Source: Planctomycetota bacterium (GTDB lineage Bacteria; Planctomycetota; Phycisphaerae; Phycisphaerales; SM1A02). Taken from it: a stretch of 36,621 nucleotides of DNA. Of the stretch, positions 1 through 36,621 are shown in pieces. The translations under genes were made by a program, and so were the position numbers. Location: positions 38,420-75,040 of the forward strand of contig QWPV01000006.1 in the NCBI GenBank assembly GCA_003671055.1, given 5' to 3'. The notes under the pieces are model-generated. The model searched no databases, was not told where the DNA came from, and was given only the letters and a program-made list of their open reading frames with translations. The stretch's first letter is position 1. Each line of letters opens with the position of its first letter.

Positions 1-28
1 GCGCTCAACTACGCGCGCTCAACTACGC
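1..28. repeat. 14-bp perfect tandem duplication at the 3' end of queF
   Basis: The unit GCGCTCAACTACGC occurs twice head to tail at 1-14 and 15-28. On the minus strand the second unit supplies the stop codon of queF, so the duplication sets the last residues of that protein. The array may continue beyond the left edge of the window, which cannot be seen. Confidence 0.85.
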
Positions 29-392
29 CCCGCTTAAATTCGCTTGGCACATCACCTGAAGTTGCAACGATGCGCGATCGAATCCCGCCGCGGCCACGCC
101 ACTCGGTGATGACCTGCATCCAGCGCGGACTCATTGAATTGCGAAGATCGTCGCGAATCTGATTTGTCACTGCTTCGTAGAAAATGCCTTCGTTGCGGAA
201 CGACTGGTAGTACAGCTTGAGGCTCTTCAGTTCCACGCACACGGCTGCGGGTTCGTATCGAAGCGTGACGGCACCGAAGTCAGGATGCCCAGTCTTTGGG
301 CATACGCTCGTGAATTCGTCACTCACATGTTCAATGAGAAACGGGGCGTCTGTGGGGGAGTCGAAAAATTCAAGTAGCGCGGCGTTGGGCAT
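9..392 (-). CDS. queF: NADPH-dependent 7-cyano-7-deazaguanine reductase, short type-I QueF
   Basis: QueF reduces preQ0 to preQ1 in the cytosol, the last step before tRNA insertion in queuosine synthesis. The QueF signature ELKSLKLY is visible near residue 55 of the product. The catalytic cysteine lies in SVCPKTGHPDF, with the aspartate proton donor seven residues later, as in the family. At about 127 aa it matches unimodular QueF rather than the long two-lobed form. The reading frame opens at a TTG at 401, but the ATG at 392 is the more likely start. It lies 18 bp downstream of the PmtA-like methyltransferase on the same strand, so the two are probably cotranscribed. The C-terminus is set by a 14-bp tandem duplication. 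No other queuosine gene is in the window. Confidence 0.93.
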   Translation of the reverse strand: MPNAALLEFFDSPTDAPFLIEHVSDEFTSVCPKTGHPDFGAVTLRYEPAAVCVELKSLKLYYQSFRNEGIFYEAVTNQIRDDLRNSMSPRWMQVITEWRGRGGIRSRIVATSGDVPSEFKRGVVERA

Positions 393-410
393 GCACGCCA
401 AGGTACCCGA

Positions 411-1079
411 TCACTTCGCGCGCGCGGATTTGCCGCGCGAGCCGCGTGATTTTTCGGCACCCTCGCGCTTCAGTCGAATCGTGAGCGCAGGGGGGAAGTT
501 GCCGAGAATGAGTTCGGTGGAGCCAGCGTGATTGCGTCGCAAACTTTTCCCGATTGCGTCGATGCGCTTGAGGTGTGCACGGCCTGCGGTTCCAGCAATC
601 GGCGCCTTCATCACGCGAACCCCTGCGTACTCGAAGTACACGAGTTCGCCGGTGTCGCTGAGTAATGCAAGCAATTGTCGGAAGATCGAGCGCACCAACT
701 TCGGTGGGAAGTTGTTGAAGGGAAGTCCGCACACAATCAAGTCGTAGCCTGTGGCGAGCGCGGCATCTTCAATCGGCGCGTTGTGAAGTCGCACCGACAC
801 GTGTGGATGTCGGGCGCGGTACTTCTTGAGCATTTCCTTCTCAAGGAGTTTGCAGAACACTTCATTGATCTCGACGATGTCGAATTGATCGCCCGCGCGA
901 AGTCGGCGCAACACACCCTTCGTGAGCGGACCTGTGCCTGGACCAACTTCCAAGATTCGGCGAACGCCAGAAATATCTTCGAGCGACTTCGTCATCGCGC
1001 GCGCAAGAAGCGGGGACGACGGCCAAATCGAACCGGTGTGTCGGAAGTGTTTGACAGATTGGGTCAGGAACTCAAGCAC
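411..1079 (-). CDS. SAM-dependent methyltransferase, PmtA-like (phospholipid N-methyltransferase family)
   Basis: This is a Rossmann-fold class I methyltransferase of 222 aa. Motif I, LEVGPGTG, is at residues 43-50, preceded by an N-terminal stretch with SIWPSSPLLARAM that resembles the start of PmtA and KsgA-related enzymes. The later GLPFNNFP is the motif-IV position and resembles the GLPWNN-type motif of bacterial phosphatidylethanolamine N-methyltransferases. By family it would methylate phosphatidylethanolamine at the inner membrane, but rRNA dimethylases share these features, so the substrate is inferred. The C-terminus is basic and serine/lysine rich, plausibly for membrane contact. 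The start is a GTG, 43 bp downstream of the M42 peptidase stop, which suggests an operon. Confidence 0.75.
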   Translation of the reverse strand: MLEFLTQSVKHFRHTGSIWPSSPLLARAMTKSLEDISGVRRILEVGPGTGPLTKGVLRRLRAGDQFDIVEINEVFCKLLEKEMLKKYRARHPHVSVRLHNAPIEDAALATGYDLIVCGLPFNNFPPKLVRSIFRQLLALLSDTGELVYFEYAGVRVMKAPIAGTAGRAHLKRIDAIGKSLRRNHAGSTELILGNFPPALTIRLKREGAEKSRGSRGKSARAK

Positions 1080-1122
1080 GGGAGATCCATCGTATCGCTA
1101 GCCTCGCAATTGCGAGGTCGAT

Positions 1123-2211
1123 TCAAAGTGTGGGGCGAAAAGAATCCTTCGCGGTCATGCCAAGGCAGAACGCGGAGAAGAGTTCTGCAATGCGCTCAAG
1201 ATCCTTGAGGCTCGTCATCTCCACTGTCGTGTGCATGTATCGAATCGGAAGGCTCACGAGTCCGCACGGGATGCCGCCCTGTTGCAAGAACATCGCATCA
1301 GTATCCGTACCCGATCGTCCTGGCGTTGCCGCGCGCTGCAGCGGGATCTCCTTTTCGCGTGCATGCTGCAGAAGTCGCTCGACCACTTCAGGCTGCATCG
1401 CGCCGCCGAGTGCAATCTTCGGTCCTCCAGCAAGTTTGAAGAACCCATGTTGCGCTGCGGAGATTCCAGGGCTGTCGGTTGCATGTCCAACATCCGTCAC
1501 CAACGCAACATCAGGCTTGAGCGAGTGCGCGATCATCGCCGCACCGTGCAGTCCCACTTCTTCTTGCACCGTCGAGACCGCAACAACGCGCACATTGAGT
1601 TGCTTGCGATTCTCGAAGCACAACCGAAGTGTCTCTGCGCCCGCGAACGTGCCGACGCGATTGTCGAGCGCGCGCGCGATCACGATGTCTTCACTGATAT
1701 GCATGAAACTTTCGAGGAACACGCCAGCGTCACCGATGTTGAGTCGCGCGGCCGCTTCGTCTGTGGTGCGTGCGCCGATGTCGATGAAGAGTTCGTGTAG
1801 TTTTCGAACTTTGCCCTCAGACGCTTTGTCTTGAAGGTGAATCGCGGTTGCGCCAATCACACCGAGCACCGGATTGGTGACTCCCGCAACACTCGACTGA
1901 AATTGAATGCGCTTGCCAACGATCGATCCCGCGTCGATGCCGCCGATTTGCTTGCAATAGATGTAGCCCTTGTCATCGATGTGATTCACCATCAAACCGA
2001 TTTCATCCGCGTGTCCGCAGACGGCAACGGTTGGCGCATCACTTGCTTCAGGGCAGAGTTCCGCGAAGCAATTCCCGTATGCGTCGTTCCATGTGCGCGT
2101 CGCGAATGGCTTCACATAGTCAAGCCACACGCGTTGACCAGCGCGCTCGAAACCGGAGGGACTTGGAGTGTCGAGAAGACGCTTAAGAAACGACAGTGAT
2201 TCGGCGCGCAT
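1123..2211 (-). CDS. M42 family metallopeptidase (glutamyl aminopeptidase / FrvX-like)
   Basis: This 362-aa protein is a dinuclear-metal aminopeptidase of family M42, which removes N-terminal residues from peptides and forms large tetrahedral complexes in the cytosol. The expected metal and catalytic residues are all visible: His67 in CGHADEIG, Asp183 in ALDNR, the Glu217-Glu218 pair in VQEEVG, Asp240 in VTDVGHATDSPG, and His327 in MHTTVE. The length is normal for the family and there is no signal peptide. It follows the proline-rich hypothetical gene by 50 bp and precedes the methyltransferase by 43 bp on the same strand. The exact peptide preference cannot be read from sequence. Some family members carry an old 'endoglucanase' label, for which nothing here gives support. 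Confidence 0.93.
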   Translation of the reverse strand: MRAESLSFLKRLLDTPSPSGFERAGQRVWLDYVKPFATRTWNDAYGNCFAELCPEASDAPTVAVCGHADEIGLMVNHIDDKGYIYCKQIGGIDAGSIVGKRIQFQSSVAGVTNPVLGVIGATAIHLQDKASEGKVRKLHELFIDIGARTTDEAAARLNIGDAGVFLESFMHISEDIVIARALDNRVGTFAGAETLRLCFENRKQLNVRVVAVSTVQEEVGLHGAAMIAHSLKPDVALVTDVGHATDSPGISAAQHGFFKLAGGPKIALGGAMQPEVVERLLQHAREKEIPLQRAATPGRSGTDTDAMFLQQGGIPCGLVSLPIRYMHTTVEMTSLKDLERIAELFSAFCLGMTAKDSFRPTL

Positions 2212-2261
2212 AGCGTTCCGATCCTACCCTCACTTCGCATTGTCAATTGTGGACGAAGCCG

Positions 2262-2612
2262 CTAACTCGGTCGCTTCGGTTGCGCCTTGAGTCGAGGAAC
2301 GCCGCCGTCGAACATTTCGCCCTGCGTGCGCACAGGTGGAACCACACCTTTTGGAAAGGTTTGCGGTGTGGGGGTTGAGCGGGGCATTACTTGGGGCGGA
2401 AGCATCACAGATCGTGGTGCGGGTGTCGATGCGGGTGCAGGTGCAGGTGCAGCGGAGACAGCGCTTACAACGCGCACTGGTTCAATCTTCAGCACCACAG
2501 GCGCAGCGACTGGCGTTGCACCAACGCGGCGCGCGCGCGATTCTTCGATAGAGAGCGCGAGATTCGCCAAGATAGAGCGGACTTGAGTTGGATTGCGAAT
2601 GGGGCGGCTCAT
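2262..2612 (-). CDS. hypothetical protein, Pro/Ala-rich, 116 aa
   Basis: I do not recognise a family. About 35 N-terminal residues look like a charged helix. A low-complexity Ala-Pro-Thr stretch follows at roughly residues 50-95, partly encoded by a (GCAGGT)n-like run near 2430-2455 on the plus strand. There is no signal peptide, membrane segment or conserved motif. It begins with an ATG and lies 50 bp upstream of the M42 peptidase on the same strand, so it may be the first gene of that transcript. Low complexity makes the coding call less certain. The competing plus-strand frames over the same bases look worse, being glycine-rich and lacking a plausible start context. Confidence 0.55.
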   Translation of the reverse strand: MSRPIRNPTQVRSILANLALSIEESRARRVGATPVAAPVVLKIEPVRVVSAVSAAPAPAPASTPAPRSVMLPPQVMPRSTPTPQTFPKGVVPPVRTQGEMFDGGVPRLKAQPKRPS

Positions 2613-2658
2613 GGTTTCAGTCCATTGGAGGCTCTTATTGACCTTTACAAAGCTTGCA

Positions 2659-2688
2659 TCGACGAATGAAGGGGGTTGGTTTCGTCGA
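2659..2688. promoter_or_regulatory. 8-bp inverted repeat in the divergent intergenic region before the tricorn gene
   Basis: TCGACGAA at 2659-2666 is matched by its exact reverse complement TTCGTCGA at 2681-2688, across a 14-nt spacer containing GGGGG. It lies in the 200-bp gap between the divergent hypothetical gene (minus) and the tricorn-type protease (plus). It could be an operator or an RNA hairpin. Apart from this I see only weak promoter-like hexamers (TTGGCG, 17 nt, TCTAGG) about 65 bp before the protease start. Confidence 0.35.
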
Positions 2689-2812
2689 AGTTCGTGTTTT
2701 TACGGTCACGCCCTTCCAAATATCCGTTGGCGGAGATTCGGCGGCCCACTCTAGGTTGGTGGTTCGAAGGAAGCGGTGGCGCTCGGGCTCGTTCCCGTAG
2801 GATTCGTCTCCC

Positions 2813-5800
2813 ATGCGCCTCTCAGACTTTTCGTGCGTTCTCGCTCGCGGATCCGCGCTCTTTGCAACGAGCGCATTGTTTGCTGCAAATGTTGATCTTC
2901 CGCGCTATCCAGCGATTTCGCCGGACGGAACCACCCTCGTGTTTAGTTGGCGGGGCGATCTGTGGCGGGCGCCGAGTGGAGGCGGTGGCGCGATGCGATT
3001 GACGAGCGACGCAGAGAACGATCTTCGTTCCGCGTGGACACCCGATGGCGCGCGCATCGTCTTTGAAAGCGAGCGTGATGGCGCGCGAAACCTCTGGTCG
3101 ATGCGTGCAGACGGCAGCGATCTTGTGCAACTCACCTTCGGCGATTCGCCGCTTGCGTTGAGCGCCGTTGGTTCGCTGCAAGGGCAGGAACTCGCGTTTG
3201 TCGATGCGAGCATCGAAGGAGATTTCTACCGATCGCCGCGTCCTTACACAGTTTCCACGCAAGGCGGCGCGCTTGATCGCTTGCATGACGCATTCGGTAA
3301 CGCCGCAGTTCCATCGCCTTCGGGCGCACGACTGCTGTTCGAACGCGGCGGTAGCGCGTGGACACGCCGTGGATACAACGGACCTGACAATCGCGATCTT
3401 TGGATGTGGACTCCTGCGGGCGATGCGTTTGCGCGAGTGACGACCTACGACGGAAATGACGGTTTTCCTCGATGGATTGGTGAAGATGAGATCCTCTTCA
3501 TCTCCGATCGCGGCGCGCCACCCACAGCAGGCACGATGAACTTGTTCCGGATGAAGATCGCGGAAGGCGAAGCGAGCGCGGTGCGACTCACGACCTTTGA
3601 TGGCACGGATGTGCACTCGCTCACCACCGATGCATCAGGATCGAAGGCGATCTTTGGCGTGATGGATCATCTCTACGCGCTCGACCTCAAGTCGCCCGCA
3701 GCACAACCGGTGGAACTCGCTTTCACTGCGCCTGATGATGCGCTTCGCAATCGCGAGTTTCGATCGATCGGTAAAGATGTCACCGAAGCTGCGCTCTCAC
3801 CAGATGGCTTGACGCTTGCGGTCGTTGCGGGCGGCGATGTCTTTGTGCGCGCGACAGCGGAGAAGAGCTTGGCTCGTCGCGTGACGGTCGGCGAGTTTCG
3901 GGAGCGCGAACTTGCGTGGAGCCCAGATGGGCTGACGCTGTATTTCGGCAGCGACTCTGATGGTTCGTATTCGATCTTCGCGGCAACAGTCGCGGAAACG
4001 CGCGGTGATTTGAAGAAGGAGATTGACGCGGTGGTTGCGCCACCGAAGGTTGTTGAAGCGCCCGCTGTGGTCGCGGTGGAAGTTGCGCCAGTCGTTCAAG
4101 CAACGCCCGCCGCAGCAGCAGAAGTTCCTGCGGCTGTTGTCGTTGTCCCAGACGAGAAGAAGCCAGAGGCGAAGGACGACAAGAAGGACGACAAGAAAGA
4201 AGAGAAGAAGAAGGATCCGAAGTTCGACGCATCTCGCTGGGCCGACGCGTTGCGCTTCGACATCAAGCCGATCGTCGTTGCTGCAGATCACGACACGATG
4301 CCAGTGCCATCGCCTGATGGAAAGCGTCTTGCGTTCACGCGCAATCTCGGCGATCTGGCGGTGCTTGAGCTTGCGTCGGGCGAAGTAAAAACGCTTCGCG
4401 CAGGCTTTGATCCTGATCTCGAATACACATGGAGCCCGGACGGATCGTTCATCGCGTTCGCGGAGGATGATCAGGATTTCAACAAGGACATTTGGTTCGT
4501 TGCAGCAGATGGATCGAGTGATGCGATCAATATCACGCGCCATCCCGACAGCGACTATAGCCCGCGATTCTCCGCGGATGGCAAAGTCATGGCGTTCCTC
4601 TCCGAGCGCACGAATGAAGAAGTCGATGTGTGGTTCGTCTTCCTCGACAAGGATCTTGAAGCACTCGCTGCGAAAGATTTGGAGGAGTACTTCAAGACTG
4701 CCAACGAAAACTTGAAGAAGCGCAAGCCGCTTGAAGCCCCTGTTGTCGAAGTGACTCCTGCGGCGGTAGAAACGCCGAAAGCGGTGTACGCCGAACTCGA
4801 TCTCGCTGATGCATATCGCCGCGTGCGACGCGTGACCACACTGCCTGGAAACGAGGGAAATCTCGAGCTTCTCCCCGCGGGCGACAAGGTGTTGTTCTCG
4901 TTTGCAGATGCGGGCGCAGCTGCAGCGAGTCCTGGCGATGGCCCGCCCCGTCAAGGCACACTTTCACTCGTGAAGTACGACGGCACTGATCTGAAGAAAC
5001 TCGCTGCGAGTGGCCGAGTGCTCGGACTTTCGCTTCAAGGTGATAAGGCAACGCTCGTTGGTCCGAGCGGTGCACAGATCATGGCGCTTCCCGCAGGAGA
5101 CGCGAAGGGCGCGGAGGTGTCCTCAGTGAATGAAGTGGATCTCGCGCAACTTAATGGACAGAAGTTTGATGATGTCGCTCGCCTCATGGGATTGTCCTTC
5201 TATCACCAGACGATGAAAGGGCTCGATTGGTGGGCACTTGCGAAGCAGTATCGAACGCTCGCTGAGCACGCGCGCACCAACGAAGAGTTTGATTGGGTTG
5301 CGAATCGATTCATCGGGCATCTTGATGCTTCGCACCTTGGTGTTCGTTCGCCCGAGCCAACCAATACAAGTAAGCGCGCGCAAGGGCGACTCGGAGTTGC
5401 AACGGTGGAATGCGCGACTGGTCGCGAGGTCGTAGAGGTCTTGCAAGATTCCGCAGCAGCACGCGCAACGTTGGCATTGAAGCCAGGCGACATCATCACC
5501 TCCATCGATGAAGACGCAGTCAATCCTGCGAAGCCACTTGAGTTGCTACTTGCTGGAAAGGTCGGACAAGAGTGCGTAATTGCGTTCACGCGTCCTGCTG
5601 CAGATGGAACGAAAACGAGTTTGCGCACGCTTCTGGTTGCGGACTCTTCGACGGAGGAGCGTCGCTTGCGCTATCGCGCGGCAACGATCGAGAAGGCAGC
5701 GCTGGTGCAGCAGTGGTCGAATGGCAAACTTGGCTACATTCATATTCAAGGCATGGATCAAGCGTCGCTCGATGATTTCGAACGCGATCTTTACGCCGCA

Positions 5801-6325
5801 GCGCATGGCAAAGCAGGTCTCATCGTTGATGTGCGAAACAACGGCGGGGGCTGGACAGCGGATCGTTTCCTCGCATCCGTCATGGTGAAGCCGTATGCAT
5901 ACACGATGCCGCGCGATGGGAATCCGAACGACATCGGACACTATCCGCAGGATCGTTTGTTCATTCAGCGATACACGATGCCGATGAGCATGCTCTGTAA
6001 CGAGAAGAGTTTCTCGAATGCCGAGATCGTCGCGCATGCATTCAAGTCACTCGAGCGCGGCACGCTTGTAGGACAGCAAACGTATGGCGGCGTGATTTCT
6101 ACGGGCTCAAGTTCGCTCGCAGATGGCACGACGGTGCGCATGCCGTTCCGCGGCTGGTATCTCACTGATGGCACGGATATGGAAGAGCACGGCGCGAAGC
6201 CTGATCTCACCGTCGTGCAGACGCCTGAGGATGAGTCGAAGAATGAGGATGCGCAATTGCGTGCAGCAGTCGAAGAAATGTTGAAGCGTCCAGCGGCGCC
6301 GGGAACAGCAAAAACAGGAGTTTGA
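2813..6325 (+). CDS. secreted tricorn-type protease (beta-propellers + PDZ + S41 peptidase)
   Basis: This 1170-aa protein has the tricorn layout. A short hydrophobic N-terminus looks like a signal peptide, ending near ATSALFAAN. WD40/PD40-type propeller repeats follow, with recurring SPDG and SADG turns. A linker of about 60 residues, rich in Val/Pro/Ala and then Lys/Asp/Glu, lies near residues 405-470. A second propeller segment, a PDZ domain (about 860-950) and a C-terminal S41 serine peptidase core complete it. His841 in DASHLGV fits the tricorn catalytic histidine, and Ser1068 in NEKSFSNAE fits the nucleophile. The residue after that serine is Asn, where archaeal tricorn has Asp. By family it degrades peptides, here probably in the periplasm. 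Its stop overlaps the start of the pyrophosphatase gene. Confidence 0.9.
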   Translation: MRLSDFSCVLARGSALFATSALFAANVDLPRYPAISPDGTTLVFSWRGDLWRAPSGGGGAMRLTSDAENDLRSAWTPDGARIVFESERDGARNLWSMRADGSDLVQLTFGDSPLALSAVGSLQGQELAFVDASIEGDFYRSPRPYTVSTQGGALDRLHDAFGNAAVPSPSGARLLFERGGSAWTRRGYNGPDNRDLWMWTPAGDAFARVTTYDGNDGFPRWIGEDEILFISDRGAPPTAGTMNLFRMKIAEGEASAVRLTTFDGTDVHSLTTDASGSKAIFGVMDHLYALDLKSPAAQPVELAFTAPDDALRNREFRSIGKDVTEAALSPDGLTLAVVAGGDVFVRATAEKSLARRVTVGEFRERELAWSPDGLTLYFGSDSDGSYSIFAATVAETRGDLKKEIDAVVAPPKVVEAPAVVAVEVAPVVQATPAAAAEVPAAVVVVPDEKKPEAKDDKKDDKKEEKKKDPKFDASRWADALRFDIKPIVVAADHDTMPVPSPDGKRLAFTRNLGDLAVLELASGEVKTLRAGFDPDLEYTWSPDGSFIAFAEDDQDFNKDIWFVAADGSSDAINITRHPDSDYSPRFSADGKVMAFLSERTNEEVDVWFVFLDKDLEALAAKDLEEYFKTANENLKKRKPLEAPVVEVTPAAVETPKAVYAELDLADAYRRVRRVTTLPGNEGNLELLPAGDKVLFSFADAGAAAASPGDGPPRQGTLSLVKYDGTDLKKLAASGRVLGLSLQGDKATLVGPSGAQIMALPAGDAKGAEVSSVNEVDLAQLNGQKFDDVARLMGLSFYHQTMKGLDWWALAKQYRTLAEHARTNEEFDWVANRFIGHLDASHLGVRSPEPTNTSKRAQGRLGVATVECATGREVVEVLQDSAAARATLALKPGDIITSIDEDAVNPAKPLELLLAGKVGQECVIAFTRPAADGTKTSLRTLLVADSSTEERRLRYRAATIEKAALVQQWSNGKLGYIHIQGMDQASLDDFERDLYAAAHGKAGLIVDVRNNGGGWTADRFLASVMVKPYAYTMPRDGNPNDIGHYPQDRLFIQRYTMPMSMLCNEKSFSNAEIVAHAFKSLERGTLVGQQTYGGVISTGSSSLADGTTVRMPFRGWYLTDGTDMEEHGAKPDLTVVQTPEDESKNEDAQLRAAVEEMLKRPAAPGTAKTGV

Positions 6326-6960
6326 TGCACATGACACCACCACTGAATTACAACGCGTTTCGACCACACCCTTGGCACGGCCTCTCGGTTGGTCAAGCGC
6401 CGCCCAGTTTGCTTCGTGCGTTCATTGAGATCACGCCGAGTGATTCCATGAAGTACGAGATCGACAAGCTGTCGGGGTATATGCGCCTCGATCGACCACA
6501 GCGTTCGAGTTCACTTTCGCCGACGCCTTATGGCTTTGTGCCGCGAACCTATTGCGGCGCGCACGTTGCAGCACTCTCGCCGACATCGGTGAAGGGTGAT
6601 GAAGATCCACTCGACATTTGCGTGATTGCGGAACAACCCGTTGATCGCGGCGAAGTACTTCTGGATGCGAGAGTTGTCGGCGGCGTGCAGATGATCGATG
6701 GCGGTGAAGCGGACGACAAGATCATCGCGGTGCTTGTGAGCGACGCGGTGTACGGTGGGATCACCGACATCTCTGAACTCCCTCGCCCAGTTGTCGCGCG
6801 ACTCATTCATTATTTCTCAAGCTACAAGTCGATGCCCGGCGAAGCGAACAAAGTCGTCATCGGGGGAGCCTACGGTCGCGCCCACGCCGAAGCCGTTGTG
6901 CAGGCGGCGATGCTCGACTACGAAGAGCTCTTGCAAACCATGTCGCAAACGACGCCGTAA
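6325..6960 (+). CDS. ppa: inorganic pyrophosphatase, family I
   Basis: This soluble enzyme hydrolyses pyrophosphate to phosphate and drives biosynthetic reactions forward. The family-I metal signature DEDPLD is at about residues 92-97. YGFVPRTYCG upstream and the lysine-containing YKSMPGEANKVV near the C-terminus also fit. At about 211 aa it is slightly longer than the Escherichia coli enzyme. The ATG at 6325 overlaps the tricorn stop as TGATG and has GGAG four bases upstream. An ATG at 6331 is an alternative with better spacing. The frame also opens at a TTG at 6322. The overlap implies translational coupling with the protease, although no functional link is obvious. Confidence 0.93.
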   Translation: MHMTPPLNYNAFRPHPWHGLSVGQAPPSLLRAFIEITPSDSMKYEIDKLSGYMRLDRPQRSSSLSPTPYGFVPRTYCGAHVAALSPTSVKGDEDPLDICVIAEQPVDRGEVLLDARVVGGVQMIDGGEADDKIIAVLVSDAVYGGITDISELPRPVVARLIHYFSSYKSMPGEANKVVIGGAYGRAHAEAVVQAAMLDYEELLQTMSQTTP

Positions 6961-6975
6961 GCGGACGCGAGTGAT

Positions 6976-8067
6976 TCAGTCATCTAATGACGAATCATCA
7001 TTGAGCGCCGCATCTGGCAGCGCGCCTTCTTCGTCGCGCAGCTTCTGCCCCTCGAGTGCGATGGATTCGTAGATGGACGCGAGCAAACCGACGAGCGGAA
7101 ATTTTCCGCCTAACGGCGACTGTCCGAGTCGCTTGAGAAGCGCGTGCGCGGCGAACGGTTCGGGCAATGACTCGGTGGAGTCAGGCGTGCATTCGCCCAG
7201 TGGTCGCCAGAAATGCGCGAGGCACGCATCAATGGGTGGCGCGTGCGTTCCGGAGTCCGCAATCGGAGGCATCGAGTGCGCACGAGCAATGCCGCGCGTC
7301 GCGATCGCGCGTGCTTCTTGCAATCGCTCGAGCAACTTCTGACCATCGAGTCCGCGCAGAGTGAACGCGAGCAATGGATCGCCAGCGAGGCGTTCTGCGA
7401 GCAATGCTGCAACACACACGACATGCTTGCACGACGCTGTTGGGGTGCACTGCCCACAGTTGCATGTGCACCGCACTTCCTTCATCGATGTTGGAACGAG
7501 TGTGAGTCCGAGCGATTGAAACGGCGCTTCGACTTGCGGGGGCATTTCGCCCGCGAGCAGTTTCGCGCTGTAGAGCGCTTCTCGCGCCATGATTTGCACT
7601 ACGCGTTCCCAATCCGATCCGCTGAACACATCTGCATCGATACGCACTTGATACGCGCGTGGCTCTCGTCCTTGCACTGCGGCTTCAACGCCGTGAGCAG
7701 TGATGATGAGCGACGCGGTTTGACCCTGTCGCGCGTAATCAAGCGCTTCGTCGAGGAGTCCTTGCGGCGCGGATTCGCACAGCAGTGTTGTCCATGGCGC
7801 AGCGGGCCACGGCAGCGCATCGAGATTTTCTTTGCGGCGGAATCGAATGCCGTGCTTTAGTCGCCGCGGACCTTCTTGGCGGCGCTGCGCGCGAAAGTTG
7901 GGCGCGAACGAAGGCGTTGCGATCGCGCGCAAACCAACAGATACGGTGTTGATGATCTCAGGGACATCGGAAACGAAATCCGATTTCGCCAATGACTCCG
8001 CGAGCGCGTCCCGCTCGGCGTTGAGTTGCACAATGCTCTTAGGAAGTATGGGGTCTGGCTGGTTCAA
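6976..8067 (-). CDS. SWIM zinc-finger protein, partner of the SNF2-family ATPase
   Basis: This 363-aa protein carries a SWIM-type zinc finger, CNCGQCTPTASCKH, at about residues 202-215 (pattern CxC...CxH), with extra cysteines at 200 and 207. SWIM domains bind DNA or proteins, and in bacteria they are commonly encoded next to SNF2-family ATPases, as here. The start is a TTG at 8067 overlapping the ATPase stop as TTGA. GGAGG seven bases upstream of this TTG decides the start; the ATG in between is in another frame. Residues 1-190 hold no motif I know, and the C-terminus is acidic. Role inferred: an accessory subunit guiding or regulating the ATPase on DNA. Confidence 0.85.
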   Translation of the reverse strand: MNQPDPILPKSIVQLNAERDALAESLAKSDFVSDVPEIINTVSVGLRAIATPSFAPNFRAQRRQEGPRRLKHGIRFRRKENLDALPWPAAPWTTLLCESAPQGLLDEALDYARQGQTASLIITAHGVEAAVQGREPRAYQVRIDADVFSGSDWERVVQIMAREALYSAKLLAGEMPPQVEAPFQSLGLTLVPTSMKEVRCTCNCGQCTPTASCKHVVCVAALLAERLAGDPLLAFTLRGLDGQKLLERLQEARAIATRGIARAHSMPPIADSGTHAPPIDACLAHFWRPLGECTPDSTESLPEPFAAHALLKRLGQSPLGGKFPLVGLLASIYESIALEGQKLRDEEGALPDAALNDDSSLDD

Positions 8068-11000
8068 TCGTCATCCTCCACGCCATCGCGTCGGAGCGAG
8101 AGCAAGTCGCGAAGTTGACCGATCGAAAGCTCCGTAAGCCACTGCTCGCCGGTGCCGATGATTTGCTTCGCAAGCTCGGTCTTCTGTTCAATCATGAGGT
8201 CGATCTGCTGTTCAAGTGTTCCCGTCGACATCATCTTGTGCACATTGACGGTGCGATGTTGTCCGATGCGGAATGCACGATCGGTCGCTTGATTCTCCAC
8301 CGCAGGATTCCACCAACGATCGAAGTGGAAGACGTGATTCGCGGCAGTGAGGTTGAGTCCAACGCCACCCGCCTTGAGCGAGAGTACGAAGATCGGGCAC
8401 GCGGGATCGTTCGATTGGAATCGATCGACAAGTTGGTCACGCTTCGCTTGCGGTGTGCCGCCGTGTAGAAAGAGCGCTTCGAGTCCAAGTTCACGTCGAA
8501 TCATCGAGACAAGGATGTGCCCCATCTGGCGGTACTGCGTGAAGATGAGTGCGCGATCTTTATTCGCAGAGACTTCTTCGAGCATCTCAATGAGACGCGT
8601 TGCTTTGCCGCTTCGACGTGAGTCGACGACGCTTCGCATCTCACCGCTGTCGATGTCGTCGTTCTCTTCTTCGGTGCCAAGTTCCTTCTGTCGCAGGAAG
8701 TGCGCGGGGTGATTGCAGATCTGCTTCAACTTCACCAGTGCGCTGAGCACGAGGCCGCGTCGCTGAATGCCTTCGCTCGCATCAACCTTATTGAGCATCT
8801 CGGTGACGACTGCTTCATAGAGTTGCGCTTGCTCGACGGTGAGCGGCACGATCTGCCGAGTCTCGACCAGCGGAGGAAGATCCGTGAGCACATTGGGATC
8901 CGTCTTGAGCCGTCGCAAGATGAACGGACGCACAAGTGACTTCAGGCGTTCCGCTTGGCGGCGATCTTTGTGTCGTTCGATCGGCATCGCAAAGCGTCGA
9001 CGGAAATCGCCATTCGAGCCGAGGTAACTCGGCGTGCAGAACTCAAGGATCGACCAGAGTTCGGACAATCGATTCTCCACCGGCGTACCAGTGAGCGCGA
9101 CACGGTGACCTGTGCGCAACGAACGAATCGATGCAGTCTGCTTGGTCGGCGGATTCTTAATGTGCTGCGCTTCATCGAGCGCAACGCGACGCCAATGCAC
9201 GCGATTGAGTGTTTCGAGGTCGCGCACGACAAGCGCGTAGGTCGTCACGATGACATCACTCGCAAGCGCGACCTTCACGAAGCTCTCTTCGATCGGGCGC
9301 TCGGGACCATGATGGATGTGGACTTGCAACTCAGGCGCGAAGCGATGCAGTTCGCGCACCCAGTTTCCGACAACGGACATTGGGCACACGAGCAGTGTCG
9401 GTCCAACAACACGATCGCCCGCAAGCTGTCTCTCATGTTGAAGGAGTGCGATGAGTTGCACGGTTTTACCGAGACCCATGTCATCTGCGAGACAACCGCC
9501 GAGGCCGAATTTATCGAGGAACGCAAGCCATGAAAGTCCGACGAGTTGATACGGACGCAGCGTGCCTTGGAACTTCGTGGGCTGTTCCACTTTCGAGAAC
9601 GATTCGTTCCCCGTGAAACTCAGCAGTTCCGTCACCCAACCTGAACTATCGAGACCAAGAATCGGAAGTCCAGCGTCTGCACCATCGAGTCCATTCGCGA
9701 GACGCAGTGCTTGCATCACCGTCATCTTTCCGCCTGGATGTTCTTTCAAGAAGCGCATCGCGCCGACAAGATCTTCAGGGCGAATCTCAACCCATTGTCC
9801 GCCGACGCGAAGCAACGGAGAGCCTTGGCTCGCGAGTCGTTGAAACTCTTCGATGGAAAGTGGTTGTTCGCCGAGCGCGATCTGCCACGAGTAGTCAACG
9901 AGCGAGTGCAGACCGAGATGCGGTTGATCCGTGGCTCCGGCAGCGCCGCCCATGAATTCTGGCGCGGTGGTTCCGGAATCAATCAGGAGTCGCGCGCCGA
10001 GTCTGCTTGCTGTTTGTCCCCACCATGAAGGCGCGAGCACAACGAATCCTGCTTCAGCGAGAATCGGTCGGTAGTCGCGCAAGAACGCGTACGCCTCGTT
10101 GGTGCTTAGTTCGAGACCAACGGGTTCGTTCTCTTCAAGCGCGCGTTCAATGCGTGGCCAAATGCGTGCCGCGCGCGCAAGTTCACTCAAGAAAACATTC
10201 GTAGCGGGTTCGCCTTCGTCGCCCATGCGCGCAAGCAATCCTTTGAGTCCATCGCGACCGTTCGCCCACACTTGCGCCGCTTCGATGATGACTGGCGGAT
10301 CATCGGTCGTGATAAGTTTGAAACTGAGATCCCATCGCGCGTTTCGTCCGTCTTGCGCGGATGTGCCTGGTTCGTCTTGCTCGGGTTCAGACAACTCAAG
10401 ACAGAGTCGCACGAGTCGACCTTCACCCACATCATCCAGTTGCGAGAGCCACTGTCGCGCACCGCGCATGAGATATGTGTCGCTGTGTTTGAGCCCTTGC
10501 ACCGTGCGGTTGCTGCCAAGAAGTCCTGTGAGCCACGCAACATGCGCATCGCTCTCGGGCTCGCGTTCATCGATCGCATCGCCGTAACTTTCGCGCACAA
10601 GTGTGCTGCGCACTTCACCATCGACAAGTCCAACGAGTGCAGCTTCGAGGCAATTCCACGGTTGACCGCGGCATTCATCTTCGCAACAACGCACGACTGG
10701 CGGCATCGAGCGAAGCAGTGCTTGCGCACGCGAAGCTGGTTCGCCGTCAGCAAGCCATGGCTGCCAGAGCGCGACGAAGCGTCCGGACTTTTCTTGCACG
10801 AGACTCGGCACGACACGCATATCCGCGAGCAAATCTGTCGCGAGGTCTGCAAGCGCGCGCCACCACACCAATTCATGACCAAGCAAATTCGCGCTGCGAT
10901 CCGTTTCTTGCGCAGCGAGAAGGAAGCGCAACGCCGCGGGCGCTTCGAGTGCGACCACGGGCACTTCGATCGTGCTTGCGTGCAAGATGTCGTCTTCGAG

Positions 11001-11342
11001 ATTACTCAGTCCAAGCGCGAGCGCGAGACGATCGCTCGGCATGGGCTCGGATCCGCGTGCGGTGGTGCGTGTTGGTAGCGTGAGCTTGATCGGTTCTTCC
11101 GAACTCAGGATGTCGTCGTAGGCAAGAACACTCGTTCCGCCAGCGATTGCGCTCACAGCAGTCTTCAACGCATCGATGCCGAGCGCGAACGGATGGACGC
11201 GCACAGCGGTGACGGTATCGGTGTCGGTGTCACTTGAACTCTGCGCGAGTTCAGCGCCGTCTCGTAGGGTTTGTGCAAGAAGGGCATCTTCGCCCCAGAG
11301 TTGCAGGCGGTCCCTCGTCCAAACAGCGTGAATGACGAGCAT
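8064..11342 (-). CDS. SNF2-family DEAD/DEAH-box ATPase (HelZ/RapA-like superfamily 2)
   Basis: This 1092-aa cytosolic protein has a long N-terminal region of about 580 residues, probably the SNF2-associated domain typical of bacterial members. An SNF2 ATPase core follows. Motif I, DDMGLGKT, is near residue 622 and motif II, DEAQ, near 722. The C-terminal RecA-like lobe is marked by FTQYRQMGH, HGGTPQAKRD, SLKAGGVGLNL and the terminal motif RAFRIGQ. Such proteins translocate on double-stranded DNA and displace bound proteins, including RNA polymerase. The actual bacterial role is mostly undefined. It starts at an ATG 54 bp downstream of tRNA-Lys and overlaps the SWIM gene by four bases, strong evidence for a functional pair. 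Confidence 0.93.
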   Translation of the reverse strand: MLVIHAVWTRDRLQLWGEDALLAQTLRDGAELAQSSSDTDTDTVTAVRVHPFALGIDALKTAVSAIAGGTSVLAYDDILSSEEPIKLTLPTRTTARGSEPMPSDRLALALGLSNLEDDILHASTIEVPVVALEAPAALRFLLAAQETDRSANLLGHELVWWRALADLATDLLADMRVVPSLVQEKSGRFVALWQPWLADGEPASRAQALLRSMPPVVRCCEDECRGQPWNCLEAALVGLVDGEVRSTLVRESYGDAIDEREPESDAHVAWLTGLLGSNRTVQGLKHSDTYLMRGARQWLSQLDDVGEGRLVRLCLELSEPEQDEPGTSAQDGRNARWDLSFKLITTDDPPVIIEAAQVWANGRDGLKGLLARMGDEGEPATNVFLSELARAARIWPRIERALEENEPVGLELSTNEAYAFLRDYRPILAEAGFVVLAPSWWGQTASRLGARLLIDSGTTAPEFMGGAAGATDQPHLGLHSLVDYSWQIALGEQPLSIEEFQRLASQGSPLLRVGGQWVEIRPEDLVGAMRFLKEHPGGKMTVMQALRLANGLDGADAGLPILGLDSSGWVTELLSFTGNESFSKVEQPTKFQGTLRPYQLVGLSWLAFLDKFGLGGCLADDMGLGKTVQLIALLQHERQLAGDRVVGPTLLVCPMSVVGNWVRELHRFAPELQVHIHHGPERPIEESFVKVALASDVIVTTYALVVRDLETLNRVHWRRVALDEAQHIKNPPTKQTASIRSLRTGHRVALTGTPVENRLSELWSILEFCTPSYLGSNGDFRRRFAMPIERHKDRRQAERLKSLVRPFILRRLKTDPNVLTDLPPLVETRQIVPLTVEQAQLYEAVVTEMLNKVDASEGIQRRGLVLSALVKLKQICNHPAHFLRQKELGTEEENDDIDSGEMRSVVDSRRSGKATRLIEMLEEVSANKDRALIFTQYRQMGHILVSMIRRELGLEALFLHGGTPQAKRDQLVDRFQSNDPACPIFVLSLKAGGVGLNLTAANHVFHFDRWWNPAVENQATDRAFRIGQHRTVNVHKMMSTGTLEQQIDLMIEQKTELAKQIIGTGEQWLTELSIGQLRDLLSLRRDGVEDDD

Positions 11343-11396
11343 GATCAGAATCCGTTCAGTCTGAGGCGAAGGCTATGGCTAAAGGGTCTAAAGAAG

Positions 11397-11469
11397 TGAT
11401 TGCGCTGGGATTCGAACCCAGGACCTAGCGGTTAAAAGCCGCTTGCTCTACCAGCTGAGCTACGCAACC
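11397..11469 (-). tRNA. tRNA-Lys, anticodon UUU
   Basis: The minus strand folds into a full cloverleaf of 73 nt. Acceptor arm GGTTGCG pairs with CGCAATC (one G-U), the D arm is GCTC/GAGC, the anticodon stem is AGCGG/CCGCT with loop CTTTTAA, and the T arm is CTGGG-TTCGAAT-CCCAG. The discriminator base is A. The anticodon TTT reads AAA and AAG lysine codons. CCA is not encoded. It lies just upstream of the SNF2 gene on the same strand. Confidence 0.97.
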
Positions 11470-11482
11470 GCGAAGGGGTCAA

Positions 11483-11488
11483 ATTGTA
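11483..11488 (-). promoter_or_regulatory. -10 element of the tRNA-Lys promoter
   Basis: The minus strand reads TACAAT, one change from the sigma-70 consensus TATAAT, about 13 nt upstream of the mature tRNA 5' end. That places transcription start a few bases before the tRNA. I do not find a convincing -35 hexamer at 16-18 nt spacing. Confidence 0.45.
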
Positions 11489-11580
11489 GCGGAAATCACC
11501 CCAACGCCGCATGCGCTCATGCGTCTTTCTTGCGTCAAAATTGCGGCTCTGCATCGCACATGCGTGCGCGCCGTCAAATG

Positions 11581-11597
11581 TTGGCACGGAGATTGAA
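11581..11597 (+). promoter_or_regulatory. sigma-54-like -24/-12 element before the lipoprotein pair
   Basis: The plus strand reads TTGGCACG, four bases, then TTGAA. The -24 half matches the sigma-54 consensus YTGGCACG exactly and the spacing to the -12 half is correct. The -12 half is TTGAA rather than TTGCW, so the conserved C is lost. The predicted start near 11608 would leave a leader of about 28 nt, with GGAG before the ATG at 11636. The match could be fortuitous. Confidence 0.35.
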
Positions 11598-11635
11598 GGT
11601 AGAGAGTCGACTGACCGACGCACGGAGTGCTCGCT

Positions 11636-13018
11636 ATGAAAACCGCACGGACGCAACTTATCTCGTTCTCTACCGCATTTCTCACGGTTGCAGCGCTTTC
11701 AGGCTGCTCGATGTTCGACTTCGGGTCGACAACATCCCCGAGAAATGCGACGCCAACTTCACCGCGAACCGCAGCGAAGCCAACACTTCCTGCCGCGAAC
11801 CCTGCAGGAGATGCGCTTGTATCGGCAGATCATGCCGGAGGCAGCGCGAGTGCGGGCGGGTCCATGTCGCGCTCCGTTGAGTTCGGCGGTACTGCTTCTG
11901 CGGGATCCGCAAGCGCCGGAGGTTCCGCGAATGCGACGACGCGCAAATCGACGATGCCAGTCGGTCTTTACGGCGACACTCGACGCATTCAGGACTCGAA
12001 CCTCTCGGAGGGCGGCGGAAATCTCTCGCAGGTTTCCTTCGCGACCGAAGGCGGCGATTACAGCCCGGATGTCGATCGACAAGGTCGCTTCGTGGTCTAC
12101 GCCTCCACGCAGCATCGTCCAACATTCGACGTGTATCGAAAGGCGATCGATGGACGAACGACAACGCAGCTGACCACCGATCCTGCGGATGATTTGATGC
12201 CGTGCGCGAGCCCCGATGGCAAGCAAGTTGCGTTCTCCTCCAACCGCAATGGCAACTGGGACGTCTTTGTGATGAGCGTCGATGGCGGTCCGCCCACGCA
12301 AGTGACGAGCGACGCCGATGATGAAGTGCAAGCAACATGGGCGCCTGATTCGCGCCGGCTCGCATTTAGTCGAAAGAACGGCCGCACGGAAACATGGGAG
12401 ATTTGGATCGTCGACACGTCCGCGCCAGCCGCGCGTACGTTTGTGTGTGAAGGATTCCTGCCGCGCTGGTCGCCTGACGAAGGGCAAGATCGATTGCTCT
12501 TTCAACGCGCACGGCAGCGTGGTTCGCGCCTCTATGGACTGTGGACGATTGAGCTTGATCGCGGCGAAGGAAAGAACCCAACTGAAATCGTGAGCGCGAA
12601 AAACGCTGCAGTCCTGCAGCCGAATTGGTCGCCTGATGGCGCACAGATTGTGTTCACCACCGTGGTGAATCCAGATGGAAACAGCGAGTGGCCCGCGCAG
12701 TCGGACATTTGGACGGTCCATCGCGACGGCACGAATCGCGTGAGTCTGACGAACAGTCGATTCCGTAACATGCAACCCGCGTGGGGCATCGATGGTCGCG
12801 TGTACTTCGTGAGTAACCGTGGCGGCGTCGAAAATATTTGGTCAGTGGCTGCACCAATGACGCCGAACATCACCGCGCCGACGAGTATCGCGAAGGCAGT
12901 TGCGGCGCCGATGATCCCGACGGCGACGGCGCCGACTCTTGCACCAGCACTCGCCGATCCACTTGCAGCTGCGGAAGATCCAACGGGGATCGATCCAGCG
13001 AATGGACCGATGCCGTAA
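11636..13018 (+). CDS. PD40/TolB-like beta-propeller lipoprotein
   Basis: This 460-aa protein has a lipoprotein signal peptide with lipobox LSGC (lipidated Cys24). A Gly/Ser/Ala-rich linker with repeated SAGGS-type units covers roughly residues 55-105. After it come at least five PD40/WD40-type blades, seen as repeated motifs such as YSPDVDRQG, CASPDGKQVAFSSNRNG, WAPDSRRLAFSRKNG, WSPDGAQIVFT and a final VYFVSNRGG. The fold resembles the TolB C-terminal domain, which binds Pal in the periplasm, but the TolB N-terminal domain is not evident. The C-terminus is Ala/Pro/Thr-rich. The start is the ATG at 11636, with GGAG eight bases upstream, not the GTG at 11627. A second lipoprotein follows after 65 bp on the same strand. 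Confidence 0.85.
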   Translation: MKTARTQLISFSTAFLTVAALSGCSMFDFGSTTSPRNATPTSPRTAAKPTLPAANPAGDALVSADHAGGSASAGGSMSRSVEFGGTASAGSASAGGSANATTRKSTMPVGLYGDTRRIQDSNLSEGGGNLSQVSFATEGGDYSPDVDRQGRFVVYASTQHRPTFDVYRKAIDGRTTTQLTTDPADDLMPCASPDGKQVAFSSNRNGNWDVFVMSVDGGPPTQVTSDADDEVQATWAPDSRRLAFSRKNGRTETWEIWIVDTSAPAARTFVCEGFLPRWSPDEGQDRLLFQRARQRGSRLYGLWTIELDRGEGKNPTEIVSAKNAAVLQPNWSPDGAQIVFTTVVNPDGNSEWPAQSDIWTVHRDGTNRVSLTNSRFRNMQPAWGIDGRVYFVSNRGGVENIWSVAAPMTPNITAPTSIAKAVAAPMIPTATAPTLAPALADPLAAAEDPTGIDPANGPMP

Positions 13019-13083
13019 CGAATTGTTGACTGTGTTTGTTTCAGACCCAAGGATGGGAACTTCGAGCGCATGGAGGCGCACGT

Positions 13084-13842
13084 ATGCACAACGCACTTCA
13101 CCACATCACGCGAACTACTTGTTTTCTCGCAACTTTCACAGCTCTCGCACTGAGTGTGACCGGCTGCGCGCCGCAGCGACTGTCGAACCCGACGATCCTG
13201 CAAAGCCCATATCCAGAAGAACGCGTGTGGGCAGTCGTCCCCTTCGGCAACGAATCTGGCGTGAGCATTGTGGATGGCGCAGCGGTTGCGGATCGCTTCG
13301 TGGAAGAAGTCGAAGGCGTGGACGGTCTGCGTTGTTTGCCAGTCAATCGAACACTCGCCGCGATGAAGTCGCTCGGCATGACCGGAGTCTTCGATCGCCA
13401 ACAAGCGTTCACACTGATGCGCACGCTGCAAGCCGACGGACTCGTGCTCGGTAGCGTCACAACCTACGACCCCTACAAGCCACTCCGACTCGGCATCGCC
13501 ATCGAGTTGATTTCGGGTTCACCAGACGACAGTCGCAGGCCAATCGACCTGCGCGAACTCACGATGCCCACAAGCGAATCGATCGGATCCGACGCGAGTG
13601 GAACGCAAGTTGGCATGGCACAAGCCTCGCGACTCTTCGATGCCCGCGCACACGACACGATCGCCGAACTCGACATCTACGCGACGGGCAGAACCGAACA
13701 AGACGGCTCCTTCGGCAAACGAGCCTACGAAACCCGCATGGACCTCTTCGCAAGGTTCGCCAGCTACGTCCTCATCCGCGACCTCCTACATCAAGAGGGT
13801 TACCGCGTGAACCCCGTCATGGCGACAGAACCGTCAAGCTAA
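13084..13842 (+). CDS. lipoprotein of the CsgG/FlgO/LpoB-like type
   Basis: This 252-aa protein has a signal peptide and lipobox SVTGC (Cys28). The mature part begins with VWAVVPFGNESG and continues with ADRFVEEVEGVDGLRCLPVNRT and ADGLVLGSVTTYDPY. This order (beta-strand ending in PF.N.SG, a helix, then a strand with xGLVLGxV) is the pattern of the CsgG, FlgO and LpoB superfamily of outer-membrane lipoproteins. The assignment rests on pattern only. GGAGG seven bases before the ATG fixes the start. It probably forms an operon with the beta-propeller lipoprotein 65 bp upstream, and both would be envelope-anchored. The exact role, secretion, flagellar or peptidoglycan, cannot be told. Confidence 0.75.
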   Translation: MHNALHHITRTTCFLATFTALALSVTGCAPQRLSNPTILQSPYPEERVWAVVPFGNESGVSIVDGAAVADRFVEEVEGVDGLRCLPVNRTLAAMKSLGMTGVFDRQQAFTLMRTLQADGLVLGSVTTYDPYKPLRLGIAIELISGSPDDSRRPIDLRELTMPTSESIGSDASGTQVGMAQASRLFDARAHDTIAELDIYATGRTEQDGSFGKRAYETRMDLFARFASYVLIRDLLHQEGYRVNPVMATEPSS

Positions 13843-14243
13843 GCGGCGAGTCAGCACGACCCTCCAATCGAGGACAGGCACTTTTCCTGCAATTGAGGAC
13901 AGGCACTTCATCCAATCGAGGACAGGCACTTTTCCTTTTGCACGGCTGCGGCTGGTCGTGGGTCGATTCGACGCATTTGTGGCTGCTATGACCTAAAATC
14001 GACGTAACTCTTGTTTTTGCAGGCTGATATGTGCGGAACTCGGAAGATCGTTCTTGCTTTCTCGGACTAGTTGTTTCTACTATCGGTCTCTTCCGAACGG
14101 GTTTCCGGTCTGAATGATTCTCAGTCACACGACTGAAAAGCATCCAACTTCGATAGTCACTTAGCCGATATCGGTCTGCACAACGAGCACGAACGCGCGC
14201 ACAGACGGTGGGTCTGCTCGCGAGTTCGAAAGGGTTACAAGCC
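13843..14243. other. 401-bp intergenic region between the lipoprotein pair and the Xer recombinase gene
   Basis: It holds three REP-like repeats (13864-13935). After them come about 300 bp that look more AT-rich and less codon-like than the flanks, with no convincing gene on either strand. The upstream promoter of the recombinase is presumably here, but I cannot point to a clear -35/-10 pair. A 142-aa minus-strand frame covers it and is judged spurious. Confidence 0.7.
13864..13935. repeat. three tandem REP-like copies with core GAGGACAGGCACTT
   Basis: Copies lie at 13864-13887, 13889-13913 and 13912-13935. Copies 1 and 3 share the same 24 bases, running from CCAATC through the core to TTTTCC. 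Copy 2 differs in the flanks (GCAATT before the core, CATCC after). The period is 25 then 23 bp, too short for CRISPR spacers. The GGACAGGCAC core resembles short dispersed repeats that I recall from planctomycete genomes near IS200-like REP-associated transposases, but no transposase is present here. Confidence 0.85.
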
Positions 14244-15230
14244 ATGAATGAGAATCTTCCAATCGTCGACCGCTTCCTGAGTTACCTGACTGACGAGCGT
14301 CACTTCAGTCCATACACATCGCGCTGCTATGGCCTCGATCTTCGCCAATTCGTCGAGCACCTCACGCAGTCGACCGGTGTCGAGTGTGATCGCGCAGCAG
14401 AGCAGACCGCGTTTGACCGCACGTCAACCGATGCGAAGACGCTCACTGGGATGATTCTGCAACTAGATGTGGAACGCGTTCGCGGATTCCTCACGAAGTT
14501 GAGCGACGCGAGTTACTCCGCCGCAACGATGGCGCGCAAGATCGCAACGCTGCGCTCCTTCCACAAGTGGATGGAGAAGCGCGGCATCGTCGCTTCGAAT
14601 CCGATGACGCTCATTCGCACACCCAAGCAAGCGCGCCGACTTCCGAAGGCGATCAGCGTCGATGAAGTTGAGCGATTGCTTTCCGCGCCAGATGATCGAG
14701 ACTTGCTCGGTGCACGCGATCGCGCGATTCTTGAAACGCTCTACTCCACTGGTATCCGCGTGAGTGAAGTTGTCGCGATCAATCGTGGTGATCTGCGCGA
14801 AACCGAAGAGTGCATCATCATCAAGGGCAAGGGTCGTCGTGAGCGCGTTGTGCCGCTCGGCCTCCCTGCGCTCCGTGCGTTGCGTCACTACCTCGACATG
14901 CTTGACTCAGAAATGCGCGCCGCTGGTATTCGTACTGAAGACGCGGCGCCGCTCTTCGTGAACAAGCACGGCTCGCGACTCTCAAGTCGTTCGGTCCGCC
15001 GCAAGGTTGCGAAGTATCTGACGAAGGTCGGACTCGACCCAGACATCAGCCCACACACGATTCGCCACAGCTTCGCGACGCACTTGCTTTCGAACGGCGC
15101 AGACCTTCGTCAAGTGCAAGAACTGCTCGGTCACCAGTCGCTGTCGTCGACGCAGGTTTACACGCATCTTGCGCAATCGCGCATGCGGCAGTCCTACGAC
15201 AAGGCGCATCCACGCGCTGAAGCAAGCTGA
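14244..15230 (+). CDS. tyrosine recombinase of the XerC/XerD type
   Basis: This 328-aa site-specific recombinase would resolve chromosome dimers at dif with FtsK, if it is the housekeeping Xer. An N-terminal SAM-like core-binding domain (residues 1 to about 125) is followed by the catalytic domain. The visible active-site residues are Arg172 in STGIRVSEV, a lysine in KGKGRRERVVP, His271 and Arg274 in HTIRHSFATHL, His297 in LGHQ, and the nucleophile Tyr306 in QVYTHL. The N-terminal domain has an extra loop of about 25 residues between helices. The ATG at 14244 is preferred, with AGGG nine bases upstream; the frame also opens at a GTG at 14208. It is followed by a strong terminator, so it is probably monocistronic. 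XerC versus XerD is not resolved. Confidence 0.9.
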   Translation: MNENLPIVDRFLSYLTDERHFSPYTSRCYGLDLRQFVEHLTQSTGVECDRAAEQTAFDRTSTDAKTLTGMILQLDVERVRGFLTKLSDASYSAATMARKIATLRSFHKWMEKRGIVASNPMTLIRTPKQARRLPKAISVDEVERLLSAPDDRDLLGARDRAILETLYSTGIRVSEVVAINRGDLRETEECIIIKGKGRRERVVPLGLPALRALRHYLDMLDSEMRAAGIRTEDAAPLFVNKHGSRLSSRSVRRKVAKYLTKVGLDPDISPHTIRHSFATHLLSNGADLRQVQELLGHQSLSSTQVYTHLAQSRMRQSYDKAHPRAEAS

Positions 15231-15257
15231 TTGCACGCTTCTCCATAGCCTTCTCAC

Positions 15258-15290
15258 GAGCGCCTTCGGAATTCCGAAGGCGCTCTTTTT
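15258..15290 (+). terminator. Rho-independent terminator of the xer gene
   Basis: A perfect hairpin, GAGCGCCTTCGG with its complement over an AATT turn (15258-15285), is followed by TTTTT and then CTTCC. It ends 60 bp after the recombinase stop, with the U-tract on the plus strand. Confidence 0.93.
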
Positions 15291-15314
15291 CTTCCATCGC
15301 GTATAAGTCCACGC

Positions 15315-15767
15315 ATGCACTTCCTCACAACCATCGCCGCGGCTTCCATTGCGGTATTTCTCTCTGCCTGCTCGACAAATCCGAAGCATCAGGAAGCGAC
15401 GCTCGCTGGTGTTGCTGGAAGTGACGCGAAGGATGCTGAGCAACTCGTGGGGACATGGGTGAGCGAACAAGACGGGGCCGTGTTTACGATTTCGGAGGCG
15501 GGGCTCTTCGGGCTTGATCGCGGCGCAGTGCGATCGCTCGGCATGTGGAGATTGCATGCGGATCCAGCGGGCTCGCGATTGTCGCTCATCAATGTGCACG
15601 AGTCCGCAGCGTGCCCCGATCAAGAAGGGGTGTATGTGGTCGAGATCACGCGCGACACCATGCGACTTGCAATCGTCAAGGACGCGTGCACCGGCCGCGA
15701 GGAGTTGATGAGTTGGCCGTGGACGCGAAAGCCTACGGACACGAAGAGCGCCGATGCCGCAAAGTGA
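15315..15767 (+). CDS. small lipoprotein, lipocalin-like pattern
   Basis: This 150-aa protein has a signal peptide with lipobox LSAC (Cys19). The mature part holds LVGTWVSEQDGAVFTISEAGLF, then a strand-rich region with GMWRLHADPAGSRLSL and a late cysteine pair (SAACPDQE and KDACTGRE) that could form a disulfide. The VGTWVS opening and alternating strands recall small lipocalin-like lipoproteins, but I do not assign a family. It starts 25 bp after the terminator of xer, so it has its own promoter or depends on read-through. Its last 14 bases overlap the start of the downstream methyltransferase. Confidence 0.75.
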   Translation: MHFLTTIAAASIAVFLSACSTNPKHQEATLAGVAGSDAKDAEQLVGTWVSEQDGAVFTISEAGLFGLDRGAVRSLGMWRLHADPAGSRLSLINVHESAACPDQEGVYVVEITRDTMRLAIVKDACTGREELMSWPWTRKPTDTKSADAAK

Positions 15768-16494
15768 TCCGCTGACATTCGATGTGCGACTCGGGGATTG
15801 CATAAAACTCTTCCCGAAGGTCGCTGCGTCAAGTGTTGATTTCATTTATCTCGATCCGCCTTTTAACACAGGTCGTACGCATCGAAGTTCACGCGGCGCA
15901 TTTCGCGATGTCTTCGCCGGCGTAGACGCGTACATCGAATTCTTGCGACCTCGCCTCGAACTCGCGCACCGCACACTCAAGCCTGAAGGCAGCATCATCG
16001 TGCACTGCGATTGGCACGCATCGCATCGCGTGCGTGTGTTGCTTGATGAGTTGTTCGGGAGCGAGCGTTTCTTGAATCACCTCATCTGGCAATACGGGCT
16101 CGGTGGTTCAAGCCCACGCATGTTCGCGCGTAAACACGATGATTTGCTGTGGTATGCGAAGGGTGACACCTGGCACTACACCGCTCCACGCGTGCCAGCA
16201 ACGAGTCGGCGCATGCAAGGGCTTACGAAGAAGGCAACCGATGTCTTGGACATTCCATCGCTGAACAACATGTCCAAGGAACGATGCGGTTGGCCGACGC
16301 AGAAGCCGCTCGCACTCTTGGAACTTCTCGTGGAAGCATGTTGTCCACCAAAGGGCATCGTGCTCGATCCGTTCTGCGGTTCCGGCACAACGCTCATCGC
16401 GGCGCAGCGGCTTGGTCGAAGCGCGATTGGTTTCGATATTGCGCCAGAAGCAGTCGCGCTCACGAAGCAGCGATTAGCAACTGGAGTGCGCTAG
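15754..16494 (+). CDS. site-specific DNA methyltransferase, beta-class N4/N6 (orphan)
   Basis: This 246-aa enzyme transfers a methyl group from SAM to an exocyclic amino group in DNA. Motif order is beta class: catalytic DPPFNTG at residues 34-40, and the SAM-binding DPFCGSGTT at 205-213 near the C-terminus, preceded by PTQKP at 181-185. The middle region (about 90-175), including GLGGSSPRMFARKHDD, would hold the target-recognition residues. It is short and lacks the extra C-terminal domain of CcrM-type GANTC enzymes. The start overlaps the lipoprotein end by 14 bp. The 3' end overlaps the convergent purK by 21 bp. No restriction endonuclease is adjacent, so it is probably a solitary methyltransferase; its target sequence is unknown. 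Confidence 0.88.
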   Translation: MPQSDPLTFDVRLGDCIKLFPKVAASSVDFIYLDPPFNTGRTHRSSRGAFRDVFAGVDAYIEFLRPRLELAHRTLKPEGSIIVHCDWHASHRVRVLLDELFGSERFLNHLIWQYGLGGSSPRMFARKHDDLLWYAKGDTWHYTAPRVPATSRRMQGLTKKATDVLDIPSLNNMSKERCGWPTQKPLALLELLVEACCPPKGIVLDPFCGSGTTLIAAQRLGRSAIGFDIAPEAVALTKQRLATGVR

Positions 16495-17592
16495 CGCTTG
16501 CTCGGCTTGCGCGAGTGATTCGATGAGCGCGCGCTCACTCTGCGCACTCACGTTGATGTGCCCAGTCTTTCGACCAGCGCGCGCTGCCTTGCCATAGAGA
16601 TGCAATTTGCACGCGGGGTCGGCGAGAATTTTCTCAGGACTCGGCACGCATCCCACGATGTTCACCATCGCGTTCCATGGAAGTTTCGGCGCGCATGAAC
16701 CGAGTGGAAGCCCACACACTGCGCGAATGTGATTTTCAAACTGACTCGTCACCGCACCTTCGATGGTCCAGTGTCCAGAGTTGTGCACGCGAGGCGCCAT
16801 CTCATTCACGATCAAGATTCCATCCGCGACGAAGAACTCGATCGCGAACACACCGACGTAGTTCAACTGCTCCGCAACGGTTCGCGCAGCATCGCGCGCT
16901 TGAAGTGCGAGCGCATCCGAGACGCGTGCAGGCGTGATCGTCGTGTGAAGAATGCCGTCGCGATGCACGTTTTCACCGAGCGGATATGCGTCGAACTGCG
17001 CTGCGCCCTCGACAACTGTTCGCGCGGCAACGATCGAGACTTCGCGATCAAACGGCACGAGTGCTTCATAAATGCAGGGCACGGCGCCGATGGATTCCCA
17101 CGCGCTTTGTGCTGCACGCGCGTCTCGCACAATGCGTTGACCTTTGCCGTCGTAGCCGAGCGTCCTCGTCTTGAGGATTCCAGGAACACCAACTGTCGCA
17201 ACAGCGATGTCGAGTTCCGCTGCACTGCCGACTTCAGCGAAGGGTTGCACCGCGAGTCCGCACGATTGAAAGAATCGCTTCTCGCGGATGCGATCGGAAC
17301 TTGTCGCGAGCGCGAGTCGTGACGGTTGCACGCGGACGATCGACTCAAGCGCATCGAGGCTTGATGCTGGCACGTTCTCAAACTCAAACGTCACCGCATC
17401 GCAGCCGTGCACGAATCGACACAGCGCATTGGCGTCATCCCACGTACCAACCGTGAGCGCGCCAACATCCCGTGCGCACGCATCGGGCGATGGATCGAAG
17501 AAACGAAATCGGATGCCGAGCGGCGTGCCTGCGAGTGCGAGCATGCGTCCAAGTTGCCCGCCGCCGAGGATTCCAACAGTGCGCTCGCTCAT
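16474..17592 (-). CDS. purK: 5-(carboxyamino)imidazole ribonucleotide synthase
   Basis: This ATP-grasp enzyme converts AIR, bicarbonate and ATP to N5-CAIR in purine synthesis. The 372-aa product begins with [13 protein letters not shown], the PurK N-terminal nucleotide-binding motif. It continues with [20 protein letters not shown] and a late [16 protein letters not shown], all diagnostic of PurK. The length is normal. It is the second gene of a purE-purK pair, with ATGA overlap at 17589-17592, so the two are translationally coupled. The stop-side 21 bp overlap the convergent DNA methyltransferase gene. No purine-responsive riboswitch is evident upstream of the pair. Confidence 0.96.
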
Positions 17593-18107
17593 GCACGAAC
17601 ACCCGGAATGGGTTGCGCGAGGACAGCCACAGTTTGTTGCGATCGGAACGCAGCGAGACGCGCTTCGATTTCACGATCGTGCAGCGAAAGAATGCTCGCA
17701 GCAAGAAGCGCAGCATTGATCGCGCCAGGTTTTCCAATCGCGAGCGAGCCGACAGGAATCCCTGCAGGCATCTGCACGATGGAGAGAAGTGAATCGAGTC
17801 CTGCGAGCGCCTTTGATTCAACCGGAACGCCAAGCACGGGGAGATCCGTCTTGGACGCCGCCATGCCGGGAAGGTGCGCTGCGCCTCCTGCGCCCGCGAT
17901 GATCACTTGGATGCCGCGAGCGCGCGCAGTCGACGCATATTCAAAGAGGAGATCGGGTGTGCGGTGCGCACTCACGACGCGGTGTTCGTACCGAATGCCG
18001 AGTGCTTCGAGCGTCTTCGCGCAATGTTCCATCGTTTCCCAATCAGATTGGGATCCCATGATGATGCCCACTGGGCCAGTGGCGAGTTCCATGGTCATTG
18101 GGCGCAT
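17589..18107 (-). CDS. purE: N5-carboxyaminoimidazole ribonucleotide mutase
   Basis: PurE (class I) rearranges N5-CAIR to CAIR in the cytosol, directly after PurK. The 172-aa product carries [13 protein letters not shown] near the N-terminus, the catalytic VSAHRTPD, and [13 protein letters not shown], all family signatures. Three in-frame ATGs lie close together (18107, 18098, 18092). I took the first, but the third leaves a tighter N-terminus; the TTG at 18146 is unlikely. No clear Shine-Dalgarno helps. It overlaps purK by four bases. The unrecognised plus-strand gene at 18181 is divergent, so both promoters must lie within about 75 bp. Confidence 0.95.
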
Positions 18108-18180
18108 CGTACGGGAGAGGAGAATCCGCGCAATCGAACGGTTCAACCGCTGCGAGGCAGGGTGCTACGATCTCCATCCC

Positions 18181-18993
18181 ATGTCAGCGACTATCAGAGT
18201 AAACGGTGAGTATTTCCCGCTCCGCGAAGTTTCGAAAGATCACTTCGCTGGTCTTGTCAAACTTGTGACGCAGAAGATCACCTGGGATGAAGCGATCCCG
18301 CAAGTCTTCGCGCAGGCTGCTGGTTTGATCGCGAGCGAGAAGGGGACCGAGGATCTGCTGTACCACGCGGCACTCCGTGCGCTCGCTGAACTCGGCGCGC
18401 GCTCAGTCACGGTCGATGCGTCGCAAAAGCTCTGCACGATCGTCGAAGAGAATCCCACGCCGACTGCAAACGGCGATGCGAGCGCGATCGGTTTCTCCGC
18501 GATTGAATCTGGAGTCGCGTACATCGCTGCAACGGTGAATGCGTTCCGTCGCACGATTCGCGTGAACGAAGAAGAGATTCGCCTCACGCGCCAATCGCGT
18601 GAAATCGGGCAGAAGATCACAGGCCTTGTCACACAAGTGCGCCAAGTGAACGAGCCTGTGCTCATCGCAGCTGGTCGCGTGCTCGGTTCGATGATGAAGG
18701 CTGGAAAGACTTTCGACGATCCTGAGTTGCACATGACACTTGTCATGCTCTCGGATCTCGGCGTTCGTCTTGTGCGTGTCGACGTCGAGAAGGGGATCCT
18801 CGGATTCGGCCCACTTGATGAAGGCAACGCGGTGGCAGCAGCCTGCATGCAAGGGCTGAACGCGGAGCAAATCGGCGAAGTGCGCAAGCGTGTCGGCGAG
18901 TGGAACGAGAAGATGCGTCAGATGTCGACGCAATCGAATCAGCCACAACGCGCGATGATTCCTTCGCTTATGGGCGTTCGTCGTCGCAGATAA
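18181..18993 (+). CDS. conserved-looking hypothetical protein, 270 aa
   Basis: I do not recognise a family. The protein has no signal peptide or membrane helix and looks cytosolic. The N-terminal third (ITWDEAIPQVFAQAAGLIASEKG) and middle (TVNAFRRTIRVNEEEIRLTRQSREIGQKITGL) are helix-rich, and the latter could form a short coiled coil. A predicted beta-strand part, LSDLGVRLVRVDVEKGILGFGP, follows, and the tail is basic (VRRRR). The ATG at 18181 starts 74 bp from divergent purE. The open frame continues far upstream, antisense to purE and purK, but that part is a shadow. Codon usage resembles the neighbours, so it is very likely a real gene. Confidence 0.75.
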   Translation: MSATIRVNGEYFPLREVSKDHFAGLVKLVTQKITWDEAIPQVFAQAAGLIASEKGTEDLLYHAALRALAELGARSVTVDASQKLCTIVEENPTPTANGDASAIGFSAIESGVAYIAATVNAFRRTIRVNEEEIRLTRQSREIGQKITGLVTQVRQVNEPVLIAAGRVLGSMMKAGKTFDDPELHMTLVMLSDLGVRLVRVDVEKGILGFGPLDEGNAVAAACMQGLNAEQIGEVRKRVGEWNEKMRQMSTQSNQPQRAMIPSLMGVRRRR

Positions 18994-19041
18994 GGTTGTT
19001 TATAAGTTGCATTCAACCCGCGAAGCGGTCACTATGAGCGG

Positions 19042-19839
19042 ATGCGTTTTCTCATTGCAGCAATGTTCTTCATGATGGCGGGCTTCTCGCAGGAGCCCTC
19101 CATGGCATCTATGTTTGAGGGAGAGTCTGAGAAAAGCGCAGCGGCGGCGGCGCTGACGAGCACACAAAAAGACACCGCGTTGCAGCGCATGACCCATGCG
19201 TTCAATCAATTCTTTCACGGATACGTCTGGATCGAATTGGTTGCGGGAATGCTCCTCGCCGTGGTCCTCGCATCGCTCATCGCGTGGCATCCGCGCGGGC
19301 GTCGACAAGAGGACATGCTTGAAGCGCATGAAGAGCGCAAGACCTTTGTGATTCTCGGCTTGCTCGCATCAGTCGTTTCGATTCTCGTGGTGATCGATCA
19401 GACGATGGCATTCGTTGTCTTCGGTATCGGCAGCCTCATTCGATTCCGCACCGTCCTCGACAACCCACGCGCGACAGGCAAGGCGATCCTCGTTGTCGTC
19501 ATCGGACTCGCATGCGGCCTCACGCAGTGGGTCACCGCAATCGCTGTTGCGATTCTCGGTTGGATCATTCTCTGGTGGATCGAACGCAATCGCGCAGCAC
19601 GAATCAAGATTCGGCTCCCTGTGGGTTCGGACCGTCAGAAGGCCGCGCTTCTGCTCGCTGACGCGCTTCGTCGCATGGGCTGCAGCGTGAAGGGGACGCA
19701 GATCGGAAACTCTGGCCGCACGATTTCGTACTTCACTCTGCTTCCCTGCGCGCTTGAATCAGAGATGGTCGAAGGAAGCCTCGCCTCCGCGATGCAAGCG
19801 GAGTTCGGACTCATCGAAGTCGAATGCAAGTTCAGCTGA
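19042..19839 (+). CDS. inner-membrane protein of the DUF4956/MgtC-like type
   Basis: This 265-aa protein has a hydrophobic N-terminus that could be a signal sequence. A predicted membrane segment (WIELVAGMLLAVVLASLIAW) follows, then a tight hydrophobic bundle with FVVFGIGSLIRFRTVLDNPRATGKAI and VVIGLACGLTQ. The GxxSLxRFRT...A.GLxxG pattern is typical of DUF4956 membrane proteins, often found with VTC-like polyphosphate polymerase domains or CotH proteins. The C-terminal 75 residues look like a soluble alpha/beta domain (SDRQKAALLLADALRRMG). No polyphosphate polymerase or CotH gene is nearby, so the role is open. The last 8 bp overlap the convergent YHS-like lipoprotein gene. Confidence 0.7.
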   Translation: MRFLIAAMFFMMAGFSQEPSMASMFEGESEKSAAAAALTSTQKDTALQRMTHAFNQFFHGYVWIELVAGMLLAVVLASLIAWHPRGRRQEDMLEAHEERKTFVILGLLASVVSILVVIDQTMAFVVFGIGSLIRFRTVLDNPRATGKAILVVVIGLACGLTQWVTAIAVAILGWIILWWIERNRAARIKIRLPVGSDRQKAALLLADALRRMGCSVKGTQIGNSGRTISYFTLLPCALESEMVEGSLASAMQAEFGLIEVECKFS

Positions 19840-20317
19840 CGCTTGCTTTCCACTCCGCGATTAGGCGAGATTTCTGCGCAGGCTTCAGTGACTTGAATTG
19901 ATTCGCATCCGCGCGATCTCCGAATCCAATGATCTGCCCTTCGAACTCCACTGCGCACGCGGTGGCGGTGAGATCTTCGCCATCGAGCGGACACGTCTTG
20001 GTCGCGATTCCCTTTTGTGCGAGCACTTGCTCTGCAGCAAGTTTCGCGCGCTGGCTGTACTCGAGTGAGGCGAATTGACGAGCATCAGCGCGTGAGGCGC
20101 AATACACGGGGTACACCTCGAAGACGGCGCTCGGGCTCTCGATGGTCACGAGTTCACCAGTGACGGGGCAGTACATCTCCGTGAGGATGATCGGCTGCAC
20201 GATGAGGACGCTAGAGGTGAGAGTCGCTGGTGATGTCGGCGCCGCGGTGCACGCGGAGAGCAGCGTGATCGCGCTGAGCGTGAGGGCTGTCGCGAAACGA
20301 GTATGAATCGGTTGCAT
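19832..20317 (-). CDS. lipoprotein with an internally duplicated YHS/TRASH-like module
   Basis: This 161-aa lipoprotein has lipobox LSAC (Cys23). The mature part is two related units. Unit 1 (residues 50-97) begins CPVTGE and ends SRADARQFASLEYSQRAKLAAE. Unit 2 (109-155) begins CPLDGE and ends DRADANQFKSLKPAQKSRLIAE. Both share CPxxGE, then a beta-hairpin, then RADAxQFxSLxxxQxxxLxAE. The cysteine-led, hairpin-then-helix form recalls YHS/TRASH metal-binding modules, but the second cysteine site is kept only in unit 1 (VYC at 71-73). Metal binding is inferred. The frame extends 63 codons upstream, but the signal peptide fixes the start at the ATG at 20317. Confidence 0.75.
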   Translation of the reverse strand: MQPIHTRFATALTLSAITLLSACTAAPTSPATLTSSVLIVQPIILTEMYCPVTGELVTIESPSAVFEVYPVYCASRADARQFASLEYSQRAKLAAEQVLAQKGIATKTCPLDGEDLTATACAVEFEGQIIGFGDRADANQFKSLKPAQKSRLIAEWKASVS

Positions 20318-20687
20318 GAAGAGGCAGCCTCGCGGCTCGGTCGGCACTGTGCAACGGGATGTGGGGCATGTAAAGGAGATCTGCATTGAAAGGAAACACA
20401 ACGCACATAATTGAGGCGCGAGGAGTTCAGGAAATGCAGGATTCCTGTTTGTCTTGTGTTCAGAAATGATGTGGAAGCGCGGTCTTATTCTTGCCTGAAC
20501 AATCACGAATAGCAGTGTTTTCGTTCGTTCAAGAATCTGTGCGAAAATTGTTTAGATTGTGTGAACCAATAGGGACGCCCCGCAAGGCATTGCGCGCACC
20601 GCCTCAGGGTGCGATCTTTCCTCAACGTAAAATCACCGCGCAATCGTCAGACAACGCCCAGCCATCTCTTCACAAGGATTTCCAAAC
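20318..20687. promoter_or_regulatory. 370-bp divergent intergenic region, AT-rich, with two small hairpins before the porin gene
   Basis: No gene is seen here. Bases from about 20370 to 20570 look more AT-rich than the flanks and must hold promoters for the YHS-like lipoprotein (minus) and porin (plus). Nearer the porin, CGCAA (20581-20585) pairs with TTGCG (20590-20594), and CGCACC (20595-20600) pairs with GGTGCG (20608-20613). The two hairpins stand side by side about 75-105 bp before the porin ATG. They may form in the leader RNA. I recognise no riboswitch class and no canonical Pho box. Confidence 0.4.
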
Positions 20688-22205
20688 ATGCAACGATCGA
20701 CCTCTCACTGCGCCGCCTTGTGTGCAACCGCACTTTCGCTCACGAGCGTCGTGCTTGCGGCCGCGGATGACACGAATGCAGCGCTCTCGCAAATCGCAGA
20801 ATTGAAAGCACAGAATGACGCGCTCTTCGCGAAGGTCGCGCGCCTCGAAGAGCATGCGGTTGAGGATGGTGATTGGTTGACCGAGCAACGCGCTTCTGAG
20901 ATCCGATCAATCGTGCAGGATGTCCTTGCGGATTCTTCTTCGCGCACAAGTCTTCAGAGTGCGGGCGCAACCGCGGGCTGGAACAAAGATCAAGGCGGGT
21001 TCTTCCTCGCGAGTCCGAGTGGTGATTTCAAACTCGTCATTAAGGGACAATTGCAATTGCGATGGGCGTACAACCAGCGTGACACCGAAGGCGGCGCGCC
21101 TGCGGCTGGCACCAACACTGCTGCGACCGACAACTGGGGATTTGAGACTCGTCGACTCAAACTCACCTTCGCAGGCTTCATCATCGATCCTTCGTGGATG
21201 TTCGAAGTCCAGCCTGTCTACGCGCGCAACGCGACGAACGGGAACAACGGCACGCTGGAGAATGCATTCATCCAAAAGGATCTCGGCGGCGGGCTGCTCT
21301 TCAAAGTCGGGCAATTCAAGGCACCCTATGCGCATGAAGAACTTGTGTCTTCCGGCGCGCAACTCGCCGTGGAGCGTTCGCTCGTCACGAGTTTCTTCAC
21401 CGCCAAGTACGAGCAGGGCATGCAAGTTGAGTGGTCCAACGACCTCGTCCGGTTGCGCGGTTACTACGGCGATGGATTCCAAGCCAACGGCGTGAACGTT
21501 GTGACGAATGCGGGCGCAAGCGGAAACTACGCGGGCTCACTCAACACTGGATTCAATGTGAACGAAACGAACTTCGCGTACGCGGGCCGTGTGGAGTTCA
21601 AGGGCGCGGGAACGTGGAAGCAGTTTGGCGATCTCAACAGTTACCGCGGGGATGAGTTTGGATGGCTTGTCGGTACAGCGTTCATGACGCAGAATCTTCG
21701 CAACTCAGGTGCGTTCGCCAACGCCAACAATATGTGGGGCGCGACGAGTGACGTCACTGTCCAGTTCGGTGGCGCGACAATCTTTGCTGCTGGCTACTAC
21801 CGCAACGTTGGTCTCAGTGGTCCGCTCGCAGTGCAAGGCGGCGGGACGAGTGACACGATGAATCAGTGGGGCGCAGTGATACAAGGCGGATTCTTCGTGA
21901 CGGACGATGTCGAGCCATATCTCCGTTGGGAAATCGGCAACAGCGATTCAAATCAATTCCGCACTGGCAATGCATCGAATGGCAACTACGAGCAATTGAA
22001 CGTGGCAACTTTGGGCGCGAACTGGTTCCCCGCAGGTGTTGCGAACAAGAACTTGAAAATCACAACTGATCTCGGGTACGCGTTCACGCCCATCGTAGAT
22101 TTCGCGAACAGTGGCGCGAATTGGCTCGTGGACTACACACCAGCCAACCAGGACACGAACGATGGACAGTGGGTCGTCCGCGCCCAGTTCCAATTGCTCT
22201 TCTAA
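20688..22205 (+). CDS. outer-membrane porin of the OprP/OprO phosphate-selective type
   Basis: This 505-aa protein has a Sec signal peptide ending near VVLAA. A short coiled coil (AALSQIAELKAQNDALFAKVARLEE, about residues 33-57) follows, of the sort that trimeric porins carry to contact peptidoglycan. The rest is a beta-barrel with alternating hydrophobic and polar residues and many aromatic girdle residues. FETRRLKLTFAG, DPSWMFEVQPVYA, FIQKDLGGGLLFKVGQFKAPY and a C-terminal phenylalanine (FQLLF) are characteristic of the OprP/OprO family. Its position supports an anion or phosphate channel only by family, since no pst or phoB gene is nearby. AAGGA nine bases before the ATG fixes the start. 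Confidence 0.9.
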   Translation: MQRSTSHCAALCATALSLTSVVLAAADDTNAALSQIAELKAQNDALFAKVARLEEHAVEDGDWLTEQRASEIRSIVQDVLADSSSRTSLQSAGATAGWNKDQGGFFLASPSGDFKLVIKGQLQLRWAYNQRDTEGGAPAAGTNTAATDNWGFETRRLKLTFAGFIIDPSWMFEVQPVYARNATNGNNGTLENAFIQKDLGGGLLFKVGQFKAPYAHEELVSSGAQLAVERSLVTSFFTAKYEQGMQVEWSNDLVRLRGYYGDGFQANGVNVVTNAGASGNYAGSLNTGFNVNETNFAYAGRVEFKGAGTWKQFGDLNSYRGDEFGWLVGTAFMTQNLRNSGAFANANNMWGATSDVTVQFGGATIFAAGYYRNVGLSGPLAVQGGGTSDTMNQWGAVIQGGFFVTDDVEPYLRWEIGNSDSNQFRTGNASNGNYEQLNVATLGANWFPAGVANKNLKITTDLGYAFTPIVDFANSGANWLVDYTPANQDTNDGQWVVRAQFQLLF

Positions 22206-22235
22206 ATTGCAGGTCATCAACTCAATTGCTTCCGC

Positions 22236-22260
22236 ACGCGCCTCTCAGTGAGAGGCGCGT
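22236..22260. terminator. hairpin between the convergent porin and P-type ATPase genes
   Basis: ACGCGCCTCTC (22236-22246) pairs perfectly with GAGAGGCGCGT (22250-22260) over a 3-nt loop. It sits 30 bp after the porin stop and covers the stop codon of the ATPase gene on the other strand. There is no U-run, so it may be an attenuated or Rho-dependent site, or a 3'-end stabiliser, for both genes. Confidence 0.7.
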
Positions 22261-24176
22261 TGCGTTGTGGAGGTAACGGTTGGACGCCATGCAAGTAATC
22301 GAAGCCCATTGAGCGCGACGACAACCGTGGACCCTTCGTGGAACACGACAGCGAGCCACAACGGAACGATGCCGAGCAGCGTGAGTGGAATGAGTGCAAA
22401 GACAACGCCCATCGCGATGAACACATTCTGTCGCACCATGCTTCGTGCCGCGCGACCGAGTTCGATCGCGTCGGGAATGCGAAGGAGATCATCACTCATC
22501 AGCACGACGTCAGCAGCTTCGAGTGCAACATCGGTTCCTCCGCGCCCCATCGCGATGCCCACGGTTGCAGCGGCGAGTGCTGGCGCGTCGTTGACGCCGT
22601 CACCGATCATTGCGACCGACTGATGCGTTGCGAGGAGTTTGCGAATGCTGTCGATCTTGTGTTCAGGCAGGAGGTCGGATTGGAAATCCTCGACGCTTGT
22701 TTCCTTTGCGATCGCTTGCGCCGTGGCGCGATTGTCGCCGGTGAGCATCACCACGCGCACACCTTCCGCGCGTAGTCGTTCGACTGTTGCACGCGCTTCA
22801 GCGCGCGGACGATCTGAGACGCCGAGGACACCGAGTGTTCGCTCGCCTGCGACGACAACCATCACGGTCAGCGCGCGCGCTTCGAGCGTAGTGATCGCTT
22901 CAAAGACACTTCGATGCAACGCAGGATGTCCATCGGTTGCGAAGAGCAACGGTCGCCCGACGACCACGCGCACGCCGAGCACATCTGCTTCAACACCCTT
23001 GCCACGAATGAGCGATGCATTGCTGCACGCAGGAATCTCGATGTTTCGCGCGCGTGCGCCAGCGACGACCGCCTGCGCAATGGGATGGTTCGACGCAGAT
23101 TCGACCGCCGCTGCAAACCGAAGCAGTTCTGATTCGTCAACAGCATCAAGCGTGACGACTGCCGCGAGCGCTGGTTTTCCCGTGGTGAGCGTGCCGGTCT
23201 TATCCATCGCGATCGCGCGAATCGTGCCGAGTGCTTCAAGATGCGCGCCACCTTTGATGAGCACGCCCATACGCGCTGCACGCGCGAGCCCTGCCAGAAC
23301 TGCTGCGGGCGTTGAGATCGCGAGCGCGCACGGTGAGGCACCAACGAGCATGCTCATCGCGCGCAGAAAGGATTGGTTCCAATCGAGCCAACCGACAAGC
23401 GGTGGCAGGATCCACGCTATCAGTGTTGTCGCGACAACACATGGGACATACACACGAACAAATTTCTCAGCCGAGCGCTCAGCTTTCGACTTCGACTTCT
23501 GCGCATCAGCGACGAGTCGAACCATGCGCTGCACGAGCGTCTCTGATGCTGCAGTGGTGACTCGCACGACGATTTGAGAATCACCGTTGAGCGTTCCAGC
23601 AAACACGCTATCACCAACATCCTTCGACACAGGCATCGACTCGCCCGTGATTGGACTCTGATCGACCTGCGTTGCTCCCTCGAGCACCATGCCGTCAGCA
23701 GCGATGCGTTCCGCTGGAAACACGACGATCGCATCGCCAATGACGAGCGTCGACGCGGCGACAACTGTTGTGGTTCCATCTTTGCGAAGTCGAGCTCGAT
23801 CTGGCGCAAGTTTGCTCAACGCTGCAACAGCGCTGCGCGCTCGACCAAGCGCGTAGTGTTCGAGGGCGTGTCCTGTCGCGAAGAGAAAGAGCAGCAGTCC
23901 GCCTTCGGCATAGTTGCCGAGCGATGCTGCACCGAGCGCGGCCGCAACCATGAGGAAGTCGATGTCGAGTCGGCGTTTGAGAAGCGCGCGCGAGCCCTCA
24001 AGCATCGGCTCCCATCCGCCCGCAAGGTACGCACCGCCGAAGAGCAGGAGTGCGAAGTCTGGCGCGTCACTTTTCTCCGCGATGAAACCTGCAAGCAACA
24101 GCGCGCCGCACAATGCAGCAGACGCCGCGTCGCCAAAGCGTGAGAGGAATGGTGCGTGCTCTTCTTTTTGGTCCAT
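22245..24176 (-). CDS. P1B-4 heavy-metal transporting ATPase (SPC motif)
   Basis: This 643-aa inner-membrane pump would export a transition metal (Co2+, Zn2+ or Fe2+ by subgroup). It has the P-type core. The transmembrane metal motif is SPC (GASPCALAIS, about residue 280), the actuator carries TGES, the phosphorylation site is DKTGTLT (about residue 325), and GDGVNDAPAL forms the hinge. The last membrane helix has HEGSTVVVALNGLRLL, which with SPC defines subgroup P1B-4, unlike CPC-type Cu or Zn pumps. There is no N-terminal CxxC metal-binding domain, as is usual in this subgroup. The ATG at 24176 is preferred over the TTG at 24200. It lies 54 bp downstream of the asparagine-synthase stop. Confidence 0.93.
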   Translation of the reverse strand: MDQKEEHAPFLSRFGDAASAALCGALLLAGFIAEKSDAPDFALLLFGGAYLAGGWEPMLEGSRALLKRRLDIDFLMVAAALGAASLGNYAEGGLLLFLFATGHALEHYALGRARSAVAALSKLAPDRARLRKDGTTTVVAASTLVIGDAIVVFPAERIAADGMVLEGATQVDQSPITGESMPVSKDVGDSVFAGTLNGDSQIVVRVTTAASETLVQRMVRLVADAQKSKSKAERSAEKFVRVYVPCVVATTLIAWILPPLVGWLDWNQSFLRAMSMLVGASPCALAISTPAAVLAGLARAARMGVLIKGGAHLEALGTIRAIAMDKTGTLTTGKPALAAVVTLDAVDESELLRFAAAVESASNHPIAQAVVAGARARNIEIPACSNASLIRGKGVEADVLGVRVVVGRPLLFATDGHPALHRSVFEAITTLEARALTVMVVVAGERTLGVLGVSDRPRAEARATVERLRAEGVRVVMLTGDNRATAQAIAKETSVEDFQSDLLPEHKIDSIRKLLATHQSVAMIGDGVNDAPALAAATVGIAMGRGGTDVALEAADVVLMSDDLLRIPDAIELGRAARSMVRQNVFIAMGVVFALIPLTLLGIVPLWLAVVFHEGSTVVVALNGLRLLAWRPTVTSTTQRASH

Positions 24177-24230
24177 GAGAAGGCGTATGAGAACGCCCAA
24201 CCGTGCATTCGTCCAACAGCAGCGCAGACT

Positions 24231-26078
24231 TTAAAACGTCGAGTTCGCCCACATCGCAACATTGAGAATTGGCCACGACAGCCGCCAGTGCCGCGAGGGC
24301 TCGTTGCGCACGAGTTCAATTGCGGCACTCGAAAGTATCGCGCGTGCGGGCTCGCCTTCGAGCACTCCAGTGCAGTCGGCCATCCACTCTTGAAAGGGCA
24401 GCGGAAAACTCGCCTTCGGACGCGTGGCAATCGCGGGCGGAAGCACATCAGCGAATGCTGCCTTGAGCACGCGCTTGCCGACGAGCGTTCGGGTGCATGT
24501 CGTGCCCGACGCGTGTTCGGCGAAGAGCAGTGACGCGGGAATGGTTCGCGCAACTTCAAGGACGCGGACATCGCTGAATGGAACGCGTCCTTCAACGCCG
24601 TACAACATGAGTGACGAGTTCAACCGCTCGAGCAGATTGAGAAGATTGAACTCTTGCTGCACTGCAAGATGCGTTTCAAGCTGCGATGCATCGCCTGCAT
24701 GTTCAAAGCGGTGCGCGAGTTCTTGTTCAAGCAACGGCTCGAGTCGCGCAGCAAGCCGAGCCTTCGGAGCAAGCAGTTCAGAAACAGCTGCGCCAGGCGC
24801 CCATGAGAACGCATCGAGGTGGAACGCGGCTGCTTCCTGCGCGGAGGGTCGGGTGCCGTGATGGTGCGCGTGGTCGAGGAATCCTTGGATTGCGGCGATC
24901 GCCGGCTCATAGCCGCCAAAGAGTTCGTCAGCGCCTTCGCCAGAGAGCGCGACCTTTGCATGCGGTTGAATACTCTGCGCGAGCGCGCCGATTGCGATCT
25001 CGTTGGGCGTTGCTAACGGAACGCCAAGCGTACGAATCGAATGTTGCCAACGACGGAGAAACTCGCCGCGTCGCACGATGCATTCGTGATGTTTACTGCG
25101 AAGTCTGCGAGCGACATCGCGGGCGTGCGCGACATCCGTACCGGCAGTGGAGTCATCGCCTTCCGCGCCAGCGGCAAATGTCGATGCGCCACAACCATGC
25201 GCACGCGCGATCGCAGCGATGATCGTGCTGTCCACGCCACCAGAGAGCAAGCTCGCGATCGGAACATCAGACTGCAAGTGCTTCACGATGCTTTCCACAA
25301 CCACTTCACGAACCCGCGCGGCTGCGTCGGCGAAGGAAATCTCCTCTTGCGGCTCTGCGAGAGGAAATGCATTGAACGCGAGAATCTGCACATTCGGCTC
25401 GCACTCGCTCAGCGATGCGTGCAACAGATGTCCTGGTCGAAGTGAACGAATACCTTCGTAGAGCGTGCGCTCGCCGAAAGTCCTTCGCGGCATACGAAGG
25501 TACGCAGCAACGGACGCGAGGTCGGGCGCTTTGCGAACCGCGGGATGTTTGAGAATCGCTGGAATCTCGCTGCCGAATACGAGCATCGGGCGGTTCGAAC
25601 TCTGCGCAATCGTCCAGTGCATGGGAACGATGCCGAGTGGATCGCGAGCGAGGAGAAGTTCGTTGCTGTCGGGAAACCATGCGACGAGTGCGAACATTCC
25701 GCGAAGGCGCGGCAGTGCTTCCGCTCCCCATGCGCTGATCGCCATCGCCAGCGTTTCTGCATCGCCGTGCGTGTGAAACTGTGCGCCGAGTGCGCTTAAC
25801 TCGCGACGGATCTCGACGTGATTGTAAATCTCTCCATTGAATGCGACGAGCACCTCGCTCCCCGTGGGGCATTGCGCGCGAGTGGGTTGAATGCCGCGAG
25901 CGGGGTCGAGGATGGCGAGGCGCGCGTGACCGATTGCAACGGACGAAGTGCATTCGACGCGTGTGTCGTCAGGACCGCGATGCGCGATCATCTGCAACAT
26001 CGCGTGCACAACGCGACGATCTTCATCGCGATCACGCGAAGATCCACTCCATGATGCAAATCCTGCAACTCCACACAT
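24231..26078 (-). CDS. asnB: glutamine-hydrolysing asparagine synthase (AsnB family)
   Basis: This 615-aa two-domain enzyme hydrolyses glutamine in an N-terminal class-II amidotransferase domain. It uses the ammonia to amidate an adenylated acid in the C-terminal domain. The start must give Met-Cys so that Cys2 becomes the nucleophile; the ATG at 26078 gives MCGVAGF, so the longer frame (to 26807) is rejected. RGPDDTR, FNGEIYNH, the PP-loop SGGVDSTI (about residue 280) and ALSGEGADELFGGYEP are present. Asparagine is the usual product, but many AsnB homologues serve surface-sugar or peptide modification, so the substrate is not certain. The metal ATPase follows on the same strand, and the sialate esterase is divergent. 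Confidence 0.92.
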   Translation of the reverse strand: MCGVAGFASWSGSSRDRDEDRRVVHAMLQMIAHRGPDDTRVECTSSVAIGHARLAILDPARGIQPTRAQCPTGSEVLVAFNGEIYNHVEIRRELSALGAQFHTHGDAETLAMAISAWGAEALPRLRGMFALVAWFPDSNELLLARDPLGIVPMHWTIAQSSNRPMLVFGSEIPAILKHPAVRKAPDLASVAAYLRMPRRTFGERTLYEGIRSLRPGHLLHASLSECEPNVQILAFNAFPLAEPQEEISFADAAARVREVVVESIVKHLQSDVPIASLLSGGVDSTIIAAIARAHGCGASTFAAGAEGDDSTAGTDVAHARDVARRLRSKHHECIVRRGEFLRRWQHSIRTLGVPLATPNEIAIGALAQSIQPHAKVALSGEGADELFGGYEPAIAAIQGFLDHAHHHGTRPSAQEAAAFHLDAFSWAPGAAVSELLAPKARLAARLEPLLEQELAHRFEHAGDASQLETHLAVQQEFNLLNLLERLNSSLMLYGVEGRVPFSDVRVLEVARTIPASLLFAEHASGTTCTRTLVGKRVLKAAFADVLPPAIATRPKASFPLPFQEWMADCTGVLEGEPARAILSSAAIELVRNEPSRHWRLSWPILNVAMWANSTF

Positions 26079-26203
26079 GCCAAGGGCTCGGGTCGGGGGC
26101 TCATTTTTCGCGATCGCGAGTGCGACCGCAGATGTGCATGAATCGGCACTTCTGCGCTGTGGCTGCAGCGTTTTTGAGAGAAGTCGGTTGGCGGAAGGAA
26201 GTA

Positions 26204-26220
26204 GGGCGCTTTCCGCGCCC
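26204..26220. promoter_or_regulatory. GC hairpin in the asnB / sialate-esterase divergent region
   Basis: GGGCGC (26204-26209) pairs with GCGCCC (26215-26220) across TTTCC. It lies 44 bp before the esterase ATG in the 186-bp divergent region (26079-26264). It may be an operator-like site or a leader hairpin. I see nothing else there that I can name. Confidence 0.35.
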
Positions 26221-26264
26221 GAATGCGCCTTGCGCGGCGGGAGCGAAGGGAGGAACATCGCAAC

Positions 26265-28298
26265 ATGGTCGATCGAACTCTCCTCTCTTCTTTCGCGGCA
26301 CTCTCGTTTTTCATCACCTCGCTCTGTGATGCAGGATTGTCGCTTGGATCGCCGTTTTCTGAATCGATGGTGTTGCAGCGCGGCGTGAGTGTTCCAGTTT
26401 GGGGAACCGCCGACGCAAACACACTCGTGACGGTGCGCTTTGGCGCGCAAGCGAAGCAGGTGCAGTCGGGTGCAGATGGAAAGTTCGTCGTTGCACTCGA
26501 TCCACTTGACGCAAGTAAGACACCGCGCGTGTTGATCGTCACCAGCGGTGCGGATGAAGTAAGCATTGGTGATGTCCTCGTGGGTGAAGTGTGGATCGCC
26601 TCTGGTCAATCCAATATGGAGTGGCCCGTGTCGCAATCGGACGATCCTGCACGCGATCAACTCGAAGCGACGAACGCGACGATTCGAATCTTCAAAGCGC
26701 CGCACCTCACGGCGTCGTCTCCGCAGTCGAGCGTTCCTGGCGCGTGGACTGTTGCGAGTCCAAGCACAGTTGGATCGTTCACAGCGATTGGATACTCGTT
26801 TGCTCAAGGTCTCTCGAAGACACTTGATGTGCCTGTCGGCGTGCTCGATCTTTCGTGGGGCGGATCGCGCATCGAGCCATGGATTCCACGCGAAGGATTC
26901 GCGACGCTTCGCGAATGGGATCGCAAGATTGAAGCGATGGATCGATCACAAAAGACCTGGCGCGAACTCGATGGGTCGACGATCGCACAGTTGCTCAATC
27001 GCGCGGAGAGTCATTACACGCGGCAGAAGGAAGATTTCTTCGCAGCGACGTTGGGAACGGAGCGCGGCAGCACGGAAGGTTTCTACAAGCCGGAATACAA
27101 CGACGCAGCGTGGGCAACGTGCACGCTCCCGAACATGTTTGGCTCGATTGATCCATCGCTCGCAGCATTTGATGGAACAGTCTGGTTTCGCCGTACTTTC
27201 ACGATTCCCGCAGCGATGGCCAACACGTCGTTGCGCTTCGAACTTCCTGCGATTGATGACAGCGATGTTGCGTACGTCGACCACATGCGTCTTGGTGACA
27301 CAGCGGGCGACTGGGAGAAGCCCCGCGCGTATCGATTGGCCTCCGGACTCTCCGCAGGATTGCACTCGATTTCAATCTGTGTGATCGACGCCTCAGGCAA
27401 TGGGGGATTCGCAAAGGATCAACCAATGCGGATCGTGCGTGAAGATGATGCGACACAAACGCTTTCACTCACTGGCGCATGGAAGTGGGAGAAGGGCGGC
27501 AACGTGCCACGCATCGCCTACCCCGATCGCTTTGATCCACTCAAGGAGCCGAACGTCAAGTTCGAGTCACCGATGGCGATGTACAACGCGATGATTGCAC
27601 CGTGCGTTCCATACGCAGTGCAAGGCGCGATTTGGTATCAGGGTGAATCCAATGCAGGCGAGCATGCGGAGTACGCGCTGCTGCTGAAGGCGCTCGTCGA
27701 TGGTTGGCGAACAGTGTGGGCGAACCCAAATTTGGCATTCGGTAATGTGCAACTCGCGGGATTCATGGCAGCCGCGCCAACAGAACCAGTACAGCCAGGT
27801 TGGGGTTCCATTCGCGCCGCACAAGAAGCAGGCGTTGACGCGATCAATCGAGAGCACCGCGGTGCAGCGGGTCTTGTGACCGCAATCGACATCGGATCAT
27901 CAGGCGATATTCACCCTAAAAACAAGCGAGAAGTGGGCAATCGGCTTTCGCACTGGGCGCTTGAGCAGGTGTACCACGCCTCCACTGGCGGCTGGGCGGG
28001 ACCACTCTTCACGAGTGCATCTCGCGTTGGACCGAGTGTGACGCTTCGCTTCGATCACGCGAGCGGTCTCACGACGCGCGGCGGTGGCGCACCGAGTGGA
28101 TTCGCACTTGCTGGAGACGATGGAGTCTTTGTGTGGGCTGATGCCGTGATCGAAGGAGACACGGTGATCGTGTCTTCGTCAACCATCGCGAACCCAACGC
28201 AGGTTGCGTATGCGTGGCAGAATTTCCCTGAGACGTCGAACGTCGTGAACGCAGAAGCGCTTCCGATGTATCCATTCCGCAGCGCGTTGAAGCCGTGA
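26265..28298 (+). CDS. secreted sialate O-acetylesterase family protein (SASA / DUF303)
   Basis: This 677-aa carbohydrate esterase would remove O-acetyl groups from sialic acid or other glycans outside the cytosol. A signal peptide (FAALSFFITSLCDAG) precedes the SASA domain. The catalytic serine is Ser116 in ASGQSNMEWP. The C-terminal Asp548/His550 of DIHPKNKREVG complete the SGNH-type triad. An inserted beta-sandwich of about 120 residues, of galactose-binding type, sits between roughly 285 and 405. The start is the ATG at 26265, with GGGAGG eleven bases upstream. The gene ends one base before the convergent methyltransferase stop. Whether sialic acid is the real substrate is unknown. No other sialic acid gene is present. 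Confidence 0.9.
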   Translation: MVDRTLLSSFAALSFFITSLCDAGLSLGSPFSESMVLQRGVSVPVWGTADANTLVTVRFGAQAKQVQSGADGKFVVALDPLDASKTPRVLIVTSGADEVSIGDVLVGEVWIASGQSNMEWPVSQSDDPARDQLEATNATIRIFKAPHLTASSPQSSVPGAWTVASPSTVGSFTAIGYSFAQGLSKTLDVPVGVLDLSWGGSRIEPWIPREGFATLREWDRKIEAMDRSQKTWRELDGSTIAQLLNRAESHYTRQKEDFFAATLGTERGSTEGFYKPEYNDAAWATCTLPNMFGSIDPSLAAFDGTVWFRRTFTIPAAMANTSLRFELPAIDDSDVAYVDHMRLGDTAGDWEKPRAYRLASGLSAGLHSISICVIDASGNGGFAKDQPMRIVREDDATQTLSLTGAWKWEKGGNVPRIAYPDRFDPLKEPNVKFESPMAMYNAMIAPCVPYAVQGAIWYQGESNAGEHAEYALLLKALVDGWRTVWANPNLAFGNVQLAGFMAAAPTEPVQPGWGSIRAAQEAGVDAINREHRGAAGLVTAIDIGSSGDIHPKNKREVGNRLSHWALEQVYHASTGGWAGPLFTSASRVGPSVTLRFDHASGLTTRGGGAPSGFALAGDDGVFVWADAVIEGDTVIVSSSTIANPTQVAYAWQNFPETSNVVNAEALPMYPFRSALKP

Positions 28299-28299
28299 A

Positions 28300-29142
28300 T
28301 TAGGCGGAGCCTGCGTCGTCGACTTTCTTGAAGATGAAGCAATAGTTGAAGCCGCGCAGGAAGAAGTTTCCTTCTTCAGCGGCCTTGCGCCAATTACCGC
28401 GATCGAGTTTTCGATTTCCACGCACCACGGAAATGATGTCGACAGGTGTCATGTACTTACGCATGATGGAGAAGAGCTCGAAGCCGATCGGCATGAACTC
28501 GCCACCACCGCCACCCTTCGGACCAACGCGCTTTCGCCAAGAATCGCTGACATAAAGCGCCATATAGCGGCGGTTCTTGAGCACGCGATGGATCTCGCGA
28601 ATCACATCGTCCATTGCACGATAGTACGAGGCTCCCTGATCTTCGCCACCAGAGTCAAGCCGGCCGATACAGCGAGGATCATTGGAGTATTCGACGTGGG
28701 TTGAGTAGGGCGGATCGATAAACACGAAATCAGCGCTTCCGGTTTCGAGCGGAAGTTTGCGCGAATCGTTCTTGCGAATCTCTTCGCGTTGCGGATTGAG
28801 ATCGAAGCCAATGCCCTTGCGGTCGAGGTCGCGGCACACATCGAGCGTCGTTCCCGATCCGCACATCGGATCGATCACGGTGTCCTTCTCGCGCGTGTAG
28901 CGTGTGAGCAACTGCCAGATGACCCATGACGGCGTTGCGCCAACATAATCCTTGTCACCCTGCATGTTTCCTGCGCCCACAACGGAGTCGCCATCAATCA
29001 CAAGCGGGCGATCGCCCTGCGCGCGACGCATGTTCGGACTGTCGTAGTGTTGGCTCGGATACTCCCAGAGCGTGGTGGGGAACACGGTCAGTGGAGGGCG
29101 GCGTGTGCGCTGTCGGCCATCATCATCATCGCGAGAAGACAT
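28300..29142 (-). CDS. DNA methyltransferase, N4/N6 amino type (second orphan)
   Basis: This 280-aa SAM-dependent enzyme has the order motif I, DPMCGSGTT (residues 91-99), then GIGFDLNP (110-117), then the catalytic DPPYSTHVEYSNDP (about 143-156). This differs from the beta-class enzyme at 15754, where DPPF comes first. The segment after DPPY (YYRAMDDVIREIHRVLKNRRYM and later GGGGGEFMPIGFE) could carry target recognition. It begins with an acidic run (SSRDDDD) encoded by GAT repeats. Homologues also include modification enzymes of RNA bases, so DNA as substrate is likely but not proven. No restriction gene is adjacent. chrA lies 31 bp beyond its start on the same strand. Confidence 0.82.
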   Translation of the reverse strand: MSSRDDDDGRQRTRRPPLTVFPTTLWEYPSQHYDSPNMRRAQGDRPLVIDGDSVVGAGNMQGDKDYVGATPSWVIWQLLTRYTREKDTVIDPMCGSGTTLDVCRDLDRKGIGFDLNPQREEIRKNDSRKLPLETGSADFVFIDPPYSTHVEYSNDPRCIGRLDSGGEDQGASYYRAMDDVIREIHRVLKNRRYMALYVSDSWRKRVGPKGGGGGEFMPIGFELFSIMRKYMTPVDIISVVRGNRKLDRGNWRKAAEEGNFFLRGFNYCFIFKKVDDAGSA

Positions 29143-29173
29143 GCGCGAGATAATACGCTCAACGCATCAAGGG

Positions 29174-30313
29174 TCAGAACGCGAGTGACGACAACACGCC
29201 GATGAGCGCCGCGGTTGCCACGATGAGCACGCTCGTCCAGATACGGCGATAGAGCGTCGCGATGAGCAAACCACCGAGAAACAGCGCAAAAGGCAGCGTG
29301 CTGTGGAGACTGGCTGCGCTGGTGCTCGCAGGTTGCAGCGCAGCGAGAGTCAGAAGGATTGCTGTCGCGCAAACGACGCCTGAGGCAATCGCGGCGACTC
29401 CGTCAAGCAACGCATGGAGCCGAGGCATCTGTATCACGCGTTCAAAGAAGTTGTGTCCAATCAGCGTGAACGAGAACGCAGGAAGGAAGATCCCTGCAGT
29501 CATGGCGAGCGCGCCCGACCAGCCGCCGCCTATGTATCCGACGAATGTTGCGAACACGACGAGCGGCGCTGGCAGCACGCTTGCAATTGCGATGGCATCG
29601 AGAAACTGCGTGTGCTGCATCCATCCGTGTGGCCCGGTGGATGTCGCTTCGAGGACCGGTATCGCGACGTAGGCACCACCAAAGCTCGTGAGTCCGCCCC
29701 AGAGTCCATCGCGAAAAAGCGCGAGTGCTTGTGGAGGAATCGTTGGTATTCGCGCGCCTACGGTTTCACTTTCGAGCGCTGACGCTGGTGTGAAGAAGTG
29801 CAACGCGAGCATCGACACACACGCGACGATCGCGATGCACAGAGTCACACGCGTTCGGGTCATGCGGCGAAAGATCAACCACGCCGCGCGAAGGATCACG
29901 CCCGCGATCGCCGCTTGTACTGCGACGAGCATCGGTTGCATGAACCCTTGCGTATCGTGAAATTGCGTATAGAGCACGCTCGCAATGAGCATGAGTGCAA
30001 CGCCTGGCAGCATGAATCCAGCACCCGCAGCGATCGCGCCGAGTCGTCCGCCGCGGAGCATGCCGAACCAACAACACAACTCATGCGCTTCAGGTCCTGG
30101 GAGTGCTTGATAGACCGCGAGCGCGCGACGGAATCTTTCCTCGCTCACCCAACGATCTTGCGTCACAAGTTCCTCATGCAGCAACGCGATTTGTGCAGTC
30201 GGTCCACCAAACGCGCGGGCGCCGAACCCTAGAAATCGCGTGAAAATGCGGTGCGCCGGTAAGGGTTCGATCGCGAGTGGCGAAGTGGAGGTTGCGTCGT
30301 CCGTGTTCTGCAT
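29174..30313 (-). CDS. chrA: chromate transporter, long-chain CHR family
   Basis: This 379-aa inner-membrane protein has two homologous halves, each a CHR domain. The first carries ARAFGGPTAQIALLHEE and the second LTSFGGAYVAIPVLE, with AYQALPGPEAHELCCWFG after the first. These match the FGGP and GPxxxxL motifs of ChrA, which exports chromate by ion exchange. About ten hydrophobic segments are visible. The frame extends 36 codons further upstream, but MQNTDD at the ATG at 30313 is the likely start. The solitary methyltransferase lies 31 bp downstream. Chromate specificity is by family; other oxyanions, such as sulfate, are possible. Confidence 0.92.
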   Translation of the reverse strand: MQNTDDATSTSPLAIEPLPAHRIFTRFLGFGARAFGGPTAQIALLHEELVTQDRWVSEERFRRALAVYQALPGPEAHELCCWFGMLRGGRLGAIAAGAGFMLPGVALMLIASVLYTQFHDTQGFMQPMLVAVQAAIAGVILRAAWLIFRRMTRTRVTLCIAIVACVSMLALHFFTPASALESETVGARIPTIPPQALALFRDGLWGGLTSFGGAYVAIPVLEATSTGPHGWMQHTQFLDAIAIASVLPAPLVVFATFVGYIGGGWSGALAMTAGIFLPAFSFTLIGHNFFERVIQMPRLHALLDGVAAIASGVVCATAILLTLAALQPASTSAASLHSTLPFALFLGGLLIATLYRRIWTSVLIVATAALIGVLSSLAF

Positions 30314-30409
30314 CGGTGCGTGCGTGTGACAATAACCCCTAACTTTGGCTTTGGGTTTTAGGGATCCTTGAGATGTGGTGTAGAGTCGTATTCGGACAAA
30401 CACGCAGCC

Positions 30410-32647
30410 ATGACCTCGCAACGAGCGACCATGATTAAGTTCCCTTCACTTCTCGCCGTTGGAACAATCGCGATGGGGTTGTTCGCAAGCGCAGCCACCG
30501 CAGTGGATCTCACCGTTTCCGCGATCGAAGTGACGCAAGGATTTCAAGCGAGTGGAAACACAACCGCGCTGGTCGGGTTCAATCCAACCTCGATTCGGGT
30601 GAAGGTCGCGCTCAATGGGCAAACGACCCCGCAGCCAGGCGTCGATGCACTTGTGCGCGTGTACTCCAACGGTGTGGAGATCGCAGGCTCGCCGCTGTAC
30701 AGCACGAACGGTCCGATCAGTGCGCCGGTCGCGCCAAACAGCGCCAATCTCAATGACACGTTGAATTTCTACTTCGTTCCACCTGTTGGTACGGATGTGG
30801 ATTTCGTTGTCGCCGTGAATCCGTTTCGCACGATCGTTGAAACGAATTACGCGAACAACGCCGGCTCCGTCCTCAATCGAAATTTTCAGTGCCGCAAGAT
30901 TGTGGAGTTGGCGTACGTGCCGATCAACTACACCCTCGGTGGGGGCTTGCCCTCGGCGTCGATGATTCAACCGGGCAATGGCGACAATTTTGTTCGTGGC
31001 ATCTATCGCGTGCGTGATTGGAATTACCACCGTTCGCCGCTCGGGAACTTGAATTGGACGACGGATGTCAACGCGTCGTCCACGACGTTGCTCAACACAC
31101 TCAACGACATTCGACAGAATCAGATTCCAGCCGCGGGGTACACACGACCAGAGTTCATCTACGGCTGGCTCCTCGGAAATCCCTACAGCGGCAATGGTGC
31201 TGCGATTGGTGCTCCTGGCGCGGCAGCGTTTGGAAACACGCAACTCTCCAAGTATCAGCGCACATTCGCCCATGAACTTGGGCATCTTTGGGGACAACAG
31301 CACAACACGACATCCATCGGCACGGTCGGGTTCGACGTCGAGAATCATCTGCGTGATCCACTCTCGCTTCCGCAGCCGATGCCGACAACGAAGAAGGACA
31401 TCATGTACGCAGGGCTCGACACGATCGACGCGTGGGTGAATCAGACGACCTACCTCGACGCTATCAACGATTCGCGTTCTGCATGCACGGCAGCAAGCGG
31501 CGAAGGAGACGGCGGTGCTGGCGGCGCGTCTGATGCAGGACAACCGGCGATTCGATTCGCGGGCACGCACGATCATGCGCAGCGACGCATCACGCTGCAG
31601 CCCGCGTTTGATTTGGTCTCGGGCATCATTGATGTCGACGACCCCACCGGCAACGTGTGGGTCGAGGCCTATGACAAGGATGGCGTGCTGATCCACGCGT
31701 TGCGCAAAGACACCGCTCGATGCCGAACGCAATGCGATGCGCAGTGCACCGTGCACAGCAAGACATCGTTTTACGCGGTCTTGCCGCGCTTTGAAGATGA
31801 AGGGGAGATCGCGAGTGTGACGCTGCGTGAAGTTCGCACAGGCGAAGTGCTCGCGGAACTCGACCGCAGTGCGCACGCGCCCGTCGTTGCATCGCTCACG
31901 ATTGCGCCGATGAATCCTGTGATTGGAAAGCCTCGCGAGATTGTTGATGTACTCGTCGATCAAGTCGAACTGCAGTGGAATGCGAGTGATCGCGATGGCG
32001 ATGCGCTCGTCGCAAACCTGTTGTATTCGCCCGACTGTGGCGACGCGTGGTTCGCGATCGCGCTCGACGATGCGTCGGGATCCATCGCGTTCGATGCAGC
32101 ATCGCTTCCCCAAAGCCGCGCACATGAAGGCAAATTCCGCCTTCGCGTGAGCGATGGATTCAACACCACTGACGCTGAGTTATCGCAAGGATTCTCCGTT
32201 GGCGGCGGCGCGCCCCCCGATGTGCATCTGCTCTCACCGAACAGTGGCGCGGTTGTTGCGCAAGGTTCATCTGTCATCTTTCACGCCAGTGCGTGGGATA
32301 TGGAAGATCAGTACTTCAACGATGGAGGCGTGACATGGACGAGTTCTATTGATGGCGCACTCGGCACTGGTCGGGTGCTTGCGAAGCGAAACCTCTCTGT
32401 CGGTACGCACACGATGACGCTTCGCGGCACGGATGCGTCGGGATTGTTCACCGAGGTGGTCTTCTCCTTGATAGTCACCGCGCGTGACTTCAACACAGGC
32501 GATCTCGACGCGGACGGATTCACCGACGCGGCGGATCTCGCGATTCTCCTTTCGAGTTGGGGCGGCAACGGGTTGGCTGACCTCACCCTCGATGGCACGG
32601 TTATCGCAGACGATCTTGCGATGCTGCTCTCGCGCTGGGATTACTAA
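30410..32647 (+). CDS. secreted metzincin-like metalloprotease with C-terminal dockerin-like tail
   Basis: This 745-aa protein has a signal peptide (LLAVGTIAMGLFASAATA). Residues 40-160 look like a CARDB-type beta-sandwich (FNPTSIRVKVAL, VAVNPFRTIVETNYANNAG). The zinc site is HELGHLWGQQH (residues 288-298), the HExxHxxGxxH metzincin motif, and KKDIMYAG may supply the Met-turn. Ig-like or cadherin-like modules follow from about 450 to 690. The tail DLDADGFTDAADLAILLSSWGG and a second TLDGTVIADDLAMLLSRWDY form two dockerin-like Ca-binding repeats, as planctomycetes often carry. The ATG at 30410 or 30431 could start it. The frame opens at a TTG at 30368. The oxidase follows after 5 bp. Confidence 0.88.
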   Translation: MTSQRATMIKFPSLLAVGTIAMGLFASAATAVDLTVSAIEVTQGFQASGNTTALVGFNPTSIRVKVALNGQTTPQPGVDALVRVYSNGVEIAGSPLYSTNGPISAPVAPNSANLNDTLNFYFVPPVGTDVDFVVAVNPFRTIVETNYANNAGSVLNRNFQCRKIVELAYVPINYTLGGGLPSASMIQPGNGDNFVRGIYRVRDWNYHRSPLGNLNWTTDVNASSTTLLNTLNDIRQNQIPAAGYTRPEFIYGWLLGNPYSGNGAAIGAPGAAAFGNTQLSKYQRTFAHELGHLWGQQHNTTSIGTVGFDVENHLRDPLSLPQPMPTTKKDIMYAGLDTIDAWVNQTTYLDAINDSRSACTAASGEGDGGAGGASDAGQPAIRFAGTHDHAQRRITLQPAFDLVSGIIDVDDPTGNVWVEAYDKDGVLIHALRKDTARCRTQCDAQCTVHSKTSFYAVLPRFEDEGEIASVTLREVRTGEVLAELDRSAHAPVVASLTIAPMNPVIGKPREIVDVLVDQVELQWNASDRDGDALVANLLYSPDCGDAWFAIALDDASGSIAFDAASLPQSRAHEGKFRLRVSDGFNTTDAELSQGFSVGGGAPPDVHLLSPNSGAVVAQGSSVIFHASAWDMEDQYFNDGGVTWTSSIDGALGTGRVLAKRNLSVGTHTMTLRGTDASGLFTEVVFSLIVTARDFNTGDLDADGFTDAADLAILLSSWGGNGLADLTLDGTVIADDLAMLLSRWDY

Positions 32648-32652
32648 TCGCG

Positions 32653-33846
32653 ATGCAGCACTTCGATGCCATCGTCCTCGGCCTTGGCGGAATTGGATCG
32701 TCCGCGCTCGCGTCCATCGCAGACAGAGGCACGCGTGTCCTTGGCGTGGATCGATTTGAACCACCACACGCAATGGGAAGTTCACACGGCGGAAGTCGTG
32801 TGATTCGATTGGCATATTTCGAGCACGAGGGATATGTGCCGCTTTTGCGCGAAGCGTTCGAAGCATTCGATCGACTCGCACGCGATGCAGGCGTCGCACT
32901 CATTCAACGAGTCGGATTGCTGCAAGGCGGCATCGCGAACAATGAGATTGTGTCGGGGACCATTCGCGCTGCGAGGACGCACGATCTTCGCGTCGATGCG
33001 ATGAGCGGCGCAGAAGCGACGAGGAAGTTCAACGCATTCGATCTGCCCGCGGCATGGGAGCTCGTGTACGAACACGACGCAGGATTCATTCGACCAGAAG
33101 AGACGATTCGCGTGCAGCTCGAGCGTGCGCGCAATGCAGGCGCTGAGATTCGCACCAACACAGAAGTCACGCACTGGATCAATCACAACAACGGAGTTCG
33201 CGTGCATTTTGCCGACGGCAGCACGGTGGACACATCGACGCTCGTCGTGTGCGGTGGAGCGTGGGCGCCGAAGTTGTTAGCGCATGACGAGAGTTTGCGC
33301 GCATTCAATCTCACGCCGACGCAGCAGATAATCGTGTGGCTCGGCGCAGGCGCCAAATCCGCAATCGCTTCAGCATTGAGCACGAACGCGATGCCCGTGT
33401 GGCTCTTCGACGATGGTGAAGGTGGCGCGCCGTACGGAGTTCCAGCGTTTGAAGGCATGGGCGCACCGCATGGGCTCAAGATTGGAATTCACCAGCACGG
33501 GGGAAGCGCGGTTGATCCTGCGTCGATGACGCGCAGTGTGTCGGATGCTGCGGCTGAAAGCGTGCGTCAGCGCGTAGGGCAGTTTGTGAAGGTTGCGCGT
33601 GATGCTGAGGTCGTCGCGAGCGCATCGTGCTTGTATACGGAGTCGATGGACGGCCACTTCATCGTCGATTCACTCTCCCCAGAGTCACCGAATGTCATTG
33701 TCGCGACAGCGTGTAACGGTCACGCATTTAAGTTTGTCCCTGTTCTTGGGCGCTTACTCGCTGATGCGGTAGCGGATCGCGCAAGTCTTCAATCGGGCCC
33801 GGCAGCGTTTCTCACGCGCGGCGTTCGGTCAGCCCTGCAGCGCTAG
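32653..33846 (+). CDS. FAD-dependent amino-acid oxidase of the monomeric sarcosine oxidase / SolA type
   Basis: This 397-aa flavoenzyme oxidises N-methylated amino acids such as sarcosine or N-methyltryptophan, with hydrogen peroxide as by-product. The dinucleotide-binding LGLGGIGSSALA is at residues 9-20. SSHGGSRVIRLAYFEHEGYVPL, CNGHAFKFVPVLGR and SCLYTESMDGHFIVD are SolA/MSOX signatures. Cys326 of the last motif would bind FAD covalently. There is no signal peptide. It starts 5 bp after the metalloprotease stop, so it is cotranscribed. That pairing of a secreted protease and a cytosolic oxidase is unusual and its meaning is unknown. The exact substrate cannot be told from sequence. Confidence 0.9.
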   Translation: MQHFDAIVLGLGGIGSSALASIADRGTRVLGVDRFEPPHAMGSSHGGSRVIRLAYFEHEGYVPLLREAFEAFDRLARDAGVALIQRVGLLQGGIANNEIVSGTIRAARTHDLRVDAMSGAEATRKFNAFDLPAAWELVYEHDAGFIRPEETIRVQLERARNAGAEIRTNTEVTHWINHNNGVRVHFADGSTVDTSTLVVCGGAWAPKLLAHDESLRAFNLTPTQQIIVWLGAGAKSAIASALSTNAMPVWLFDDGEGGAPYGVPAFEGMGAPHGLKIGIHQHGGSAVDPASMTRSVSDAAAESVRQRVGQFVKVARDAEVVASASCLYTESMDGHFIVDSLSPESPNVIVATACNGHAFKFVPVLGRLLADAVADRASLQSGPAAFLTRGVRSALQR

Positions 33847-33861
33847 GGAAAGCTCGTGACC

Positions 33862-33902
33862 AAATAAAAAGGGCCACTGTCTGATCGGCTAGACAGTAGC
33901 CC
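33862..33902 (-). terminator. Rho-independent terminator on the minus strand
   Basis: The stem 33871-33882 pairs with 33891-33902 (12 bp with one mismatch) over the 8-nt loop GATCGGCT. Read on the minus strand it is followed by TTTTTATTT. There is no U-tract on the plus side, so it serves minus-strand transcription: the ThuA gene 150 bp upstream, or a small RNA between. It also lies just past the convergent oxidase gene. Confidence 0.8.
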
Positions 33903-33951
33903 CATGGGGGAAAAGATCTTGTTTGGTGTCGGCTCGCTTTCGCTTTCCGAC
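33862..33951 (-). ncRNA. candidate small RNA with two hairpins and a terminator
   Basis: On the minus strand, TATATT (33958-33963) could be a -10 element. Downstream, GTCGG (33947-33951) pairs with CCGAC (33928-33932) around an inner GC-GAAA-GC turn. A palindromic CCCCATGGGG follows at 33900-33909, then a 12-bp hairpin with one mismatch (33871-33902) and TTTTTATTT. This gives a transcript of about 90 nt ending in a proper terminator. Upstream lies an AT-rich tract (34007-34030) that could be an UP element. The -35 box is poor. It matches no RNA family I know. The alternative is that this is only the 3' UTR and terminator of the ThuA gene. Confidence 0.35.
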
Positions 33952-34053
33952 AAAAGAAATATAGCGGGACTATTTGCAAAAGGGAAGAAGCAGTTCGCCA
34001 CTAAGTGACAATTTTTCAAAATTTTTCACAGATTCTGCCCGGCTCCCATGCCG

Positions 34054-34893
34054 TTAATTCAGCGGTGTGAGAGGAGTTGTGGGGGCAGTTGCGGATGGCA
34101 TCGACTCGCCCGCAGCCCAACGAATTCCCGCCTCGATGTGCGCACGAAAGAGCGGCTCCGCGTAGCTCTCCTTTGTGTGCCCACCACCGGTGTACCACGA
34201 GCGTCCGCCCTCAAACTCTTGGAACCATGCGATGGGGTGATCGCCATTCATGTCGTCGCCTTCGACAGTGCTGTCATCGAGCGAGGCAAGCACATGCACG
34301 CGAGCGCGAGGGTTGTCTTTGTAGACATACCACTCATCAAATCGCGTCCATCGATCTGGCAGCATCGCGGTGGAGGGGTGGTCTTTTTTCTCAACTATCA
34401 CGGTCGATTCTTGTGGTTTCGGATGCGTGAGAAAGTACGCACCGACAAGTTTTCCGTACCACGGCCATTCGTGTTCCGTGTCGGCAGCCGCATGAATGCC
34501 AGCAAATCCGCCGCCAGCATGCACGAATTTCTCAAGGGCAGCTTCTTGCGCGGGATCGAGAATGTTCCCTGTGGTGGAGAGGAACACGATCGCCTTGTAT
34601 CGGGCGAGATTTTCTGCGGTGAAGACAGATGCATCCTCCGTCGCATCGATTTCATATCGTGCGCTGAGGAGTTCGCGAATGCACGCGATCCCAGTGGGGA
34701 TCGAGTCGTGTCGAAAACTAGCCGTCTTTGAGAAAACAAGGAGTCGAGGCAGCGCGGTTGCCGGTGGAACTGTCGGCGCAGTCGCGGCGGGTTTGCTCTG
34801 AGGGACAGACCCCTGCGCAAAGGCTGCGATGAGCGCAGCACCAATGAGGAGGCAGGCAATACTCCGAAGCGACCGAGAAGGTGTTACCTGCAT
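34054..34893 (-). CDS. secreted ThuA-domain protein
   Basis: This 279-aa protein has a signal peptide (RSIACLLIGAALIAAFAQG) and then the ThuA class-I-amidotransferase-like fold. LLVFSKTASFRHDSIPTG opens the domain; FLSTTGNIL, GGGFAGIHAAADTEHEWPWYGKLVGAYF, and the late GGRSWYTGGGHTKESYAEP are typical of secreted ThuA proteins common in planctomycetes. ThuA was first linked to trehalose use, but the enzyme activity of these secreted forms is unclear and probably concerns sugars. The frame continues 74 codons upstream, but the signal peptide fixes the start at the ATG at 34893. It is divergent from the response regulator, sharing a 172-bp region with a strong inverted repeat. Confidence 0.88.
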   Translation of the reverse strand: MQVTPSRSLRSIACLLIGAALIAAFAQGSVPQSKPAATAPTVPPATALPRLLVFSKTASFRHDSIPTGIACIRELLSARYEIDATEDASVFTAENLARYKAIVFLSTTGNILDPAQEAALEKFVHAGGGFAGIHAAADTEHEWPWYGKLVGAYFLTHPKPQESTVIVEKKDHPSTAMLPDRWTRFDEWYVYKDNPRARVHVLASLDDSTVEGDDMNGDHPIAWFQEFEGGRSWYTGGGHTKESYAEPLFRAHIEAGIRWAAGESMPSATAPTTPLTPLN

Positions 34894-34940
34894 AGCGAGA
34901 ACTCTACAGCCACTTACTCGAATCGGAAGTGAAGGCCTTG

Positions 34941-34987
34941 AATGGGGCAGGTTCCCCATTTGTTCAACCGTGAATGGGGAACTTGCC
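34941..34987. promoter_or_regulatory. operator-like inverted repeat between thuA-like and response-regulator genes
   Basis: GGCAGGTTCCCCATT (34946-34960) is matched by AATGGGGAACTTGCC (34973-34987) with one mismatch in 15, over a 12-nt spacer. A third AATGGGG half-site lies at 34941-34947. The site is 48 bp from the ThuA start and 78 bp from the response-regulator start, so it could control both. It could also form a hairpin in either leader. Confidence 0.55.
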
Positions 34988-35065
34988 GCCTCAGCCGCAG
35001 CCTCATGTATCTTCGACCGCAGAACGCGCCTTTCGTGGTGCGAGTCGACACGTGGTTGAGGAGCC

Positions 35066-35497
35066 ATGATGGATCCGATGAGAGAACGCGATAATTTTGA
35101 CGCGCTATGCGACATGCCACGAGCGAGGCTCGGTGAGCGCGTGTTGTTCGTGGACGATGAACGCGTCGTTCGCGAGGTGGCACAGGCACTCCTCCACGAA
35201 CTCGGTTACGCCGTGGTAGTCGCAGAAAGTGCTGAAGCAGCGTTAAAGATTCTTGAGGTCGATGCTGCATTCTCGCTGCTCATCACAGATCTCATGATGC
35301 CGGGCATGTATGGCATCGCACTTGCGAAGGTGGTGCGACGGCGCTGGCCAACGCTCGGCGTGGTGTGTTGCACTGGCTACGGCGATGCGTCCGATCAAGC
35401 GCGCGCCGAGGCAGCAGGAATTCTGATCCTCGTTCGCAAGCCCGTCGCACTTGAAGCACTCGCGCGCATCGTTCGCAACGCGATTGATCGGGTTTGA
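35066..35497 (+). CDS. single-domain response regulator (CheY-like receiver)
   Basis: This 143-aa protein is one receiver domain without an output domain. Visible residues are the acidic pair Asp30-Asp31 (FVDDERVV), the phospho-acceptor Asp75 (LLITDLMMPGM), Thr103 (CTGYGD) and Lys125 (RKPV). The style (TDLMMPG, CTGYGDA) resembles receiver domains attached to hybrid histidine kinases. It would pass a phosphate or act by protein contact in the cytosol. No histidine kinase lies in the window. The start is one of two adjacent ATGs at 35066/35069. Its stop abuts, without gap, the stop of the convergent DUF1569 gene. Confidence 0.92.
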   Translation: MMDPMRERDNFDALCDMPRARLGERVLFVDDERVVREVAQALLHELGYAVVVAESAEAALKILEVDAAFSLLITDLMMPGMYGIALAKVVRRRWPTLGVVCCTGYGDASDQARAEAAGILILVRKPVALEALARIVRNAIDRV

Positions 35498-35983
35498 CTA
35501 GGCGTAGGCGATGAAGCCCATGTGCATCTGCGAATGCAAGAGGTTGAGGCGCATCCACTTCTCATGCGTCATTGATCCTAGGAACGGACTGCGCTTCGTC
35601 ATCTTCTCGCCCGCATCGAGTCGCGCTAGCACTCGGCGCATGCGCTGCATGCCTTGATCGAACGTGACTCCAGGCGTCGGGAGAAACGGCGAGCCTTTGG
35701 GCAGCGTGTATCCCGATGGCATGGCCTTCGAGCGGAGGATCATCGGTTTGAAGAGGAATCCCATCAGGCGCGGGAGGAATCCAAGGCTTTCGGAAGATCC
35801 ATCGAGCCCAACTTCGAACAACTTCGCGGAGTGATCAAGAATCTCGCCAGCACTCCAGTTTCCAGTTGTCGCGAGCGTGTGCGCATCTTCAGCCGCTTGC
35901 ACGCGATCGAGTTCGCTCTTCATGCATCCAGTGCAATGAAAGGACAGCATTCGTCGCGGCGCTTTTTTTGTGTTGATTGGCAT
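35498..35983 (-). CDS. DUF1569 protein (DinB/YfiT-like four-helix fold)
   Basis: This 161-aa protein resembles DUF1569 proteins of the DinB-like superfamily. LATTGNWSAGEILDHSAKLFEVGLDG (the conserved W and H of helix 2) and the C-terminal EKWMRLNLLHSQMHMGFI with paired histidines are the expected metal-site positions. An N-terminal LSFHCTGCMKS holds a CxxC, which is unusual in DinB-like proteins and might bind metal or form a disulfide. The function is unknown; relatives include thiol-dependent transferases. The frame opens at a GTG at 36013, but the ATG at 35983 is a better start. It is divergent from the potassium-channel-like gene. Confidence 0.75.
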   Translation of the reverse strand: MPINTKKAPRRMLSFHCTGCMKSELDRVQAAEDAHTLATTGNWSAGEILDHSAKLFEVGLDGSSESLGFLPRLMGFLFKPMILRSKAMPSGYTLPKGSPFLPTPGVTFDQGMQRMRRVLARLDAGEKMTKRSPFLGSMTHEKWMRLNLLHSQMHMGFIAYA

Positions 35984-36065
35984 TAGTAGGTGCGTCCTCG
36001 CTGAAGCACGCACGATACATCCCGCCTTCTCGGGGCAAATGAGTCGATCGTGTTATCGTTCGCAG

Positions 36066-36621
36066 ATGCGCGGCCTTCCCATTCCTACCGATCCATGGAA
36101 ATGGCTCAAGAATCGCACTCTGCCACTGCTCTTCGTCTTGGTTGCGTTGCTCGCCTTTCATCCATTCTTCGTTGATGGCGAAGGTCGGCCCACGACCGCT
36201 TTCCCTGCACTCTTCGCGTTCGTTCCGCTCCTTGGTCTTTTTGCACTGACGAGTTGGAAGCGTGCGGTGCCACTCGTGGCGCTCTTTGCTGGCGCGGTGG
36301 TGTGGGCTGGCGTCGGATACGGATTTGATATCAACGCAATTGCGAAGAGCCCTCTTGAAATCATGCTCTTTGTGTACTACATGTACGCAGCGCTGCTTTT
36401 GGGTGTCACGTTGCTTCGAAGTTCCGCGGAACTTGACGATCGCGTGTACGGCGGGTTTGTGGTGTACCTCTTGGTTGCCGTCGGATTCTCAACACTGCAC
36501 AGGCACATTTCCGCAGTCGATCCGAGTGCGTACTGGAGCACGGTGCACGCGCACTCCGAACTGCTCGAGTGGGATGAGGCGCTGTATTTTTCAATGGTGA
36601 CGATCACTACGCTCGGCTTTG
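36066..36621 (+). CDS. potassium-channel-like membrane protein, 5' part only
   Basis: The open frame runs from an ATG at 36066 through the right edge with no stop, giving at least 185 residues. Five hydrophobic segments are visible (LPLLFVLVALLAFHPFFV, then FPALFAFVPLLGLFAL, VPLVALFAGAVVWAGV, LFVYYMYAALLLGVTLL and GGFVVYLLVAVGFSTLH). They precede a pore helix and filter, YFSMVTITTLGF. The canonical filter TTVGYG is TTLGF here, likely continuing GD. It belongs with Ion_trans_2-type K+ channels. Its C-terminal inner helix and any regulatory domain lie outside the window. Nothing resembling a Shine-Dalgarno precedes the ATG. Confidence 0.85.
   Translation, partial: MRGLPIPTDPWKWLKNRTLPLLFVLVALLAFHPFFVDGEGRPTTAFPALFAFVPLLGLFALTSWKRAVPLVALFAGAVVWAGVGYGFDINAIAKSPLEIMLFVYYMYAALLLGVTLLRSSAELDDRVYGGFVVYLLVAVGFSTLHRHISAVDPSAYWSTVHAHSELLEWDEALYFSMVTITTLGF

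Follow-up and report, generated by a model that had tools for sequence, protein, structure and literature searches.

The gap between two convergent genes, encoding an FAD-dependent oxidoreductase and a ThuA-domain protein, probably (at about 0.6) encodes a free-standing, trans-acting small RNA of ~87 nt with its own promoter and terminator, in which the stretch GAUCUUUUCCCCCAU would serve as an antisense seed working without Hfq, and which is probably a paralogue of a wider set of RNAs, types P, Q and R. The gap lies in the window, the whole analysed stretch of 36,621 nucleotides of a planctomycete genome. The existence of the gene, its conservation, its structure and, in one lineage, its independence from thuA read-through are supported by comparison among genomes, and it looks like a real, uncatalogued small RNA gene, new though ordinary in kind.

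Organisation and folding of the gap

All the minus-strand motifs listed by an earlier, sequence-only reading (A/T-rich tract, TATATT, hairpin, palindrome, and terminator with U-tract) are present in the gap, where the order on that strand is A/T-rich tract, TATATT, hairpin, CCAAACAAGAUCUUUUCCCCCAU, terminator stem and T5. The start of the predicted RNA was placed from the -10 box and its end from the terminator. The features are as follows:

32653..33846, plus strand: flanking gene of an FAD-dependent oxidoreductase (DAO, PF01266), from Pfam
34054..35115, minus strand: flanking ThuA-domain gene (PF06283), from Pfam
34010..34029, minus strand: A/T-rich tract upstream of TATATT, a putative UP element, from sequence
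33963-33958, minus strand: -10 promoter-like box TATATT, from sequence; TANNNT is conserved in homologues
33951 to 33865, minus strand: predicted small RNA, ~87 nt, start at 33950-33952, end near 33865
33952-33927, minus strand: 5' hairpin TGTCGG...CCGACA, from the fold, with the inner turn GCGAAAGC
33926-33904, minus strand: CCAAACAAGAUCUUUUCCCCCAU, between the 5' hairpin and the terminator, from sequence
33904..33918, minus strand: single-stranded stretch GAUCUUUUCCCCCAU, the presumed seed, from conservation and fold
33909-33900, minus strand: palindrome CCCCATGGGG, from sequence
33902-33871, minus strand: intrinsic terminator with a 12-pair stem, from sequence, terminator scan and covariation
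33890-33883, minus strand: terminator loop AGCCGAUC, 8 nt, invariant in the alignment of 17
33870-33866, minus strand: terminator U tract (T5), from sequence

The intrinsic terminator was recovered independently by a terminator scan of the region, and a sigma-70 promoter rule including the -35 element found no match there. A/T tracts are also visible upstream of the congeners' copies and of some other homologues. The palindrome CCCCATGGGG, previously listed as an element of its own, exists but is not a separate one: its GGGG forms the foot of the terminator stem, and the single-stranded stretch ends in its CCCC. The invariant linker GAUC (window 33915-33918) and the invariant loop GAUC (33883-33886) are self-complementary and may pair with each other as a short pseudoknot or between two molecules as a dimer contact.

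On the minus strand, the 192-nt stretch has a better fold than its shuffled versions (z -2.96, 1 of 200 shuffles as good), and the signal of the plus strand is weaker (z -1.93, 7 of 200). Since some seed bases pair, in the 192-nt fold, with bases that precede the transcript, the RNA was folded alone, and the predicted 87-nt molecule then reached a z of -4.97 with none of 200 shuffles as good. Folded alone, the RNA forms two hairpins joined by an unpaired stretch; 16 of the 17 homologues have a minimum-energy fold that leaves all 15 nt of the seed unpaired.

Homologues and gene context

A search of 101 genomes with the gap DNA matched the genome itself, all three congeners (84-96% identity over 52-116 query bases) and one genome of another genus (E 6e-17), with one further weak match (E 0.07) left uncounted. 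The 18-mer GATCTTTTCCCCCATGGG, with at most one mismatch, was present in 18 of the 181 genomes of the family, its reversed-pattern control in none. These matches comprised all four genomes of the own genus (g1), 13 of the 16 of genus g62, and one genome of g52 that had no terminator. The 17 homologues used here are those of g1 (4) and g62 (13); loci L065 and L066, one-mismatch matches without a terminator, were left out. The three g62 genomes that do not carry the 18-mer (G141, G150 and G151) gave no match either, at E up to 0.1, with R1, a covariance model built from the 17 homologues. Applied to 400 genomes of the order, R1 matched 35, with the 17 homologues scoring above 84 bits and 18 others at 19.6-37.8 bits; the weaker matches, 13 of which were inspected, were mostly plain terminators or unclear. 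At one locus in genus g26 (L084 of G084, ~1501-1572; 37.8 bits with R1), a terminator shares the loop AAGCCGATCT with that of the window RNA and is preceded by a different sequence, and no DAO or ThuA match was found in the DNA examined around it.

All 17 homologues adjoin the same gene pair, with both genes present in 14 and one in the three whose available DNA ends nearby. At 26 other ThuA loci, the ~1.5 kb examined contained no DAO gene. In one genome (G140), the RNA is inverted relative to the oxidase/ThuA gene pair, so that read-through from thuA is not needed for its transcription.

An exact 19-mer scan of named genomes returned 18 contigs, mostly labelled as planctomycete and several with lake names (e.g. 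Baikal) in their titles. Three of them were inspected (L097, L098 and L101): the Thermogutta and Roseovarius contigs had no terminator, and the contig labelled Limnohabitans carried the full RNA. The same exact 19-mer had no match in viral contigs.

Conserved structure and predicted promoter

The strongest evidence for a functional RNA comes from the terminator stem, whose 12 pairs are standard-paired in 204 of 204 cells of the 17-sequence alignment (A5). Four pairs show double changes, amounting to 19 double-changed cells against a shuffled mean of 4.4; none of 500 shuffles was as high in percent paired, double-changed cells or covariation score (n=17), while the number of double-changed pairs was equalled by 27 of 500 and the number of pair types by 193 of 500. 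Sliding the partners out of register destroys this pairing signal. The innermost pair takes the forms AU, UA, CG and GC across the homologues. Compensatory stem changes in homologous gaps, proposed beforehand as a test of the RNA, were thus found, in the terminator.

The GAUCUUUUCCCCCAU stretch and the 8-nt loop AGCCGAUC are invariant in 17 of 17 sequences while both stems change. The 5' stem keeps about the same place, its sequence being mostly unrelated and changed almost every time; the inner GAAA turn that had been pointed out is present in the 5' hairpin of the window but is not generally conserved among homologues. A TANNNT box ends 1-12 nt, most often 6 nt, before the best 5' stem in all 17; when the upstream sequences were shuffled, over 100 rounds, 2.7 of 17 had one on average and 7 at most. 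For the window genome (G000) the TANNNT scoring settled on a different and weaker stem, not the one in the predicted fold; measured to the folded stem, the distance from the end of the box is 5 nt. Box, 5' stem, exposed middle and terminator together make the pattern expected where a gene has a promoter of its own, a 5' end closed by pairing and an intrinsic terminator.

Two readings would dispense with such a gene. The same bases hold, on the plus strand, a 34-codon frame (33904-34008) that had been noted before and is indeed open from ATG to TGA, but it is not conserved: its 34 residues significantly match only themselves, no homologous peptide was found in the three congeners, though parts of their DNA are 84-96% identical, there is no Pfam match, and the compensatory stem changes fit an RNA. 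A small protein is therefore hardly credible, and the frame is probably a by-product of the RNA sequence. The element might instead belong to the thuA mRNA, as a terminator or 3'-UTR element that is possibly also processed to a short RNA: thuA is on the same strand, ~100 nt upstream, and its transcripts could stop at this terminator. This is very improbable given the -10 box before the 5' stem in every homologue and the inverted G140 copy, which is not downstream of thuA on its strand. The free-standing small RNA suggested by the sequence-only reading from the succession of promoter, folded body and terminator is thus the better supported one, with the 17 homologues, their 17 boxes and the G140 inversion all in its favour.

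Comparison with known RNA families

A scan of the whole window against Rfam (4227 families) brought only a tRNA to its gathering score; a tRNA gene lies at window 11397-11469 on the minus strand. At E up to 10, the gap itself gave three matches, all far below gathering. A repeat or mobile element was also considered and rejected: the own genome has one full copy of the gap, five other matches are short and weak (E at least 0.5), and viral contigs had no exact match to the 19-mer.

The open-access literature searched, a scope that leaves most subscription papers and all preprints outside, gave no description of this RNA family or of the string UCUUUCUCCCC. The Rhodopirellula-1 motif (Weinberg et al. 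2010) is tabulated as a candidate RNA motif of Proteobacteria and Planctomycetes, with no Rfam accession in the table (PMC2864571); it is likewise a planctomycete candidate RNA, known here by its table entry only, and the Rfam scan may not cover it.

A wider family of related build

The order also contains RNAs in which an almost unchanging UCUUUCUCCCCUCC is followed directly by a covarying terminator, and these occur in four of its five sampled families. A laxer R1 search of 39 genomes gave more weak matches, two of them with TTGATCTTTCTCCCCTCC just before the terminator. This 18-mer, with up to two mismatches, was found in 83 of the 181 genomes of the family and 36 of its 45 genera, with none for the control, although some matches are due to chance (e.g. 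L143 and L144). The exact 14-mer TCTTTCTCCCCTCC was present in 50 of 397 genomes of the class (control 1 of 397), namely in 42 of 98 within the order (26 of 33 in family f1, 3 of 3 in f4, 4 of 4 in f5, 8 of 44 in f2 and 1 of 14 in f6) and in 8 of 299 outside it. Some of the matches within the order are also chance: the f6 match (L211) has no terminator, and among the eight in f2 only four have one, of which three passed the strict test and L255 was recognised by eye. Outside the order, eleven loci representing seven of the eight genomes were examined, and all failed the terminator test. One genome outside the order (G541) has 11 copies of TCTTTCTCCCCTCC, and after each of the five inspected (e.g. 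L260-L264) comes an inverted-type GGAGGGG repeat, which makes these copies look like a repeat element rather than family members.

Among the 115 distinct sites at loci L141-L273, 79 have an intrinsic terminator that begins no more than a few bases from the seed, a feature found at 19 of 4600 random positions; the 36 sites failing the strict test include some that are visibly members (e.g. L213, L155, L171 and L255) and others that are not (e.g. L238-L240 and L260-L270). Types P and Q were modelled apart because a joint alignment put their stems two columns out of register. The type P terminators (11 sequences) are paired in 97.9% of 143 cells, with double changes at 5 pairs, and those of type Q (14 sequences) in 100% of 196 cells, with double changes at 6 pairs; these counts leave out L242 and L246 (type R) as well as P and Q members with other loop lengths, and L228 is not in the alignment. 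No shuffle of 500 reached the covariation score of either type; the number of pair types was not above that of the shuffles (92 and 397 of 500). 5' hairpins occur in some P, Q and R members, by eye or by fold.

The gene neighbourhoods were inspected by eye at several loci. Type P lies downstream of a glycosyltransferase-like gene in f1, f2 and f4 (an identity with Pfam support for one fragment only, at E 0.005, below the cut-off) or of a gene resembling gatA in f5, and types Q (f1) and R (f4) are found near the gene of an ABC-transporter ATPase. Besides the window RNA, the window genome has a type P copy (L213, G000:C23:9975-10038, minus strand) and a type Q copy (L298, G000:C2:33784-33850, plus strand, 51 bits), and in its genus type Q has a TATTAT box upstream in 4 of 4 cases. 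In another genome (G039, family f4), locus L243 is a third copy of the 14-mer, followed by a different hairpin, in addition to types P and R.

Eight loci of the wider family were scanned against Rfam, and no family reached its gathering score. A type P and a type Q region, searched at E up to 1, gave three weak matches, all on the strand opposite the RNA. Among these, RcsR1 (E 0.026, in the type Q region) was rejected, being on the opposite strand and far below its gathering score.

Relationship to types P, Q and R

The window RNA shares with types P, Q and R an exposed pyrimidine stretch directly followed by the terminator. Its seed reads GAUCUUUUCCCCCAU and theirs AUCUUUCUCCCCUCC, with 10 of 15 positions in common (ungapped, by eye), whereas its terminator is different, with the loop AGCCGAUC, and it stands in another gene neighbourhood. 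The exact family seed TCTTTCTCCCCTCC is absent from the window type, which reads TCTTTTCCCCCATG instead.

Two models were compared, R2 from type P and R3 from type Q only. Over 487.8 kb, of which 398 kb came from elsewhere in the own genome and which included the 17 window-type loci, R3 placed 14 of the 17 within its best 17 matches, and 10 of them outscored every match outside the family; the window's own copy, at 14.0 bits (E 0.2), was just below one control palindrome at 15.0 bits. R2 found 2 of the 17. Over whole genomes, at E up to 0.1, R3 listed the window-type locus in none of the 11 searched genomes carrying one. A third genus, g30, has RNAs in which a window-like seed, CUUUUCCCCCAUG, precedes another terminator, and its loci L090 and L093 were found by neither model.

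Possible mode of action

We infer transcription of the RNA, its paralogy, its pairing with mRNAs and the direction of regulation. On the minus strand, transcription would start from the RNA's own TATATT promoter and stop at its own intrinsic terminator. The exposed GAUCUUUUCCCCCAU would then act as a seed and pair with purine-rich GGGGGAAAAGAUC-like stretches, or parts of them, in other mRNAs, the expected sites being GGGGGAAAAG-like for the window type and GGAGGGGAGAAAGA-like for types P and Q. Pairing would proceed without Hfq, and its most likely outcome would be repression. Hfq (PF17209) was found in none of 15 genomes of the order, in a search whose control was positive in 5 of 14 known genomes.

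Antisense pairing is preferred because an exposed C/U-rich stretch beside the terminator recalls RsaE/RoxS and RNAIII. The window RNA is ~87 nt long and has no conserved frame, whereas RNAIII is large, has several domains and codes for a peptide as well. The part of the literature consulted describes UCCC seed motifs of the Staphylococcus aureus RNAIII acting against G-rich Shine-Dalgarno sequences (PMC9217828), and C-rich stretches of RsaE/RoxS in Firmicutes pairing with G-rich sequences, including Shine-Dalgarno regions (PMC9217828, PMC5419742). The window RNA is likewise a small RNA with a C-rich stretch, but it belongs to another phylum, has only one such stretch and reached no Rfam gathering score. 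RsaE/RoxS pair at Shine-Dalgarno regions, whereas the window seed did not favour the start regions of 314 genes called by crude means, which is a weak test.

Self matches aside, four genomes contain only five perfect complements of the seed core, and none of these lies convincingly at a start codon. Hexamers complementary to the seed are not enriched before starts, which were guessed by a crude rule, and Shine-Dalgarno sites look rare in the portion of the genome examined. Duplex energies, capped at zero, were no better at the 314 start regions than those of shuffled seeds, 56 (window type), 22 (P) and 23 (Q) of 100 being as good, again with crude starts and as a weak test. In the window and the stretches L274-L293 of its genome, TACACT is over-represented 4-18 nt before guessed starts (10 in 315 genes), and this excess and the scarcity of Shine-Dalgarno motifs suggest that the genome has many leaderless mRNAs.

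These negative target tests would also suit an RNA that is real and free-standing but whose pyrimidine stretch is a protein-binding site, making it a titrating or scaffold RNA, and the 14-nt stretch of the wider family, kept while its surroundings change, suits a single fixed partner. This reading is a serious rival, though the less likely one, as the window type differs at 5 of 15 seed positions (by eye) and is yet invariant in its own two genera, which suits changed pairing partners, and no candidate protein is known. The window RNA and the UCUUUCUCCCCUCC family, both then being real small RNAs, may be analogues rather than homologues, a quite possible reading, though short of an even chance, which agrees with the partly common seed, the differing terminators and the modest or absent cross-model scores. 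Against it stand the same build and the ungapped similarity of the seeds, the R3 ranking of 14 of the 17 window-type loci in the top 17 and the window-like seed of the g30 RNAs. On balance, the window RNA is somewhat favoured to be a divergent paralogue of the P, Q and R family.

Biological meaning

A further-reaching and rather doubtful proposal places the window RNA in a core, Hfq-independent small RNA system of the order. Ancestral P and Q/R copies would have stayed near the same genes across families, with a nearly constant pyrimidine seed of 14-15 nt, and the window type would be a branch whose seed was re-coded and whose targets changed with it. If this were true, a new regulator would have arisen by seed editing of an otherwise frozen RNA.

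The interest of the window RNA goes beyond its kind, since it opened the way to a wider RNA family in bacteria from which few small RNAs are known; one review table counts 8 distinct sRNAs in Planctomycetes, Verrucomicrobia and Chlamydiae combined and 345 in Proteobacteria. The sequences are specified closely enough for a search of existing metatranscriptomes. A family extending over several families of the order, with a nearly invariant 14-nt core and in genomes in which no Hfq was found, would give a handle on post-transcriptional control in these bacteria.
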